NCBI RefSeq assembly: GCF_004011865.1
Contig: NZ_RKLP01000004.1
Location: 310,001 to 374,000, forward strand
DNA length: 64,000 nt
Source: Prescottella agglutinans
GTDB taxonomy: Bacteria > Actinomycetota > Actinomycetes > Mycobacteriales > Mycobacteriaceae
Direction of reading: 5' to 3'
The translations under genes were made by a program, and so were the position numbers. The notes beneath the pieces are model-generated. The model ran no database searches. It was not told the DNA's origin and worked only from the letters and a program-made list of their open reading frames with translations. Each line of letters starts with the position of its first letter. The stretch's first letter is position 1. Shown here piece by piece: positions 1 to 64,000 of this stretch.

Positions 1-500
1 GTGGCTTCGCGGGTGCGCTCGACGAGCAGGCGGTTCTCCTCGGAGACGTCACCGGCGAGGAACGTCGCGTTGGTGTCGCCGTGCACGCCGTCGATGTAGG
101 CGGTGACGTCGATGTTGACGATGTCGCCGTCCTGGATGACGGTCGAGTCGGGGATGCCGTGGCAGATCACCTCGTTCAGCGACGTGCAGCACGACTTCGG
201 GAAACCGCGGTAGCCCAGCGTGGACGGGTACGCGCCGTGGTCGCACATGTACTCGTGCGCGATGCGGTCCAGCTCGTCGGTGGTCACACCGGGGGCGACG
301 GCCTTGCCGGCCTCCTGCAGCGCCTGCGCGGCGATCTTGCTCGCCACCCGCATCTTCTCGATGGTCTCCGGGGTCTGCACCCACGGCTCCTTGCCCTCAC
401 GGGCCGTCGCCTTCCACACGTACTCGGGACGCTCGATGTCCTTGGGGACGGCGAGGACGGGTGAGACGGTTCCGGGGACGAGAGCGGTGCGAACAGACAT
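1..500 (-). CDS. map: Type I methionine aminopeptidase, 5' part (runs off window)
   Basis: Removes the initiator methionine from nascent proteins in the cytoplasm using a dinuclear metal site. The first 166 codons are present, starting at the ATG at 500; the rest lies beyond position 1. Family motifs are readable: the CHGIPD histidine, the [10 protein letters not shown] stretch with the first metal aspartate, and HGDTNATF with the second. The N-terminal extension before the catalytic fold, with [20 protein letters not shown], resembles the actinobacterial MapB type. In M. tuberculosis map lies a few genes from ispG, as here, although here a long accessory block separates them. The C-terminal metal ligands cannot be checked. 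Confidence 0.95.
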
Positions 501-615
501 GGGTCCAGGGTAGACCGCCGAGCCGCCGCGAGGTCCGCGTGGCCGCTGCACCGGCCGCGAGGGCGCGTCGGGCATAGGGTGCAAGGACCGCCTTCCCGAC
601 CTGAGGAGTACGCCC

Positions 616-1632
616 ATGCGAGGAACCGTCATCCACGCACCGCGGGACATCCGGTTCGAGGAACTGCCCGACCCGCGGATCGTCGAGGACACCGACGCGA
701 TCATCCGAGTCGTCGCCACGTGCGTGTGCGGCTCGGACCTGTGGCGCTACCGCGGCATCACCCCGGTCGACGAGCCTCGCCCGATCGGCCACGAATACGT
801 CGGTGTCGTCGAGGAAGTCGGTGGCGCGGTCACCACGGTCGCGCCCGGACAGTTCGTCATCGGATCGTTCCTCGCGTCCGACAACACCTGCGCGCACTGC
901 CGCTACGGATACCAATCATCCTGCCGACTAGGAGAATTCGTCAACGGATGCCAGGCCGAGTACGTCCGCGTGCCGCTGGCCGACGGCACCCTCGTCGCGG
1001 TTCCCGACCGGCCGGACGAGGCCCTGATCCCGAGCCTGCTCGCGCTCTCCGACGTCATGGGGACGGGCTGGTACGCGGCGGCGGCCGCCGAGGTACGCCC
1101 GGGCTCGACGGTCGTGGTCGTCGGCGACGGCGCGGTCGGGCTGTCCGGCGTGCTCGCCGCCAGGGAACTGGGCGCGGAACGGATCATCGCGATGAGCCGG
1201 CACACCAACCGTCAGAAGTTGGCTGTCGAGTTCGGCGCCACCGACATCGTCACCGAGCGCGGCGAGGAGGGCGTCGCCCGGGTCGCCGAGCTGACCGACG
1301 GAGTCGGCGCCGAATCGGTTCTCGAATGCGTCGGCACGAAGGAGTCGATGTCGCAGGCACTGCGTTGCGCCCGTCCCGGCGGCAACGTCGGCTTCGTGGG
1401 AGTGCCGCACGGCGTCGAGTTCCCCGCCCGGGAACTGTTCGACACCCACATCGGCGTGCGCGGCGGGTCGGCGCCCGTGCGCCGCTTCCTGCCCGACCTG
1501 ATCGGCCGGGTGCTCGACGGCCGGATGGAGCCGGGCAAGGTCTTCGACCTCACACTGCCGCTCGATCAGGTGGCGGAGGCGTACCGGGCCATGGACGAAC
1601 GGCGCGCGATCAAGGTGCTGCTGCGGCCCTGA
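616..1632 (+). CDS. Zinc-dependent alcohol dehydrogenase family protein
   Basis: Medium-chain dehydrogenase/reductase of 338 residues, expected to oxidise or reduce an alcohol/carbonyl pair with NAD(P). Seen: catalytic-zinc motifs [10 protein letters not shown] (about residues 38-47) and [13 protein letters not shown] (about 57-69), and a Rossmann region with [13 protein letters not shown] (about 163-175). The usual structural-zinc loop reads [12 protein letters not shown], which has three cysteines where the classic loop has four. The ATG at 616 has GAGGAG about eight bases upstream. It is divergent from map and stands alone, so the substrate cannot be inferred from context. Confidence 0.85.
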
Positions 1633-2191
1633 CCTGCCAACCCGGGGGGTCATCGGGAGCAGAGCTGTGTCCGGCCAGCGATCCGGAACGCCGCGGCCTC
1701 CGGACGTCACGCGCCCTCCCACAGCCCTCTGGATGATACGGGGAGCATCGATCCGGCCTCGTCGCGACGAGTTGATCAGCCAGGAACTCTCGCACTGTCT
1801 TTCGCGTAGCGACACGCCCGACCGGTCACACCGGTGCGTCGAGTCGTTACACGATCCTGCTGGACTCGACTCCGCGTGACGGTCCAGACTGGACCTGCGA
1901 GACGGTCGTTCGAACCGGGCATACAGACGACACCCTTCCGCGTCGGGCCTTCGTTCACTGCTGGACACCGGGTCCCGGTGAAACACCAATCCGACCCGGC
2001 ATGCGGGACGAAAGTTCGCTGTTGGGGCCGAACCGACTTCCGGCGTTCGCCCATCGCCGAGCCCACGCGAACCGACACCATCGAAGCGGCCGCCATGCCT
2101 TCGGTGTGGTTCGCGGCCGTGGCCAGATCATCCAACCCGGCGCGAAACAACCTTCTCTCATGGCGTCCTTCGCCCGAGACAGGAGACCACC
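1633..2191. other. Non-coding stretch between alcohol dehydrogenase and patatin genes
   Basis: About 560 bases without a convincing gene. Open frames here have codon use unlike the neighbours and no recognisable protein. A short near-palindrome, CACCGGG-T-CCCGGTG at 1966-1980, is the only structured element seen. No tRNA, riboswitch or repeat was recognised. The patatin promoter is presumably in the last 100-200 bases. Confidence 0.5.
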
Positions 2192-3256
2192 ATGCACACG
2201 GAGACTCACTCGTCCCGCGAACGCGAGGCCGGCGGCACCACGCTGAGGCCCAAGGAGGCCGATCTCGTGCTCGCTGGTGGCGGCGTCAAGGGCCTCGGAC
2301 TCGCGGGAGCTGTCGCCGCGCTGACCGAGGCCGGAGCCAAACCCCAGAGAATCTCCGGCACCTCCGCCGGCGCTGTTGTCGGCGCGCTGGTGGCGTCCGG
2401 GCTGACGGGCCGGGCGCTGAAGAACACCGCCCTCGGCATGCCCTACGCGGACTTCCTCGACCCGGCACCGTTGGAGCGTGTCCCCGTCCTCGGGCCGGCG
2501 CAGGCGGTGCTGCGCGGCAGCGGCATCTACAAGGGGGACTACGCCCACGAGTGGATTCGTAACGAACTGGCCGAACGGAACGTCCACACGTTCGGTGACC
2601 TCAAACTCGACGAAAAGGACTACCTGTGGCTGCCACGCGAGCGGCGGTACAAGCTCGTCGTCACCGTTTCGGACGTCACGCTGGGCCAACTTGTGCGGCT
2701 GCCCTGGGACTACGAATCACTCTACGGACTGAACCCCGACGAGCAATCGGTCGCCGACGCGGTCCGTGCGTCGATGTCCATCCCCTTCTTCTTCCGCCCG
2801 GTCCGATTGACCAACGACAAGACGAAGGTGACATCGACGCTGGTGGACGGGGGCCTCCTGTCGAACTTCCCGATCGACTCACTCGACCGAACCGACGGCG
2901 AGGAGCCGCGATGGCCCACCTTCGGGATCACCGTGCTACCCAACCTGCCCGCGGGCAACGACAAGGTCATCCCGCTGGGGCCGTTGGCCCCACTGGGGCG
3001 GCTTGCGCGGCTGGGAGCACCGCACCTGCTGGAGCTCATCGTCTCCACCATCCTGGTCGGCCGCGACCAGGCATACCTCAACCAGCCATGGGTGAACGAC
3101 CGTGCCATCCGCGTGGATTCGACCGACGTGGGTGTTGTCGAATTCGATATCGGAAGGCCCAAAGCCGAGGCGCTCTACGCGAAGGGCTACGAGGCAGCGC
3201 AGGCCTTCCTGAAGGAGTGGGATTGGGAGGCGTACCTCAAACGCTACCGGGCGTAA
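2192..3256 (+). CDS. Patatin-like phospholipase family protein
   Basis: Predicted lipid acyl hydrolase of 354 residues. The patatin Ser-Asp dyad is visible: the oxyanion-hole glycine motif AGGGVKGLGLAG (about residues 28-39), the nucleophile elbow GTSAG with Ser58, and the DGG motif at Asp219. No signal peptide is apparent, so a cytoplasmic or membrane-peripheral location is likely. The ATG at 2192 is preceded by GAGACAGGAGACCACC, a good ribosome binding site. Monocistronic by spacing; the next small gene starts about 95 bases downstream. The substrate (phospholipid, triacylglycerol or wax ester) is not determinable. Confidence 0.88.
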   Translation: MHTETHSSREREAGGTTLRPKEADLVLAGGGVKGLGLAGAVAALTEAGAKPQRISGTSAGAVVGALVASGLTGRALKNTALGMPYADFLDPAPLERVPVLGPAQAVLRGSGIYKGDYAHEWIRNELAERNVHTFGDLKLDEKDYLWLPRERRYKLVVTVSDVTLGQLVRLPWDYESLYGLNPDEQSVADAVRASMSIPFFFRPVRLTNDKTKVTSTLVDGGLLSNFPIDSLDRTDGEEPRWPTFGITVLPNLPAGNDKVIPLGPLAPLGRLARLGAPHLLELIVSTILVGRDQAYLNQPWVNDRAIRVDSTDVGVVEFDIGRPKAEALYAKGYEAAQAFLKEWDWEAYLKRYRA

Positions 3257-3350
3257 CGGGGGCCGCACCACAGCGCTGCCGGTGCACGGATGCGCTTTCC
3301 ACGAAAGTGGGTATGGTGAGCGGTCAACCTGGTCAGAAGTGAGGGTGACA

Positions 3351-3668
3351 ATGGGCCAGCAGTCGCGGGCCGCCGAACGTCGGTGGGCTCCGGTCAAGGT
3401 CAGCAAGGTCGTCTCGACCCGTTCGGACGACATCGTCCACGTCGAGGCCGAACTCCACGGCGACATCCATCCGGAGTGGGCCCGGGCATTCGAGCGCATC
3501 AGCCGGAGCAGGCAGTCCGATCTGCTGCTCCACGCCGACGCCGAGCCGCCACGGATCACGATGACGGCCAGGGGCGATCACGGCGACAGTGTCGAGATCG
3601 TGGTCCTGTACGCCGTCGAGGAAGTGAATCTCTACGTGCGACTCACGCTCGAACTCGTCGGACGGTAG
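3351..3668 (+). CDS. Hypothetical protein, 105 residues
   Basis: Not recognised. The ATG at 3351 is preceded by AAGTGAGGGTGACA, which supports this start over a longer frame beginning at 3282. The protein is soluble, with no signal peptide or membrane segment. A basic N-terminus (about residues 1-25) precedes a mixed alpha/beta stretch rich in alternating hydrophobic residues, including VEIVVLYAVEEVNLYVRLTLELVG at the end, which looks like two beta strands. Nine bases separate its stop from the convergent GntR gene. Codon use fits the genome, so it is probably real. Confidence 0.6.
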   Translation: MGQQSRAAERRWAPVKVSKVVSTRSDDIVHVEAELHGDIHPEWARAFERISRSRQSDLLLHADAEPPRITMTARGDHGDSVEIVVLYAVEEVNLYVRLTLELVGR

Positions 3669-3677
3669 CACCGGCGT

Positions 3678-4379
3678 TCAGCGCAGTTCCGTCACGAACG
3701 CCATCCGGTCACCCCGGTACAGCGACCGGACGCGCTCGATCGGCACACCGTCGGCGTCGCGGGAGACGCGGTGCAGTTTCAGCATCGGCATCGCGGTGCT
3801 CGACTCGACCAGGCCGGCCTCCCGCGGGGTGGGCAGGGCGGTCTCGATCCGCTCGGTGGCGGTGGTGAACTCGATCCCCTTCGCGCGGATCGCCGCGTAC
3901 AGCGAGGTCTCCGGATCGAACGTGTCCGCGAGGTCCGGGAACCGGCCCAGCGGCAGGTAGGTGCTCTCGAGGCCGATGCGTTCGCCGTCGGCCAGCAGCA
4001 CACGCTCGAGGTGGATCACCGGGTCGCCGATGGCGATCTCCAGGATCTCCGCGAGCTTCTCGTGCGCGTCGATCTCCTCCCACCGCACCAGGATTCGGCC
4101 CGGCTCACGGCCCTGACTGAGCGCGCCCTCGGTGTAGGACCCGAGCGACAGCGGCTGCACCAGCTTCGGCCGCGCGACGACCGTGCCCCTGCCTCGACGC
4201 TCGACGCGTCCGGCCACGAGCAGTTCGTGCAGCGCCTGCCGAACCGTCTCCCGGGAGACGCCACAGCGGGCCGCGAGTTCCCGCTCGGCGGGCACCGGGT
4301 CGCCCTCGGACAGTTCCGCGAGCAGGTCCTCCACATGCGTCCGCACGACGTAGTGCTTGGGCAGGCTCTCGGCGGTCAT
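3678..4379 (-). CDS. GntR/HutC-family transcriptional regulator of the phosphonate locus (PhnF-like)
   Basis: Regulator of 233 residues: an N-terminal winged helix (PAERELAARCGVSRETVRQALHELLVAGRVERRGRGT, about residues 24-60) followed by a UTRA ligand-binding domain (about 80-230) with the typical EEIDAHEKLAEILEIAIGDPVIHLERVLLADGERIGLESTYLP pattern. The ATG at 4379 overlaps the stop of the HD gene upstream (ATGA), so the two are co-transcribed and translationally coupled. HutC-type regulators such as PhnF and DasR bind TGGTnTAGACCA-type palindromes, and two such sites lie in the divergent promoter region 560-620 bases upstream. Inferred role: autoregulated, ligand-relieved repressor of both divergent units. 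Confidence 0.88.
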   Translation of the reverse strand: MTAESLPKHYVVRTHVEDLLAELSEGDPVPAERELAARCGVSRETVRQALHELLVAGRVERRGRGTVVARPKLVQPLSLGSYTEGALSQGREPGRILVRWEEIDAHEKLAEILEIAIGDPVIHLERVLLADGERIGLESTYLPLGRFPDLADTFDPETSLYAAIRAKGIEFTTATERIETALPTPREAGLVESSTAMPMLKLHRVSRDADGVPIERVRSLYRGDRMAFVTELR

Positions 4380-4915
4380 CGCGCCGCCCGCCCGACACGC
4401 ACCCGACGCGCCACCGCGAGGATCTCGTCGATCGACGGCGCCTGCGCGCCGGGCACTTTCGCGCCGTCGTCGTACCGGCGCAATCGGACTGCGTCCGACC
4501 ACCAGGGGTGCGACACCCATTCCTCCGCGACGGCAGGGCCGCCCTGGTGCCGCAATGTCGCCATCGACTCCGACGACAGCGTCCCGACGTACGCGGGATC
4601 GGTGGCCGCCAGGTACCGCTTGGCCGCGACGTGCGCCCCCGCCAGCCAGCCGACCCGCTCACCGAACCGCGGCGTGAGCCAGGCCCGGGCGACACGATCG
4701 TGCGGCGCGTCGGCGGGCGCGGCCGTCAGCGGACTGCGCGCCAGATCGTGCAGCGCACTGGCCAACACCAGGTCGTCGTCGGCTCCGTCCGCGATCGCCC
4801 GGCCGGCGGACTGGAGCGCGTGGTCGAGTTCGTCGACCGCCTCGCCGTCGAACACCCCACAGAGCGAATTCAACAGCGCAGCAGCCTCTTCGAGTACGGC
4901 GGAATCGTCGTTCAC
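4376..4915 (-). CDS. PhnZ-family HD-domain protein (phosphonate degradation associated), variant active site
   Basis: Protein of 179 residues resembling PhnZ, the mixed-valent di-iron oxygenase that cleaves 2-amino-1-hydroxyethylphosphonate to glycine and phosphate. Numbered from the GTG at 4915, expected iron ligands are present: His32, His56-Asp57, His72, His95 and Asp150. The family signature AAKRYL ... LSSESMATLRHQGG is clear. Two positions differ from PhnZ as I remember it: the substrate-gating Tyr (Y24) is Phe22, and the HDxxH histidine (H62) is Arg60. An alternative TTG start at 4933 would abut operator 1. It overlaps the GntR gene by four bases. No PhnY hydroxylase is nearby, so the substrate is uncertain. 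Confidence 0.85.
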   Translation of the reverse strand: MNDDSAVLEEAAALLNSLCGVFDGEAVDELDHALQSAGRAIADGADDDLVLASALHDLARSPLTAAPADAPHDRVARAWLTPRFGERVGWLAGAHVAAKRYLAATDPAYVGTLSSESMATLRHQGGPAVAEEWVSHPWWSDAVRLRRYDDGAKVPGAQAPSIDEILAVARRVRVGRAAR

Positions 4916-4936
4916 GCCTGTCAGCCTACACAAATT

Positions 4937-4950
4937 CCGGTCTATACCAA
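4937..4950. promoter_or_regulatory. Putative GntR operator 1 (HD gene side)
   Basis: CCGGTCTATACCAA; read on the minus strand it contains TGGTATAGACC, nearly identical to the PhnF-type operator TGGTATAGACCA as I recall it. It lies 22 bases upstream of the HD-gene GTG, where it would overlap the -10 region or transcription start. Confidence 0.6.
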
Positions 4951-4983
4951 TTGTTCATCTGGCGTTTCCCGAACGTCCCCCAG

Positions 4984-4997
4984 TTGGTCTAGACCAA
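4984..4997. promoter_or_regulatory. Putative GntR operator 2 (oxidoreductase side)
   Basis: A perfect 14-bp palindrome, TTGGTCTAGACCAA, matching the DasR/PhnF-type consensus TGGTCTAGACCA. It is 47 bases centre to centre from operator 1 and ends 17 bases before the ATG of the FAD oxidoreductase, so a bound repressor would block initiation. Confidence 0.68.
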
Positions 4998-5014
4998 TGT
5001 TCAGGCTGTGTCCC

Positions 5015-6142
5015 ATGCGAATTGCAATTGTGGGCGGAGGAATCCTCGGCACGGCGCATGCCGACGAGGCCATCCGACGCGGACACGACGTCGTCCATCT
5101 CGAACGCGAACTCGAAGCGCGCGGTGCCACCGTACGCAACTTCGGATTGGTCTGGGTCTCCGGCCGGGCCGAGCACGAACTCGACGCCTCGCTGCGTTCC
5201 CGGGAACTGTGGGCCGACCTCGCCCGACGCGTGCCCGAGATCGGCTTCCGCACCGCCGGGTCGATGACGCTGCTGCGCACCCCCGAGGAGGTCGCGGTCG
5301 CCGAGGACATGGCGGCGCGCGCCGACGCCGACGTCCGCGGCTTCAGCCTGCTCGAGCCCGACGCGGTCCGCACGGTCAACCCCGCGCTGCGCGGCAAGTT
5401 CCTGGCCGGTCTGCACTGCACCCGGGACGGCGCGGTCGAGTCCCGGATCGCGCTGCCCGCGATCCGCCGCCACCTCGCGACGTCGGGCCGGTACGAGTTC
5501 CACGCCGGCACCGAGGCCCGCGAGATCACCACCGGAGCAGCGGGCGTCCGCATCCGCGACGACCACGGCCGCACCTTCGAGGCCGACCTCGCCATCGTGT
5601 GCCCGGGCGCCACCCTCGGCGGGCTCGCCCGGGACCTGGCCGGCGACCTGCCGCTGCGCCGGGTCCGCCTGCAGATGATGCAGACCGCACCGCTCGGCGA
5701 GGCCCTGACCACCGCGATCGCCGACGGCGACAGCATGCGCTACTACCCGGCCTTCGCGGGATCCACGCTCGACGCCCTGCGCGACGCCCAACCCCAGGAG
5801 CCCACCGCGGCCGAGCACCGCATGCAGTTGCTGTGCGTGCAGCGCCTGCACGGCGGCCTCACCATCGGCGACACCCACGAGTACGACGAGCCGTTCGACT
5901 TCGACGTCGACGAGGCCCCGTACCGCCACCTGACGAGCGTCGTCGAGGAACTCCTCGGCCGGCACCTGCCGCCGATCGTCAAGCGCTGGGCCGGCGTCTA
6001 CAGCCAGTGCCTCGACCCCGCCCAACTGGTGCATCGCGCCCAGCCCGCCGACGGCGTGTGCGTCGTGGCCGGACCGGGCGGACGCGGCATGACCCTCGGC
6101 CCGGCCCTCGCCGAACAGACCGCCGACCAACTGGGCCTGTAA
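5015..6142 (+). CDS. FAD-dependent oxidoreductase, TIGR03364-type phosphonate catabolism enzyme (PbfD-like)
   Basis: D-amino-acid-oxidase-fold flavoenzyme of 375 residues. The N-terminal FAD-binding motif IVGGGILGTAHADEA is followed by an acidic residue at the end of beta-2 (HLERE). The C-terminal CVVAGPGGRGMTLGPALAEQTA closes the dinucleotide fold. The family is known to sit beside phosphonatase-like hydrolases and aminoethylphosphonate importers; related enzymes have been reported to oxidise N-alkylated 2-aminoethylphosphonate to phosphonoacetaldehyde (from memory). The ATG at 5015 is chosen because the ATG at 4997 overlaps the operator. It heads a six-gene operon, with 22 bases to the next gene. 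The exact substrate is inferred. Confidence 0.86.
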   Translation: MRIAIVGGGILGTAHADEAIRRGHDVVHLERELEARGATVRNFGLVWVSGRAEHELDASLRSRELWADLARRVPEIGFRTAGSMTLLRTPEEVAVAEDMAARADADVRGFSLLEPDAVRTVNPALRGKFLAGLHCTRDGAVESRIALPAIRRHLATSGRYEFHAGTEAREITTGAAGVRIRDDHGRTFEADLAIVCPGATLGGLARDLAGDLPLRRVRLQMMQTAPLGEALTTAIADGDSMRYYPAFAGSTLDALRDAQPQEPTAAEHRMQLLCVQRLHGGLTIGDTHEYDEPFDFDVDEAPYRHLTSVVEELLGRHLPPIVKRWAGVYSQCLDPAQLVHRAQPADGVCVVAGPGGRGMTLGPALAEQTADQLGL

Positions 6143-6164
6143 CCCCGACACCTCAGGAGAGACC

Positions 6165-6842
6165 GTGACCACCATCAAGCTCGCCGTCCTCGACATGGCC
6201 GGCACCACCGTCGCCGACGACGGCCTCGTGCTCCGTGCGTTCGACGCCGCCGGAGCCGCCGCCGGGCTGCCCGCGACGGGCCCCGAGGCCGACGCCGCCC
6301 GCCGGTACGTCCTCGACACGATGGGCCAGTCCAAGATCGTCGTGTTCCGTGTCCTGTTCGGGGACGAGGACCGCGCCCAGGCCGCCAACCGCGCGTTCGA
6401 GACCGAGTACGACCGCCTGGTCGACGAGGGCGGCGCGGCCGCGATTCCCGGTGCCGCCGAGTCGATCACCGCGCTGCGCGATGCCGGCGTCCAGGTGGCG
6501 CTGACCACCGGCTTCAGCCGCACCACCCAGGACAAGCTGCTGGCGGCGCTCGGCTGGCAGACGCTCGCCGACCTGACGCTCTCCCCCGCCGAGGCGGGAC
6601 GCGGTCGCCCCTACCCCGACCTGATCCTCACCGCCCTCATGCGTCTCGGCGTCGACGACGTGAAGGACGTTGCCGTCCTGGGCGATACCGCCAGCGACAT
6701 CACCAGCGGCCGACGGGCGGGCGCGAGCATCGTCGCCGGCGCGCTGACCGGCGCACACGACGAGCAGCAGTTGCGCGCCGCCGACCCGACCCACGTCGTG
6801 CCGTCGGTCCGCGAGTTCACCGATCTCGTTCTCTCGCACTGA
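6165..6842 (+). CDS. Phosphonatase-like HAD hydrolase (TIGR03351 type)
   Basis: HAD-superfamily protein of 225 residues, predicted to cleave the C-P bond of phosphonoacetaldehyde or a close analogue. Seen: nucleophile Asp10 in LDMAGTT, the phosphonatase-like motif MGQSK with Lys57 in the position of the Schiff-base lysine of PhnX, the Thr of ALTTGF, GRPYPDLI, and the acidic GDTASDI motif. It is shorter than classical PhnX (about 265-270 residues), as usual for this subfamily. GTG start at 6165 with AGGAGAGACC just upstream. It lies between the oxidoreductase that could make its substrate and the importer genes. Confidence 0.87.
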   Translation: MTTIKLAVLDMAGTTVADDGLVLRAFDAAGAAAGLPATGPEADAARRYVLDTMGQSKIVVFRVLFGDEDRAQAANRAFETEYDRLVDEGGAAAIPGAAESITALRDAGVQVALTTGFSRTTQDKLLAALGWQTLADLTLSPAEAGRGRPYPDLILTALMRLGVDDVKDVAVLGDTASDITSGRRAGASIVAGALTGAHDEQQLRAADPTHVVPSVREFTDLVLSH

Positions 6843-6900
6843 GCTTCTTCCCGAGTTCTTCCGTCACCGTTCGAATCCCTCACCCAGACAGGAAATCCGA

Positions 6901-7962
6901 ATGCGCAAGAACACCAAGCTTTTCCGCGTCGGCGTCGCAGCCGTCGCCATGACCACCGCGGCCCTCACTCTCACCGCGTGCGGCGGCACCGGCGCGGCGG
7001 CCGGCACCGGCGGCGAGACCGTCACCGTCTACAGCGCCGACGGCCTCGCCGGCTGGTACAAGACGCAGTTCGCCGCGTTCACCGAGGAGACCGGCATCGC
7101 GGTCAACCTCGTCGAGGCCGGCTCCGGCGAGGTCGTCTCCCGTGTCGACAAGGAGCAGTCGAACCCGCAGGCCGACGTCGTGGTGACGCTGCCGCCGTTC
7201 ATCCAGAAGGCCGAGGCCCAGGGCCTGCTGCAGCCCAGCGGCATCGACACCTCCGCGGTGCCCGCCGGCGTCCATGACCCGGCCGGCCAGTACGTCCCCG
7301 TCGTCGACAACTACCTGTCGTTCATCGCGAACCCCGGCGCGAACCCGGCCCCCAAGACGTGGGACGACCTGCTCTCCGACCAGTTCAAGGGCAAGCTGCA
7401 GTACTCCACCCCGGGCCAAGCCGGCGACGGCACCGCCGTCCTGCTGCTGCTCCAGCACCTGATGGGCAAGGAGGGCGCGCTCGACTACCTGTCGAAGCTG
7501 CAGGCCAACAACGTCGGACCGTCGTCGTCGACGGGCAAGCTGCAGCCCAAGGTCAGCAACGGTGAACTCCTGGTCGCGAACGGCGACGTCCAGATGAACC
7601 TCGCGTCGATCGCGGACGACGGCTCGAAGTTCGAGATCTTCTTCCCCGCCTCCGCCGACGGCAAGCGCACCACCATCGCGCTGCCGTACGTGATGGGTCT
7701 GGCCAAGGGGGCCCCGCACTCCGACGAGGCCAAGAAGCTGATGGAGTTCCTGCTGTCCGAGAAGGCGCAGCAGTCCGTCGCCGGTGACGCGCGCGGCGTG
7801 TCCGTCCGCACCGACGTCCGCGCGGCCGCGGGCAACTCGACGGACCCGTCGACCCCGACCGGTCTGGTGAACGGCGTCGAGGTGTGGACCCCGAACTGGA
7901 ACGACGTCCTCGCCTCGCTGGACGCCGACATCGCCGCCTACCAGAAGGCAACCGGTAACTGA
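6901..7962 (+). CDS. Phosphonate (2-aminoethylphosphonate-type) ABC transporter substrate-binding lipoprotein
   Basis: Lipoprotein of 353 residues with a type II signal peptide (MRKNTKLFRVGVAAVAMTTA..., lipobox LTAC, lipidated Cys27). The mature protein is a ferric/AEP-type binding protein: VTVYSADGLAGWYKTQFAAFTEETGI, and SRVDKEQSNPQADVVVTLPPFIQKA. It should capture the phosphonate outside the membrane and deliver it to the two permeases. The ATG at 6901 has AGGAAATCCGA upstream. Its stop is one base from the start of the ATPase gene. Assignment to AEP-like ligands rests on family and operon context. Confidence 0.86.
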   Translation: MRKNTKLFRVGVAAVAMTTAALTLTACGGTGAAAGTGGETVTVYSADGLAGWYKTQFAAFTEETGIAVNLVEAGSGEVVSRVDKEQSNPQADVVVTLPPFIQKAEAQGLLQPSGIDTSAVPAGVHDPAGQYVPVVDNYLSFIANPGANPAPKTWDDLLSDQFKGKLQYSTPGQAGDGTAVLLLLQHLMGKEGALDYLSKLQANNVGPSSSTGKLQPKVSNGELLVANGDVQMNLASIADDGSKFEIFFPASADGKRTTIALPYVMGLAKGAPHSDEAKKLMEFLLSEKAQQSVAGDARGVSVRTDVRAAAGNSTDPSTPTGLVNGVEVWTPNWNDVLASLDADIAAYQKATGN

Positions 7963-7963
7963 C

Positions 7964-9157
7964 ATGCCACGATTCGAGCCCGGGCGGTCCCTCCGCACCA
8001 CGATCGGCAAGGCACCCGACCCGGCGTCGGGCGAGGCCGACTCGTCCCTTCCGGCCATCACATTCGACCGGGTGAACGTCGCGTACGGACACGGACGCGG
8101 GGCCACCCGGGCCCTGATCGACTTCAACCTCCGCGTGGCGCGCGGCGAGACCGTCGCCCTGCTCGGCCCCAGCGGCTCGGGCAAGTCCACCGCGCTCAAG
8201 GCACTGGCCGGGTTCACCCGACCGGTGTCGGGCACGGTCCGCCTCGGCGGCCGGGACGTCACCGACCTGCCGCCCGCCAAGCGGGGTATCGGCGTCGTCG
8301 TCCAGTCGTACGCCCTATTCCCGCACATGCGGGTCGCCGAGAACGTCGCGTTCGGTCTTCGCGCGCACCGGGTTCCGCGCGCCGAGATCGCCGGCCGCGT
8401 GTCCGACGCCCTCGCGATGGTCGGGATGTCGGCGTACGGCAAGCGCTTTCCGCGCGAGCTGTCCGGTGGCCAGCAACAGCGCGTGGCGATCGCCCGCGCG
8501 CTGGCGATCCGGCCGAAGGTGCTGCTGCTCGACGAGCCCCTCGCGGCCCTGGACGCGCAACTGCGCCAGAGCATGCTCACCGAACTGCAGGAGTTGCGGG
8601 CCGCGCTGCCGGACACCGCGATGCTGTACGTCACCCACGACCAGTCCGAGGCCCTCGCGCTCGCGGACCGGATCGCGGTGATGCGCGACGCCCGCCTGGT
8701 GGACGTCGACACCACCGAGAACCTGTGGAAGCGCCCGCCGAGCAGCTTCACGGCGGCGTTCCTCGGGGGCGCGAACCTGCTGCCGTGCAACGTGACCCGC
8801 GTGATCGGGACGTCGGCGCTGGTCTCGGTGGGCGGCACGCCCGTCACCGCACACGCCCCGCAACCCGAGATCGGCCGCACCGAATGGGAGTCCGACGCCG
8901 ACGCGCTGCTCTGCCTGCGCCCGCACGCGATCACCCTCACCTCCCCCGCCGAGCGTGGGGCGCTGCCGGGCCGGATCGTCGCCAGCGTGTGGCGCGGCGC
9001 GTCGACCAGAGTGACGATCGCGCTCCCGAGCCTGCCCGAAACACCGATCGACGTCGACGTCCCCGGCCACGACGAGCGTCCCGTCGGCACCGAGGTCGGC
9101 ATGCGGTTCCCCGAGCGCGGTGCCGTGCTGGTGCCGGTTCCGAGGGTGGCGTCGTGA
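7964..9157 (+). CDS. Phosphonate ABC transporter ATP-binding protein (PhnT-like)
   Basis: ATPase of 397 residues. Walker A GPSGSGKST (68-76), Q-loop VVVQSYALFPHM, signature LSGGQQQR (166-173), Walker B VLLLDEP (186-192), and H-loop VTHDQSEA are all intact. The C-terminal about 150 residues form a TOBE/OB regulatory domain as in the spermidine/putrescine-2-aminoethylphosphonate family. An unusual N-terminal extension of about 30 residues precedes the core. Its stop overlaps the permease start (GTGA), indicating translational coupling. It powers uptake together with the two downstream permeases. Confidence 0.9.
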   Translation: MPRFEPGRSLRTTIGKAPDPASGEADSSLPAITFDRVNVAYGHGRGATRALIDFNLRVARGETVALLGPSGSGKSTALKALAGFTRPVSGTVRLGGRDVTDLPPAKRGIGVVVQSYALFPHMRVAENVAFGLRAHRVPRAEIAGRVSDALAMVGMSAYGKRFPRELSGGQQQRVAIARALAIRPKVLLLDEPLAALDAQLRQSMLTELQELRAALPDTAMLYVTHDQSEALALADRIAVMRDARLVDVDTTENLWKRPPSSFTAAFLGGANLLPCNVTRVIGTSALVSVGGTPVTAHAPQPEIGRTEWESDADALLCLRPHAITLTSPAERGALPGRIVASVWRGASTRVTIALPSLPETPIDVDVPGHDERPVGTEVGMRFPERGAVLVPVPRVAS

Positions 9158-10059
9158 CCGCCGTCCTCGAACCCCCCGTCGTCGACGAGGCACCGCTGCG
9201 TAAGGAACCGTCCCGCCGGCGGTCCGGGCTCTGGGTGCTGCCGCCGCTGCTGCTGGTCGTCGGGTTCGCGGTCTACCCGATGGCCCGGGTGCTGGCCGAG
9301 TCCACCGTCACCGACACCGGCCGCGGCTGGTCCACCTGGTCCGAGGTTCTCGGGTCGGCGTCGTTCCGGAACGCGTTGTGGCGCACCGTCGAGGTGGCCG
9401 TCGCATCTACGCTGGGCTGCCTCGTCCTGGGCACCTTCCTGGCGCTCGTGCTCGCCTTCGTGCCGTTCCCCGGGTCCAAGGTGGTGGGCCGGCTGATCGA
9501 CACGATCCTGTCGCTGCCGTCGTTCCTCGTCACGCTCGCGTTCACGTTCCTCTACGGCACCGCCGGCGCCGTGAACGCGCTCATCACCCGGATCACCGGC
9601 GCCGAGCAGGGGCCGCTGAACTTCCTGAACACCCCGCTCGGCGTGATCGCCGCCGAGATCACGTTCTTCACGCCGTTCGTGGTGCGTCCGCTGCTGGCGG
9701 CGTTCTCCCAGATCCCTCGCGACCAACTCGACGTCGCCGCGAGCCTGGGCGCCTCGCCGCTGCGGGTGCTGCGTCAGGTGGTGCTGCCCGAAGCATGGCC
9801 TGCGATGATGGCCGGCGGATCGCTCGTACTGCTGTTGACGCTCAACGAGTTCGGCATCGTGCTGTTCACCGGCGCCAAGGACGTCATGACGCTGCCGGTG
9901 CTGATCTACACGCACGGCATCGTCACGTTCGACCTGCCCGGCGCGGCCGTGATCGCGACGGTCCAGGTGGCGCTGTCGCTCGCCCTGTACGGCGGCTACC
10001 GATTCCTGTTCGCCCGACTGATGGGAGGCAGCCGTGCTGCTGTGGACCCGACGCGCTAG
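9154..10059 (+). CDS. Phosphonate ABC transporter permease 1 (PhnU-like)
   Basis: Integral membrane protein of 301 residues with about six predicted helices; the first is LWVLPPLLLVVGFAVYPMARV. The EAA loop that contacts the ATPase is visible as LDVAASLGASPLRVLRQVVLPEAWPAMMAG (about residues 193-222). GTG start at 9154 overlaps the ATPase stop by four bases; its 3' end overlaps permease 2 by 26 bases. It is one half of a heterodimeric channel. Confidence 0.9.
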   Translation: MTAVLEPPVVDEAPLRKEPSRRRSGLWVLPPLLLVVGFAVYPMARVLAESTVTDTGRGWSTWSEVLGSASFRNALWRTVEVAVASTLGCLVLGTFLALVLAFVPFPGSKVVGRLIDTILSLPSFLVTLAFTFLYGTAGAVNALITRITGAEQGPLNFLNTPLGVIAAEITFFTPFVVRPLLAAFSQIPRDQLDVAASLGASPLRVLRQVVLPEAWPAMMAGGSLVLLLTLNEFGIVLFTGAKDVMTLPVLIYTHGIVTFDLPGAAVIATVQVALSLALYGGYRFLFARLMGGSRAAVDPTR

Positions 10060-10831
10060 GTATCTGACGCTCACGTTCTTCGCGGCGGTGGTCGCGATCG
10101 TGTTCGTCGCGCCGATCGCGACCGTGATCGCGGCCGCCCTCGCGGGGGCCTGGAACGGGCCGTTGCCGTCGGATCTCGGGACGAAGAACCTGTCGGCGGC
10201 GCTGTCCGACGAGAACCTGGCCAGCATGATCGTCAGCCTGCAGACCGCGATCATCGCCGGCGGACTCGCGCTCGTCGTCGGAACCTGGGCGGCACTCGCG
10301 GCGCGGGAGGCGCCGACGTGGCTGCGCAAGGTCACCGACGCGGTGTTCCACCTGCCCGTCGCGCTCCCGTCGGTGGCCATCGGTCTGGGTCTGCTCATCG
10401 CGTTCAACGAGCGACCACTGCTGCTGGGTGGCACCAAGTGGATCGTCATCCTCGCCCACGCGGTGCTGGTGCTGGCGTTCGCGTTCAGTTCGGTCTCCGC
10501 GGCGCTGGATCGCTTCGATCCCGCCTACCGGCAGGCAGCCGAATCCCTGGGTGCCGGGCCGGCCCGGGTGCTGCTCCGGATCACGCTGCCGCTGCTGGTG
10601 CCCGCCCTCGGCGCCGCCGCCGGCCTGTCCGTCGCGCTGTCGATGGGCGAGCTGGGCGCCACGATCATGGTGTACCCGGCGACGTGGAAGACGTTGCCGG
10701 TAGCCATCTTCGGACTCACCGACCGTGGACAGGTGTTCCAGGCCGCCGCGAACACCACCCTGCTGCTCCTGGTCACCCTCCTCGCCCTGCTGGTGCTCGG
10801 GCGGATCCGGGGCCGCGGCGCGGCGCGCTGA
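10034..10831 (+). CDS. Phosphonate ABC transporter permease 2 (PhnV-like)
   Basis: Integral membrane protein of 265 residues starting at the GTG at 10034 inside the end of permease 1 (26-base overlap, different frame). Helices are clear: YLTLTFFAAVVAIVFVAPIATVIAAAL at the N-terminus and TTLLLLVTLLALLVLGRI at the C-terminus. The EAA motif reads YRQAAESLGAGPARVLLRITLPLLVPALG. It is the last gene of the operon; a palindromic repeat six bases after the stop probably ends transcription. Confidence 0.9.
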   Translation: MLLWTRRARYLTLTFFAAVVAIVFVAPIATVIAAALAGAWNGPLPSDLGTKNLSAALSDENLASMIVSLQTAIIAGGLALVVGTWAALAAREAPTWLRKVTDAVFHLPVALPSVAIGLGLLIAFNERPLLLGGTKWIVILAHAVLVLAFAFSSVSAALDRFDPAYRQAAESLGAGPARVLLRITLPLLVPALGAAAGLSVALSMGELGATIMVYPATWKTLPVAIFGLTDRGQVFQAAANTTLLLLVTLLALLVLGRIRGRGAAR

Positions 10832-10836
10832 CCCCG

Positions 10837-10914
10837 CTCGGTCTGATCGTCCATTCTTCGCTCCGCCGCGCGGAATCCCGCGTCCCCGGGCCAGGAATAG
10901 GCGATCAGGCCGAG
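10837..10914. repeat. REP-like intergenic palindromic element, copy 1
   Basis: Long inverted repeat: left arm CTCGGTCTGATCG (10837-10849) pairs with CGATCAGGCCGAG (10902-10914) with one G-U type mismatch, and pairing continues inward through TCCATTC/GGAATAGG. The loop carries an internal GCGGAATCCCGC-like palindrome. It lies between convergent genes and overlaps the last codons of the SGNH gene. A second, similar element is at 13998-14067. Confidence 0.6.
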
Positions 10915-11696
10915 AACGTATCCTGCTCGCCCGCCCGCCGGACCGGAGTAAGTTCCGGACGCTTCGCGACGCGACCGGCGCCCGACGACGTTCCGCGCAC
11001 GCGGCGCCCGAGCCACGGCCCGAGGAACCGGACCGCCCAATCGGTGTCGGAACGGATTCGCCCGAGCACGGTGACCGGCGGCAGCGGACCCAGACTGTCC
11101 TGCCAGCTCAGGTCGGTGCCGGGCACTCCCAGCACCGTGGCCGCGGCCGCGGCCAGACGGTCGTGTCCATCCGCGTTGAGGTGCAGTCGATCCCAGCTCC
11201 ACAGCCGCGGGTCCGTCGCGACCGGGTACACCTCGAGGTCGATCACCGCGACATCGTGGCGTGCCGCGGCCGCCCGGATCTCCGTGTTCAGCGCCGAGAT
11301 CCGGGCCATGATCGCGCGGCCGCCCGGCATGCCCGCCCCGAGCGTGGGGAACGCCATCGTCAGCACCCGGGCACCCGACGCGGTCAGCGCCTCGAACGCG
11401 ATCTCCAGTTCGGCTGCGATCGCGACAGGTTCGAACTTCGGTCGCAGCAGGTCGTTCACGCCGGCGACGACGGATGCCAGGTCGGGTTCCAGCGCCAACG
11501 CCGGGGCCAACTGCTCCTCCCGCACCTGGCGGGCCAGCCGGCCCCGGATCGCGAGGTTGGCGTAGAGCATCTCGGGGTTGATCTCCGCGAGCCGCTCGGC
11601 GAGCCGGTCCGCCCAGCCTCGGTAACCCAGCAGGTCGTCGCCGTCGTTGAGTCCTTCGCTCTGGCTGTCACCGATCGCCACGAACCGACTGAACAC
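10905..11696 (-). CDS. SGNH/GDSL-family hydrolase
   Basis: Predicted esterase or lipase of 263 residues. The four SGNH blocks are visible: block I AIGDSQSEG with the catalytic Ser near the N-terminus, the Gly block (NLAIRG), block III GVNDLL with Asn, and block V DRLHLNADGH with the Asp-His pair near residue 190. No signal peptide, so probably cytoplasmic. GTG start at 11696. It is convergent with the phosphonate operon and divergent from the HEAT-like gene. The natural substrate is unknown. Confidence 0.85.
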   Translation of the reverse strand: MFSRFVAIGDSQSEGLNDGDDLLGYRGWADRLAERLAEINPEMLYANLAIRGRLARQVREEQLAPALALEPDLASVVAGVNDLLRPKFEPVAIAAELEIAFEALTASGARVLTMAFPTLGAGMPGGRAIMARISALNTEIRAAAARHDVAVIDLEVYPVATDPRLWSWDRLHLNADGHDRLAAAAATVLGVPGTDLSWQDSLGPLPPVTVLGRIRSDTDWAVRFLGPWLGRRVRGTSSGAGRVAKRPELTPVRRAGEQDTFSA

Positions 11697-11816
11697 GGTC
11701 CCTCCTCATCTCAGCTTCCGCGGTGCGACGAGCCTAGACCTCGTGTCCTCCCCCGCCGAACACGCTCCCGGCGATGGCAGACTCCTCGGCGACCACCCAC
11801 GCGAGCAAGGAGACCC

Positions 11817-13988
11817 ATGAACAGCGTGCACTGGCGCACCCACCTCGCCGAGGTCGACTGGCCGACGCTGGAGCACGCATACGGCGATGCGAGCGATGTG
11901 CCCGGCTGGATCGAGGGGCTGGCCGACGCGGAGACGGTCGAGGAGTCGCTGCACGAGCTGTGGGCGGCGGTGTTGCACCAGGGCACCCTCTACGACTCGA
12001 CCGCGCCGGCGATGGCGTCGATCGCGTCGCTGCTCGGCGCACGGCAAGCCGCGGATGCGGAGGGCACCGCGTGGCTGCTGCTGATGTTCGCCGACGCGGT
12101 GCACGACTACGAACAGGTCGAGGTGGACGACACCGAGACGTCCGCCCTGGTCCGGTCGGCCCGAGACTCGTTGGCCGGGATCGCGGCGCTCGTACGACCG
12201 CTGATCGCCGACGACGGCTCCGAGGCCGCGGCCGCCGCGCTGCTGCAGGCCGCGGCGCGCACGACCGCGCCCGCTGCCCTCGACACGCTCGCGGCGCGGG
12301 CGAGCACGCGCCCGTCGGCGCAGGTCGAGCAGGCATGTGTCGCCGCGCTCACCACTCTCGGTGTCGACGTCTCGGCGGCGCTCGCCGACGCGGATGCCGG
12401 CCTGGTGATGGCGGCGACCCTCGCGCGGATCGCGGCCGGCGGCACCGACAGCGCCGACCTCGACACGCTGGTAGCGGGATGGGAGCTCGCCGTCGAGGTC
12501 GCGCCGCACATCGCGTTCGGTGTCGGAAACCTCCCCGAGTGGTTGAGCGCGGTCAACCCCGAGGCATCGGCTCACGTTCTGGCCGCGCTGCCGACGCCGG
12601 ACGAGACGACGATCGCAGGGCTCGTCGATGTCGTCCTCCGTTCCCGCAGCAGCGCTCCGGCGGCGGTCCGGCGTCTGCTGGCACTCGCGGCGCTCCCCGA
12701 CGCCGGGCCGGAGACGATGATCGCAGCGCTCCGGCAGTGCCCACCCACGCCCGAGGTCTGCGACTCGCTCGTCGCCCTCGCCGAAGAGGTCACTGCCGGG
12801 GGAAGCTCCGCCGTCGGGTCGAGCACGTTCGACACGGATGCTCGGGCAGATGCCGCCCTCGCCCTGCTGCGAGCCGGCGACGGACGATGGGCTCGCCCGA
12901 TGGCCCAGGCCCTGCTCACGAACCCCGCCGCCCGCGGCCTCATGGTTGCCACCTCCGCGTCGGGGCGTTCCGCGCTCGGCTACGCACTCGTCCGCGAGCA
13001 GGCACCGTCCGCCACCATGCTCGTCGCCGGTATCCGGCAGGCGCTGCGCCAACAGCCACCGGCCGATCCGGCCCGCGACGGCGCCGGACACTTGATCGAC
13101 CTGCTCGGCTCGTGGCCGGCCGAGGCCGCCGCCGGCGCATTGCCCGAGGTTCGGGAGCTGCTGCCGGTCGCGCCGAAGCAGGCCGCCGCCGCGCTCGCGG
13201 CGTGGGGCGACGCCGCGAGCATCGACCGCATCCGCGAGGTCGGCGTCACCGGCGACGCGACCGTGCTCCTCGCCCTCGCACGGCTGACGAAGGATGCGGA
13301 CGACTTCCACCGCGTCCTCGACGCCGACCTCGAGTACAGGGAGTCGGAGGTGCTCGCGCACTGGGCCGACCGCACCGACCCGCGCTTCCTCGGCTGGTGC
13401 CGCAGCCTCGTCGGCGAGGAGCCCGCGACGAGCGACTACCAGCGAAGCGACCAGACCACCGCGCTACGCATCCTCGCGGCCGTCGACTCGGGCGAGGCCG
13501 CCGCCGGGTGGCCTGTGCTGCGCGGCATCATCGACGCCGGTCGCGGTCCGATCGAGGAAGCCATCGGTCTCGCGCTCGATTGGCGGGCCCAGCAGGTGCT
13601 GGCGCCCGAGGCGCGGACCGACCTCGAGGCGTTGCTCGCCGATCTCGTGGTCACCGGCCGCAAGGACTACAACGGTCCGCTCGTCAAGACGAGCGCCGCC
13701 GCCGCGATCGCCGTCCTCGACCTCGGGCTGCCCCTGCCCGGATCCCCCGCGCGCATCGCGAAGGTGGTCGCGGGTGCCGTGTCCGACCGGTGGGCGCGCG
13801 ACGCCGGCCTCAAGCTCGCCGAGCGGCTGGCGGCCGCGCCGGCACCGGTTCGCCGCGCGGCCGCGAAAGGGCTCCGGTCCCTCGTGGACCGCGACGAGCG
13901 ATTCGACTCCAGCGGCGACGTCGCGGTCGAGGACACGCGAGCCGTTGCCCGCCTGCGCCCGATCCTGCACGAGCTGGAGACCGCGTGA
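11817..13988 (+). CDS. Large HEAT-repeat-like protein, function unknown
   Basis: Protein of 723 residues, soluble, made almost entirely of short amphipathic helix pairs rich in Ala, Leu, Asp and Glu, as in alpha-solenoid (HEAT/ARM-like) scaffolds. Repeating patterns such as ...AAAALLQAAARTTAPAALDTLAARAS..., ...AAVRRLLALAALPDAGPETMIAALRQ... and ...AIGLALDWRAQQVLAPEARTDLEALLADL... recur at about 30-40 residue spacing. No enzymatic motif or membrane segment was found. The ATG at 11817 has AAGGAGA seven bases upstream. It stands alone between the SGNH gene and a repeat element. Likely a protein-interaction scaffold, which is inference only. Confidence 0.6.
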   Translation: MNSVHWRTHLAEVDWPTLEHAYGDASDVPGWIEGLADAETVEESLHELWAAVLHQGTLYDSTAPAMASIASLLGARQAADAEGTAWLLLMFADAVHDYEQVEVDDTETSALVRSARDSLAGIAALVRPLIADDGSEAAAAALLQAAARTTAPAALDTLAARASTRPSAQVEQACVAALTTLGVDVSAALADADAGLVMAATLARIAAGGTDSADLDTLVAGWELAVEVAPHIAFGVGNLPEWLSAVNPEASAHVLAALPTPDETTIAGLVDVVLRSRSSAPAAVRRLLALAALPDAGPETMIAALRQCPPTPEVCDSLVALAEEVTAGGSSAVGSSTFDTDARADAALALLRAGDGRWARPMAQALLTNPAARGLMVATSASGRSALGYALVREQAPSATMLVAGIRQALRQQPPADPARDGAGHLIDLLGSWPAEAAAGALPEVRELLPVAPKQAAAALAAWGDAASIDRIREVGVTGDATVLLALARLTKDADDFHRVLDADLEYRESEVLAHWADRTDPRFLGWCRSLVGEEPATSDYQRSDQTTALRILAAVDSGEAAAGWPVLRGIIDAGRGPIEEAIGLALDWRAQQVLAPEARTDLEALLADLVVTGRKDYNGPLVKTSAAAAIAVLDLGLPLPGSPARIAKVVAGAVSDRWARDAGLKLAERLAAAPAPVRRAAAKGLRSLVDRDERFDSSGDVAVEDTRAVARLRPILHELETA

Positions 13989-13997
13989 CCGAACCGA

Positions 13998-14067
13998 GCC
14001 TGAGCGCCCACTCCTGCGCCGAGACCGCGGAATTCCGCGGAAACGGGCGACGAATGGGCGCTCAGGC
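13998..14067. repeat. REP-like intergenic palindromic element, copy 2
   Basis: Outer arms GCCTGAGCGCCCA (13998-14010) and TGGGCGCTCAGGC (14055-14067) are perfectly complementary over 13 bases. The centre holds a perfect 16-bp palindrome CCGCGGAATTCCGCGG (14025-14040). The design and sequence match the element at 10837-10914. It lies between convergent genes and can act as a bidirectional terminator. Confidence 0.68.
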
Positions 14068-14073
14068 CGAACG

Positions 14074-15699
14074 TCACTGACCCTGGCGCAGGATGTACCG
14101 CTGAACCTTGCCGCTGGGGGTCTTGGGCAGGTGCGGCACGAAGTGCACGGTGCGCGGGTAGGCGTGCGCCGCGAACTTCTTCTTCACCAGCTGCTGCAGA
14201 TCCTTCTCGAGCTCGTCGGTGCCCTCGACGCCGGAGCGCAGGACGACGAACGCCTCGAGCACCTCGCCGCGCAACTGGTCGGGCATGCCGACGACGGCGG
14301 CCTCGACGACGTCGTCGTGCATCACCAGCACGCTCTCGACGTCGAACGGGCCGATGCGGTAGCCGGCCATGATGATCACGTCGTCGTCGCGGGAGGAGAA
14401 GAAGAACCGGCCCTGCTCGTCAACCTGCCCGGCGTCGCCGGTGATGTACCAGCGGCCGTCCGGCGTGAAGCGCGCCGCGGTCTTCTCGGGGGCGTCGCTG
14501 TAGCCGGTGAACCACATCAGCGGGCTGCCCTGGGTGTCGATCGCGACGCGGCCGGGGGTGTTCGGCGGGGCGATCTCGTCGGCGTCGTCGGCGAGGACGG
14601 CGCAGCTCCAGCCGGGCAGGGGACGCCCCATCGAGCCGGGGACGACGTCCTCGCGCAGCCCGTCGGCCCACGCGTTGATGATGAACATGCCGTGCTCGGT
14701 CTGCCCGTACTGGTCGTGGACGGTCACACCCAGTTCGGACTCCGACCATGCGATGACGTCGGGGGTGAGGGGCTCACCGGCCGACGACGCGCGGCGCAGC
14801 GTCACCGACTCCGGGACGGGGGTCTCGTCGGCCCGAAGGCTGCGGTACACCGTGGGGGCGGCGGCGAAGTTGGTGACACCGAAGCGCTCCATCACCTGCC
14901 ACGTCAGCGGCGCCGAGAAGCCGGCGTGCAGCAGGATGCTGCGGATGCCGGACGCCATCGGGCCGAGCAGCGCGTAGTACAGGCCGTACGCCCACCCCGG
15001 ATCGGCGGCGTTCCAGAACACGTCGTCCTCGCGCACGTCGAGACCCAGCTCGATGTAGGAGCGGAACGCCGCGAGCGCACGGATCGGCACCGGAACCCCC
15101 TTGGGGCTGCCGGTGGTGCCACTGGTGAACAAACGCACGATCGGGGCATCGCCGCCCAGCGCCACCGCGGCACCGCGCGGGTCGTCGGCCGTGTAGCCCG
15201 CCACCAGGGCGTCGAACGCCAGAGCGCCCTCGGCCTCACCGCCCGCGACGACGACGCGCCACGACGGGTTCGCGGGCATGTCGTCGCCGGGCGCGAGCTT
15301 GTCGACCTGATTCGCGTCGGAGATCACGACCTTGGCGCCGCTCGCCTCGAGCCGGAACGCGATCGCCGGCGGCGCGAACGCGGTGAACAGCGGGACATGG
15401 ACGGCCCCGCGACGCCAGATACCCAGCAGCGCGACGACCAGGTCGGCAGACTTGCCCATGAGCGTCGCGACGCAGTCACCGGGCTCGACGCCGAGGTCGG
15501 CGAGGGCCGCCGCGAAACGGGTGGACTGCTCACGCAGCCAGCCGTACGTAAGATCGGTCGACGACAGGTCGCTCTCGACGACCGTGAACGCCACCGCGTC
15601 GGCCGGATGCCGATCGCACAGCAGCTCCGCGGCGCACGCCTGCGGGGTGTCGTACTGCGCCAGAAGCTCGCGCACGCGGGTGGTGGTGTCGACGGTCAT
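14074..15699 (-). CDS. AMP-dependent acyl-CoA synthetase (acetyl-CoA synthetase-like)
   Basis: ANL-superfamily ligase of 541 residues that activates a carboxylic acid through an acyl-adenylate to its CoA thioester. Seen: P-loop LFTSGTTGSPKGVP (about 188-201), acyl-AMP contact YGQTEHG, GDAGQVDEQGRFFFSSRDDDVI hinge region, and C-terminal catalytic Lys in PKTPSGKVQR. ATG at 15699 is preferred over the GTG at 15705 because GAGGAG then has proper spacing. Divergent from a LuxR-type regulator across about 100 bases. The motif FTAFAPPAIAFRLE is shared with acetate/medium-chain/aromatic ligases, so the substrate stays open. Confidence 0.88.
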   Translation of the reverse strand: MTVDTTTRVRELLAQYDTPQACAAELLCDRHPADAVAFTVVESDLSSTDLTYGWLREQSTRFAAALADLGVEPGDCVATLMGKSADLVVALLGIWRRGAVHVPLFTAFAPPAIAFRLEASGAKVVISDANQVDKLAPGDDMPANPSWRVVVAGGEAEGALAFDALVAGYTADDPRGAAVALGGDAPIVRLFTSGTTGSPKGVPVPIRALAAFRSYIELGLDVREDDVFWNAADPGWAYGLYYALLGPMASGIRSILLHAGFSAPLTWQVMERFGVTNFAAAPTVYRSLRADETPVPESVTLRRASSAGEPLTPDVIAWSESELGVTVHDQYGQTEHGMFIINAWADGLREDVVPGSMGRPLPGWSCAVLADDADEIAPPNTPGRVAIDTQGSPLMWFTGYSDAPEKTAARFTPDGRWYITGDAGQVDEQGRFFFSSRDDDVIIMAGYRIGPFDVESVLVMHDDVVEAAVVGMPDQLRGEVLEAFVVLRSGVEGTDELEKDLQQLVKKKFAAHAYPRTVHFVPHLPKTPSGKVQRYILRQGQ

Positions 15700-15802
15700 C
15701 GTCACTCCTCGTCGTCGGGGCCCAGCTCACCATCGGGCCTTCATCCCCCCTATGATCCGAGTCACAGCCTCGACCCACTACCCCCGGAAAGGGGTGAAGA
15801 GG

Positions 15803-16669
15803 ATGCCGATCGACACCACGGCCCTTCTTCGTCCACGCGACCGTGATGCGCTACGCACCGAGCTCCGCAAAATCGCCTCTACCGGCGTCGTTCCCGTCGT
15901 CTTCGGCGGCGAGGTCCAGAACAGCACGCTGCACCTGGGCGAGTTCGTGGGCACCTTCACCGACGGCCTACGCGGTCTCGCGGTCCGCGAGAGTTCGGGA
16001 CTCGGTGGACGGGTCGTCGAGCGGAAGAATCCGATCGCGGTCCACGACTACGGCCGCGCCCGGACCATCACCCACCACTACGACGGACCCGTCCTCGCGG
16101 AGGGGCTCTGCTCGGTGCTGGCGGTGCCCGTGGTCGTCCGCGGGAACTCCCGCGCCGTCATGTACGCCGCGATCCGCGAACGCGTCCAGTTGGGCGATCG
16201 GATCGCCGACGTGATGATGCAGGCCGGCCGCCGGCTCGCGAACGAGATCGCCATCCGCGACGAGGTGGACCGCCGGGTCCAGTTGCTCGACGCCGCGGCC
16301 GCCGAACACACCGCACACGCGGTGGACACCGAGGAGATCCGCGACGTGTACGCGGAACTGCGCAGCATCGCGCAGACGGTGCAGCAACCCGAACTCCAGG
16401 AGCGGCTGCGGGCCCTGTCCGGCCGGCTGGCGGCAGTCGGCTCCCCCGACGGGACGACGCGGCCGGAGACGTCCGTCACGCTGTCGCCCCGCGAGATCGA
16501 CGTCCTCAGCCACGCCGCGCTCGGGTGCACCAACGCCGATATCGCCGAACGAATTTCGGTGAAGCCGGAGACGGTCAAGAGCTACCTACGCAGCGCCATG
16601 AGCAAGCTGGACGCCCGTTCGCGCCGCGAGGCGGTGGTCACCGCCCGCCGACTCGGACTGCTCCCGTAG
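15803..16669 (+). CDS. LuxR-type response regulator with GAF-like sensor domain
   Basis: Protein of 288 residues: an N-terminal GAF-like domain (about residues 20-150, with GLGGRVVERKNPIAVHDYG and LCSVLAVPVVVRG), a helical linker (about 150-215), and a C-terminal LuxR helix-turn-helix (LSPREIDVLSHAALGCTNADIAERISVKPETVKSYLRSAMSKL, about 228-270). ATG at 15803 with AAGAGG upstream. Divergent from the acyl-CoA synthetase, which it probably controls in response to a small aromatic or acyl ligand; this pairing is common in rhodococci from memory, but the ligand is inferred. Confidence 0.83.
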   Translation: MPIDTTALLRPRDRDALRTELRKIASTGVVPVVFGGEVQNSTLHLGEFVGTFTDGLRGLAVRESSGLGGRVVERKNPIAVHDYGRARTITHHYDGPVLAEGLCSVLAVPVVVRGNSRAVMYAAIRERVQLGDRIADVMMQAGRRLANEIAIRDEVDRRVQLLDAAAAEHTAHAVDTEEIRDVYAELRSIAQTVQQPELQERLRALSGRLAAVGSPDGTTRPETSVTLSPREIDVLSHAALGCTNADIAERISVKPETVKSYLRSAMSKLDARSRREAVVTARRLGLLP

Positions 16670-16682
16670 TCGGACGATTTTC

Positions 16683-16696
16683 TGGAACACGTTCCA
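16683..16696. promoter_or_regulatory. Putative KstR-type operator
   Basis: TGGAACACGTTCCA fits the KstR consensus TnnAACnnGTTnnA exactly and is a 6-bp inverted repeat around AC. It ends 22 bases before the ATG of the NTF2/SnoaL-like gene, a typical repressor position. Confidence 0.58.
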
Positions 16697-16718
16697 CCGC
16701 TGTGCCATACTCGCGGCC

Positions 16719-17519
16719 ATGTCAGCGACTCCGCTCGAAGCGGCCACCGTGACCCGGGGCGCGACCGCCCAGGAACTGCTCGATCTCGTGCTCGGATCCC
16801 CCGCCGCGGTCGCCGTCCACGACAAAGAGGCCTGGCTGGGCCTGTTCTCGCAGCGACACGTGGTCGAGGACCCGGTCGGCGGCCGGCCCGTCCTCGGCGG
16901 GCTGTACGACCGACGCAGCCGCGTGCGCGGCGGCGAACCGCTCGCCCGGTTCTGGGACACGTTCATCGCCCCCAACGACATTCGCTTCCACGTCGAGCAC
17001 GACGACATCGTGTGCGGACTGGACGTCGTCCGGGACGTCACGATCGAGACCCGCCTCGGCGACGGCGTCGTCGCGAAGGCCCCGATGCACCTGCTGTACG
17101 AGACGACGCTCGACGACGGTGCCCCGCGGATCCGCCGGATCGCCGCGCACTGGGAGGTCGCGCCGATGTTCGCGCAGGTGGCCGGCATCGACCGCGCCAA
17201 GCTCGGTGTCGGGGCGGCGATGGGCGCACGGATGCTGCGACTGCAGGGCCTCGGCGGATCGCTCGCGTTCGGTCTCGCGATGCGCAGCGTCGGCGAACGC
17301 GGCAAGCGGTCGGTGCGGCGCCTGGTGTCCGACGCCCAGCGCGGCGATCTGCGGGCGTCGGCGCTGCTGGGCGGCCGAGCGGTCCGCGATGTCACCAAGG
17401 TCATCGCCGCGGGCGACACGGTCACCGCCACCTGCACCGTCGACGGCGAGCACGCGGTGCTGTTCTGCTATCTCAACCGCAAGACGTTCGAGATCACGAA
17501 GGCGGACGTCTACTCGTGA
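16719..17519 (+). CDS. NTF2/SnoaL-like domain protein, possible steroid-catabolism member
   Basis: Protein of 266 residues. The N-terminal half (about 15-150) has the cone-shaped NTF2/ketosteroid-isomerase-like pattern: AVHDKEAWLGLFSQRHVVEDPVGG, FWDTFIAPNDIRFHVEHDDIVCG, and the closing strand IRRIAAHWEVAPM. The C-terminal half has two helical segments and ends with AVLFCYLNRKTFEITKADVYS, which resembles a second NTF2-type strand pair. A KstR-like palindrome lies directly upstream. These domains occur in steroid isomerases and hydratases, so a sterol-related role is inferred from the operator and fold. Confidence 0.68.
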   Translation: MSATPLEAATVTRGATAQELLDLVLGSPAAVAVHDKEAWLGLFSQRHVVEDPVGGRPVLGGLYDRRSRVRGGEPLARFWDTFIAPNDIRFHVEHDDIVCGLDVVRDVTIETRLGDGVVAKAPMHLLYETTLDDGAPRIRRIAAHWEVAPMFAQVAGIDRAKLGVGAAMGARMLRLQGLGGSLAFGLAMRSVGERGKRSVRRLVSDAQRGDLRASALLGGRAVRDVTKVIAAGDTVTATCTVDGEHAVLFCYLNRKTFEITKADVYS

Positions 17520-17556
17520 TCGGCCGATCCGCGCCGCCGCGTGCCGGCGGTGCGGA

Positions 17557-18393
17557 TCAGTCGAGTAGGACGGTCGCGAACGTCGCGACCTGGCTGAAGC
17601 CCACCCGCGCGTACGCCCGGCGGGCGCGCTCGTTGTAGCTGTTGACGTAGAGGCTCGCGATGCGCCCGCGCGCCATCACTGCCGCCGCGACCGCCGCCGT
17701 TCCGGCAGCCCCGAGCCCCTCGCCCCGGCGCGCCGGGTCGACCCACACGCCCTGGATCTGCCCGACGGCGGCCGACATCGACCCGACCTCCGCCTTGTAG
17801 ACCACGTCGCCGTTCTCGAACCGGGCCCACGCCCGTCCGGAGGCGATGAGGTTCGCGACCCGCCGCCGGTAGCTGCGCCCACCGTCGTTGGCCCGCGGGT
17901 CGATCCCGACCTCTTCGATGAACATCGCGACCGCGGCCGGCAGGTACGACTCGATCTCGTCCATCCGGACCTGGCGCACGTGCGGGTCGGGACGCACCCC
18001 CGGCTCGGCGTCCAGCGCGAGCAACGGCTGCTCCGAACGGATCTCGCGCGCCGGGCCCCACTCCGACTCGAGCATCTCCCACAACGGCAGGGTCAACTCC
18101 GCGCGCCCCACGAGCGACGAACACATCCGTGGAAACCGACTGGCCCGGTCGGCGAACGAACGCAGATCGTCGACGTCGCCCAGCAACGGAATCAGGTTCG
18201 CCCCGGCGAAGCACAGCGACTCCGCCGGGCCCCCGCGGCTCCACATCTCGCCCTGGAGCGTGCGGGGATCGAGACCCGACTGCTGGACACGGGCGGCGAC
18301 CATGCATGCCGCGACCGGATCGGACTGGAGCACGCGCAGCACCTGGGCGGTGTCCCGTCCGCTCAGTTGTCGCGCTCCGAGGAGCTTGAGCAC
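17557..18393 (-). CDS. GNAT family N-acetyltransferase (DUF4081 plus GNAT)
   Basis: Conserved actinobacterial protein of about 278 residues, the Rv2867c type that sits beside ispG. The N-terminal DUF4081-like part (about 1-130) precedes a GNAT domain; the acetyl-CoA motif reads GVWVDPARRGEGLGAAGTAAV (motif A) and SLYVNSYNERARRAYARVGF (motif B). The GTG at 18393 is chosen because GAAGGGGG lies seven bases upstream; an upstream in-frame ATG at 18486 and GTG at 18399 are alternatives. The acyl acceptor is unknown. It lies downstream of ispG on the same strand, about 125 bases away. Confidence 0.83.
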   Translation of the reverse strand: MLKLLGARQLSGRDTAQVLRVLQSDPVAACMVAARVQQSGLDPRTLQGEMWSRGGPAESLCFAGANLIPLLGDVDDLRSFADRASRFPRMCSSLVGRAELTLPLWEMLESEWGPAREIRSEQPLLALDAEPGVRPDPHVRQVRMDEIESYLPAAVAMFIEEVGIDPRANDGGRSYRRRVANLIASGRAWARFENGDVVYKAEVGSMSAAVGQIQGVWVDPARRGEGLGAAGTAAVAAAVMARGRIASLYVNSYNERARRAYARVGFSQVATFATVLLD

Positions 18394-18519
18394 CGACACA
18401 CCCCCTTCGTCCCGTGCCTCGTCGTTGAGACCGTTCGGCGTGATGTCTGTCAGCGTCGGGCTGTCAGTGCCGGATTCGAGATCCACATTGCCATGAAGGT
18501 GCGCCTGGGTGGGCAGATT

Positions 18520-19674
18520 TCAGCTCACGGTGACCACCGGCGCGCCGCTCGCCTCCCCACCTTCCATCTCCTCGGCGATGCGCATCGCTTCCTCGATGAG
18601 GGTCTCGACGATCTGGGCCTCGGGAACGGTCTTGATGACCTTGCCCTTGACGAAGATCTGGCCCTTGCCGTTGCCGGAAGCGACGCCGAGATCGGCCTCG
18701 CGTGCCTCACCGGGTCCGTTGACGACGCAGCCCATCACCGCGACCCGCAGCGGCACCTCCATGCCCTCGAGTCCGGCGGTGACCTCGTTCGCGAGCGTGT
18801 ACACGTCGACCTGCGCGCGACCGCACGACGGGCACGAGACGATCTCGAGCTTGCGGGGGCGCAGGTTCAGCGACTGCAGGATCTGCGTGCCGACCTTGAT
18901 CTCTTCCGCCGGCGGCGCCGACAGCGAGACGCGGATCGTGTCGCCGATGCCCTCGGAGAGCAGCGCGCCGAACGCGACGGCGGACTTGATGGTGCCCTGG
19001 AACGCCGGGCCGGCCTCGGTGACGCCCAGGTGCAGCGGGTAGTCGCACTGCGCGGCCAGCTGCCGGTACGCCTCCACCATCACGACCGGGTCGTTGTGCT
19101 TGACGGAGATCTTGATGTCGCCGAAGCCGTGCTCCTCGAACAGGCCCGCCTCCCACAGCGCCGACTCGACGAGGGCCTCCGGGGTGGCCTTGCCGTACTT
19201 CTGCATCAGCCGCGGGTCCAGGGAACCGGCGTTGACGCCGATCCGGATCGGGATCCCGGCGTCACCGGCCGCCTTGGCGACCTCCTTGACGCGTCCGTCG
19301 AACTCCTTGATGTTGCCGGGGTTCACCCGCACGGCCGCGCAACCGGCGTCGATCGCCGCGAAGATGTACCGCGGCTGGAAGTGGATGTCCGCGATCACCG
19401 GGATCTGGCTCTTCTTCGCGATCGCGGCGAGCGCGTCGGCGTCCTCCTGCCGCGGGCACGCGACGCGGACGATGTCGCAACCCGACGCCGTGAGTTCGGC
19501 GATCTGCTGCAGGGTGGCGTTGACGTCGTGGGTCTTGGTGGTGCACATCGACTGCACCGACACCGGGTAGTCGCTGCCGACCCCCACGTTGCCGACCATC
19601 AGCTGACGGGTCTTGCGTCGCGGTGCGAGGACCGCGGGAATTTCGGGCATGCCCAAACCGACGGGGCTGGTCAC
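18520..19674 (-). CDS. ispG: 4-hydroxy-3-methylbut-2-en-1-yl diphosphate synthase (flavodoxin/ferredoxin)
   Basis: MEP-pathway iron-sulfur enzyme of 384 residues that converts methylerythritol cyclodiphosphate to HMBPP. The TIM-barrel part begins with [19 protein letters not shown], and the [4Fe-4S] ligands are seen in [10 protein letters not shown] and [14 protein letters not shown] at 19674 is chosen: AAGAAGG lies about seven bases upstream, and the length matches the family. Clustered with dxr and rip1 in the conserved order, 61 bases downstream of rip1. Confidence 0.96.
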
Positions 19675-19735
19675 GTTTCGCCTTCTTTCGTTGGTACGGG
19701 GCAAGTCTATCGTTCGGGCATTTGCCGGAACCGGG

Positions 19736-20968
19736 TCACGGGAACAGCTGGATCGGGTTCACGATGTCGGCCGTCAGGGTCAGGAGCATGTATGCGCCGC
19801 CGATGACGACGACCACATAGGTGATCGGCATCAGTTTCATGTAGTCGACGGGTCCGCCGGCGGCCAGGCCGCGTGCCCGCCGGATCGAGTTGCGGATCTT
19901 CTCGTAGATCGTGACGGCGATGTGCCCGCCGTCGAGCGGCAGCAGCGGCAGCAGGTTGAAGATGCCGAGGAAGAAGTTCAGCGACGCGAGCAGCCCGACG
20001 AACACCTCCCACAGGCCCTGTTCGGCGACCTGGCCACCGATCACCGAGGCTCCGACCACGCTGATCGGGGTGTCCAGTTCGCGCTCGCCGCCGGTGACCG
20101 CGGTCCACAGATCCACCACCTTGCCCGGCATCTCGGTGAGCGCGTGCACCGTCTGCACGAAGAGGTCGCCGGTGTACACGAACGACGCCGGCACGGCGGC
20201 GAGCGCCGAGTACTCGACGACGCGCGGGGGCGCCTGGATGCCGATCGCTCCGACGTTCTGCGACACCGGGGGCTTGGGAGCGCTCTCGGTGGAGTCGGGG
20301 TCGTTGACGTATCGCTGCGCCTGCTGCACCTGGACCGGGATCACCAGGGTCTGCCCGTCCCGCTCGACGGTGAAGTCCGCGGTTCCGGTCAGCGGTTGGG
20401 TCTTGCGGACCAGGTCGGTGAAGGTCGGGGTCGACTCGCCGTTGACCGCGGTGATCACGTCGCCGTCGCGGATTCCGGCCGCCTCGGCGGGGCCGACACC
20501 CGAGCACTCGGCCAGCGCGTAGCCGCCTTCCTTGCCGGCCTGCGTCGGCGACACGCACACGGTGCCCGCGACGACGGCGCGGGTCTCCGTGTTCGGCAGC
20601 CCCCACCCGACCGCCAGGATGAACACCAGCACGATCCCGAGCACGAAGTTCATCGCGATGCCGCCCGACATCACGACGATGCGTTTCCACGCCTTCTGCT
20701 TGTACATCGCGCGGTCGACCTCGTCCGGCGCGAGTTCGTCGACGGCGGTCATGCCGGCGATGTCGCAGAAGCCGCCCGCGGGGATCGCCTTGAGCCCGTA
20801 CTCGGTCTCGCCCCGGCGGAACGAGAAGATCTTCGGCCCGAAGCCGATGTAGTACCGCCGCACCTTCATGCCGAGCGCCTTGGCGGTCCACATGTGACCG
20901 GCCTCGTGCAGGGCAATGGATGCGCCGATACCGAGAGCGAACAGCAGCACTCCGAACGCGAAGACCAT
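19736..20968 (-). CDS. rip1: Site-2 intramembrane metalloprotease (Rip1/RseP, M50)
   Basis: Membrane zinc protease of 410 residues that cuts anti-sigma factors and other substrates within the membrane. The HExxH motif is His21-Glu22-x-x-His25 in the first helix, a PDZ domain lies mid-protein ([24 protein letters not shown]), and the third zinc ligand motif [12 protein letters not shown] lies near the C-terminus. It begins six bases after the dxr stop, so it is co-transcribed with dxr and ispG, as in mycobacteria. Confidence 0.95.
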
Positions 20969-20974
20969 GCCGCT

Positions 20975-22132
20975 CTAGCCCTCCTGCTTGACGAGTTCAC
21001 GCGCCCGCGCGCGTGCCCAACCGTCGGCCGCCAGTACGTCGTCCACGGTAGCGGGCGGGGCCGACCATTCGCCGCCGGCCGCGAGAACGCGTTCGACGGT
21101 GCGGACGATCTCGGGGAATCTCAGCGCGCCGCCCAGGAACGCCTCGGCGGCGACCTCGTTGGCGGCGTTGTAGACGGCGGTCATGCAGCCGCCGGCCTTC
21201 CCGGCCCGGCGGGCCAGGTCCACCGCGGGGAACACGATCGCGTCCACGGGCTCGAACGTCCACGTCGAGGCCGTCGAGAAGTCACAGGCGGCCGCCGCGC
21301 CCGGGACGCGGTCCGGCCAGCCGAGGGCCAGCGCGATGGGCAGTTTCATGTCCGGCGGGCTGGCCTGCGCGAGCGTCGAGCCGTCGACGAACGTCACCAT
21401 CGAGTGCACGATCGACTGCGGGTGCACGGTGACGTCGATGCGGTCGTAGTCGATTCCGAACAGCAGATGCGTCTCGATCAGCTCGAGCCCCTTGTTCACC
21501 AGGGACGCCGAGTTGAGCGTGTTCATCGGGCCCATCGACCACGTCGGGTGGGCGCCCGCCTGCTCCGGCGTGACGTCCTCGAGCGCCGCGGCGGTCCATC
21601 CGCGGAACGGACCACCGGACGCGGTGAGAACCAGCCGGTCCACTTCGTCAGCGCGGCCGCCCCGCAGGCACTGCGCGAGCGCCGAGTGCTCGGAGTCGAC
21701 GGGCACGATCTGCCCGGGCGCCGCCGCGGCGGTCACGAGCGGCCCGCCCGCAACGAGGGATTCCTTGTTCGCCAGCGCGAGCCGGGCACCCGATGCGAGC
21801 GCGGCCAGCGTCGGCTCGAGCCCCAGCGAGCCGACCAGTGCGTTGAGCACGACGTCGGCTTCGGCCCCCCGGACCAGTTCGGTCACCGCGCCGGGACCGG
21901 ACAGCACACCCGGCAGATCCAGCCGCGCAGCCGCGGCGGGGTCGGCGACCGCCACCCGGGTCACCCCGGTCTCGCGGATCTGGCGGGCCAGCAGGTCGAT
22001 GTTGCCTCCGCCGGCGGCCAGCCCGACCACCTCGAACTTGTCGGGGTTGGCGGCGATGACCTCGAGGGCCTGGGTGCCGATGGAGCCGGTGCTGCCCAGC
22101 AGCAGGACGCGGGTCGGTTGGGTGTCAGCCAC
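20975..22132 (-). CDS. dxr: 1-deoxy-D-xylulose-5-phosphate reductoisomerase
   Basis: First committed enzyme of the MEP isoprenoid pathway, 385 residues, NADPH and divalent-metal dependent. NADPH-binding [13 protein letters not shown] is at the N-terminus; active-site segments [14 protein letters not shown] and [10 protein letters not shown] are intact, and the closing domain has [18 protein letters not shown] at 22132 gives the standard length; a longer ATG frame from 22168 adds 12 residues of no homology. Operon with rip1 and ispG. Confidence 0.96.
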
Positions 22133-22280
22133 GCAACCATTGTTCCTGACCCAAGCTGAGAGAATCACACAGGATTACCCCGGGATCGCGGACAGCGCCG
22201 GGACCCCGCTTCGTACGACAGCCGGTCGTATGCCACGATATGCGGAGATAGCGCATTCGTAAGATCAGGAGGATCGAGCC

Positions 22281-22550
22281 GTGGCCGGTACCCAGTTGGA
22301 CCCCACTTCGTACGACCCCGTCGTCGCCGCGCACGTCGACACCGCCGAGGTTCCCTCGGCCGCTTGGGGCTGGAGTGGCGAGGCTCCGCGACTGTTCCGT
22401 TTCGCCGGCTGGTTCTTCGCAGCCTTCCTGCTGCTGATGATGATCGGCAACCACAGCGGCAAGGTCGAGGATCTGTTCCTCATCGGCTTCGCCGGTGCGA
22501 TCATCCTGGCCCTGGTTCGCGACATCATCCTGCGGCGCAAGCCCCGGTAG
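22281..22550 (+). CDS. DUF2631 membrane protein
   Basis: Conserved actinobacterial protein of 89 residues, Rv2876 type, always near dxr. Sequence features: an N-terminal conserved VVAAHVDTAEVPSAAWGWSGEAPR motif and two transmembrane segments (FAGWFFAAFLLLMMIG and LFLIGFAGAIILALVRDIIL) followed by basic RRKPR. GTG at 22281 with AGGAGG ten bases upstream. Function unknown. Divergent from dxr. Confidence 0.9.
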   Translation: MAGTQLDPTSYDPVVAAHVDTAEVPSAAWGWSGEAPRLFRFAGWFFAAFLLLMMIGNHSGKVEDLFLIGFAGAIILALVRDIILRRKPR

Positions 22551-22570
22551 GCGCGACAAACACGATCGAC

Positions 22571-22610
22571 GGCGAAGGCCCCGCACCTGACCAGGTGCGG
22601 GGCCTTCGCC
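22571..22610. terminator. Strong bidirectional terminator hairpin
   Basis: Perfect 19-bp stem: GGCGAAGGCCCCGCACCTG (22571-22589) and its complement (22592-22610) with a 2-base loop. It lies between the convergent ends of the DUF2631 gene (22550) and phoD (22625). Confidence 0.88.
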
Positions 22611-22624
22611 GTTCCAGGTTGCCG

Positions 22625-24292
22625 TCAGGCGGACTCGATCACCGACTGCCCCGCGGGTACCCGGAACGACTTCGACGTCGTCACACCGGAATTCGGATCC
22701 AGTTTGTCGACCGCGCGGAAGCGGAAGTGCGCCTCCCCCGCGTCGACGTCGAGCAGACCGTAGCCGTGGCTGACCATATCGGCGTGCTTGACGTGCGGGT
22801 TGCGAGCGCGCCGGTTGACCTCCTCGGCCCGCGCGGCCTCGACCGGGTCGCCGCCGTCGCCGCTGCCGAGCGAGTACCCGCCGTCGCCGGTGTTCGTGGA
22901 CGTGACGGACGGGACCACGAACTCGACACCCGCCCGCCGGGTGCCGGGCGCGTTCACCTGCTCACCGCTCGAGGTGCCCGGCGCGAATCCGGTGTCCCAC
23001 AACTCGCCGGCCCAGCCGTCGTGGTCGTCGCCGGTGACCAGGAGCATGTTCTCGACAGACTGGGCCGCGGTGGACAGGATCTCGGTCCGCTCGGCGCCGT
23101 AGCCGTCCCACGTGTCGAGGTAGGCCCGGGTGCCGTTGTCCGCCACCACCATGCCCATCATCATGTTCGCGTTCGCGACCACCTTCCACGTCGCGTCCGA
23201 CTGGGTCATGCCGTCGAGCAGCCACCGCTTCTGCGACTCACCGAGCATCGTGCGACCAGGTGCGTCGGCGTCCGCGCACAGGATGTGGTCGAGCGAGTCG
23301 CCACACGCCTGCAGGTCGCGGTACTGCCGGGTGTCCGGCGCGAACAACTCCACCGTCCGTCCGACCCGCAGCGAGCGATAGGTGCGCAACGGGTCGTCGC
23401 CGAACCGGGGCACCGGCATGTGCTCGAACCACGCCTGCCACGCCCACTGCTTCTTCTGCTGGAACCCGATCGCGCTGTCGACCGGCGCGACGACCGGGAA
23501 TGTCCACCCGTCCTTGCTGTAGTTGTTGCGGAACTCGTGGTCGTCCCAGATCGGCAGGAACGCGTGCCGGCTGTGCATCAGTCGCAGGTCGGCGTCCGAC
23601 CTGTACCTGCGGTACTTCTCCCGCATGCTGTCGAGCGCCTGCGGGAACGGATTGACCTCGATGCCCCGGACCCCGGGCATCGTGAACTCGTACACGTAGT
23701 CGCCGAGGCACACGACGAAGTCGAGGTCCTCGTCCGCGAGGTGGCGGTGGGCCGCGTAGTAGCCCTCCTCGAAACCCTGGCAGGTGAACCACCCGATGCG
23801 GACCGGTTCGTTGGAGTCGGCGGGGCGCAACGTGCGGAACCGACCGACCGGCGACTCTCCCCCGTCCCCGCGGAACTGGTAGTAGTAGGTCTCGCCGGGC
23901 GCCAGCCCCGTCGCATCGAAATGGACTGTGCCGTCGGCATCCTCGCGCACCTGGACACGCTCGGCCACGACCGGCGCGGACAGGTCCTCGCGGGTCGACA
24001 CGATCAGCGCCAGTTCTCCGCCGGTGGCGGTGCCGCCGAGACTGCCGGCGAGGCTGCCGGTGCCGCCCGCCGCGCCGACCCGTGTCCACAACGTGGCGCC
24101 GTCGGTGCGGGGCACACCTGCCATCACACCGTTCCCGAACTCCGGGTTCCGGATCAGTCCCGGACCGGCGTCCGGGGCCTGGCGGAGGACCGGCGTCGCA
24201 TGGGCTGCGGCGGGGAACACGGCCGCACCGCCGATCACCGACAGGCCGGTGAGGAAGGTACGACGGGAGACGTTGCGGTGCGGAAAGGGCAT
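22625..24292 (-). CDS. phoD: Secreted alkaline phosphatase D (PhoD family)
   Basis: Phosphomonoesterase/phosphodiesterase of 555 residues, exported folded by the Tat system: the N-terminus carries RNVSRRTFLTG, a twin-arginine motif, then a hydrophobic stretch ending AAAHA. PhoD hallmarks include RIGWFTCQGFEEGYYAAHRHL, VCLGDYVYEF, WDDHEFRNNY, and VTGDDHDGW with metal-binding Asp and His residues. The domain order is an N-terminal Ig-like region (about 45-150) and then the metallophosphatase core. Probably phosphate-regulated, though no PhoP box was identified. Convergent with the DUF2631 gene. Confidence 0.92.
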   Translation of the reverse strand: MPFPHRNVSRRTFLTGLSVIGGAAVFPAAAHATPVLRQAPDAGPGLIRNPEFGNGVMAGVPRTDGATLWTRVGAAGGTGSLAGSLGGTATGGELALIVSTREDLSAPVVAERVQVREDADGTVHFDATGLAPGETYYYQFRGDGGESPVGRFRTLRPADSNEPVRIGWFTCQGFEEGYYAAHRHLADEDLDFVVCLGDYVYEFTMPGVRGIEVNPFPQALDSMREKYRRYRSDADLRLMHSRHAFLPIWDDHEFRNNYSKDGWTFPVVAPVDSAIGFQQKKQWAWQAWFEHMPVPRFGDDPLRTYRSLRVGRTVELFAPDTRQYRDLQACGDSLDHILCADADAPGRTMLGESQKRWLLDGMTQSDATWKVVANANMMMGMVVADNGTRAYLDTWDGYGAERTEILSTAAQSVENMLLVTGDDHDGWAGELWDTGFAPGTSSGEQVNAPGTRRAGVEFVVPSVTSTNTGDGGYSLGSGDGGDPVEAARAEEVNRRARNPHVKHADMVSHGYGLLDVDAGEAHFRFRAVDKLDPNSGVTTSKSFRVPAGQSVIESA

Positions 24293-24432
24293 GGGCCACC
24301 TCGGGTGCGCGCGGACACGGGTGGCGCTGACCCTACGTCGCCCGTTTACGCACGTGTGGGTTTTGCGTAACTCGGGTGAACTGCGGGTGTCCGTTCAGTG
24401 AACCCGACCCGACACGGGCCGCCCTGGAAGGC

Positions 24433-25554
24433 TCAGGACTCCTCGGCCGCCAACTGCCCGCACGCCGCGGCGATCTCCTGGCCGCGGGTGTCGCGGACGG
24501 TGCACGAGACGCCCTGCTCCTGCACCCGGCGGACGAACTCCCGCTCGACCGGCTTGGGGCTGGCGTCCCACTTGCTGCCCGGCGTGGGGTTGAGCGGAAT
24601 CAGGTTGACGTGCACCAGCGGACCGAGCGCCTTGTGCAACTTCTTGCCGAGCAGGTCCGCGCGCCACGGCTGGTCGTTCACGTCGCGGATCAAGGCGTAC
24701 TCGATCGACACCCGGCGGCCCGACTTGTCGGCGTAGTAGCGCGCCGCGTCCAGGACCTCGGCCACCGGCCAGCGGTTGTTGACCGGCACCAGGGTGTCGC
24801 GGAGTTCGTCGTCGGGGGTGTGCAGCGACACCGCCAGGCGCACCGACATCTCCTCGTCGGCGAGCTTGCGGATCGCGGGCGCCAGACCGACGGTCGACAC
24901 CGTCACCGCGCGCTGCGAAATGCCGAGCCCGTCCGGCGCCGGCGAGGTGATCCGGCGCACCGCCGCGACCACGCGCTTGTAGTTCGCGAGCGGCTCGCCC
25001 ATGCCCATGAACACGATGTTCGACAGGCGCCCCGGCCCACCCTCGATCTCACCGTCCCGCAGGGCGGCCGCGGCCGCGCGCACCTGGTCGACGATCTCGG
25101 CGGTGGACAGGTTGCGGTCCAGTCCGCCCTGGCCGGTCGCACAGAACGGGCAGGCCATGCCGCAGCCGGCCTGGCTCGAGATGCACAGCGTCGCCCGGTC
25201 CGGGTAGCGCATCAGGACGCTCTCGAGCAGCGTGCCGTCGTTCGCCTTCCACAGCGTCTTGCGGGTCTGGCCGGCGTCGCACGCGACGTGCCTGACGACG
25301 GACAGCAGTTGCGGGAACAGCGCCGCCCCGACCTGCTCGCGCATCGCGGCAGGCAGGTCGGTCATCTTGTCCGGATCGGCCTCGAGGCGGCCGTAGTACT
25401 GACGGGCCAGCTGGTCTGCCCGGAAGCCCGGCAGCCCCAGCTCCTTGACCGCCTCCTTGCGCTCGGCGGCGTCGAGGTCGGCGAGGTGCCGCGGCGGCAT
25501 GCCGCGGCGCGGCGCGGTGAAGACGAGAGGAAGCGAAGCAGGCGAGGCAGTCAT
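24433..25554 (-). CDS. rlmN: Dual-specificity RNA methyltransferase RlmN
   Basis: Radical-SAM enzyme of 373 residues that methylates C2 of A2503 in 23S rRNA and A37 of some tRNAs. The radical-SAM cluster is [15 protein letters not shown] (CxxxCxxC), and the family motif [11 protein letters not shown] is present. The catalytic cysteines are visible in the C-terminal [17 protein letters not shown] at 25554. Divergent from the LapA-like gene; the same neighbourhood holds rlmN near cdsA in mycobacteria. Confidence 0.95.
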
Positions 25555-25633
25555 GGTCCTGCCATTGTCCCATTACCCGCGCGGTCTCACCGATGCACGT
25601 GCGCAACGCCATACGGTGAGTGATGATCGACAC

Positions 25634-26014
25634 ATGCCCGAGACACCGCACGAGAACCCCGACGCGGTCGATCAGCCGGCCGCCCAGCCCCCACCCGGCC
25701 GGCACGAGGCCGAGGGCCCGCACCCCACGCACGAGAGGGGAATCGTGCGGACGCGGGCCGCGTCCGCGTGGACCGGTCTGGTCATCGGGATCGCGGTCGC
25801 GATCCTGCTGCTCATCTTCATCCTGCAGAACCTCGACGACGTGACTTTCCAGCTGTTCACCTGGCACTTCACGCTGCCCGCGGGCATCAGCCTCCTGGTC
25901 GCCGCGATCGCCGGGGCGCTCATCATGGCGCTCGTGGGCGGCATCCGGATCATCCAGATCCGCCGCGTCGCGAAGCGTGCCGGCGCCGCGGCCGACCGCA
26001 CGCCGCCGGAGTAG
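25634..26014 (+). CDS. LapA family (DUF1049) membrane protein
   Basis: Small inner-membrane protein of 126 residues. A hydrophilic N-terminal tail (about 1-45) precedes two transmembrane helices: WTGLVIGIAVAILLLIFILQN and LPAGISLLVAAIAGALIMALVGG, with the family signature ILQNLDDVTFQLFTWHFTLPAGISLL between and across them. A basic C-terminal tail IRRVAKRAG is predicted to be cytoplasmic. ATG at 25634. In other bacteria LapA-family proteins are linked to envelope assembly; the role here is unknown. Confidence 0.85.
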   Translation: MPETPHENPDAVDQPAAQPPPGRHEAEGPHPTHERGIVRTRAASAWTGLVIGIAVAILLLIFILQNLDDVTFQLFTWHFTLPAGISLLVAAIAGALIMALVGGIRIIQIRRVAKRAGAAADRTPPE

Positions 26015-26084
26015 CTGGCCCGCCGTTTCGGGGGCACGATGGGACTCACGACACGAGTACGCCTTCGAGACGAGGAGCTGCCCG

Positions 26085-26918
26085 GTGACGACCATCTCGA
26101 CGATCCGCGCCGATCTGGCGCGGTCCTGGCTCCTGACTGCCGCCACGAAACCGCAGACGTTCGCGCGGCCGGCCGACGTGGACGCGGTGATCCTCGACGT
26201 GGAGGACGCCGTCGCCCCCGCCGACAAGCCCGGGGCACGTGACGCCGTCGTCGACTGGCTCGGCCGCGGAAACGGCGCGAACACCGCCTGGGTCCGGGTC
26301 AACGACGCGACGACGCCCTACTGGGCCGACGACGTGGCGGCGATCGCCGGACTGCCCGGGCTGTCGGGTGTGATGCTCGCGAAGACCGAGAGCGGCTACC
26401 AGGTCGACGCCACCGCCGAGCGACTCCCCCAGGGCACCCCGATCCTCGCGCTGATCGAATCCGCAGTAGGCCTCGAGGCTGCGCCCGAGATCGCCCGGGC
26501 CGACGGCACGTTCCGCCTGGCGTTCGGTAGCGGCGACTTCCGGCGCGACACCGGCATGAGCGACGACGTCATGGCCATGGCGTACCCGCGGTCGCGGCTC
26601 GTGATCGCCAGTCGTGCCGCGCGGCTGCCGGGTGGTCCCATCGACGGCCCGACGATCTCCGCGAACGACACCATCCTGCAGCGGGATTGCGAGGCGACGG
26701 TGTCGCTCGGGCTGACCGGCAAGCTGTGCCTGCACCCCGATCAGGCGGCGACCGTCAACCGCGCCCTCAGCCCGAGCGCCCACGACATCCAGTGGGCCCA
26801 CGACGTCATCGCCGACCTCGGCGCGGACGGTGAGCGGGTGCGCGACGGCAGCGACCTCCCCCGGCTCGCGAAGGCGAAGAGGTTCACCCACCTGGCCGAG
26901 GTCTTCGGCCTGGGGTGA
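26085..26918 (+). CDS. CitE-like HpcH/HpaI aldolase/citrate lyase family protein
   Basis: TIM-barrel metal-dependent C-C lyase/thioesterase-type protein of 277 residues. Seen: N-terminal RSWLLTAATKPQTFARPADVDAVILDVEDAVAP, Mg-binding glutamate in LIESAVGLEAAPEIA, and FGSGDFRRDTG with the metal Asp, then GLTGKLCLHPDQAATVNRAL. GTG at 26085 has GAGGAG nine bases upstream. It is a stand-alone CitE without CitD/CitF, as in the mycobacterial CitE-like proteins that act on hydroxyacyl-CoA esters, so a role in fermentative citrate cleavage is unlikely. Confidence 0.86.
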   Translation: MTTISTIRADLARSWLLTAATKPQTFARPADVDAVILDVEDAVAPADKPGARDAVVDWLGRGNGANTAWVRVNDATTPYWADDVAAIAGLPGLSGVMLAKTESGYQVDATAERLPQGTPILALIESAVGLEAAPEIARADGTFRLAFGSGDFRRDTGMSDDVMAMAYPRSRLVIASRAARLPGGPIDGPTISANDTILQRDCEATVSLGLTGKLCLHPDQAATVNRALSPSAHDIQWAHDVIADLGADGERVRDGSDLPRLAKAKRFTHLAEVFGLG

Positions 26919-26920
26919 GC

Positions 26921-28207
26921 TCAGCGGGTGCAGGTCGACGGCGCGGGCGCGCCCGCCAGCCGGTCGGTCATCCAGTCGAGCGCCCGGAGCATCCCGGTGG
27001 CCATCGGCAGGCCGTGTCCGACGACGAATCCCGGTGCGATCGGCGGGATCTCCTCGGTGCTGAAGTCGACCGTCGCACCGAGCGCACACCAGTCCGCGGC
27101 GAGCCGCTCGGCCTGGGCGTGCGGAATCAGGTCGTCGTTGCGTCCCTGCACGATCAACACCGGACTGCGGGGCGCGGACCGCCCGATGCGCTGCTCGTCG
27201 ACCACCGCGCGCACCGCGGGCAGGGCGTCGATGAGTTCCGCGACGGACCGACCGTCGCGTGTCCACTCCGACGTCCGGTGCAGGCCGTAGCGGGCGAGCG
27301 TCTCCGGCACACACTGATTCGCGATGTCGTCGAGCACCCGACGTCCGACCGGGCTGAGCGCGCCGTCGATCTCCGCCCGGGTCTCCGGGTAGCCGGCGTA
27401 GATGCTGTTGACCGCGTAGCCGAGCAGTCCGGTCGCCAGGCCCCCGTCGATCGCCGCGGCGACGGCCCGCAGGTCCGCCGGCGGCCCACCCGCGAAGGTT
27501 CCGCGGACGTTCAGGTCCGGTGCGTACGACGCCTGCATCTCGGCCGCGGCGGCCACCGCGCCGCCGCCCTGCGAGTAGCCCCACAGTCCGATCGGGTTGT
27601 CGTCACCGATCCGGATGCCCGGCAACGCCTTCACCGCGCGGGCCGCGTCCAGCACGGCGTGCGCCTGCGCCCGGCGGTCGGTGTAGCTGTGCACACCGTC
27701 GGTGCCCAGGCCCTCGTAGTCGGTGACGACGACGTCCATTCCGCGCTCGAGCAACGCATACGCCTGCGTGACCTCGTACTCGACCGCAAAGTCGAGCGGC
27801 GGACTGTAGTGGACGATGTCGGTGAACAACTTCGACGGCGCGCACTGGTCTCCCTGCCCCTGGGTGCCGGGCGCGAGGACCACGAGCGGACGGGGGCCGT
27901 CGCCCGTCCACGGCATGCTCGCGTCGAAGTAGGTGGCCGTCGTGGCGACCGGGGATCCGTGAGCGTCCGTGCTGTGGTACATGATCCGCTTCGCGCCCGA
28001 CGGCCACGGGCCGGCCTGGTTCCGGACGGACAGCGTGGGGGCGAAGGGCTCGGCCTTCAGCACGTCGCCGGGCCCGCCGGCCGGCAGCGGCGCCGGGGCC
28101 TGGTAGAAGTCCGCCGGCGTTGCCGACGCGGTCCCCACCGTCGCGGCGGCCAGGCAGGCGCCCAACACCGCCGCCGCCCGACGAGTCCATCGCGAGATCG
28201 TCGCCAT
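26921..28207 (-). CDS. Secreted lipase (LIP/PF03583 family)
   Basis: Exported triacylglycerol-lipase-type alpha/beta hydrolase of 428 residues. A Sec signal peptide is clear: RWTRRAAAVLGACLAAATVGTASATPADF. The catalytic Ser lies in GLWGYSQGGGAVAAAAEM (GxSxG), the Asp is probably in LIVQGRNDDLIPHAQ, and the His in FVVGHGLPMATG. ATG at 28207 is chosen because it places the signal peptide at the N-terminus. The stop is two bases from the convergent CitE-like gene. It may scavenge host or environmental lipids. Confidence 0.88.
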   Translation of the reverse strand: MATISRWTRRAAAVLGACLAAATVGTASATPADFYQAPAPLPAGGPGDVLKAEPFAPTLSVRNQAGPWPSGAKRIMYHSTDAHGSPVATTATYFDASMPWTGDGPRPLVVLAPGTQGQGDQCAPSKLFTDIVHYSPPLDFAVEYEVTQAYALLERGMDVVVTDYEGLGTDGVHSYTDRRAQAHAVLDAARAVKALPGIRIGDDNPIGLWGYSQGGGAVAAAAEMQASYAPDLNVRGTFAGGPPADLRAVAAAIDGGLATGLLGYAVNSIYAGYPETRAEIDGALSPVGRRVLDDIANQCVPETLARYGLHRTSEWTRDGRSVAELIDALPAVRAVVDEQRIGRSAPRSPVLIVQGRNDDLIPHAQAERLAADWCALGATVDFSTEEIPPIAPGFVVGHGLPMATGMLRALDWMTDRLAGAPAPSTCTR

Positions 28208-28266
28208 GTGACACACACCACACGATGGCAACGGTCGTTGTCAATACTCCGGGTACCACAAACCGA

Positions 28267-29001
28267 TCAGAGGATGAGACCGGTGGGCGCGGACCGCGTG
28301 TGGATCCGGTAGCCCACTTCCAGTCCCAGGCCCGGGGTCTCGGCGAACGCGCGGGCAGCGGTCCGCTCGGTGAACTCGATGCCGAGCACCGCCCGCAGTG
28401 CCTCCCGGTCCGCGAACTCCCAGCGGGTGCGGACCCGGCGCATCGCGAACCCCTGCGCCGCGAAGAACGCCTCCACCTCGACCGGGTCGTACCTCGGCAG
28501 GTCGGCACGCATCCACTGCCCGTACGGCGCGACGGTCGCGTCGAGGTCGACGACGGCGAGCACTCCCCCGGGTCGGAGCACCCGCATCGCCTCGAGAATG
28601 CCCGGCCCGCACCCCGGCCCGAAGAAGTACGCGGTGCGCGCGTGCACGACGTCGACGGTGTCGTCCGGGAGAGGGATCGACTCGGCCGCGCCTTCCAGCA
28701 CGGTGACGGACGCCTGTCCGGCGACGCGTTCGCGGGCGGTGGCGACGAGCGGCGGGTGCGGTTCGACCCCGACGACCGACCGCGCGGACTCGGCGAAGAC
28801 CGGCAGATGGAATCCCGCCCCGCACCCGACGTCCAGCACGTCGCGACCGCGCCAGTCCGCTATTTCCGCGAGGGCGCCGAACACGACACCGTCGACGTCC
28901 TGCGCGCGGTTCTCCACCTCATAGATGTGCGGCCAGTGCCAGATGTTCGGGCTCGGGATGGGACCCCGAGCCCGACCACGGCCGGAACGAAAGAGGCTCA
29001 C
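28267..29001 (-). CDS. Class I SAM-dependent methyltransferase
   Basis: Methyltransferase of 244 residues. A Rossmann SAM site is visible: VLDVGCGAGFHLPVFA (motif I, about residues 56-71), followed by VVGVEPHPPLV (acidic strand-2 end) and VLRPGGVLAVVDLD (post-motif). The N-terminal SGRGRARGPIPSPNIWHWPHIYEVENRAQD is conserved beside cdsA in actinobacteria. The GTG at 29001 overlaps the cdsA stop (GTGA), so it is translationally coupled to cdsA. The substrate is unknown, possibly a lipid. Confidence 0.85.
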   Translation of the reverse strand: MSLFRSGRGRARGPIPSPNIWHWPHIYEVENRAQDVDGVVFGALAEIADWRGRDVLDVGCGAGFHLPVFAESARSVVGVEPHPPLVATARERVAGQASVTVLEGAAESIPLPDDTVDVVHARTAYFFGPGCGPGILEAMRVLRPGGVLAVVDLDATVAPYGQWMRADLPRYDPVEVEAFFAAQGFAMRRVRTRWEFADREALRAVLGIEFTERTAARAFAETPGLGLEVGYRIHTRSAPTGLIL

Positions 29002-29858
29002 ACCAGAACGGTGAGCACGAGCCAGGTGACGAATGCCGACGGCAGCAGCGAATCGAGTCGATCCATGATGCCGCCGTGGCCGGGCAGCAGCGTGCCCATG
29101 TCCTTGATGCCCAGTTCACGCTTGACCTGGGACTCGATCAGATCGCCGAGGGTCGCGGTGAACACCAGCGCCACACCGAGCAGTGCGCCGATGAACGGGT
29201 TCGCATCCAGGATGAACGTGACGGAAAGGACACCACCGATGACGCAGAACACAAGCGAACCGGCGAAGCCCTCCCAGGACTTCTTGGGGCTGATCGCCGG
29301 GACCATCGGGTGCTTGCCGAAGAAGACTCCGGCCACGTAGCCACCGACGTCCGAGCACACGACGACGATCAGCAGGCAGAACACCCGGCCGGCGCCGTCG
29401 TCCTGCAGCACCATCAACGTCGCGAACGACGCGAAGAGCGGGATCCAGGCCGCCACGAACACCGCGATCGCGGTGTCGCGGAGGAAGTTGCGTGGGGTGG
29501 CCTTGAGCCCGTGATCGAACAGGCGCCACACCATCGTCACCAGCGCGGTTCCCGCGAACACCCCCAACGCGCCCGGCGGGCCGTACGGCCAGCTGAGCCA
29601 GATGACGGCCTGTCCGCCCAGCAGCAGCGGGATCAGCGGGACGCTGATGTCCGCCTCGCGCAGGCGCTTGGTGACCTCCCACGTCGCGATCGCCATCGCG
29701 ACGGCGATCACCCCGATCAACACCAGGGGGGCGAAGAGCAGGATCAAGATCAACCCCACGCCGAGGCCGCCACCGACGGCGATCGCGGCGGGCAGGTTGC
29801 GTCCAGCTTTGGAGGCCGGCGTGGCGGTCGCCGCGGAGGCGCCGTCAGCTTTCCCCAC
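28998..29858 (-). CDS. cdsA: Phosphatidate cytidylyltransferase (CDP-diacylglycerol synthase)
   Basis: Integral membrane enzyme of 286 residues that makes CDP-diacylglycerol, the precursor of phosphatidylinositol, phosphatidylglycerol and cardiolipin. About eight hydrophobic segments are seen, and the signature SPKKSWEGFAGS ... LGDLIESQVKRELGIKDMGTLLPGHGGIMDRLDSLL is near the C-terminus. GTG start at 29858 with GGAGG upstream. Lies two bases downstream of frr and continues into the methyltransferase gene. Confidence 0.95.
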   Translation of the reverse strand: MGKADGASAATATPASKAGRNLPAAIAVGGGLGVGLILILLFAPLVLIGVIAVAMAIATWEVTKRLREADISVPLIPLLLGGQAVIWLSWPYGPPGALGVFAGTALVTMVWRLFDHGLKATPRNFLRDTAIAVFVAAWIPLFASFATLMVLQDDGAGRVFCLLIVVVCSDVGGYVAGVFFGKHPMVPAISPKKSWEGFAGSLVFCVIGGVLSVTFILDANPFIGALLGVALVFTATLGDLIESQVKRELGIKDMGTLLPGHGGIMDRLDSLLPSAFVTWLVLTVLV

Positions 29859-29860
29859 CC

Positions 29861-30418
29861 CTAAACCTCCATCAATTCGGCTTCCTTGTGCTTCACCAGG
29901 TCGTCGATCTGGCTGACGTAGCGCGCGGTGGTCTTGTCGAGTTCCTTCTCGGCGCGCGAGACCTCGTCCTCGCCGGCCTCCCCGTCCTTCTGGATCCGGG
30001 ACAGCTCGTCCATCGTCTTGCGGCGCACGTTGCGGATCGCGACCTTGGCGTCCTCGCCCTTGCCCTTGGCCTGCTTGACGAACTCGCGGCGACGCTCCTC
30101 GGTGAGCTGCGGCACCGAGATCCGGATCAGCGAGCCGTCGTTGGTGGGGTTGACGCCCAGATCGGAGTTGCGGATCGCGTTCTCGATCGGACCGAGCTGC
30201 GACGCCTCGTACGGCTTGACGACGACGAGCCGCGCCTCGGGCACGTTGATGCTCGCCAGCTGGGTGATCGGCGTCATCGCACCGTAGTACTCGACGACGA
30301 TCCGGTTGAACATGCCCGGGTTCGCGCGACCGGTGCGGATGGAGCTGAGGTCGTCCTTCGCAACCGTGATGGCCTTCTCCATCTTCTCCTCGGCCTCGAA
30401 GAGAGCTTCATCAATCAC
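29861..30418 (-). CDS. frr: Ribosome recycling factor
   Basis: Factor of 185 residues that splits the post-termination ribosome together with EF-G. The tRNA-like three-helix architecture is recognisable: [86 protein letters not shown] at 30418 with GGAGGAGAACAGCC upstream. It is part of pyrH-frr-cdsA, the usual order. Confidence 0.97.
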
Positions 30419-30497
30419 GGCTGTTCTCCTCCAACTCGTTGTCCATCTCGACTGTCACGGTCGTATCCGTACCGAATCATGATCGCGCTGATCGCCA

Positions 30498-31226
30498 TCA
30501 TGACTTGACCAATGTTCCGATCTTCTCACCGGACACCGCCCGAGCGATGTTGCCCTGCGTCAGCAGATTGAAGACCAGCATCGGCATCTGGTTGTCCATG
30601 CACAGGCTGAAGGCGGTCGCGTCGGCGACCTTGAGACCCTTCTCGATCACCTCGCGGTGCGTGATCTCGGTGAACATCGTGGCGTCCGGGTCGACCCGCG
30701 GATCCGCGGAGTAGACGCCGTCGACGGCCTTCGCCATCAGGACCACCTCGGCCCCGATCTCGAGCGCACGCTGCGCCGCGGTGGTGTCGGTCGAGAAGTA
30801 CGGCATACCCATGCCGGCACCGAAGATGACCACGCGCCCCTTCTCCAGGTGACGACGTGCACGCAGCGGGAGGTACGGCTCGGCGACCTGCCCCATGGTG
30901 ATGGCGGTCTGCACCCGGGTGTCGACGCCCTGCTTCTCCAGGAAGTCCTGCAGCGCAAGGGAATTCATGACAGTTCCGAGCATGCCCATGTAGTCGGAGC
31001 GGGCGCGTTCGAGACCACGCTGCTGCAGTTCGGCACCTCGGAAGAAGTTGCCGCCGCCGATCACCACGGCGACCTGCACACCGGAGCGGACCACCTCGGC
31101 GATCTGCTCCGCGACCGTCGTCACGACGTCCGGATCGAGCCCGACCTTTCCGCCACCGAACATTTCACCGCCGAGCTTGAGGAGCACACGTCGGAATCCT
31201 GGACGTTCGTCGGCCGGTGCGGTCAT
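30498..31226 (-). CDS. pyrH: UMP kinase
   Basis: Bacterial-type uridylate kinase of 242 residues of the amino-acid kinase fold. N-terminal [13 protein letters not shown], the GGGNFFRG phosphate-binding loop, and [21 protein letters not shown] are all typical; [17 protein letters not shown] ends the core. Essential for pyrimidine nucleotide supply and usually regulated by GTP and UTP. ATG at 31226. Followed by frr after 79 bases. Confidence 0.97.
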
Positions 31227-31434
31227 AACTCTCCCTCGGTTCTGCAGATAGTGCGGTTCTAGAAGTACTACGGTTCATCGGCGAGCGAGGCCACGGCCGA
31301 GCCGGACCGGGGAACCAGGCCCTCCGGCGAATCCACCGGAGCAGGCCCTAATCATCCTGCCTCATTCCCCGGCGGTTGACCCAGTTGACCCCACCCACCG
31401 CACAGATCGGCCCCGCACGGAACGGATGGGCGGA

Positions 31435-31461
31435 TCGTCGGTTCGAAGAACGAACCGACGA
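31435..31461 (-). terminator. Probable terminator downstream of tsf
   Basis: Perfect 11-bp stem TCGTCGGTTCG (31435-31445) / CGAACCGACGA (31451-31461), 5-base loop, 42 bases after the tsf stop on the minus strand. There is no strong T-run, as usual in high-GC actinomycetes. It separates rpsB-tsf from pyrH. Confidence 0.7.
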
Positions 31462-31502
31462 CTGCACCACCCGGCCGGCGGGGCCGATGTGTGAGAGTGC
31501 GA

Positions 31503-32327
31503 CTAGCTGGCGCCGACCTCGAACCGCGCGAAGCGGGTGATCGTGGCGCCGGCCTCGTCCAGGAGAGCCTTGACGGTCTTCTTGGAGTCGGTGACCGAGG
31601 ACTGCTCGGTCAGAACGACGTCCTTGTAGTAGCCGTTGACGCGACCCTCGACGATCTTCGGGAGCGCAGCCTCGGGCTTGCCCTCCTCCTTGGCCGTCTG
31701 CTCGGCAATGCGACGCTCGCCCTCGACGATGTCCGCGGGGACCTCGTCACGGGTGACGTACTTGGCCTTGAGCGCAGCAACCTGCATCGCAGCACCGCGA
31801 GCGGCCTCGGCAGCAGCCTCGCCCTCACCGGTGTACTCGACGAGCACGCCGACGCCCGGGGGCAGGTCCGACGCACGCTTGTGCAGGTAGGTCGCGACCG
31901 CGCCGTCGAACGCGACGTAGCGGCGCAGCTCGAGCTTCTCGCCGATCTTGGCCGAGAGCTCCTGGACCAGGGTCTCGACGGTCTTGCCGTCGACGTCGAC
32001 AGCCTTCAGAGCCTCGAGGTCGGCCGGCTTGGAAGCGGCAGCAGCGGCAACGACCTTGTCGGCCAGCTCCTGGAACTCCGCGTTCTTCGCGACGAAGTCG
32101 GTCTCGGCGTTGATCTCGATCATGACGCCGTCCTTGGCGGCGACCAGGCCCTCGGCCGTGGTGCGCTCGGCGCGCTTGCCCACGTCCTTGGCGCCCTTGA
32201 TGCGGAGCAGCTCGACGGCCTTGTCGAAGTCGCCGTCGGTCTCCGCAAGCGCGTTCTTGCAGTCCATCATTCCGGAGCCGGTGAGCTCACGGAGCCGCTT
32301 GACGTCGGCGGCGGTGTAGTTCGCCAT
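31503..32327 (-). CDS. tsf: Elongation factor Ts
   Basis: Nucleotide-exchange factor of 274 residues for EF-Tu. The N-terminal UBA-like domain [37 protein letters not shown] is followed by the TDFVAKN motif that contacts EF-Tu. The remaining core subdomains (about 60-274) are of normal length. ATG at 32327 with GGAGGATCGCCCCC upstream. Co-oriented with rpsB, 113 bases downstream, with a hairpin between them. Confidence 0.97.
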
Positions 32328-32407
32328 GGGGGCGATCCTCCTCGGATGAGTTTCGGATGCCAGGCTCTGCGGTTCGCGCCGAAACCTGGCGAAGCAGGTG
32401 AGCGAAA

Positions 32408-32434
32408 CGGCCCCGACCGAGGTGGTCGGGGCCG
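32408..32434 (-). terminator. Terminator/attenuator hairpin between rpsB and tsf
   Basis: Perfect 11-bp GC-rich stem CGGCCCCGACC (32408-32418) / GGTCGGGGCCG (32424-32434), loop GAGGT, beginning six bases after the rpsB stop on the minus strand. Probably reduces read-through from rpsB into tsf or protects the rpsB 3' end. Confidence 0.75.
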
Positions 32435-32440
32435 AATCGA

Positions 32441-33262
32441 CTAGGACTGCTGAGCGTCCGCGGCGGGAGCCTCGGCCTCGGCGGCCGGGGCAGCCTGCGA
32501 GAGGAGCTCCTGCTCCCACTCGGCGAGCGGCTCGCCCGTGCCGGCCTCCGGCTTGGCGTCCTTGTCGCTGACACCGGCGCGAGCCTGCAGGCCCTCGGCG
32601 ACTGCGGAGGCGACGACCTTGGTGAGCAGGGCAGCGCTACGGATCGCATCGTCGTTGCCCGGGATCGGGTAGTCGACGACGTCGGGGTCGCAGTTGGTAT
32701 CCAGGATCGCGATGACCGGGATGTTCAGCTTGCGCGCCTCGCCGACGGCGATGTGCTCCTTGTTGGTGTCGACGACCCAGATGGCCGACGGAACCTTGGC
32801 CATGTCGCGGATGCCGCCGAGGGTGCGGTCGAGCTTGGTCATCTCACGCGTGAGCATGAGGATTTCCTTCTTGGTGCGACCCTCGAAGCCACCGGTCTGC
32901 TCCATCGACTCGAGCTCCTTCAGGCGCTGCAGGCGCTTGTGGACGGTCGAGAAGTTGGTGAGCATGCCGCCGAGCCAACGCTGGTTGACGTAGGGCATTC
33001 CGACGCGAGTGGCCTCACCCGCGATGGACTCCTGCGCCTGCTTCTTGGTACCGACGAACAGGATGGTGCCGCCGTGCGCGACGGTCTCCTTGACAAACTC
33101 GTACGCCTTGTCGATGTACGTCAGCGTCTGCTGCAGGTCGATGATGTAGATGCCGTTGCGGTCGGTGAAGATGAAACGCTTCATCTTCGGGTTCCAACGG
33201 CGGGTCTGGTGCCCGAAGTGTGCGCCGCTGTCGAGCAGCTGCCGCATGGTCACAACAGCCAT
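32441..33262 (-). CDS. rpsB: 30S ribosomal protein S2
   Basis: Ribosomal protein of 273 residues. N-terminal [39 protein letters not shown] and [31 protein letters not shown] are diagnostic. The C-terminus has an acidic, Ala/Glu-rich tail ([18 protein letters not shown]) typical of actinobacterial S2. ATG at 33262 (MAVVTMRQ) is the family start although the frame stays open far upstream. It begins the rpsB-tsf unit; a structured leader of about 155 bases precedes it. Confidence 0.98.
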
Positions 33263-33430
33263 GGCTGTGTACCTCGTCTTTCGTGTGCCGGTTGTCGCAG
33301 GGATCGGTGACCCCTGCCCTGGCGCCCGCTCGGTGTCGGACCTGCACGAATGCAGGACCAGCCGACCACCGATTTCATCCGCGGACGCGCGAAGTCGGTC
33401 TGTGCGTGCACAGACCGCCTGACAAGTGTA
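33263..33430 (-). promoter_or_regulatory. Predicted rpsB promoter -10 box and structured 5' leader
   Basis: On the minus strand TACACT (33430-33425) looks like a -10 box, giving a start near 33418. At that point begins a perfect hairpin, CGGTCTGTGC-GT/AC-GCACAGACCG (33396-33417). A second hairpin inside the leader has a 6-bp stem CCTGCA/TGCAGG closed, in the RNA, by a UUCG tetraloop (33341-33356), with an outer GTCGG/CCGAC pairing. This could be an S2 autoregulatory site or a 5' stabiliser. No -35 match is convincing. Confidence 0.45.
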
Positions 33431-33592
33431 CGGCCTCGGTGCGCGCACTCCTAACTCGCGGTCTGTTGCCCCGGAAGGCACAGGTGAGCGGGTCCCGCAA
33501 CGGGAATCGGCAATCTGTGGACACCCCGTTCCATCGTCCACAGGTCGCGCGAACGCGCCCCGCCGACCGTCGCGGCGGGACAGGGTCGGGGC

Positions 33593-34165
33593 ATGAGATT
33601 CGACGCCCGGGCGGCCCTGCGGGTCGGCGCAGCGATCGCGGTGGCGGCCGCGTGCGTCGGTGCGGCACCGGCCGCCGCCGCACCGCACGCCTCGCCTCCC
33701 GCCCCGGCCGCCGCGCCGGCCGCCGACGACGCCCGCCCGTCGTTCGGCTGGCCGCTGCATCCGCGGCCCCGTGTCGTGCGGGCGTTCGAGAAGCCCGCGC
33801 AGAACTGGCTGCCCGGACACCGCGGGGTCGACCTCGCGGCCGCCCCGGGCCAGAGCGTGCTCGCCGCGGGCGCCGGCACCGTGGTGTTCGCCGGGACCGT
33901 CGCCGGGAAACCCGTCGTCTCGGTCGACCATCCGGGCGGGCTGCGCACGACGTACGAACCCGTTCGCGCGGCGGTGACCGCGGGGCGACGGGTCGATCGC
34001 GGCACGGTCCTCGGCACAGTCGTTGCCGGTCATCCCGAGTGCGCGGCGGCCGCGTGCCTGCACTGGGGCCTGCGGCGGGACCGGGAGTACCTCGATCCCC
34101 TGCCGCTGATCCGCGCTGTTCCGATCCGGCTATTACCGACCGGTGCCGGTCACGCGCGCGGATGA
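33593..34165 (+). CDS. Secreted M23 family metallopeptidase
   Basis: Exported zinc peptidase of 190 residues related to lysostaphin-type endopeptidases that cut peptidoglycan cross-bridges. A Sec signal peptide ([25 protein letters not shown]) is followed by an Ala/Pro-rich linker and the M23 domain (about 50-180). Zinc ligands are visible as HRGVDLAA (H..xD) and the C-terminal HWGLR. It corresponds to Rv2891 beside rpsB in M. tuberculosis. The 3' end overlaps the convergent xerC end by 16 bases. Confidence 0.88.
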
Positions 34166-35097
34166 GCCTGGTCGTGCACGGCGCGCAACCGCGCCACCGA
34201 CACGTGCGTGTACAGCTGTGTCGTGGCGAGGCTCGAGTGTCCGAGCACCTCCTGCACCACGCGCAGGTCGGCGCCGCCCTCGAGTAGGTGTGTCGCGGCC
34301 GAATGCCGCAGACCGTGGGGCGCGAGGTCGGGTGCGCCCGGCACGGCCTGCACGACGTCGTGCACGACGCTGCGAGCCTGGCGCTGATCGAGTCGGCCGC
34401 CGCGGCGGCCGAGCAGCAACGCGTCGCCGGACCGGGTGTTCGCGAGTTCGGGGCGCCCGGCCCGCAGCCACGCGGCGATCGCGTCCTCGGCGGGCCGACC
34501 GAACGGGACGACGCGCTCCTTGTTTCCCTTGCCGAGCACCCGGACCACGCGCCGCTCGTTGTCGATGTCGGCGACGTCGAGGCCGCACAGTTCCCCGACC
34601 CGGATGCCCGTCGAGTACAGCAGTTCCACGATCAACCGGTCCCGCAGGGCGATGGGATCCTCCTGGGCAGCACCCGATTCGGCTGCGGCCATCGCCTCGG
34701 CCGCATGATCCTGACGCAGGACCGGGGGCAGCGTGCGGTGCGATTTGGGCGCCGCCAGACGCACACCGGGATCGAGTTCCATACGCCCGGTCCGCTGCGC
34801 CCACGCGGTGAACCCCTTGGCCGACGACGTCCGGCGGGCGAGCGTCGTGCGGGCCACACCGGCCGCGGCCTGGCCACCGAGCCAGCCGCGCAGCACGCGC
34901 AGGTCGAGCTGGGCGAGCTGGGCGAGGGTCACGTCGGGCCGGTCTCGGCAGAGGTATTCGAGCAGGCTCGTCACGTCCCCGAGATACGCCCGCACGGTGT
35001 GTTCCGACCGTCCCCGCTCGAGGCGCAGGTAGTCGGCGTAGTCGTCGAGATGTGTCCGCAGCACGGGCGGCAGCGCTCGGGTCGGGTCGACGTCCAT
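34150..35097 (-). CDS. xerC: Site-specific tyrosine recombinase XerC
   Basis: Chromosome-dimer-resolution recombinase of 315 residues. A SAM-like core-binding domain is at about 14-105, then the catalytic domain. Catalytic residues are complete: Arg166 (GIRVGEL), Lys190, His261-x-x-Arg264 ([10 protein letters not shown]), His287 (LGHSS) and Tyr296 (TQLYTHV). ATG at 35097 gives the standard length. Genomic position between rpsB and the siderophore-interacting gene matches chromosomal xerC in mycobacteria, so it is not a phage integrase. Confidence 0.96.
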
Positions 35098-35158
35098 GAC
35101 GACCACCGTCGCCGCGACCGCCCGATTTCGCAAGCGCCCTCGCCGATAGGGTTCTCCG

Positions 35159-36340
35159 GTGAAACGAGCGATTCCCGTCCCCATGCTGTGCGTCCTTGCT
35201 CTCCTCTCGGCGATCGCTCCGCTGGCCACCGACATGTACCTGCCGGGCCTGCCGACGATGGAGCAGAGCCTCGACACCTCCACCACGAGCGTGCAGCTGA
35301 CGCTGACGACGTTCATGGCCGGCCTCGGCATCGGCCAGCTCGTGATCGGACCGCTGTCCGACGGCCTGGGCCGCCGCCGATTGCTGATCGGCGGCACGGC
35401 CCTGTGCGCCCTGAGCGGCGTGCTGTGCGCGGTCGCCCCGAACATCGAAGTGCTCATCGCCGCGCGCCTGTTGCAGGGCTTCAGCGGCGGCGCCGGAATC
35501 GTGTTGGCGCGCGCGGTGATCGCGGACCGCGCGCGGGGCGACGCGGCGGCGCGACTGTTCAGCATCATGATGATCATCGGCGGCGTCGCCCCGGTGATCG
35601 CCCCGCTGATGGGCGGCGCGCTGCTCGGCCCGATCGGCTGGCGCGGCATCTTCTGGGTCCTCGCCGGTGCGGCAGTCGTGATGCTGATCGGCGTGCTGAC
35701 CCTGGTCCCCGAGACCCTGCCGGCCGAGCGCCGGCACGGCGGCGGCCTGACCGCGCTGGTCGGCAATCTCCGCTACGTCGTGACCAATCGGGTGTTCCTC
35801 GGCTACGCGCTCACCTTCGCGTTCGGTTTCGGCGCGCTGTTCTCGTACATCTCCGCGTCGCCGTTCGTCGCCGAGCACGTGCTGGGACTCTCGCCCGGTC
35901 AGTTCTCGATCGTGTTCGCCGTCAACTCGCTGGGCATCATGGCGGGCAGCATCGTCAACACCAAGCTGATCGGCACGTTCCAGGCCCGCCAGCTGCTCAC
36001 GTTCGGGGTGAGCCTGCTGGTGACGTCCGGGCTCCTGCTGACCCTGGCGACCACGATCGGCGGCAGCCACATCTGGCTGGTCCTTCCGCTCATGTTCGGG
36101 GTGGTCGCCAGCATCGGATTCATCATGGGCAATGCGACCGCACTCGCGCAGGGGCAGGTGACCGAGGCGGCGGGCACCGGTTCCGCGTTGATGGGCGCGT
36201 GCCAGTTCGGACTCGCGGCCGTCGTGTCGCCGCTGGTGGGGATCGCCGGACCCGCCACCGCGGTCCCGATGGCGATCGCGATCCTGGCCTCGGGACTGAT
36301 CGCGATGACGTCCCTGAAGGTCCTGGCCCGCACCGCCTAG
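35159..36340 (+). CDS. Bcr/CflA family multidrug efflux MFS transporter
   Basis: Twelve-helix drug:H+ antiporter of 393 residues. The N-terminal [14 protein letters not shown] (TM1 periplasmic end) and loop 2-3 motif A ([16 protein letters not shown]) are typical of the family, with [21 protein letters not shown] as motif B. GTG start at 35159. Divergent from xerC by 61 bases. Substrate range is unknown; family members export bicyclomycin, chloramphenicol or florfenicol. Confidence 0.9.
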
Positions 36341-36353
36341 GGCGCGGGCCAGG
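36322..36353 (+). terminator. Terminator overlapping the MFS gene stop
   Basis: 10-bp stem CCTGGCCCGC (36322-36331) / GCGGGCCAGG (36344-36353) with the TAG stop in the loop. It lies between the convergent MFS and siderophore-interacting genes. Confidence 0.6.
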
Positions 36354-36358
36354 GGCGT

Positions 36359-37138
36359 TCAGTTCGCGGTCGACTCGGCCACCGCCAGCTCCGACTTCCA
36401 CGCCCGGAAGCCCTCCTCGGTGCGCCCTCGGCGCCAGTAGCCGGAGATCGACGCCGATGCGGCGGGCACTCCCCGCTCCTTGCGGATGTACGGGCGGAGA
36501 TGATGCATGACCGTGTCCGCCTCGCCGTGGACGAAGACGTGCACGTCACCCGGCAGCCACGGCATCTCGCGGACCGCGGCGACCAGCGGGGCGTTGGCGC
36601 CTGCCACGTCGGAGCCGGCAAGGTCCGACGTGGTTCCGCGGTACAGCCACGTGATCTCGACGCCCGGCCCCGCCGACAGCGCGATCCGGTCGCGCTCGTC
36701 GGCGACCTCGACGAACACCTTCGCGACCGCGTCGGCGCCGAGGGCCTCGACCGCCGTCGAGATCGCGGGCAGCGCCGACTCGTCACCGGCGATCAGGTGC
36801 CAGTCGGCGTCCTTCTGCGGCGTGTATGCCCCGCCGGGGCCGCGCACCGTCACCGACTCGCCCGGCTGCACCGACGCGGCCCACGGGCCGGCGACCCCGT
36901 CGTCGCCGTGCACGACGAAGTCGATCGCGAGTTCCCGTGCATCGGGATCGACCGAGCGAACGGTGTAGGTCCGCAGGACCGGCGCGTCGGCCGGCCCGAA
37001 CTCGATCTTGACGTACGAGTCGGCGAACTCGGACGGCTCGAAACTGTCGAAACCGGGATCTCCGAGTACCACCCGGACCATGTGCGGGGCGATCCGTTCG
37101 GTCCGCACCACGGTCAGGGTCGAGGTCCTCCGTGCCAC
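36359..37138 (-). CDS. Siderophore-interacting protein (ferric-siderophore reductase, ViuB-like)
   Basis: FAD/NAD(P)H-dependent flavoreductase of 259 residues of the SIP family that releases iron from imported siderophores in the cytoplasm. N-terminal FAD-binding barrel includes FADSYVKIEFG and VRSVDPDARELAIDFVVHGDDGVAGPWAASVQPGE; the C-terminal NAD(P) domain starts with LIAGDESALPAISTAVE. GTG at 37138 with AGAGGAG upstream. An IdeR/DtxR iron box lies 30 bases upstream of the start, so it should be derepressed under iron limitation. Same place as Rv2895c in M. tuberculosis. Confidence 0.92.
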   Translation of the reverse strand: MARRTSTLTVVRTERIAPHMVRVVLGDPGFDSFEPSEFADSYVKIEFGPADAPVLRTYTVRSVDPDARELAIDFVVHGDDGVAGPWAASVQPGESVTVRGPGGAYTPQKDADWHLIAGDESALPAISTAVEALGADAVAKVFVEVADERDRIALSAGPGVEITWLYRGTTSDLAGSDVAGANAPLVAAVREMPWLPGDVHVFVHGEADTVMHHLRPYIRKERGVPAASASISGYWRRGRTEEGFRAWKSELAVAESTAN

Positions 37139-37167
37139 AGCAAAACTCCTCTACGCACAAGAATTGA

Positions 37168-37186
37168 TTAGGTAATGCTAACCATA
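37168..37186. promoter_or_regulatory. Iron box (IdeR/DtxR operator)
   Basis: TTAGGTAATGCTAACCATA matches the 19-bp consensus TTAGGTTAGGCTAACCTAA at 15 of 19 positions, including both TTAGG and CTAACC half-sites. It lies 29 bases before the GTG of the siderophore-interacting gene. Confidence 0.85.
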
Positions 37187-37206
37187 TCTTGCGAGCGGGG
37201 GTGCCG

Positions 37207-38340
37207 TCAGCGCCCGTGCGGCCGAGCCATGGTCAGACGCTGGACCCAGCCGTGGGCCGGCCACGCCTTGAGTCCGGCACGATCGGGCGTCACGCGGGTT
37301 CCCACGAATTCGGCCTCGAGGTCCGGGGCGACCGCGCCCGCGAAGCGGTACTCCTGATCACTCTTCGGCCCCACGCTCTCCCACGTACTCACGCGGTACA
37401 CCGCACGAACGATGTTGTCCGCGAACACGATCACCGGCAGATCGGCGACATTCCGGGCTGCCGCGCCCGCGCGCCACGGCCCCCGCGCCAGCGCGTACAA
37501 CTCGTCGGCGGTCAGCCCGGCACCCGCCGCGGCCGGAACCCGGACCAAGGCCGCCGGGACCGGCAGTTCGGGCGCCGGGAGCGCCGAGTACTGGACCGCC
37601 AACTCCTCGACGGACATCGCGCGCTTCTCGAGGTCGGCCGGTTCCCCGGCGAGGTTCGTCAGTACCGGGTGGTCGGGGCGGTGCTCGAGCAGGCGGAGCG
37701 CGTCGACCACCACGTGTGCGGCTTCCTTCGCGGCCGACGCGGCGTCGTGCGTGCCGTCGATCCGGTGGCGCAGCACGATGTGCTCGACCGAGTGCCCGGC
37801 GGCGTAGATGTCGCGGATCCGCTGCGTCCAGGCGCTGCGGGTCTCGTCACGATCGGCCTCGCCCACACCCTCGGCGTCGAGGGTTCCCGCCTCCCCGAGC
37901 GCGTCCCAGTCGTGCGAGTACACCTTGTTCCCGCGCCCCACACCGACGTAGAAGATCGACCGGTCACGCGGGTCCAGCAGCGCGTAGACGTACAGTCCGA
38001 GATTCTCGACCACGCGCGGCGACAGCGGGTTCGGCGCGGGCTTGCGTTCGCGGGGCTCGGCGGTGATCACCCGCATCACGGCTAGGCGCAGCGCGTCGGA
38101 GACGATGACGCCCCCGGTCACCGCGCCGTCGAACAGCACGCCCGCCGCGTCGCGCACCGACGTGAACGTCCGCCCCGCGTTCAGCTGGAGCGAGTTGACC
38201 ACCGCGGTGAACTCGGCGAGCCGCACCTTGGGATCGCTCACCACGCCGCGACCCTCGTCATCGGTGAGGAAGTCACGGATGCCCGGCGCGGCCAGGAGCA
38301 CTCGGGTGATGTCTTCGGGAACGGTCCAGACGGTAGCCAT
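37207..38340 (-). CDS. LEM-3-like GIY-YIG nuclease-domain protein
   Basis: Protein of 377 residues, not assigned to a pathway. Residues about 1-110 form an unknown helical domain. Next comes a GIY-YIG core: LYVYALLDPRDRSIFYVGVGRGNKVYSH (116-143), with the paired strands, Tyr117/Tyr131 and a candidate catalytic Arg136; later DETRSAWTQRIRDIYAAGHSVEHIVLRHRI and EAAHVVVDALRLLEHRP supply the helical part and a candidate Glu. The C-terminal third (about 280-375) has a beta-rich ARNVADLPVIVFADNIVRAVYRVSTWE pattern. This arrangement resembles the LEM-3/ANKLE1-type GIY-YIG family. ATG at 38340. A large palindrome lies upstream. Confidence 0.72.
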   Translation of the reverse strand: MATVWTVPEDITRVLLAAPGIRDFLTDDEGRGVVSDPKVRLAEFTAVVNSLQLNAGRTFTSVRDAAGVLFDGAVTGGVIVSDALRLAVMRVITAEPRERKPAPNPLSPRVVENLGLYVYALLDPRDRSIFYVGVGRGNKVYSHDWDALGEAGTLDAEGVGEADRDETRSAWTQRIRDIYAAGHSVEHIVLRHRIDGTHDAASAAKEAAHVVVDALRLLEHRPDHPVLTNLAGEPADLEKRAMSVEELAVQYSALPAPELPVPAALVRVPAAAGAGLTADELYALARGPWRAGAAARNVADLPVIVFADNIVRAVYRVSTWESVGPKSDQEYRFAGAVAPDLEAEFVGTRVTPDRAGLKAWPAHGWVQRLTMARPHGR

Positions 38341-38396
38341 GACGCGACTGTAAGCGATCCGGGGACCGCATGCGGTGCGCCTTGCTGTCCACCGGA

Positions 38397-38430
38397 CATC
38401 CAATCGTTTCCGTTCGGAAACGATTGGATG
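38397..38430. promoter_or_regulatory. 34-bp near-perfect palindrome between divergent genes
   Basis: Arms CATCCAATCGTTTCCG (38397-38412) and CGGAAACGATTGGATG (38415-38430) are perfectly complementary over 16 bases around TT. It lies 57 bases upstream of the GIY-YIG start and 62 bases upstream of the dehydratase start, so it is more likely a dimeric-repressor operator than a terminator. Confidence 0.6.
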
Positions 38431-38492
38431 CGGTCGTGTCCATCTCTGCCCGATATCAGCCACCGGGGCGGTTCTTCGGTCACACTCGACTG

Positions 38493-39026
38493 GTGACCCG
38501 ATCCGTGGAATCGACGGGCGACCGCGCCTCCCGCGCACAGCGGCTGGTCGGCTACAGCTACCGCATGCCCGACTACTACGAGGTGGGCAGGGAGAAGGTC
38601 CGCGAGTACGCGGCGGCCGTGCAGAACAGCCACCCCGCGCACTACGACGAGAACGCCGCGCGGGCCCTCGGGTACCCCACGCTGATCGCACCGCTGACGT
38701 TCGTCTCGGTGATCGGCATCATCGCGCAGAAGTATCTGCTCGAGCAGATTCTCACCGGATTCGATCTGAGCCAGATACTCCAGACTGATCAGAAGCTGGT
38801 GTTCCACCGACCGGTGCGCGCCGGCGACCGGCTGACCGTCGACGTGTCCCTCGAATCGTTTCGGCAGACCGCCGGCAGCGACATCATCGTCACCAAGAAC
38901 CTCGTGCGCGACGAGACCGGCGAGCCGGTCGTCACGACGCTGACCACGCTGGTCGGGCGCACCGGAGACGAGGAGGACCCGGATCGGATCCGGCGCATCA
39001 AGGCCGTGATGATGCACGAGGCGTGA
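38493..39026 (+). CDS. MaoC-like (3R)-hydroxyacyl-ACP dehydratase (HadA-like)
   Basis: Hot-dog-fold protein of 177 residues resembling the N-terminal MaoC dehydratases HadA and HadC of mycolic-acid-producing bacteria. Seen: YEVGREKVREYAAAVQNSHPAHYDENAARALGYPTLIAPLTFVSVIG, followed by the LVFHRPVRAGDRLTVDVSLESFRQ strands and IIVTKNLVRDETGEPVVTTLTTLVG. HadA-type subunits usually need a HadB partner carrying the catalytic His/Asp; no such gene is adjacent. GTG at 38493 is a best guess, as no strong ribosome binding site is seen. The gene converges on dprA (one base apart). Confidence 0.83.
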   Translation: MTRSVESTGDRASRAQRLVGYSYRMPDYYEVGREKVREYAAAVQNSHPAHYDENAARALGYPTLIAPLTFVSVIGIIAQKYLLEQILTGFDLSQILQTDQKLVFHRPVRAGDRLTVDVSLESFRQTAGSDIIVTKNLVRDETGEPVVTTLTTLVGRTGDEEDPDRIRRIKAVMMHEA

Positions 39027-39027
39027 G

Positions 39028-40149
39028 TCACCGCTCGCGGAACCACCCCGCCTCGTCCGAGCCGACGAAGCCGTCCAGCTCGAGCACCGGCAGGACCGCC
39101 CGCACCCGGTCGATCGGCACCCCCGAATCCTCCGAGAGCTCACGCGTGCCCCGGGCACCGCGGGCCGGCAGCGCCTCGTAGACCGCGGCCGCCTCCCCCT
39201 CCAGCACGTCGAGCGCCCGGACCGGCCCGGCTCCGTCGCCGTCGAGCCCGATCGGTCCCGCCTCCTCCACGACATCGGCGGCGCTCGCCACCAGCCGCGC
39301 CTCGCCCTCCCGGATCATCCGGTGGCACCCGGTGGACGCCGCCGACGTCACCGGCCCCGGCACCGCGAGCACCGAACGTCCCAGCCGACGCCCCCACGTC
39401 GCCGTGTTCCGCGCCCCACTGCGCCATCCCGCCTCGACGACGACCACGCCGTCGGACAGCCCGGCCACCAGCCGATTCCGGGCCAGGAACCGGTAGCGGG
39501 CCGGGGTCGTCCCGGGCGGGTACTCGCTGATCACCGCCCCGTCGCGGGCGATCTGCTGCAGCAGGCGCCCGTGCCCGGCCGGGTAGGCGCGGTCGACACC
39601 GCAGGCCAGGACCGCGACGGTGAGGCCGCCCGCGCCGAGGGCGGCCCGATGCGCGGCGGCGTCGATCCCGAACGCCGCCCCGGACACGACGGTCCACCCG
39701 TCCGCCGCGAGATCACCCGCGATCTCGGCGGTCACGTGCTCGCCGTAGGAACTCGCCGCGCGGGTGCCGACCACCGCCACCGACCTCGCGACCAGTTCGT
39801 CCAGCGGCCGATCACCCAGCACCCACAGCGCGAGAGGGCCGCCGTCGTCGCGACCGTGCCCGAGACCGTCGAACGCGAGCAGCCGCCACCGCGGCCACTC
39901 GTCGTCGTCCGGCGTGACCAGACGCCCACCCAATGCCTGCAGCAGGTCGAGGTCGCGCACCGAGGTGTCCAGGTGCGCCCGCGCCGCCGTCCGCCGGTCC
40001 AGGAAGCTGGACAGGTCCCGCTCCCGCACGGCGCGCGCGGCCTCCTCCGGCCCGACCGCCGCCACCAACTGCGCGAGCGGCGGGCACGACCCCTGCACCA
40101 CCTTCGACAGGTACGCCCACGCCGACCGCCTCGGGTCGTGTCCGGTCAC
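39028..40149 (-). CDS. dprA: DNA-processing protein DprA
   Basis: Rossmann-like single-strand-DNA-binding protein of 373 residues that loads RecA during DNA uptake or recombination. The core is clear: RSVAVVGTRAASSYGEHVTAEIAGDLAADGWTVVSGAAFGIDAAAHRAAL, and EYPPGTTPARYRFLARNRLVAGLSDGVVVVEAG. An N-terminal SAM-like region (about 1-90) and C-terminal winged-helix (about 305-370, ELSEDSGVPIDRVRAVLPVLELDGFV) complete the family layout. GTG at 40149 overlaps the comM stop (GTGA). Confidence 0.94.
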   Translation of the reverse strand: MTGHDPRRSAWAYLSKVVQGSCPPLAQLVAAVGPEEAARAVRERDLSSFLDRRTAARAHLDTSVRDLDLLQALGGRLVTPDDDEWPRWRLLAFDGLGHGRDDGGPLALWVLGDRPLDELVARSVAVVGTRAASSYGEHVTAEIAGDLAADGWTVVSGAAFGIDAAAHRAALGAGGLTVAVLACGVDRAYPAGHGRLLQQIARDGAVISEYPPGTTPARYRFLARNRLVAGLSDGVVVVEAGWRSGARNTATWGRRLGRSVLAVPGPVTSAASTGCHRMIREGEARLVASAADVVEEAGPIGLDGDGAGPVRALDVLEGEAAAVYEALPARGARGTRELSEDSGVPIDRVRAVLPVLELDGFVGSDEAGWFRER

Positions 40150-41654
40150 GGCGCACCCCGATCCCGGAACCCGAGCGCGGTCCCCACCTGGTCCGCGCCC
40201 GGCGAACCCACCCCGGCGAGGTCCGCGAGGGTCCACGCCACCCGCAGCGCCCGGTCGGCGCCGCGCGCGGTGACCGAGCCGCGACGCAGCGCCTTCTCGA
40301 GTGGCCCGAGCGCGTCGCGGGAGAGCCGGAACCGTTGCCGCAGAGCCGGACCCGGCACCTCCGCGTTGGTGCGCCAGCCGTACGGATTCCACCGTTCGGC
40401 CGCGGCGGCCCGCGCCGACGCGACCCGCGCCCGCACCTGGTCGGTGCTCTCCCCCACTCCGTCCATCAGGACATCGGTGGAGGCGGCCTGCATCCGGATC
40501 CGCAGATCCACCCGATCGAGCAGCGGGCCCGACAGACGCCCGAGGTAGCGACGCCGGGCGGTGGGCGCGCACACGCAGTCGGCCTCCCGCGCCGGCGCGC
40601 ACGGACACGGATTGGCGGCGAGCACCAACTGGAACCGCGCCGGATACCGGGCCACCCCGTCGCGTCGGGCGATCCGCACCTCGCCGTCCTCGAGCGGTGT
40701 GCGCAGCGCCTCGAGCGCCTTGGTGCCCATCTCGGCGCACTCGTCGAGGAAGAGGATTCCCCGGTGCGCCCGGCTGACCGCGCCGGGACGGGCCATACCG
40801 CTGCCACCGCCGACGAGGGCACTCACCGAGGTCGTGTGGTGCGGTGCGATGAACGGCGGTTCGGTGACGAGCGGGCGCTCGGAGGTCAGGAGTCCGGCCA
40901 CCGAGTGGATGGCCGTGACCTCCAACGCCTCCGACTCCGACAGCGCAGGCAGGACCCCCGGCAACCGTTGCGCCAGCATGGTCTTCCCGATCCCCGGCGG
41001 GCCGGTCAGCATGAGGTGATGGGCACCGGCCGCGGCCACCTCGATCGCCCACCGTGCGTCCGTCTGTCCCACGACCTCGCTGAGATCGCCTCGCGCCGAA
41101 GTGGTCTCGGCGTCGAACGGATCCGGTGCCGCGAGCTGTCCCGCGCCCTGCAGCCACTCGGTGACGGCGGTCAACCGGTCCGCGCCGAGCACCTCGATCC
41201 CGTCGACCAGGCCGGCCTCCGCGAGCGCCGCCATCGGGACCACGACCGTCGACCACCCGGCGTTCTTCGCCGCGAGAACCGCCGGCAGCACACCCCGGAC
41301 CGTGCGCAGTCGACCGTCGAGCGCCAATTCCCCCAGCAGCACGGTCTTCTCGAGCCGCGTTCGCGGCACCTGCCGGGCCGCGTCGAGCACCGCGCACGCG
41401 AGCGCGAGATCGTAGACGCTGCCGACCTTGGGGAGCGTCGCCGGCGACAGCGCGAGCGTTACCCGCGACTCGGGCCACTTGGCACCCGAATTCGTCACCG
41501 CCGCCCGCACCCGGTCCCGGGACTCCTGCAGCGCCGTGTCCGGCAGCCCCACCAGGTGCACGCCCGGCAGCCCCCGCCCGATGTCCGCCTCGATCTCGAC
41601 GATCTGCCCTTCGACGCCGGTCACCGCGACCGAATGCGCCCGACCCAGCGCCAT
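40146..41654 (-). CDS. comM: YifB/ComM family Mg-chelatase-like AAA ATPase
   Basis: Hexameric branch-migration helicase-like ATPase of 502 residues. An N-terminal Lon-protease-like domain (about 1-170) is followed by the AAA+ core: Walker A LTGPPGIGKTMLAQRLPG, Walker B GILFLDECAEM, and a C-terminal Mg-chelatase domain with a zinc-like CPCAPAREADCVCAP motif. ATG at 41654 overlaps the yraN stop by one base. The yraN-comM-dprA run is typical and suggests joint DNA-processing expression. Confidence 0.94.
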   Translation of the reverse strand: MALGRAHSVAVTGVEGQIVEIEADIGRGLPGVHLVGLPDTALQESRDRVRAAVTNSGAKWPESRVTLALSPATLPKVGSVYDLALACAVLDAARQVPRTRLEKTVLLGELALDGRLRTVRGVLPAVLAAKNAGWSTVVVPMAALAEAGLVDGIEVLGADRLTAVTEWLQGAGQLAAPDPFDAETTSARGDLSEVVGQTDARWAIEVAAAGAHHLMLTGPPGIGKTMLAQRLPGVLPALSESEALEVTAIHSVAGLLTSERPLVTEPPFIAPHHTTSVSALVGGGSGMARPGAVSRAHRGILFLDECAEMGTKALEALRTPLEDGEVRIARRDGVARYPARFQLVLAANPCPCAPAREADCVCAPTARRRYLGRLSGPLLDRVDLRIRMQAASTDVLMDGVGESTDQVRARVASARAAAAERWNPYGWRTNAEVPGPALRQRFRLSRDALGPLEKALRRGSVTARGADRALRVAWTLADLAGVGSPGADQVGTALGFRDRGAP

Positions 41655-42010
41655 CAGAACACCGCCGTCAGGTGCGTGACCTCGGGTTCCCGGCGCCGAT
41701 CGACGAGCACCGCCACCACGTCGAACCGGACGTGCGGCCAGTGCCGCTCCGACGCGGACAGCCAGCGTTGCGCCAGCATCCGGATGCGCCGCTGCTTGGC
41801 GTAGGTGACCGCCTCGGCGGGGCTGCCGAAGCCGAGTCCCGACCGGGTCTTCACCTCGACGAACACGACCGTGTCGCCGTCGACCGCCACCAGATCGAGT
41901 TCACCGTGACGGCACCGCCAGTTGCGGTCCAGGATCCGCATGCCGGACGCCGTCAGGCACTCGGCCGCGAGGTCCTCCCCCATCGCGCCCAGCGCGAGAT
42001 TCCGTCCCAT
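41654..42010 (-). CDS. YraN family (UPF0102) putative nuclease
   Basis: Small PD-(D/E)XK-fold protein of 118 residues. Family motifs: GEDLAAECLTASGMRILDRNWRCRHGELDLVAVDGDTVVFVEVKTR, with Glu, Asp and EVK in nuclease-like positions, and QRRIRMLAQRWL. ATG at 42010 is used because homologues start at MGRNLALG; a longer frame to 42139 has no homology. Function unproven. Forms an operon with comM and dprA. Confidence 0.9.
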   Translation of the reverse strand: MGRNLALGAMGEDLAAECLTASGMRILDRNWRCRHGELDLVAVDGDTVVFVEVKTRSGLGFGSPAEAVTYAKQRRIRMLAQRWLSASERHWPHVRFDVVAVLVDRRREPEVTHLTAVF

Positions 42011-42170
42011 CCCAGGCCTCCCCTCAGCCGACGGGACTCCCCGTCGCTCGGGACCACTGTGCGGCCCCCGACGGACCACGGTGATCGCCCGACCTGCGCC
42101 GACGACTTCACCTGTGGATGAGCGAAGAGCTGTGGACAACGCGCAGAACGCGGGACACCCGGAAACGCGA

Positions 42171-42201
42171 AACCGCGCACCACGATTCGTGGTGCGCGGT
42201 T
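42171..42201 (-). terminator. Terminator downstream of the DUF2469 gene
   Basis: Perfect 14-bp stem AACCGCGCACCACG (42171-42184) / CGTGGTGCGCGGTT (42188-42201), 3-base loop, 15 bases after the DUF2469 stop on the minus strand. It separates the rnhB-DUF2469 unit from yraN. Confidence 0.8.
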
Positions 42202-42215
42202 CCGGAAGACTCGTG

Positions 42216-42533
42216 TCAGCCCAGGCCGCTATCGGGAAGCCGCAGGTCCGACTTCTCGAGCTCCTCGATGTTGACGTCCTTGAAGGTGATGACCCGCACG
42301 TACTTCACGAACCGGGCCGGCCGGTACATGTCCCACACCCAGGCGTCGGACATCCGCACCTCGAAGTAGATCTCGCCGTCCGCGCTGTGCGGAATCAACT
42401 CCACGGAGTTCGCGAGATAGAACCGGCGCTCGGTCTCCACGACGTACGAGAACTGACCGACGATGTCCCGGTACTCGCGGTACAGCGACAGTTCCATCTC
42501 GGTTTCGTACTTCTCGAGATCCTCGGCACTCAT
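42216..42533 (-). CDS. DUF2469 family protein
   Basis: Conserved actinobacterial protein of 105 residues, Rv2901c type. The sequence MSAEDLEKYETEMELSLYRE... YVVETERRFYLANSVELIP... YFEVRMSDAWVWDMYRP... VKYVRVITFKDVNIEEL is highly conserved. Soluble, acidic, function unknown. ATG at 42533. Lies downstream of rnhB (37 bases apart), as in mycobacteria. Confidence 0.93.
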   Translation of the reverse strand: MSAEDLEKYETEMELSLYREYRDIVGQFSYVVETERRFYLANSVELIPHSADGEIYFEVRMSDAWVWDMYRPARFVKYVRVITFKDVNIEELEKSDLRLPDSGLG

Positions 42534-42570
42534 CGGTCTCGACGTCCTCCTGCGTTGTTGTGAACATTCA

Positions 42571-43221
42571 TCATCGCGCACCGACCGCCTCGGACTCGAA
42601 CGCCCGACCCGCCGCAGTTCCCACTGCGCGGCTCGCCGCGGCGACGTTCGCGTACGACATCCGATGCTCGCGGCTCGGCCCCAGCTCGTTCAGCGCCGCC
42701 GTGTGCACCGCGGTGCTGTACCCCTTGTGCCCCGCGAAACCGTACCCGGGCAACTCGTCGTCCAGTGCGACCATGGTCCGGTCCCGTGTGACCTTGGCGA
42801 GGACGCTCGCCGCGGCGATGCAGGCGGCGGCCGCGTCACCGCCGATCACCGGCAGCGACGGCGCCGGCAGACCGGGGACCCGGAAGCCGTCGGTGAGAAC
42901 GTACCCCGGCGCCACCGTCAGTCCGGCAACCGCGCGGCGCATGCCCTCGATGTTCGCCACGTGCACACCGATCCGGTCGATCTCCTCGGCGGGGATCTCG
43001 ACCACGCTCCAGGCGACCGCCAGTCGCTTGATGACCGGGAACAGCTCGTCGCGCACCTTCTCGGTCAGCTTCTTCGAGTCGTCGAGCCCCGCCAACGCCG
43101 CGTGCGGTCTGGGACCGAGCACGCAGGCGGCGACGACCAGCGGTCCCGCACACGCGCCGCGACCGGCCTCGTCCACACCAGCGACCGGGCCGAGCCCGCA
43201 CCGCATCAGAGCAGACTCCAT
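42571..43221 (-). CDS. rnhB: Ribonuclease HII
   Basis: Enzyme of 216 residues that cuts RNA at ribonucleotides misincorporated in DNA. The catalytic acidic residues are visible in [20 protein letters not shown] (Asp-Glu), LDDSKKL and, in the middle, the YVLTDGF Asp and [14 protein letters not shown] at 43221; the open frame continues upstream without homology. Between lepB and DUF2469 as in mycobacteria. Confidence 0.95.
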
Positions 43222-43271
43222 GGTCCGCAAGCCGGACGCTCTGCGAATGACTGTTCTCGGTGGCCAGGTAC

Positions 43272-44090
43272 TCACTGCTGCTGGATATCGGGGGACGAGA
43301 TCTTGCCCCAACGCGACGGCGGCAACACGATGAACGTCGCCTTGCCGATCACGTTGTCGATCGGGATGGTTCCTTGGAGTTCGTCGGACACGTGGTAGCG
43401 CGAATCCGCCGAGTTGCTGCGGTTGTCGCCCATCACCCACAGGTTGCCCTCGGGGACGGTGACCGGACCGAAACAGCGACCCGACTTGACCGCCGTCGTG
43501 CACGTCTGGACCCCCGGGATGAACGGGAAGTCCATCTCCACGTACGGCTCGTCGAGCGGCTTGCCGTCGACCAGGATCCGGCCCTGGTCGTCACAGCACT
43601 CGACGGTCTGCCCGCCGGTGGCGATCACACGCTTCACGAGATCATTCTCGTCCGGCGGGACGAGTCCCACCAGCGAGCCCAACTCCTGGGCGCCGCGGAC
43701 CACGACGTTCGACGACCGCTTCGAGTCCCAGTTCTCCGACCACGACTCCGGACCGCGGAACACCACGACGTCGCCGGGTTCGGGATCACCGAATCGGTAG
43801 CTGATCTTCTCGACCACGATCCGGTCGCCGGTGCAACCGGGGCAGCCGTGCAACGTCGGCTCCATCGACTCGGACGGGATCAGGTAGACGCGCGCGATGA
43901 AGGTCTGCAGCAGGAAGCTCAGAAGCAGCGCCACGACGATGAGAATCGGTATCTCGCGCCAGAAGGAGCGCTGCTTCTTCTCCTTCCCGTGGGCGCGACG
44001 CCGGCCGCCGTTCCCCCCGTTGCTCTTTCCCGTGCCGTCGCCGTTGTTCGCATCCGGCGTCACGGCCGGGTCCTGCGGTGCATCTGCCAC
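43272..44090 (-). CDS. lepB: Signal peptidase I
   Basis: Membrane serine protease of 272 residues that removes Sec and Tat signal peptides. Cytosolic N-terminus rich in Gly/Asn/Lys (about 1-40), then a single transmembrane helix ([21 protein letters not shown]). Catalytic Ser lies in [10 protein letters not shown] and the general-base Lys in [11 protein letters not shown]; box E is [16 protein letters not shown] start at 44090. Between rplS and rnhB in conserved order. Confidence 0.96.
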
Positions 44091-44160
44091 GGAGACAGAT
44101 TAGCCCGACACCGCGTGAAAACGGTGCCGGGCCAATCGATCAAGCTGGGAGCGTCGCAGC

Positions 44161-44502
44161 TCAGCGCTTTTCCTTGATCTTCGCAGCCTTGCCGCGCAGG
44201 TCGCGCAGGTAGTACAGCTTGGCGCGACGGACGTCACCGCGGGTGACGACCTCGATCTGGGCCAGGTTGGGGCTGTGGACCGGGAAGGTGCGCTCGACAC
44301 CGACACCGAACGAGACCTTGCGGACCGTGAAGGTCTCGCGCACGCCGCCGCCCTGGCGACGGATCACGACGCCCTTGAAGACCTGCACGCGCTCCTTCGA
44401 GCCCTCGATGACCTTGACGTGCACGTTCAGGGTGTCACCGGCGCGGAACTCCGGAATGTCGTTGCGGAGGGACTTGGCGTCCAGGAAGTCCAAGGTGTTC
44501 AT
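44161..44502 (-). CDS. rplS: 50S ribosomal protein L19
   Basis: Ribosomal protein of 113 residues at the 30S-50S interface. [95 protein letters not shown] is all family sequence. ATG at 44502. In most actinobacteria it follows trmD; here about 7.5 kb of other genes intervenes. Confidence 0.98.
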
Positions 44503-44575
44503 GGGTGTTCCATCCTTGCGTTTTCGCAGGAGCAGAGGAACCGAGCGGCGGTGGCTCGACTGGTTCGTGCTCAGA

Positions 44576-45460
44576 TCAGGTTGAGTCGCCTTCGCCAGGC
44601 AACCCGACCATTGTGCCAGACGCCGCAGCACGCGTGGAAATCGGCGCCGGCGCGGCGTGGACGGTCCGCTCGAGTTCCTCCTCGGTGGCGGTGAGCGCGT
44701 GCTCGACGCTCGGTTTTCCCGCGACGAGGTCCTGCACGTAGATCTTGGCCCGGATCATCGGGCGCCGGTACCGCTTCTCCCGCTCGAGCGCGCGGCGCAT
44801 CCTGCGGGGCTTCTTCACGTATCGCCAGCGCGCCCACGGCGCCCCGGGCCGACTCAGCCGGATCGCGCCGACCAGCAGGATCGGGAACACGAACAGTCCG
44901 ACCAGTCCGGTCCAGATCTTGCCCTTGAGGATCACGATCGCCGCCAACCCCAGATTCGCGAGCGCGAGGCCCACGATCGCCGCCCGGACCGCGAAGTGCG
45001 GATCCTTGCGGAACTCGGTGATGTCGAACAGTTCGAGCGGTTGGAACCCAAGTAGCAGCAGACCGGTCACGGCGAGCGCGACGAAGACCGCATCGACCGA
45101 TGCCCGTCCCTGGTCCTCCCAGTAGACGTCCTTGAGATAGAAGATCAACGCGAACTCGTCGAGCACGAGCGCCGCGCCGATCCCGAAGAAGGCGGCCAGT
45201 ACCGCGCCGGTGGCCTGCGTCGCCGTCTCGTACACCGCGATCAGCGCGATCCCCGACGCGAACATCGCGACCACACCGAACACGACGTGGTGGATGTGCT
45301 GGCCGCCGGGCGTGATGTTGCCGGGCCACCAGCGCACCTCGGCGCGGATCATCCTGACGCTGACGCGGATGAACAGGAACGCGATCAGGAATCCGAGCAG
45401 GAAGAAGAGCAACGGGAGGCGCCCGTTCGCGATGATCTCCCGGTCGAGCCACTCGCGCAT
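44576..45460 (-). CDS. Conserved integral membrane protein, coupled to the FGE gene
   Basis: Not recognised by name. Protein of 294 residues with about seven transmembrane helices: [105 protein letters not shown], and [20 protein letters not shown]. The histidine cluster [11 protein letters not shown] and [14 protein letters not shown] are probably functional. A basic cytoplasmic tail (about 225-294) follows. Its ATG overlaps the formylglycine-generating enzyme stop (TGATG), so the two are translated as a coupled pair. Confidence 0.75.
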
Positions 45461-46434
45461 CAGGACCGATCCGGGTCGCGGACGATGCAGCGGAACCCGA
45501 TGTGGCAGGTGGAGGTCTCCTCGGTCTCCCCTTGCCGCGCCGCCGGGCGGTACCGGAGGCAGTAGTTGGGCGCGCACAGGTGCGAGCCGCCCTTGATCGC
45601 GCGTCGCGCGTACGCCTCGCCGTCACGGGCCTCGCCCACCTCGATGCGCGGGTTGCGCGGAATGCAGCACGATGACGTCGGCGCCACGTTCTTGCCGGAG
45701 GCGCTGTGGTCGGCGGTGTGGAAGTCCGACGTCCACTCCCACACGTTGCCGGCCATGTCCACCAGGCCGTAGCCGTTGGGCCGGTAGCTGCCGACCGGCG
45801 AGGTGCCGACGAACCCGTCGTCGACGAGGTTCTGCCACGGGAACTGGCCCTGCCACGTGTTGGCCTGGTGCTTGCCGCCGGGGGTGAACTCGTCGCCCCA
45901 GACGTAGGTCTTGCGGTCCAGGCCGCCCCGGGCCGCGAACTCCCACTCGGCCTCGGTGGGCAGTTCCTTGCCCGCCCACGCCGCGTACGCGAGCGCGTCG
46001 GTGTACGAGATGTGGGTGACGGGGTGCCGCTCGCGGCCGCCGACGTTGCTGCCGGGGCCCTCCGGGTGCCGCCAGTCGGCGCCGGGCACCCACGACCACC
46101 ACTGCTGGTAGTCGTCCAGGGAGACCGGGTGGTCGGGCGGGGTGAAGACCAGCGACCCGGGAACCAGCAGGGCCGGGTCCGCGTCGGGGTAGTCCGTGGG
46201 GTCGGGCGCGAGTTCGGCGGTGGTGACGTGCCCGGTGTCCTTCACGAACCGGCGGAACTCGGCGATCGTCACCTGGTGGGTGTCCATCCAGAAGCCGTCG
46301 ACGGCCACCTGGTGCACCGGGCGTTCCTCGGGATAGAAGTCCTCGGAGCCCATCCAGAACGTGCCACCGGGGACCCACACCATGTTCTTCGGCGCGCGGG
46401 AGGAGTCACTGCGCACGGACGCGATCGGCTGCAT
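45460..46434 (-). CDS. Formylglycine-generating enzyme (SUMF1 family)
   Basis: Copper-dependent oxidase of 324 residues that turns a sulfatase-type Cys into formylglycine. Family signature: VWVPGGTFWMGSEDFYPEERPVHQVAVDGFWMDTHQVTIAEF, PTEAEWEFAARGG, GLVDMAGNVWEWTSDF, RAIKGGSHLC. The two redox cysteines of the active site are Cys287 and Cys292 (SHLCAPNYC), and a further CxxGFRC is at the end. ATG at 46434 with AGGATCC upstream. No sulfatase gene lies in the window, so its client is elsewhere. Confidence 0.9.
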   Translation of the reverse strand: MQPIASVRSDSSRAPKNMVWVPGGTFWMGSEDFYPEERPVHQVAVDGFWMDTHQVTIAEFRRFVKDTGHVTTAELAPDPTDYPDADPALLVPGSLVFTPPDHPVSLDDYQQWWSWVPGADWRHPEGPGSNVGGRERHPVTHISYTDALAYAAWAGKELPTEAEWEFAARGGLDRKTYVWGDEFTPGGKHQANTWQGQFPWQNLVDDGFVGTSPVGSYRPNGYGLVDMAGNVWEWTSDFHTADHSASGKNVAPTSSCCIPRNPRIEVGEARDGEAYARRAIKGGSHLCAPNYCLRYRPAARQGETEETSTCHIGFRCIVRDPDRS

Positions 46435-46544
46435 GGATCCTGAGTGTTCCACCTGTCGCACCGACGCGAAAGCCGGAGCGGCACCCGGCGTTTCACCCGA
46501 AACGGGTGGGGACGGCGGCGGACCGTACCGACACCATTCGTTCC

Positions 46545-47216
46545 ATGGGTACCGCAATCGGGGACGTGCTCCCCCTCGCCGTCGGCGTCGCTGTCAGCCC
46601 GATCCCGATCATCGCGACGATCCTCATGCTGCTCACGCCGCGAGCCGGGAGCACCGCGACGATGTTCCTCGCCGGCTGGATCCTCGGGATCGCCGTCGCG
46701 TACGCGATCTTCGTGGTCGTCGGGAGCGCCATCGACCTGTCCGCGAACTCCGACGGCAACGCCGTCACCGCGACCATCCGCCTCGCGCTCGGTGTGCTGA
46801 TGCTCGGCCTGGCCGTCAAGCAGTGGCGCGGCCGACCCGCACCGGGCGAGGAGCCGACGATGCCGGCATGGCTGTCGGCGATGGACAAGGTCACGCCGGT
46901 GAAGGCGCTCGGGCTCGGGTTCGCGCTGTCCGCCGTGAACCCGAAGAACCTGCTGATGATCGTCGGTGCCGCGGTCGCGGTTGCGCAGCTCGGCGTCGAC
47001 ACCGGGTCGATCGTCGTCGCGGGAATCGTGTTCACCGTGCTCGCCGCGAGCACCGTCGCCGTGCCGGTCATCGGCTACTTCACGATGCGGGAGCGGGCGA
47101 CGTCGTGGCTGAAGGGGCTCAAGGTCTGGCTCACCGCCAACAACGCCGCGGTGATGGCGGTGCTGCTGCTGGTGATCGGCGTGTCGCTGATCGGCAAGGG
47201 CATCGGCGGCTACTGA
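46545..47216 (+). CDS. GAP family (Sap/LysE-like) membrane protein
   Basis: Inner-membrane protein of 223 residues with six hydrophobic segments, resembling GAP/Sap proteins that transport cell-envelope lipids or sulfolipid precursors in mycobacteria. Seen: VLPLAVGVAVSPIPIIATILML (first helix with a SPxPI motif), WILGIAVAYAIFVVVG, LALGVLMLGLAVKQW, and the second-repeat motif ALGLGFALSAVNPKNLLMIVGAAVAVAQLG. Divergent from the FGE gene across about 110 bases. Cargo unknown. Confidence 0.82.
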   Translation: MGTAIGDVLPLAVGVAVSPIPIIATILMLLTPRAGSTATMFLAGWILGIAVAYAIFVVVGSAIDLSANSDGNAVTATIRLALGVLMLGLAVKQWRGRPAPGEEPTMPAWLSAMDKVTPVKALGLGFALSAVNPKNLLMIVGAAVAVAQLGVDTGSIVVAGIVFTVLAASTVAVPVIGYFTMRERATSWLKGLKVWLTANNAAVMAVLLLVIGVSLIGKGIGGY

Positions 47217-47220
47217 CGCC

Positions 47221-47253
47221 GACAGGTGCCCCGATCACCTCGGGGCACCTGTC
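47221..47253. terminator. Bidirectional terminator
   Basis: Perfect 14-bp stem GACAGGTGCCCCGA (47221-47234) / TCGGGGCACCTGTC (47240-47253), 5-base loop, between the convergent GAP and tex genes (stops at 47216 and 47262). Confidence 0.85.
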
Positions 47254-47261
47254 GTGCGGGG

Positions 47262-49601
47262 TTACTTGCCGAAACCGGCCTTGCGCAGGGCGTCGGCCAT
47301 CGAACCGCTCGCCGGACGCTCGTCGCGACGGTCTCGGCCCTGACCGCCCTGCCGCTGACCACCCTGGCCACGCTGCCCCTGACCGCCACCGCGTTGCCCG
47401 CCCTGGCGCGGACCGCGCGAGCCCTGACCACCCTTCGGACCGGCGGCCGCGCCGACCTCGTCGTCGAGGCGCAACGTCAGCCCGATGCGCTGGCGTTCGA
47501 CGTCGACGTCCACCACCTTGACCTTGACGACGTCGCCGGACTTGACGACCTCGCGCGGGTCGCTGACGAACGTGCGCGACATCGCCGACACGTGCACCAG
47601 GCCGTCCTGGTGCACGCCCACGTCGACGAACGCGCCGAACGCGGCGACGTTGGTGACGACACCCTCGAGCACCATGCCGGGCTTCAGGTGCGCGACCTTC
47701 TCGACGCCGGCCGCGAACGTCGCGGTCTTGAACTCCGGGCGCGGGTCGCGGCCCGGCTTGTCGAGTTCGGCGATGATGTCGGTGACGGTGGGCAGACCGA
47801 ACTTCTCGTCGACGAAGTCGGCCGGGCGCAGCTTGGTCAGAACCGCGGTGTTGCCGATCAACTCCCCGACCGCTGCCCCGGAGGACTGCACGATCCGCCG
47901 CACCACCGGGTACGCCTCGGGGTGCACGCTCGACGCGTCGAGCGGGTCGTCGCCGTTCGGGATGCGCAAGAAGCCCGCGCACTGCTCGAACGCCTTCGGC
48001 CCGAGGCGCGGCACGTCCTTGAGCCCCTTTCGGCTGCGGAACGGGCCGTTCTGATCGCGGTGCGCGACGATGCTCTCCGCGAGCGAACCGGCGATGCCCG
48101 ACACGCGCGACAGCAGCGGCACCGACGCGGTGTTGACGTCGACGCCGACCGCGTTCACGGCGTCTTCGACGACCGCGCCGAGCGAGCGCGCGAGCATCGT
48201 CTCGGACACGTCGTGCTGGTACTGGCCGACGCCGATCGACTTGGGGTCGATCTTGACCAGCTCGGCCAGCGGGTCCTGCAGGCGCCGCGCGATCGACACC
48301 GCGCCGCGGATCGACACGTCCAGGTCGGGCAGTTCCTGCGACCCGTAGGCCGAGGCCGAGTAGACCGACGCGCCGGCCTCGGACACCATGACCTTCGTCA
48401 GCCCCGCCTCGGGGAACTTCGAGATCAGCTCGGCGGCAAGCGCATCCGTCTCGCGCGACGCCGTGCCGTTGCCGATGGCGACGAGTTCGACGCCGTGCTT
48501 GGCGGCGAGCGCGGCGAGCGTCGCGAGCGACTGGTCCCACTTGTTGTGCGGCTGGTGCGGGTAGATCGTGTCGTGCGCGACGACCTTGCCGGTCGCGTCG
48601 ACGACCGCGACCTTGGTGCCGGTGCGGAAGCCCGGATCCAGACCCATCGTGGCGCGGGTGCCGGCGGGCGCCGCGAGCAGCAGGTCCTTGAGGTTGGCCG
48701 CGAACACGTCGACGGCGTCCTTCTCCGCGGACTGGCGCAGCCGCATGCGGGTGTCGATGCCGAGCGTGATGAGCATCTTGGTCTTCCACGCCCACCGGAC
48801 GGTGTCGAGCAGCCAGCGGTCGGCCGCGCGGCCCCGGTCCGCGATGGCGAAGCGGTTCGCGATCCGCCCCTCGTAGACGGTGGTCTCCCCCGGTTCCAGC
48901 GGCTCGCGGTCGGACGCGAGCGTCAGCGACAGGATCTCTTCCTTCTCGCCGCGGAACATCGCGAGGATCCGGTGCGACGGCAGTTTCTCGAACGGCTCGG
49001 AGAACTCGAAGTAGTCGGCGAACTTGGCGCCCTCGGACTCCTTGCCCTTGCGGACCGTCGACTCGACCTGGCCGCGGGTCCACATCATCTCGCGCAGTTC
49101 ACCGACCAGGTCGGCGTCCTCGGCGAAGCGTTCGACGAGGATCGCGCGGGCGCCCTCGAGCTGTTCGGCGGTGTACTGCGCCGGGTCCTGGGTGGGGTCG
49201 GTGAGCAGCGCGTCGGCGACCGGCTCGTGCCCGGCCTCACGGGCGATCTGCGCCTTGGTCCGCCGCTTCGGCTTGTACGGCAGGTAGATGTCCTCGAGGC
49301 GGGCCTTGGTGTCGGCCAGCATGATCTGCTGCTCGAGCTGGGCGTCGAGCTTGTCCTGCGAGCGGATCGATTCCAGGATCGCGCCGCGGCGCTCGTCGAG
49401 TTCGCGCAGGTAGCGCAGGCGTTCCTCGAGCTGACGCAGCTGGGCGTCGTCGAGACCCCCGGTGACCTCCTTGCGGTACCTCGCGATGAACGGGACCGTG
49501 GCGCCGCCGTCCAGGAGGTCGACGGCCGCGGCGACCTGTCCCTCCCGTACGTCGAGCTCTTCGGCGATGCGCTGGTTCACGGATTTGAGAGCAGTCGTCA
49601 C
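47262..49601 (-). CDS. tex: Tex family transcription accessory protein (S1 RNA-binding)
   Basis: Nucleic-acid-binding protein of 779 residues. Standard domain order: N-terminal helical region (about 1-180, LDGGATVPFIARYRKEVTGGLDDAQLRQLEERL), YqgF-like RNase H fold (about 320-450, MGLDPGFRTGTKVAVVDATG), helix-hairpin-helix segments (about 490-600), and an S1 domain (about 640-715, GMVLEGVVTNVAAFGAFVDVGVHQDGLVHVSAMS). A Gly/Gln/Arg-rich tail ends the protein and may add RNA binding. GTG at 49601. Monocistronic. Confidence 0.94.
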   Translation of the reverse strand: MTTALKSVNQRIAEELDVREGQVAAAVDLLDGGATVPFIARYRKEVTGGLDDAQLRQLEERLRYLRELDERRGAILESIRSQDKLDAQLEQQIMLADTKARLEDIYLPYKPKRRTKAQIAREAGHEPVADALLTDPTQDPAQYTAEQLEGARAILVERFAEDADLVGELREMMWTRGQVESTVRKGKESEGAKFADYFEFSEPFEKLPSHRILAMFRGEKEEILSLTLASDREPLEPGETTVYEGRIANRFAIADRGRAADRWLLDTVRWAWKTKMLITLGIDTRMRLRQSAEKDAVDVFAANLKDLLLAAPAGTRATMGLDPGFRTGTKVAVVDATGKVVAHDTIYPHQPHNKWDQSLATLAALAAKHGVELVAIGNGTASRETDALAAELISKFPEAGLTKVMVSEAGASVYSASAYGSQELPDLDVSIRGAVSIARRLQDPLAELVKIDPKSIGVGQYQHDVSETMLARSLGAVVEDAVNAVGVDVNTASVPLLSRVSGIAGSLAESIVAHRDQNGPFRSRKGLKDVPRLGPKAFEQCAGFLRIPNGDDPLDASSVHPEAYPVVRRIVQSSGAAVGELIGNTAVLTKLRPADFVDEKFGLPTVTDIIAELDKPGRDPRPEFKTATFAAGVEKVAHLKPGMVLEGVVTNVAAFGAFVDVGVHQDGLVHVSAMSRTFVSDPREVVKSGDVVKVKVVDVDVERQRIGLTLRLDDEVGAAAGPKGGQGSRGPRQGGQRGGGQGQRGQGGQRQGGQGRDRRDERPASGSMADALRKAGFGK

Positions 49602-49674
49602 GGCGACCGACCCTACCGTTACCCTGTCCGGGGCGCCGGTGATGAGGCCTGCGAACGAATTGGTGGAGGATCCG

Positions 49675-50616
49675 GTGGCGGGACGAGCACGACGCCTCGC
49701 CGTCGTGTGCCTCGCGGCCGCCGCGATCGCGGCCTGCGCCTCGCCGTCCGACGACGGGACGACGCCCGACAGTCGGCGGGCGAACGACGTCGACACCACC
49801 GTGGTCGCGTCCGCGCCGCTAACGCTCGAGGGCCGGATCAGCCAGTCCGTCGCGGACGCCGCCGACCGCGGTGCGGACGTCACCATCGCCCTGCTCGACC
49901 GGCGGGACGGGCACTACGAATCGTTCGCCGACACGACCCCGTTCGCGACGGCGTCGGTCGCGAAGCTGTTCATCGCGGACGACATCTTCTACCGCGAGAC
50001 GATCGCGGACCTGGAACTCACCGCCGACCAGCACGCCCTCGTCGCCCGGATGCTCGAGTACTCCGACGACGACGCCGCCAACCAGCTGTGGGACGAGTAC
50101 GGCGCCTCGGACATCGTCCTCGACGTGGTGTCGCGGTACGGGCTCGCCGACACGTCGGTTCCCTACGACGACCACTGGTGGAACACCACCACGACCGGAC
50201 GCGACCTCGTCGACTACTACGCGGCGGTGCTCGACGGCCGCGGCGGCCTCGACGCGGCGCACCGCGACGAGATGATGGCCTACCTGCGCACGTCGAGCCC
50301 CACCGCCGCGGACGGCTACGACCAGAGCTTCGGGATCCCTGCCGGCCTGCCCGACGAGACGGACGTCGCCGTCAAGCAGGGCTGGATGTGCTGCGTCGAC
50401 GACCGCTGGATGCACCTGTCGACCGGCGTGATCGGGCCCGACGGCCGGTACGTGCTGGTGCTGGTGTCGCGGGAGGACCTCGACTACGGCGACTCCGACG
50501 CCGAGTACCCCGACACCTCGCTCACCGCGGCGGTCGACGACGTCAGCGCGGCACACGCCCGGGAGACGGTCACCGACGTCGCTCGAACCCTGTTCCCGCA
50601 GAGACGAATCGACTAA
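49675..50616 (+). CDS. LppW-like lipoprotein with serine beta-lactamase/PBP fold
   Basis: Lipoprotein of 313 residues: N-terminal RARRLAVVCLAAAAIAAC with the lipidated Cys21. The exported domain has a penicillin-recognising pattern: ATASVAKLF (Ser94-x-x-Lys97), YSDDDAANQLW in the SxN region, and VKQGWMCC in place of KTG. The corresponding M. tuberculosis lipoprotein is LppW (Rv2905), in the same place between rplS and trmD. The GTG at 49675 is chosen as GGAGGATCC lies four bases upstream; an ATG at 49642 is the alternative. The KTG change suggests a non-beta-lactamase role. The end overlaps the amine oxidase end by four bases. Confidence 0.83.
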   Translation: MAGRARRLAVVCLAAAAIAACASPSDDGTTPDSRRANDVDTTVVASAPLTLEGRISQSVADAADRGADVTIALLDRRDGHYESFADTTPFATASVAKLFIADDIFYRETIADLELTADQHALVARMLEYSDDDAANQLWDEYGASDIVLDVVSRYGLADTSVPYDDHWWNTTTTGRDLVDYYAAVLDGRGGLDAAHRDEMMAYLRTSSPTAADGYDQSFGIPAGLPDETDVAVKQGWMCCVDDRWMHLSTGVIGPDGRYVLVLVSREDLDYGDSDAEYPDTSLTAAVDDVSAAHARETVTDVARTLFPQRRID

Positions 50617-51986
50617 CCCCGCCCGGCACCCACCAGGTCGTCCGCGGCGACGACCTCCCGCGCGGCCCGCTCCCCCGACCGCACCGCCCCGTCGACCCAC
50701 CCGCACATGACGGCCGAACTCTCGGTGCCCGCCCAGTGGATGCGTCCGCAGGGCGCGCGCAGCGCCGGCCCGAATTCGGTGAGCACCCCGGTCGGCGCGT
50801 GGCTGAGCATCCCGCCGCCCGAGTACCGCTCGGCGCTCCAGTCCTGCTCGACGAAATCGAGCGGCGCCGCCGCCGCGCTGCCGAACCGTTCGGTGAGCGC
50901 GCCGACCACGGCGGTCCGCCGCTCCGCCGCCGTCAACCGGCCGAGTTCCCGGGCCCGCGGGCCCTCGACGATCACGCACAACACGCCCGGACGCGGCGCA
51001 TCGGTGCCGGCGTCGATCGTGACCATCGCGGCCGATCCGGGTGCGGCGGACTGGCCGGACAGCCCGTCCGCCCGCCAGAACGGCTCGTCGTAGAGCACCG
51101 CGATCTTGAGGATCGCCCCGCTGGGCATCCGCTGGTGCAGGAACGTCCGGTCCACCGGCAGCAGCGGCTCGTACCGGATCTGTCCGGCGACCGCGAGCGG
51201 CACCGCGACGATCACCCGCCGCGCGCGGACCGTCAACTGGTCGGTCGCGACGGTGACGCCCCCGTCGTCCTGTGCGATCGTGCGCACCGGCTGCGACAGG
51301 TGGACGGATCGGCCGAGTTCGGCGGCCATGGGCCGGTAGATCGCCCCCATCCCGCCGACCGGACGGGAGTCCTGCGCCGCATCCTTCACACCCAGCACGA
51401 AGCCCGGCCCGCCACCGGACGCCATCTGGTACAGCACGAACAGGAACGACACCTCGGACGCGGCCGACGTGTAGCAGCCCGCGATCGCCATCTCGAGCAG
51501 TCGGTGTGCGGGCTTGGACAGCACGTTGTCGTCGAGCCACTTGGCGAGGCTGATGCGGTCCCACTCGGCGGCCCGCTTCGCCTCCCACGGCGCGTCGAGC
51601 GGGATGGACTTGCACAGCTCCCCGAGTTCGAGGAACACCGTGCCCAGGTTCGCGACGGCCCACGGGCTCATGGTCATCGGGATCGTGCCCTGGTAGCGGT
51701 ACTTCTTGCCGTCGACCATCATCATGGCGTCGCCGGCGGTGTACTGCTTGTAGCTCGGCACCCCGAACTCGGTCATCAGCGCGTGGACGCGGTCCTGGCC
51801 GGGACCGATCCAGGCCCCGCCCCGGTCGATCCACACGCCGTCGTCGCGGGTTTCGGTGAACGTCCGGCCGCCGAGTCGGTCACGGGCCTCGAGGACGGTG
51901 ACGGAACGGCCCGCCTGTTTCAGTCGCAGAGCAGCGGTCAGCCCCGCGAATCCGGCCCCCACGACGCAATAGTCGACGTCAGTCAT
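50613..51986 (-). CDS. Flavin monoamine oxidase family protein
   Basis: FAD-dependent amine oxidase of 457 residues. The dinucleotide motif DYCVVGAGFAGLTAALRLKQAGRSVTVLEARDRLGGRT is followed by the GGAWIGPGQDRVHALMTEFG substrate-domain start typical of MAO-A/B and putrescine oxidases. The C-terminal WAGTESSAVMCGWVDGAVRSGERAA completes the FAD site; the Cys here aligns near the covalent-flavin position of MAO and may be relevant. ATG at 51986. Expected to deaminate a biogenic or polyamine; the substrate is unknown. Confidence 0.88.
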   Translation of the reverse strand: MTDVDYCVVGAGFAGLTAALRLKQAGRSVTVLEARDRLGGRTFTETRDDGVWIDRGGAWIGPGQDRVHALMTEFGVPSYKQYTAGDAMMMVDGKKYRYQGTIPMTMSPWAVANLGTVFLELGELCKSIPLDAPWEAKRAAEWDRISLAKWLDDNVLSKPAHRLLEMAIAGCYTSAASEVSFLFVLYQMASGGGPGFVLGVKDAAQDSRPVGGMGAIYRPMAAELGRSVHLSQPVRTIAQDDGGVTVATDQLTVRARRVIVAVPLAVAGQIRYEPLLPVDRTFLHQRMPSGAILKIAVLYDEPFWRADGLSGQSAAPGSAAMVTIDAGTDAPRPGVLCVIVEGPRARELGRLTAAERRTAVVGALTERFGSAAAAPLDFVEQDWSAERYSGGGMLSHAPTGVLTEFGPALRAPCGRIHWAGTESSAVMCGWVDGAVRSGERAAREVVAADDLVGAGRG

Positions 51987-52053
51987 CACAGGTCACCTCG
52001 AGTTCCTGCCTACTCGGGCGACCCGCGCCGGGTCAAAGGTCGGTGCGAACCGA

Positions 52054-52752
52054 TCAGGAAAGGAGATCGGGCCGACGCTCGGCCGTGCGTTGAAGCGACT
52101 GCGCCCGCCGCCAGGCTGCGACCTTCGCGTGATCGCCGGACAGCAGCACCGGCGGCACGTCGAGTCCGCGCCAACTGACCGGGCGCGTGTAGCTGGGCCC
52201 CTCGAGGAGACCGTCGGAGAACGAATCCTCCTGATGCGACTGCTGATTGCCGAGCACACCCGGCAGCAGACGGACGACGGCCTCGACCATGACGAGCACC
52301 GCGGCCTCGCCGCCGATCAGCACGTAGTCGCCGATGGACACCTCTTCGACCCGCACCCGGCGGGCCGCGTCGTCGAACACACGCTGGTCGATGCCCTCGT
52401 ACCGGCCGCACGCGAAGACCAGATGCTTCTCCTCGGCCCAGCGGTGCGCGGTGGCCTGCGTGAACGGGACGCCGGCCGGGGTGGGTACCACGAGGAGGGC
52501 GTCGGAATCGGGGTCACCGTCGTCGTCGGTGAGAACCTCGTCGAGGGCGTCGCCCCACACGGTGGGTTTCATGACCATGCCCGGCCCGCCGCCGTACGGG
52601 GAATCGTCGACGGCCTTGTGGACGTCGTGGGTCCAGCGTCGCAGGTCGTGGACTCCGACGGAGATGAGTCCCTTGTCGATCGCCTTGCCGAGCAGTGCGG
52701 CCCGGAGCGGCTCGAGGTACTCGGGGAAGATCGTGACTACGTCGAGACGCAC
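52054..52752 (-). CDS. trmD: tRNA (guanine37-N1)-methyltransferase
   Basis: SPOUT methyltransferase of 232 residues that prevents +1 frameshifting by m1G37. The start [29 protein letters not shown], the [15 protein letters not shown] loop, and the knot [15 protein letters not shown] ... [30 protein letters not shown] are intact. GTG at 52752 lies ten bases after the rimM stop. Operon rpsP-khpA-rimM-trmD; rplS is not next to it here. Confidence 0.97.
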
Positions 52753-52762
52753 GGTGGTTCGG

Positions 52763-53329
52763 TCACTCCTCGTTGGAGCTGTCCCCGAAATTCGGATCCA
52801 GCAGGCCTTCCGGTGGGTCGATCTCGATGACACGGTCGGCGACGGACACGGTCGGGACGATCGCCGTCACGAACGGCACCAGCACCTCGCCCGACGTCTG
52901 CCCCTCCGGGCGGATCGACAGCAGTTCGCCTGCGGCGGAATGCAATACCTCGATCACCGTGCCGACCGGAGTGCCGGCGTCGGGGCGTCCGGTGGCCATC
53001 CGCACAGCCAGGCCCTCGAGCTCGTGATCGTAGAACTCGTCCGGATCGTCGGACGGGGTGAGATCGGCGGTGTCGATCGTGAACAGCGTGCCGCGCAGGT
53101 CGTCGGCGGTGTTGCGATCGGTGACGCCACGCAAGCGCAGCAGAAGCCGCCCGGAATGCTCCCGGGCGGCTTCCACCACGTACGTGTGCAGCTTGTTCTC
53201 GCGCGGCTTGCGGCCACGCAGCTCGGCACCGACGGCGAAGCGCTCCTCGGGTTCGTCGGTGCGAACCTCGACGACGAGCTCTCCCCTGATGCCGTGCGAC
53301 TTGGCGACGCGGCCTACGACGAGTTCCAC
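52763..53329 (-). CDS. rimM: Ribosome maturation factor RimM
   Basis: 16S rRNA processing/assembly factor of 188 residues that binds S19. N-terminal [27 protein letters not shown] and the PRC-barrel segment [16 protein letters not shown]...[17 protein letters not shown] are typical. GTG at 53329 with an in-frame open stretch upstream that lacks homology. Seven bases separate it from khpA. Confidence 0.96.
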
Positions 53330-53336
53330 TGCGGAC

Positions 53337-53579
53337 TTACAGATCGGTGTCGACGACGTCGACGCGGATCCCACGGCCCCCGATACCGGAGACGAGGGTC
53401 CGCAGGGCGGTCGCGGTGCGACCACCGCGACCGATCACCTTCCCGAGATCGTCGGGGTGCACGTGCACCTCGACGGTGCGCCCCCGACGCCCCGTGATCA
53501 GCTCGACGCGAACGTCGTCGGGGTTGGCGACGATCCCACGGACGAGATGCTCGACGGCATCGGCGACAACGGCGCTCAT
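53337..53579 (-). CDS. khpA: KH-domain RNA-binding protein KhpA
   Basis: Single type-II-like KH domain of 80 residues. The RNA-binding GxxG loop reads [16 protein letters not shown]. In other Gram-positive bacteria KhpA pairs with KhpB (Jag) to bind mRNA and affect cell division. ATG at 53579 overlaps the rpsP stop by one base. Confidence 0.95.
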
Positions 53580-54028
53580 TACTCGGCAGCCTCGGTGGAC
53601 TCGGCGTCAGCAGCGGGAGCCTCGGCGGCCTCTTCCTTCGCAGCCTTCTTCTTCTTGGGCGTGATGGCCTCGGAAACCGGCTCGTTCTCGGCCTGCGCCA
53701 GCGCAGCCTGGAACAGCTCCAGCTTGGACGGCTTGGGCTCCTTGACCTTCAGGGTGCCCTCGGCGCCCGGCAGGCCCTTGAACTTCTGCCAGTCACCGGT
53801 GATCTTCAGCAGGTTCTCGACCGGCTCGGTCGGCTGCGCGCCGACACCCAGCCAGTACTGAGCGCGCTCCGAATCGATCTCGATCAGCGACGGCTCTTCC
53901 TTGGGGTGGTACTTGCCGATGGTCTCGATCGCACGGCCGTTGCGGCGGGTGCGAGAGTCCGCGACGATGATCCGGTACTGCGGGTTGCGGATCTTGCCGA
54001 GGCGGGTGAGCTTGATCTTGACAGCCAT
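53579..54028 (-). CDS. rpsP: 30S ribosomal protein S16
   Basis: Ribosomal protein of 149 residues. [42 protein letters not shown] is the family N-terminus. The C-terminal about 60 residues form an actinobacterial Lys/Glu/Ala-rich extension ([26 protein letters not shown]). ATG at 54028 is the family start. First gene of rpsP-khpA-rimM-trmD; its promoter must lie in 54029-54295. Confidence 0.97.
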
Positions 54029-54295
54029 GCGCTGCGTATCTCCTTCAGTGCGCACACCAGTGCGCACGTGTCACGTGCAATTCAGCGACCCACCAGGGCG
54101 GTGAGTCCGGTTTTGCCGCTCTCCTGTGACCGTCGCGCGGTACGTAACCGGATGCGACGAACAGCGGTTCATTCTGCCAGACGACCCGCACGGAACGGAA
54201 ACGCAGGCCGTCGCCCCCGTTCACGTGCAGGTTCGGTGACCAGAACCACCCGGCACGCCTACGGCGCCCCGCCCCACCTCGGGTACCGTCGATGT

Positions 54296-54712
54296 GTGGC
54301 CCGAACCAGTCGTAAGAGCCGACCAGCGCTGATCGTGCTGGTCGTCGTCGCCGCCGTCGGATGCCTGGCGCTCGGCTGGTGGCAGTGGACGCGATTCGAG
54401 TCCGTGGGCGGCACCGGCCAGAACCTCGGCTACGCGTTCCAGTGGCCGCTCTTCGCGGCGTTCGTCGTCTACGCCTACCGACGGTTCGTCCAGCTCGAGG
54501 ACGGCCTCGACGAGGACACGGCCGACGGCTCGGCCGGAGGCGCCGCGGACGGCCAGCCGACCGACGTTCCCGAGGGCCTGCTTCCGGAGCGCCCGAAGGC
54601 GGAATCGGTGACCGCCGCGGATCTCGACGACCCCGAGGCGCGGCAGATGCTCGAGTACAACGATTACCTCGCCGAGCTCTCCGCTCGCGAGCCCGATAGG
54701 AGCGACAAGTGA
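54296..54712 (+). CDS. Conserved membrane protein (Rv1343c/LprD-like)
   Basis: Protein of 138 residues with two transmembrane helices: ALIVLVVVAAVGCLALGWWQW and YAFQWPLFAAFVVYAYRRF, then an acidic cytosolic tail (about 70-138) ending EYNDYLAELSAREPDRSDK. The RFESVGGTGQNLGYAFQWPLFAAFVVYAYRRFVQLE block is conserved in Mycobacteriales. The position beside the DUF3817 gene, rdgB and rph matches Rv1343c. GTG at 54296. The stop overlaps the next start (GTGA). Function unknown. Confidence 0.82.
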   Translation: MARTSRKSRPALIVLVVVAAVGCLALGWWQWTRFESVGGTGQNLGYAFQWPLFAAFVVYAYRRFVQLEDGLDEDTADGSAGGAADGQPTDVPEGLLPERPKAESVTAADLDDPEARQMLEYNDYLAELSAREPDRSDK

Positions 54713-55089
54713 GCGGCGGCCCCCACGAGACCACCCCACAGCAGACCGCGCCCCAGGCGGCGCCCGCACAGCAGGACAACCAGAAGATCGCGTCGGCGCT
54801 CCTGCGCTACCGCGTACTCGCGTATGCGACCGGCATCTGGCTGCTCGTGCTGACGGCCGAGATGGTGGCCAAGTACATCTTCGGCGTCGACAACCTGCCG
54901 ACCTGGATCGCGATCGTCCACGGCTGGGTGTACTTCGTGTACCTGATCATGACGATCGATCTCGCGGTCAAGGTGCGCTGGCCCGCCGGTCGGACGATCG
55001 GCACCCTGCTGGCCGGCACCGTCCCGTTCCTGTCGTTCTTCGTCGAGCACTGGCGCACGGTGCAGGTCAAGAAGGACTTCGGGGTCTGA
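54709..55089 (+). CDS. DUF3817 integral membrane protein
   Basis: Protein of 126 residues with three transmembrane segments: YRVLAYATGIWLLVLTAEMVAKYIF, IAIVHGWVYFVYLIMTIDLAVKV, and TIGTLLAGTVPFLSFFVEHW. The N-terminus is a Gln/Pro/Ala-rich tail. Matches Rv1342c by sequence type and position. GTG at 54709 overlaps the preceding stop by four bases, so the pair is translationally coupled. Function unknown; a strong terminator follows. Confidence 0.88.
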   Translation: MSGGPHETTPQQTAPQAAPAQQDNQKIASALLRYRVLAYATGIWLLVLTAEMVAKYIFGVDNLPTWIAIVHGWVYFVYLIMTIDLAVKVRWPAGRTIGTLLAGTVPFLSFFVEHWRTVQVKKDFGV

Positions 55090-55114
55090 GCCACCCGGAT
55101 TCCCCCCATCACGC

Positions 55115-55148
55115 CGAAGGGCCCGTCTCGTACGAGACGGGCCCTTCG
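55115..55148. terminator. Bidirectional terminator
   Basis: Perfect 16-bp stem CGAAGGGCCCGTCTCG (55115-55130) / CGAGACGGGCCCTTCG (55133-55148) with a 2-base loop, between the convergent DUF3817 and rdgB genes. Confidence 0.88.
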
Positions 55149-55163
55149 TGCCTTCGCGGCGTG

Positions 55164-55771
55164 TTACGCCTCCGCCAGCTCGGCGAGCGCCGGCACCAGC
55201 TGCGCCAGTGCGCGTCCCCGGTGTGAGGCAGCGTCCTTCTCCTGCGGCGACAGCTCCGCCGACGTTCGCTGCTCGCCCTCGGGTTCGAAGACGGGGTCGT
55301 AGCCGAACCCGTTCGCGCCGCGCGGCTCGCGGACGATCCGTCCACGCCACTCCCCGCGCACCACGACGGTGTCCTGCCCCGGGATCGCGAGCGCGCACGC
55401 CGACACGAACGCGGCGCCGCGCCGTTCGTCGGGCACGTCCGACAGCTGTCCCAGCAGCAACGCCGTGTTGGCGCCGTCGTCGCCGTGACCGCCGCTCCAG
55501 CGCGCCGACAGCACGCCCGGCATGCCGTTGAGGGCGTCGACCTCGAGCCCGGAGTCGTCCGCGACGCACGGCAGCCCGGTGGCCGCGGCCCCGTCGACGG
55601 CCTTGACGATCGCGTTCTCCTCGAACGTCGCACCCGTCTCCGGCGTCTCCGGGAACTCGGGGACCTCGTCGAGGCCGATCACCTCGAGCCCATCGATGCC
55701 GGCGGCGGCGAGGACCCGACGCAGTTCACCGAGCTTCTTGGCGTTGCGGCTGGCGACCAGGATCTTGCCGC

Positions 55772-55775
<4 letters not shown>
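55164..55775 (-). CDS. rdgB: RdgB/HAM1 family XTP/dITP pyrophosphatase
   Basis: House-cleaning nucleotide pyrophosphatase of 203 residues that removes dITP, XTP and related non-canonical nucleotides. N-terminal [17 protein letters not shown], then [35 protein letters not shown], and the [19 protein letters not shown] loop with SHRGRAL at the end. Starts at TTG (55775) overlapping the rph stop in TTGA, which supports translational coupling. Confidence 0.95.
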
Positions 55776-56554
<779 letters not shown>

Positions 56555-56622
56555 GTTGGAAGAGCCTAGTCGGCGGCGCCGACGGTGAGCCCAGTCGCCG
56601 CCGGTGTGAGCGAGGGGTGTCG

Positions 56623-57381
56623 TCAGATGTCGTAGACGTCGCCGGCCGAGACCGCGTGCACGGGCCCGGAGAATTCCGCCTTCGCCTCGGCGATGACGTC
56701 CTCACGGGAGGTCCACGGCGGGATGTGGGTGAGCAGGAGTTCCCCGACCCCGGCGCGGGCGGCGACCTGCCCGGCCTCGGTGCCGGAGAGGTGGATGCCC
56801 TCGGGCCGGTCCGGGCTGTGCGTCCACGACGCCTCCGACAGCAGCACGTCGGCACCGCGGGCGAGGTCGACGACGGTGTCGCACATGCCGGTGTCGCCCG
56901 TGTACGCGAGGACGCGTCCCGCCTTGCTGGTGACGCGGAAGCCGTAGGACTCGGGCGGATGGTTCACGCGGAACGCCTGGACCGCGATCTCGCCGATCTC
57001 GGCGACGTGCCCGTCGGACCAGTTGCGCAGGTCGATGGTGTCGGAGATGTCGTCGAGTTCACCGCCGCACTCCGCGGACGCGACCCCGATGCGGCACGCG
57101 CTGTCGGTGGGGCCGTAGACCAGGGCACGACCGGCGGGCGGATTCGGGTGGTACCGGCGCCACACCAGCAGACCGGGCATGTCGAGGCAGTGGTCGGCGT
57201 GCAGGTGCGACAGCAGGATCGTCGCCTCGCCCGGATCGGCGTACTTCTGCAGGGCTCCGAGGACGCCGGGGCCGAAATCCATGACGACCGGCGGGGTGCC
57301 CGGCGCGGTCAACAAGTAGCCCGACGCAGCCGAGTCAGGTCCGGAAACGCTGCCCGAACATCCCAGGACCGTAATGCGCAT
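56623..57381 (-). CDS. MBL-fold cyclic-nucleotide phosphodiesterase-like protein (Rv1339 type)
   Basis: Metallo-beta-lactamase-fold hydrolase of 252 residues. The metal-binding motif [14 protein letters not shown] (HxHxDH) is intact, and [27 protein letters not shown] plus LLLTHIPPW provide further ligands. Rv1339, its mycobacterial counterpart, hydrolyses cAMP as an atypical phosphodiesterase (from memory). ATG at 57381. Upstream lies a 22-bp palindrome where murI would be found in M. tuberculosis. Confidence 0.88.
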
Positions 57382-57445
57382 GCCAGCTATGCTGCCACGA
57401 TCACCCGGCTCTCAAAAAGCTTCGGTCACTTTCGGCGGCGTCAAC

Positions 57446-57467
57446 TCACATCCGACGTCGGATGTGA
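57446..57467. promoter_or_regulatory. 22-bp perfect palindrome upstream of the MBL-fold gene
   Basis: Half-site TCACATCCGAC followed directly by its complement (57446-57467). On the minus strand a TTGACG -35-like box follows a few bases downstream, so it could be an operator for the MBL-fold gene. It might also terminate the rhomboid transcript, though no T-run follows. Confidence 0.5.
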
Positions 57468-57503
57468 TGCGCCATTTCACGTCCTGGGCATGTGACGGTC
57501 GAG

Positions 57504-58163
57504 TCAGCCCGGCAGGCGCGGCACCGCGGAGACGCCGCCCGATCCCGGCGCCGGGACACCACCCTTTCTGCGGGTGTCCGACGACAGCGCCCACGCCGCC
57601 ACGACGCCGCCGATCGCCCCGAACAGGTGCCCCTGCCAGGAGATCCCGTACTGCCCGGGCAGCACACCCCACAGCATGCCGCCGTAGACGAAGAGCACGA
57701 CGACCCCGAGCAGGATCTGCCCGACACTGCGGGTGAAGATGCCGCGCACCAGCAGGAACGTGAGCCAGCCGAACACCAGCACGGATGCGCCGAGGTGCGC
57801 GGAGCCGACACCACCGGTCAGCCAGGTGCCGAGCCCGCCGATCACCCAGATGATTCCGGTCGCGGCGAGACCGCGACCGATCCCGGAGAGCAGCACCAGG
57901 AATCCGAGGATCAACAGCGGGACGGTGTTGGCCAGGAGGTGACCCCACCCGAAGTGCAGCATCGGCGCGAACAGGATGCCCCACAGCCCGTCGAGGGTCA
58001 GTGGCTCGACGCCCCACGCGTCGAGTCTGTTTCCCGCGACGGTGTCGATCGCCTCGAGCACGTAGAGCACGGCGACGAAACCACCGATGGTCATCGCCGC
58101 GCGCTGCCACATCGGGCGCGCGGCCCGCGGCGGGTTCGCCCGCAGTTCGGATCCGGTTGTCAC
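57504..58163 (-). CDS. Rhomboid family intramembrane serine protease
   Basis: Six-helix membrane protease of about 219 residues (Rv1337 type). The N-terminal FAPMLHFGWGHLLANTVPLLILG (LxHxxxxHxxxN) motif and the catalytic dyad Ser127 in HLGASVLVFG and His179 in WQGHLFGAIGG are intact. GTG at 58163 is used; a GTG at 58187 in the same frame is possible. Substrate unknown. Its neighbours in M. tuberculosis, cysM on one side and murI on the other, are missing here. Confidence 0.9.
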   Translation of the reverse strand: MTTGSELRANPPRAARPMWQRAAMTIGGFVAVLYVLEAIDTVAGNRLDAWGVEPLTLDGLWGILFAPMLHFGWGHLLANTVPLLILGFLVLLSGIGRGLAATGIIWVIGGLGTWLTGGVGSAHLGASVLVFGWLTFLLVRGIFTRSVGQILLGVVVLFVYGGMLWGVLPGQYGISWQGHLFGAIGGVVAAWALSSDTRRKGGVPAPGSGGVSAVPRLPG

Positions 58164-58220
58164 GGTTTCGAGCGTACCGACCACCACCGACGAACGGTCG
58201 GCGCCGAACGACTCCTCGCG

Positions 58221-59309
58221 CTAGCCGGAAGTCCCGAACGCCGACGGGAACACGTCCCGGTAGCCGGGGATGCCCGCGACCGTGGTGGCCGACAGAATCG
58301 CGTCGACGATCGCCTGCTGCACGCACTGCGCGGCCGCCGCGCAGACCGCGTCGAGGATCGGCAGTTCGGCCGGGAACGCCGCGGGCACCCCGACCGGTGA
58401 CGGGGTGTCGTGGGTCCCGGTCGCGAGCGCGAAGATGGTGTCGCCGTCGAGCGGCGAGTGCGCGGGCCGGATCGCGCGGGCCAGGCCGTCGTGGCCGGCG
58501 ACCGCGACCCGGCGGCACGACGCCTTCGACAGCTTCGCGTCCGTCGCGACCACGCCGATCGTGGTGTTGAGGACGGTCGCCTTCTCCCCCAGCGCGTTTG
58601 CCGCCGCGAGTTCGTCGGGCGACGGGCGCCGGATCCCGCGGCGCTCCGCGTCCGCGAGCGACAGCCCCCACGGCAGACCCGTCTCCGGATCCCATACCGA
58701 GCCGACCGGGTTGGCGACCATGAGTGCGGCGACGGTCACGCCGTCGGCCGGTCCACCCTGGATGACGTTGCTTGCGGTGCCGACGCCGCCCTTGACGACC
58801 CCGGCCCTGGCCCCGGTGCCGGCTCCGACGCAGCCGGTTTCGACGTCGCGCCCCGCCCGGTCGGCCGCCCGGTAGCCGCACTCCGCGGTGGGCCGGGCAT
58901 GCCAGTCGCCGACGGGCAGGTCGAAGATCACCGCGCCCGGCACGATGGGGACCACCTGGCCCGGCGCACCCATCGGGATGCCGTGATCGTGTTCCTCGAG
59001 CCAGCGCATGACGCCGTCCGCAGCGGCCAGGCCGTACGCGCTGCCGCCGGACAGCAGCACCGCGTTCACCTGCTGCACCGAATGGCTGGGGTCGAGCAGG
59101 TCGGTCTCCCGGGTGCCCGGGCCGCCGCCGCGCACATCCACACCGGCCGTCGCTCCGGACGGGACCAGCACGACGGTGCACCCGGTCGCCGCACCGGCGC
59201 CGAGGGTCGCATCGGGATCGAGCCGGTGGTCGTGGCCGACGAGGACACCGTCGACGTCGCACAGCGAGTTCGACGGCCCGGGGACCAGCGCCGGCCGGGG
59301 CGCGGTCAC
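58221..59309 (-). CDS. P1 family peptidase (DmpA-type, Rv1333 homologue)
   Basis: Self-processing N-terminal-nucleophile aminopeptidase-like protein of 362 residues. Family features: SLCDVDGVLVGHDHRLDPDATLGAGAATGCTVVLVPSGATAGVDVRGGGPGTRETDLLDP, NAVLLSGGSAYGLAAADGVMRWLEE, and the putative autocleavage site before Thr in ATVLNTTIGVVATDAKLSK. GTG at 59309 overlaps the DUF2017 stop (GTGA). In M. tuberculosis mec, cysO and cysM follow; here the rhomboid gene begins 57 bases on. Confidence 0.9.
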   Translation of the reverse strand: MTAPRPALVPGPSNSLCDVDGVLVGHDHRLDPDATLGAGAATGCTVVLVPSGATAGVDVRGGGPGTRETDLLDPSHSVQQVNAVLLSGGSAYGLAAADGVMRWLEEHDHGIPMGAPGQVVPIVPGAVIFDLPVGDWHARPTAECGYRAADRAGRDVETGCVGAGTGARAGVVKGGVGTASNVIQGGPADGVTVAALMVANPVGSVWDPETGLPWGLSLADAERRGIRRPSPDELAAANALGEKATVLNTTIGVVATDAKLSKASCRRVAVAGHDGLARAIRPAHSPLDGDTIFALATGTHDTPSPVGVPAAFPAELPILDAVCAAAAQCVQQAIVDAILSATTVAGIPGYRDVFPSAFGTSG

Positions 59310-59881
59310 GACATCAGCGCCTGGACGAGCGAGTCCTGCATCCACGTCAACCAGTGGTAGACGTCGAGGTGCGGGGCCCGGGGGTCACCTTCCTCCAACT
59401 CGTCGGGGGTGTCGGCGTCGATGCCGAGATTGGTGCCGAGCGCCAGGCGGATGTCGTTGAGGCCGGCGAGCCACGCGTCCGCCTGCTCCGGGGTGAGCGC
59501 GACCTTGCCGCCCTCGGCGGGCACGGTCTGCAGCATGACGGAGCCGGCCGCGATCTTGTCGTCGATGATGTCCGGCTCGTGCAGGCTGCGCAGCGCACTG
59601 TTGACGTTGCCCCGTTCGGGGTCGTTGTCGGGCGCGTCGGGGTCCGCGCGCTGGAAGTCCGGCAGCAGTCGCGCGAGGACCGCGTCCGACGGGGTGTCGC
59701 TGTTGCCCGTCCGCATGCCGGTGAGCGCCGCCAGTTCGTCGGTCGGCGCCGACGAGGCCCGCTCCTCGAGCAGCCCGGTCACCGAGGACACCAGCGACCT
59801 CAGCACCGCCGCTTCGTGTGCGTCCATCTCCGAACGCAGTTTCATTCCGCCGAGCGAGTTCTTCCTCGTCCAAGTCCGCAC
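59306..59881 (-). CDS. DUF2017 family protein
   Basis: Conserved actinobacterial protein of 191 residues, Rv1332 type, downstream of clpS. Conserved patterns: DAHEAAVLRSLVSSVTGLLEER, DAVLARLLPDFQRADP, LRSLHEPDIIDDKIAAGSVML, LTPEQADAWLAGLNDIRLALGTNLGI, and HLDVYHWLTWMQDSLVQAL. Soluble, mostly helical, function unknown; constant linkage to clpS suggests a link to the Clp system. GTG at 59881 fits the family start RTWTR. Confidence 0.91.
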   Translation of the reverse strand: MRTWTRKNSLGGMKLRSEMDAHEAAVLRSLVSSVTGLLEERASSAPTDELAALTGMRTGNSDTPSDAVLARLLPDFQRADPDAPDNDPERGNVNSALRSLHEPDIIDDKIAAGSVMLQTVPAEGGKVALTPEQADAWLAGLNDIRLALGTNLGIDADTPDELEEGDPRAPHLDVYHWLTWMQDSLVQALMS

Positions 59882-59926
59882 GTCTGTACCCGGGATCCTT
59901 ACGGTCGAGATGGATGTGTTGGGCGC

Positions 59927-60268
59927 CTAGCTGCTGTCACGTTGCATCGTGGCCCACAGGCCGGCGGCGTGCAGTTTGCGCACGTCGTTCTCGACCTTGT
60001 CGCGCGAGCCACTCGAGACGACCGCCTTGCCTTCCTTGTGGACCTGCATCATCAGGTCCGTGGCCTTGGCTTTGCTGTAGCCGAACAGCTTCTGGAAGAT
60101 GTACGTCACGTAGTGCATGAGGTTGACGGGATCATCCCAGACCACGGTGACCCAAGGCCGGTCCAGCGCCTCGGTCGTCTGCTCGATCTCCGCCTCCTGG
60201 GGCGCCGCGGCGGGCATCTTGCCGACCGGAACCGCGGTCGGGGGAATCACTGTGGAGCACTGCGCCAT
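59927..60268 (-). CDS. clpS: ATP-dependent Clp protease adaptor ClpS
   Basis: N-end-rule adaptor of 113 residues that delivers proteins with destabilising N-termini to ClpC/ClpA. Signature: [72 protein letters not shown]. The Asp-Pro-Val-Asn segment forms the recognition pocket. An N-terminal flexible tail of about 35 residues precedes the fold. ATG at 60268. Divergent from pncB, 70 bases apart. Confidence 0.96.
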
Positions 60269-60338
60269 GGGTCCAGGGTACGGCGTGGGCTCCGAACTCG
60301 ACACCCGCGCCCAGCGGCTGAATCGTAAAGTTGGGCGC

Positions 60339-61727
60339 GTGGCAACCGTTTCTGCACAGAGCGCCGGAGACCGTCCGAGTACCGCGCTGTTCACCGACCA
60401 GTACGAGTTGACGATGGTCGAGGCGGCCCTCGCCGACGGCTCTGCCGACCGCGCGTGCAGCTTCGAGGTCTTCGCCCGGCGCCTGCCCGACGGCCGGCGC
60501 TACGGCGTCGTCGGGGGCATGGGCCGGATCCCGGATGCCTTGGCGCGCTTCCGGTTCGGCGAACCCGAACTCGAGATCGTCTCGCGGTTCCTCGACGCGA
60601 AGACCGTCGACTGGCTGCGCGACTTCCGCTTCTCCGGTGACATCGACGGCTACCGCGAGGGCGAGCTCTACTTCCCCGGGTCGCCGATCCTGTCGGTCCG
60701 CGGCACGTTCGCCGAATGTGTCCTACTCGAAACCCTGACGTTGTCGATCCTCAACCACGACAGCGCGATCGCATCGGCGGCGGCACGCATGGTCAGTGCC
60801 TCCGACGGCCGTCGGATGATCGAGATGGGGTCGCGGCGCGCGCACGAGGAGTCCGCGGTCGCGTGCGCCCGGGCGGCGTACCTCGCCGGGTTCGACGCGA
60901 CGTCGAATCTCGAGGCGGTGCGCCGGCACGGCATCCCGGGGGCGGGTACCAGCGCGCACGCGTTCACGTTGCTGCACACCACCGACGGGGGCGCGAACGA
61001 GGAGGCCGCCTTCCGGGCGCAGGTCGCCGCGCTCGGGGCCGGTACGACACTGCTGGTGGACACCTACGACATCACGCAGGGCGTCAAGAACGCCGTCGCC
61101 GCGGCCGGTACCGGGTTGGGCGGCGTGCGCATCGACTCGGGCGACCTGGGCGTGCTCGCGCGGCAGGTCCGCGACCAGTTGGACGGCCTCGGCGCGACCG
61201 GCACCAAGATCGTCGTGTCGGGCGATCTGGACGAGTACTCGATCGCCGCGCTGCGCGCCGAACCGGTCGACTCGTACGGCGTCGGGACGTCGCTGGTGAC
61301 GGGGTCGGGCGCGCCGACCGCGGGGATGGTCTACAAGCTCGTCGAGGTCGACGGGGTCCCGGTCGAGAAGCGCAGCGCCCACAAGCAGTCCCGCGGGGGC
61401 ACCAAGCGCGCGGTGCGGCTGAGCCGGGCGTCGGGCACCGCCGTCGAGGAGGTCCTGTACCGCGCCGGCGCACCGGCGCCCGATCCCGGCGACTTCGAGT
61501 CGCGCGAGTTGCTGATCCCGCTGGTCCGGGGCGGCGAGATCGCCGACGACCTGCCGTCGCTCGAGGACGCCCGCGCGCTGCTGGCCCGCAATCTCGTGAG
61601 CCTGCCGTGGGAGGGGCTCAAGCTCTCCCATGGCGACCCGGCCGTGCCGACCCGTTTCGCCGCGACGGCCGAGCCGACCGGGGAGACCGTGGTCGAGCCG
61701 ATGATCACCGGAGAGGGGTGGCGGTAG
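60339..61727 (+). CDS. pncB: Nicotinate phosphoribosyltransferase
   Basis: NAD-salvage enzyme of 462 residues that makes nicotinate mononucleotide from nicotinate and PRPP. N-terminal [17 protein letters not shown], the histidine-containing central [11 protein letters not shown] region, and the phosphate site [21 protein letters not shown] are present; C-terminal [15 protein letters not shown] fits the Rv1330c type. GTG at 60339. Its stop overlaps pncA by one base, so salvage genes are expressed together. Confidence 0.95.
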
Positions 61728-62302
61728 TGGCCGGATGCGCCTTGATCGTCGTCGACGTCCAGAACGACTTCTGCGAGGGCGGCTCGCTCGCCGTCGCGGG
61801 CGGCGCGACCGTCGCGGCCGACGTCAACGACCTCTTCTCCGGCCGGGGATACGCCGCGATCGTCGCGACGCGCGATCATCACGTCGATCCCGGCCCGCAC
61901 TTCTCCGACCACCCGAACTTCGTCGACACGTGGCCGCCGCACTGCGTGGCCGGGACGCCGGGGGCCGAGTTCCATCCGGCGCTCGAGACCGCGCCCATCG
62001 AGGAGGTGTTCTCGAAGGGCGCGTACAGCGCCGCCTACTCGGGCTTCGAGGGCGTGTCGCCGCGGGGCGAATCGCTCGCCGACTGGCTGCGCCGCCACGA
62101 CGTCGACGCCGTGGACGTGGTCGGCATCGCGACCGATCACTGCGTGCGCGCGACGGCACTGGACGCGGCGACCGAGGGATTCCGCACCCGGGTGCTGCTC
62201 TCCTACACCGCCGGCGTCTCCCCCGACAGCGTCGCCACCGCCCTGACCGCCCTCGGCGACGCGGGCGTCGAACTGGTCGGACAGGTCGCCGAGCCCACCT
62301 GA
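61727..62302 (+). CDS. pncA: Nicotinamidase/pyrazinamidase
   Basis: Isochorismatase-fold hydrolase of 191 residues that converts nicotinamide to nicotinate. Catalytic triad: Asp10 (VVDVQNDF), Lys97 (FSKGAYSAAYSGF), Cys139 (GIATDHCVRATALDA); metal site Asp50 and His52 (ATRDHHVDPGPHF) plus His58. GTG at 61727 sits directly at the pncB stop. Its product is the pncB substrate, so the pair forms a two-step route from nicotinamide. It would activate pyrazinamide if the drug enters. Confidence 0.95.
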   Translation: MAGCALIVVDVQNDFCEGGSLAVAGGATVAADVNDLFSGRGYAAIVATRDHHVDPGPHFSDHPNFVDTWPPHCVAGTPGAEFHPALETAPIEEVFSKGAYSAAYSGFEGVSPRGESLADWLRRHDVDAVDVVGIATDHCVRATALDAATEGFRTRVLLSYTAGVSPDSVATALTALGDAGVELVGQVAEPT

Positions 62303-62327
62303 CGGTGGCGGGCAGTACCCTGTTCCG

Positions 62328-64000
62328 GTGCCCGACCGTGAGCTCCCGAACGTCCCCGACCTCCTCAAGCTCGCGGTCCGCTCCCTCGGCGGCAAGGAAC
62401 GCCACAACCAGCTGACGATGGCGTCCGCCGTCGCGCACTCGATCGATACCGGCGAGCACCTCGCGGTGCAGGCAGGCACCGGCACCGGCAAGTCCCTCGC
62501 GTACCTCGTGCCCAGCGTGCGGCACGCGGTCGAATCCGGGCGCACAGTCGTCGTCTCGACCGCCACGATCGCGCTGCAGCGCCAGCTCGTCGACCGGGAC
62601 ATGCCGCGCCTCGCCGACGCGCTCGCCCCCGCGCTGGGGCGCCGTCCGCAGTTCGCGATCCTCAAGGGCCGTGGCAACTACCTGTGCATGAACAAGATTC
62701 ACACCGGGATGGCGCAGGACGATCCGCCGGAGGCGGAACTGTTCGACGCGTTCGCGATCTCCCGGCTCGGCCGGGAGGTGCAGCGGCTGACGAAGTGGTC
62801 GTCGGACACCGAGACCGGCGACCGCGACGATCTCGTGCCCGGCGTCACCGACCAGGCGTGGCGGCAGGTGAGCGTCAGCGCCCGCGAGTGCCTCGGCAAG
62901 TCCCGGTGCCCCGTCGGCGAGGACTGCTTCGCCGAACGCGCCCGCGCCGAGGCCGCGCAGGTGGACGTGGTGGTCACCAATCACGCGATGCTCGCGATCG
63001 ACGCGATCTCCGGGATCGCGGTGCTGCCCGAGCACGACGTCGTCGTGATCGACGAGGCCCACGAACTCGTCGACCGGGTCACCGGTGTCGCGACCGCGGA
63101 ACTGGCGGCGTCGGCGATCAGCGCCGCGGCCCGCCGGTGCGTCAAGCTCGTCGAGGAGCAGGACGTCGACCGTCTCGAGGCCGCCGCCGAGGGCTGGGCG
63201 GAACTGCTCGAGCAACTGCCCGGCGAGCGCTGGGACGCGCTGCCCGACGGTGTCCCGTTGGCGCTGGCCGCGATCCGCGACGCTGCGTGGAACGTGCGCA
63301 CCGCGATCGGGCCGTCCAAGCCCGGCATGGCGGCCGCCGACCCGGAGGCCGCGGCGGCACGCAACGCCGCCCTGTCGGCGATCGACGAGGTGCACGACAG
63401 CGCCGTCCGGGTGCTCACCGCGTTCGACGAACCCGATCCCGCGAAGCGCAAGGACGTCGTCTGGCTGTCGGTCGAGGAGAACCGGGGCAACGTCCGCCGG
63501 GTCGTGCGGATGGCCCCGCTGTCGGTCGGTGGGTTGCTCCGCGCGAGCCTGTTCGCCGAGTCGACGGTGGTGTTGACGTCGGCGACGCTCACGGTCGGCG
63601 GCTCGTTCGACGGCCTCGCGGTGAACTGGGGCCTGCCGCCGGAGTCGCCGTCGCGCAGCGACACCGCGACCGCGATCGGCAAGGAGGCGCCCTCCGATGC
63701 CGGTGCGCTGCACTGGAACTCGCTCGACGTGGGTTCGCCGTTCGACCACGCCAAGTCCGGGATCATGTACATCGCCCGACACCTGCCGCCGCCGGGGCGC
63801 GACGGCCTGTCGCCGGTGTTCCTCGACGAGATCGAGGAACTGGTGACCGCGGCCGGTGGGCGCACGCTCGGGTTGTTCTCGTCGATGCGGGCCGCGAAGG
63901 CGGCGGCCGAGGCGATGCGTGACCGTCTCGACGTGCCCGTGCTGTGCCAGGGCGACGACGCGACCGGCACGCTGGTGAAGAGGTTCGCCGAGGACGAGCC
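62328..64000 (+). CDS. dinG: DinG-family ATP-dependent DNA helicase, 5' part (runs off window)
   Basis: Superfamily 2 helicase of the XPD/DinG iron-sulfur family; 557 codons are present before the window edge. Walker A AVQAGTGTGKSLAYLVP, DEAH box VVVIDEAHEL, and iron-sulfur cysteines in YLCMNK and ECLGKSRCPVGEDCF are visible. The later part has VVLTSATLTVGGSFDGLAVNWGL (motif III-IV) and the start of the second RecA domain (GGRTLGLFSSMRAAKAAAEAM). GTG at 62328 with ACCC spacing only, so the start is moderately sure. Matches Rv1329c next to pncB. Confidence 0.93.
   Translation, partial: MPDRELPNVPDLLKLAVRSLGGKERHNQLTMASAVAHSIDTGEHLAVQAGTGTGKSLAYLVPSVRHAVESGRTVVVSTATIALQRQLVDRDMPRLADALAPALGRRPQFAILKGRGNYLCMNKIHTGMAQDDPPEAELFDAFAISRLGREVQRLTKWSSDTETGDRDDLVPGVTDQAWRQVSVSARECLGKSRCPVGEDCFAERARAEAAQVDVVVTNHAMLAIDAISGIAVLPEHDVVVIDEAHELVDRVTGVATAELAASAISAAARRCVKLVEEQDVDRLEAAAEGWAELLEQLPGERWDALPDGVPLALAAIRDAAWNVRTAIGPSKPGMAAADPEAAAARNAALSAIDEVHDSAVRVLTAFDEPDPAKRKDVVWLSVEENRGNVRRVVRMAPLSVGGLLRASLFAESTVVLTSATLTVGGSFDGLAVNWGLPPESPSRSDTATAIGKEAPSDAGALHWNSLDVGSPFDHAKSGIMYIARHLPPPGRDGLSPVFLDEIEELVTAAGGRTLGLFSSMRAAKAAAEAMRDRLDVPVLCQGDDATGTLVKRFAEDE

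Follow-up and report, generated by a model that had tools for sequence, protein, structure and literature searches.

A GntR-linked aminophosphonate locus of Prescottella agglutinans with a predicted flavoenzyme–hydrolase route and a divergent HD protein

Described systems and comparison with the locus

A route in which PbfD flavoenzymes form an aldehyde that is passed to the hydrolase PhnX was demonstrated biochemically in 2023, including a version without PhnW, with M1AEP and AEP as substrates of two PbfD enzymes (PMC10590968), and in 2024 a set of HpnW, PhnX, and PhnHD without PhnW and PhnY* was described in Achromobacter (PMC11203657). The phosphonate oxygenases PhnZ and TmpB carry a YxxE loop (PMC8177086), and their His62 binds the substrate hydroxyl (PMC7916636). 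PhnZ homologues were reported in 15 of 1186 phnWX clusters and 24 of 75 phnWAY clusters, a distribution that the paper takes as a hint of separate processing of R-HAEP (PMC8154272).

The locus described here, from Prescottella agglutinans (contig NZ_RKLP01000004.1), resembles the PbfD2 and PhnX pathway of the Mariniblastus fucicola type (PMC10590968) in its PbfD-group flavoenzyme and PhnX-family hydrolase in a genome without PhnW, a likeness by family; it differs in being actinobacterial, in having a PhnX-like enzyme (TIGR03351) for PhnX (TIGR01422) and an extra HD protein, and in having enzymes of predicted activity. With Achromobacter (PMC11203657) it shares the enzyme trio without PhnW and PhnY*. 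While no known cofactor or substrate residue is missing from Achromobacter PhnHD and the system has a LysR activator, the HD protein studied here is without two of these residues and is accompanied by a GntR regulator with paired operators. Like PhnZ (which acts with PhnY*) and TmpB (with TmpA), it falls into the HD family and has six metal ligands, but the Tyr of YxxE is absent, His62 is Arg, the loop before the H80 ligand is shorter and, in contrast to the PhnZ/PhnY* system, the genome holds no PhyH-fold hydroxylase partner. The importer corresponds to the AEP importer PhnSTUV in its gene set and in the scores of its substrate-binding protein (SBP) and PhnU-type permease over curated cut-offs, whereas the PhnT and PhnV counterparts score under theirs. 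As a pathway, the PbfD and PhnX route without PhnW is already known and not new; the locus places this transaminase-free route, equipped with a dedicated importer and a pair of operators, in many actinobacteria. The novelty sits mostly in the HD protein.

Layout of the locus

The window analysed is a stretch of 64 kb, and all coordinates are positions in it. Positions 3678 to 10831 of this Prescottella-like soil actinobacterium hold eight genes in two divergent units, all found where the first-pass annotation had placed them (Table 1). The HD gene has a GTG start and overlaps the GntR gene by ATGA, and 22 bases lie between the FAD stop and the HAD start. Chance is excluded for the eight-gene locus because of the family scores of the FAD, HAD, and SBP proteins and the gene order kept in relatives.

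The absence of the aminotransferase PhnW and of the 2-oxoglutarate hydroxylase PhnY*, also claimed in that annotation, holds genome-wide: the best match to the PhnW model reached 57.7 bits (cut-off 400.8), and the PhyH family (PF05721) gave 0 matches in the whole genome, as did PhnJ. One PhnX-like gene over cut-off was found in the genome. The label "HD oxygenase homologue" proved apt; "HD oxygenase" would be too strong, since the protein scores under the TIGR03276 cut-off.

Table 1. Genes and putative operators of the locus (positions in the 64 kb window; scores in bits)
Feature	Position	Strand	Evidence
GntR/HutC-family regulator (GntR + UTRA), PhnF-like but under PhnF cut-off	3678..4379	-	UTRA 115.3; PhnF TIGR02325 117.2, cut-off 156.8
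HD-domain protein, divergent PhnZ/TmpB relative	4376..4915	-	TIGR03276 129.3, cut-off 214.6
Putative operator 1, CGGTCTATACCA, near HD gene	4938..4949		conserved across relatives
Putative operator 2, TGGTCTAGACCA, near FAD gene	4985..4996		47 bp from operator 1
FAD-dependent oxidoreductase (PbfD/HpnW family)	5015..6142	+	TIGR03364 349.8, cut-off 285.1; DAO 159.4
HAD phosphonatase-like hydrolase (PhnX-like)	6165..6842	+	TIGR03351 242.8, cut-off 218.9
SBP, 2-aminoethylphosphonate ABC importer	6901..7962	+	NF011620 490.6, cut-off 310; PDB 4r6y E 5.1e-90
ABC ATPase, PhnT-like, under PhnT cut-off	7964..9157	+	TIGR03258 352.2, cut-off 499.15
ABC permease, PhnU type	9154..10059	+	NF011624 418.7, cut-off 247; TIGR03226 298.8, cut-off 283.45
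ABC permease, PhnV-like, under PhnV cut-off	10034..10831	+	TIGR03255 215.1, cut-off 358.7

Proposed pathway

We consider it fairly likely that the locus serves GntR-controlled scavenging of aminophosphonates, in which a single importer supplies two enzyme modules. In the first, whose mechanism is known from homologues, the PbfD-type flavoenzyme would oxidise imported N-methyl-AEP and, since the genome is without PhnW, probably AEP too, giving phosphonoacetaldehyde and methylamine or ammonia with O2 as the likely acceptor; the PhnX-like HAD enzyme would hydrolyse phosphonoacetaldehyde to acetaldehyde and phosphate. In the second, the HD protein would be an independent diiron oxygenase that needs no hydroxylase partner: its substrate, an alpha-hydroxyphosphonate brought in as such through the shared importer and most likely (R)-1-hydroxy-2-aminoethylphosphonate, would be split into phosphate and a carboxylate, glycine. 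GntR would bind the operator pair and free both units upon an aminophosphonate-derived inducer.

Active site of the HD protein

The HD protein belongs to an actinobacterial subfamily with the metal ligands of PhnZ/TmpB and Trp or Phe for the iron-gating Tyr. By sequence, the diiron pattern (H...HD...H...H...D) is intact in the window; in 71 of the 76 named HD loci all six ligands could be read and are unchanged, the other five having unread positions, and no read ligand was replaced. The gate Tyr is Phe (F28) in the window, giving FxxE there and in all seven congeners with intact HD, while over the 76 loci the residue is W in 63, F in 6, Y in 5, V in 1, and unread in 1. The V belongs to locus L211, which is entered as Y in the table of gate residues; this table and the tree comprise 85 rows, with L153, L160, L165, and L212 (short or with a stop) left out, and the tree, in which the gates of L064 and L065 were entered manually as Tyr on the basis of an alignment, has unsettled bootstrap and distant rows on long branches. 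The position of His62 is Arg (R66) in the window and the same seven congeners (8/8 intact copies in the genus) and reads H in 62, R in 13, and unread in 1 of the 76 loci; E27, the amino-group binder in PhnZ, is variable (E in 50/76). The site differs from that of PhnZ even where the HD gene is found with the importer only: His62 is replaced by Arg in Rhodococcus opacus and R. jostii, and E27 by Leu in Gordonia polyisoprenivorans. Since the gate Tyr is gone, His62 replaced, and E27 variable, the chemistry or the substrate of PhnZ may have changed in this protein.

Loss of the O2-gating Tyr (Y24 to W/F) and of the substrate-OH His (H62 to R) could mean that the protein has ceased to be an oxygenase and instead acts as a dinuclear metal hydrolase, e.g., of a phosphonate ester. 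Its scores under the TIGR03276, TmpB, and PhnZ1 cut-offs agree with this, and H..HD..H..H..D is described as a not fully reliable sign of an oxygenase (PMC11203657). We nevertheless regard a hydrolase as unlikely: the positions of PhnZ K108, S126, Q133, and R158 and the six ligands do not vary in alignment A4, which covers the window and 35 of the 76 loci, a PDB sequence search with the HD protein at E 0.01 returned phosphonate oxygenases only (4/4 distinct sequences), and Tyr-gated close relatives stand alone with the same importer. As close homologues carry Tyr, Trp, or Phe at the gate, the role of the YxxE loop can be put to a direct test.

Distribution and evolution of the HD gene

The 76 HD loci come from Prescottella, Rhodococcus, Mycolicibacterium, Gordonia, Williamsia, and other genera. 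Within the genus, HD is optional or dispensable: among 14 genomes, the window's own included, eight carry an intact gene, one (G303) only a remnant, one (G298) only a distant HD (39%), and four none. In G303, most of HD is gone. Its evolution is under purifying selection, with a dN/dS of 0.15–0.26 against the seven congeners with intact HD, above that of the FAD gene (0.04–0.13); decay as a general rule in the genus is ruled out by these values and by the Phe and Arg common to all eight intact copies.

The set of GntR, FAD, HAD, and importer genes is conserved in relatives with and without HD. The FAD gene lies divergent from HD in 65 of the 76 loci (one of them, L209, with a distant 31% FAD), and HAD is present on the FAD side too in 58. 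FAD, HAD, and importer occur without HD in L078–L080, L082, L083, L085–L087, L089, and L090, and GntR and HD face the importer with no FAD or HAD nearby in L143, L144, and L208. In R. opacus, R. jostii, and G. polyisoprenivorans, the HD gene is accompanied by this importer, the regulator, and the operators and has neither flavoenzyme nor hydrolase nearby. This points to a branch of its own, which probably uses an imported alpha-hydroxyphosphonate, for example (R)-HAEP, directly as substrate. A second branch through the HD protein, put forward in the first-pass annotation, is supported by these two kinds of loci.

Alternatively, the flavoenzyme might make the substrate of the HD protein, which would then be a downstream step, an option raised for Achromobacter at the end of the discussion of PMC11203657. 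The divergent arrangement in the 65 loci fits this, but HD with importer lacking FAD and FAD–HAD–importer lacking HD both speak against it, and we judge it improbable. Separate branches are argued for because one locus occurs as HD-plus-importer and as FAD/HAD-plus-importer versions, which bears on the question posed in PMC11203657 of whether HpnW feeds PhnHD or each has its own substrate.

The genomes with an HD-plus-importer locus also encode PhyH proteins and have PhnX-like genes at other sites. A check in these genomes, four in all with R. wratislaviensis (locus cut), gave PF05721 matches at 12 places. Seven of these were scanned: three are ectoine hydroxylases over cut-off, two had no family, and two had weak matches only. 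The best score on the methylphosphonate PhnY model among the seven was 39.1 bits (cut-off 500), and none matched an NCBIfam model for AEP-PhnY*, the existence of such a model being uncertain; PhnY* may be present among the PhyH proteins of these genomes.

With separate branches as the preferred reading, we tentatively propose, at somewhat less than even chances, that the HD proteins of actinobacteria act as phosphonate oxygenases that require no hydroxylase, that HD, importer, and regulator in R. opacus, R. jostii, and G. polyisoprenivorans form a complete one-enzyme pathway for a natural alpha-hydroxyphosphonate, and that beside flavoenzyme and hydrolase the gate Tyr was given up for Trp or Phe. 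If so, this would be a natural test of the gate's role in diiron HD oxygenases. In the close actinobacterial subfamily, Tyr is absent from every HD linked to a FAD gene of at least 50% identity and was found in HD-plus-importer loci of two lineages. As a rule of FAD linkage, the Trp/Phe gate is rejected because cases break it in both directions. Tyr occurs with FAD on an Asticcacaulis plasmid (HD beside FAD-phnX), on a Hymenobacter plasmid (with some 9 kb between HD and its FAD gene), and in L073, which is a distant locus within the order. Trp occurs without FAD in L177, L179, L180, and L197, as well as in L201 on a contig of only 4.6 kb, and Phe in an isolated HD on an R. qingshengii plasmid with no FAD in the stretch seen. 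A single gain of HD with the operon was likewise rejected, as the HD label has to change five times on the FAD tree, with well-supported branches forcing four or more of these changes. The label is hardly clustered on this tree, since 105 of 500 shuffles need as few changes.

Flavoenzyme and HAD hydrolase

The FAD enzyme is predicted to be an oxidative deaminase of N-methyl-AEP and AEP yielding phosphonoacetaldehyde, which the HAD enzyme is predicted to cleave; between AEP and N-methyl-AEP as its preferred substrate, the sequence cannot tell. The order of flavoenzyme, aldehyde, and HAD cleavage, given in the first-pass annotation, is supported by homology and gene context, both families being above cut-off and the same scheme described in PMC10590968, and its interpretation of the locus as a whole is supported. 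The description of TIGR03364, as quoted in PMC10590968, would instead favour 1-hydroxy-2-aminoethylphosphonate as substrate, but two PbfD enzymes use M1AEP and AEP (PMC10590968), and we give this very little credence.

Compared with PhnX proper (TIGR01422), the HAD enzyme stayed well under the cut-off (76.3 vs 220 bits). Its D10 and A12 align with PhnX D12 and A14, which we take to be the Asp nucleophile and the Ala at +2, and are invariant in 14/14 sequences of alignment A2 (window included). K57, equally invariant in A2, was paired with K53 of PhnX, presumably the Schiff-base Lys, in MG..KI by hhalign, but by neither MAFFT (3/3 settings) nor hmmsearch, and the best ungapped segment of this comparison was equalled in 14 of 200 shuffles. 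As the alignments disagree, K57 is a candidate for the catalytic Lys rather than a proven one.

Importer

The importer is classified as of the 2-aminoethylphosphonate type from its family matches; besides the matches in Table 1, the SBP stayed under the cut-off of TIGR03227 (361.9 vs 395.3 bits). The ATPase also scores on PotA-type models, under cut-off, but a system for another amine, e.g., a polyamine, is hardly credible given an SBP and one permease over AEP equivalog cut-offs and the alignment of the SBP to the putative AEP-binding protein PDB 4r6y.

Regulator and operators

The regulator missed the PhnF cut-off and is a probable repressor of both units. The operator pair lies between them and is conserved; apart from operator 2, no site in the 64 kb comes within one mismatch of TGGTCTAGACCA. 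Operators were detected in 15 of 21 FAD loci at up to three mismatches (1.5 expected) and in 71 of 76 HD loci at up to two mismatches, against 0–1 of 76 in 20 simulations.

Locus organization and enzyme content

The genome carrying the window has a size of 5.4 Mb with a completeness rated 100%. All eight genes of the phosphonate locus reported in the first-pass annotation were found at their coordinates (see table). The start codon of the GntR regulator gene overlaps the stop codon of the HD gene (ATGA), which itself starts with GTG at 4915. The genes of the flavoenzyme (FAD) and the HAD hydrolase are separated by 22 bases, and the latter and the solute-binding protein gene by 58 bases; the other importer genes directly adjoin or overlap one another. 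A GDSL-type hydrolase gene adjoins the operon downstream in convergent orientation; such a gene also lies near the operon in loci L129, L130, and L134.

Coordinates of the locus and of features in compared loci
Feature	Sequence	Position	Orientation
GntR regulator gene	window	3678–4379	minus
HD gene	window	4376–4915	minus
Palindrome CGGTCTATACCA, between the two units	window	4938–4949	
Palindrome TGGTCTAGACCA, between the two units	window	4985–4996	
Flavoenzyme gene (FAD)	window	5015–6142	plus
HAD hydrolase gene	window	6165–6842	plus
Four-gene importer	window	6901–10831	plus
GDSL-type hydrolase gene	window	10905–11696	convergent to operon
GntR, HD, FAD, HAD remnant	L130 (G302)	6126–9550	
HD gene with internal deletion	L136 (G303)	8374–8580	
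Lone HD gene	L238	9004–9531	
HD gene neighbor (375-aa protein)	L066	8402–9529	

The flavoenzyme scored above the cut-off of TIGR03364 (349.8 vs. 285.1 bits), a family to which PbfD1 of A. baumannii is also annotated (PMC10590968). The HAD protein exceeded the cut-off of the PhnX-like model TIGR03351 (242.8 vs. 218.9 bits), while remaining far below that of PhnX proper (76.3 vs. 220 bits). Its Asp nucleophile and the Ala at +2 align with PhnX; the Lys of the shared MG..KI motif, invariant in 14 of 14 sequences including the window, is a candidate counterpart of PhnX K53, as hhalign alone aligns the two and both MAFFT and hmmsearch give other pairings. Scores over the AEP-transport cut-offs were obtained for the solute-binding protein and the first permease; the ATPase and the second permease scored best with PhnT and PhnV, respectively, both under cut-off. 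A second actinobacterial class of TIGR03364 proteins (L075, L094, L097–L102; 28–32% identity to the window flavoenzyme) outscored the latter on the model with 388–438 bits, and in L101 and L102 its gene is accompanied by an importer of the window's type (53–60%) and a divergent HAD gene.

Neither PhnW (best match 57.7 bits, cut-off 400.8), nor a PhyH-fold protein, nor PhnJ was found in the window genome, which harbors one PhnX-like gene over cut-off. The lack of PhnW and of the 2-oxoglutarate hydroxylase PhnY*, first noticed for the locus, thus extends to the whole genome. As far as sequence can tell, the proposed core route, in which the flavoenzyme would form an aldehyde for cleavage by the HAD enzyme, was read correctly and is in print already for other bacteria: in Achromobacter, HpnW-PhnX operons lie close to a PhnHD gene, and PhnW and PhnY* are lacking (PMC11203657). 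That study proposes HAEP as PhnHD substrate from modelling and leaves open whether PhnHD is supplied by HpnW. The window locus appears to be a well-formed new instance of this pathway; its new part is mainly the HD branch, with a predicted active site departing from known members.

Active site of the HD protein

At E 0.01, PhnZ and TmpB were the only PDB relatives by sequence (4/4 distinct sequences), and all six metal ligands are kept in the window protein. In PhnZ and TmpB, the Tyr of the YxxE loop is described as sitting on the iron until substrate binds (PMC8177086), and His62 and Glu27 as contacting the substrate hydroxyl and amino group, respectively (PMC7916636). The window protein has Phe at this gate and Arg at position 62, a combination shared with seven congeners with intact HD (genus-level group of 14 genomes including its own). 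Closest among 76 named relatives of the HD gene came Prescottella defluvii at 88%, followed by a Rhodococcus hoagii strain at 81% and P. equi at 74%. Across the 76, the gate was W in 63, F in six, Y in five, V in one, and unread in one; position 62 carried H in 62 relatives and R in 13, with one unread, and position 27 was E in 50. No readable metal ligand was replaced (five of 76 with unread positions). In alignment A4 (window plus 35 of the 76 named loci), the six ligands and the positions of the functional PhnZ residues K108, S126, Q133, and R158 all fell within the 32 invariant columns (chance about 1e-8 if drawn randomly from about 180 columns). Against the seven intact congeners, dN/dS of the HD gene was 0.15–0.26, a weaker constraint than on the flavoenzyme gene (0.04–0.13).

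Within the genus, G303 represents a natural HD-minus strain, its HD gene having a large internal deletion with the other seven genes matched nearly full length (L136). A mobilizable-type plasmid of Rhodococcus qingshengii (L238) carries a lone HD gene (73% identity, Phe gate plus Arg) near arylsulfatase and ABC genes, with no FAD or HAD gene in the stretch. In L066, a canonical Tyr-gated HD gene adjoins a gene whose product presumably resembles a TmpA-type hydroxylase.

Loci with either HD or flavoenzyme

In a sample of 298 genomes from the order, 47 possessed a TIGR03364 gene scoring over cut-off and 33 a Phn-HD match at E 0.001, mostly weak. Among 40 loci taken from genomes with matches, ten combined FAD and HAD with GntR and the complete four-gene importer and had no HD, GntR being divergent in L078–L080, L082, and L083 and on the same strand in L085–L087, L089, and L090. 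The corresponding set with HD occurred in L070 and L072 and, with HD located separately, in L073; further versions had a different importer or none visible. The named-genome scan revealed a further arrangement in R. opacus, R. jostii, and G. polyisoprenivorans (L143, L144, L208), namely GntR-HD beside the importer, with no FAD or HAD gene within about 9 kb; a locus of this type in R. wratislaviensis (L142) was cut by the contig end. HD and flavoenzyme can thus each stand without the other beside them, and the flavoenzyme tree required at least four changes of the HD label. The earlier suggestion of HD as a second branch gains from these comparisons, which indicate its independence from the flavoenzyme.

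In the HD-plus-importer loci the gate is Tyr, with Arg at position 62 in R. opacus and R. jostii and Leu at position 27 in G. polyisoprenivorans. PhnX-like genes and PhyH proteins occur elsewhere in these genomes; of 12 PhyH places seven were scanned, three being ectoine hydroxylases, and none of the seven scored over 39.1 bits with a PhnY model. PhnY* may still be encoded elsewhere in these genomes. The accessible parts of the HD-subfamily literature (PMC8177086, PMC7916636, PMC10574752, PMC11203657; subscription papers lay mostly outside the search) yielded no description of an HD-plus-importer locus.

In congener G302 (L130), GntR, HD, and FAD were matched full length or nearly so and HAD only over its first 22 codons; importer genes were not found, and the downstream GDSL gene adjoins the HAD remnant.

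Putative operators and distribution beyond Actinobacteria

Of 21 loci, 15 had palindromes like the pair between the two units upstream of FAD when up to three mismatches were allowed (expected 1.5; two of the 15 with a three-mismatch site only). With up to two mismatches, such sites preceded HD in 71 of 76 loci, compared to 0–1 in 20 simulations. The HD-plus-importer loci carry the same pair in their intergenic region, 47 bp apart. GntR would be the obvious binder.

On a plasmid of Asticcacaulis, FAD-phnX and HD are divergent; on one of Hymenobacter, HD, FAD, and HAD share a stretch of 11 kb. The HD gate is Tyr in both. The three enzymes therefore occur together repeatedly, and losing the gate Tyr is a trait of the actinobacterial subfamily and not of the trio. 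A contig labelled Candidatus Melainabacteria (L209), possibly a mislabelled bin, encodes HD (54%) and relatives of GntR, HAD, and FAD (31–37%). A Caballeronia plasmid (L241) encodes HD, an importer of AEP type, and a TIGR03364-like FAD gene within about 11 kb; the window HAD enzyme had no match there.
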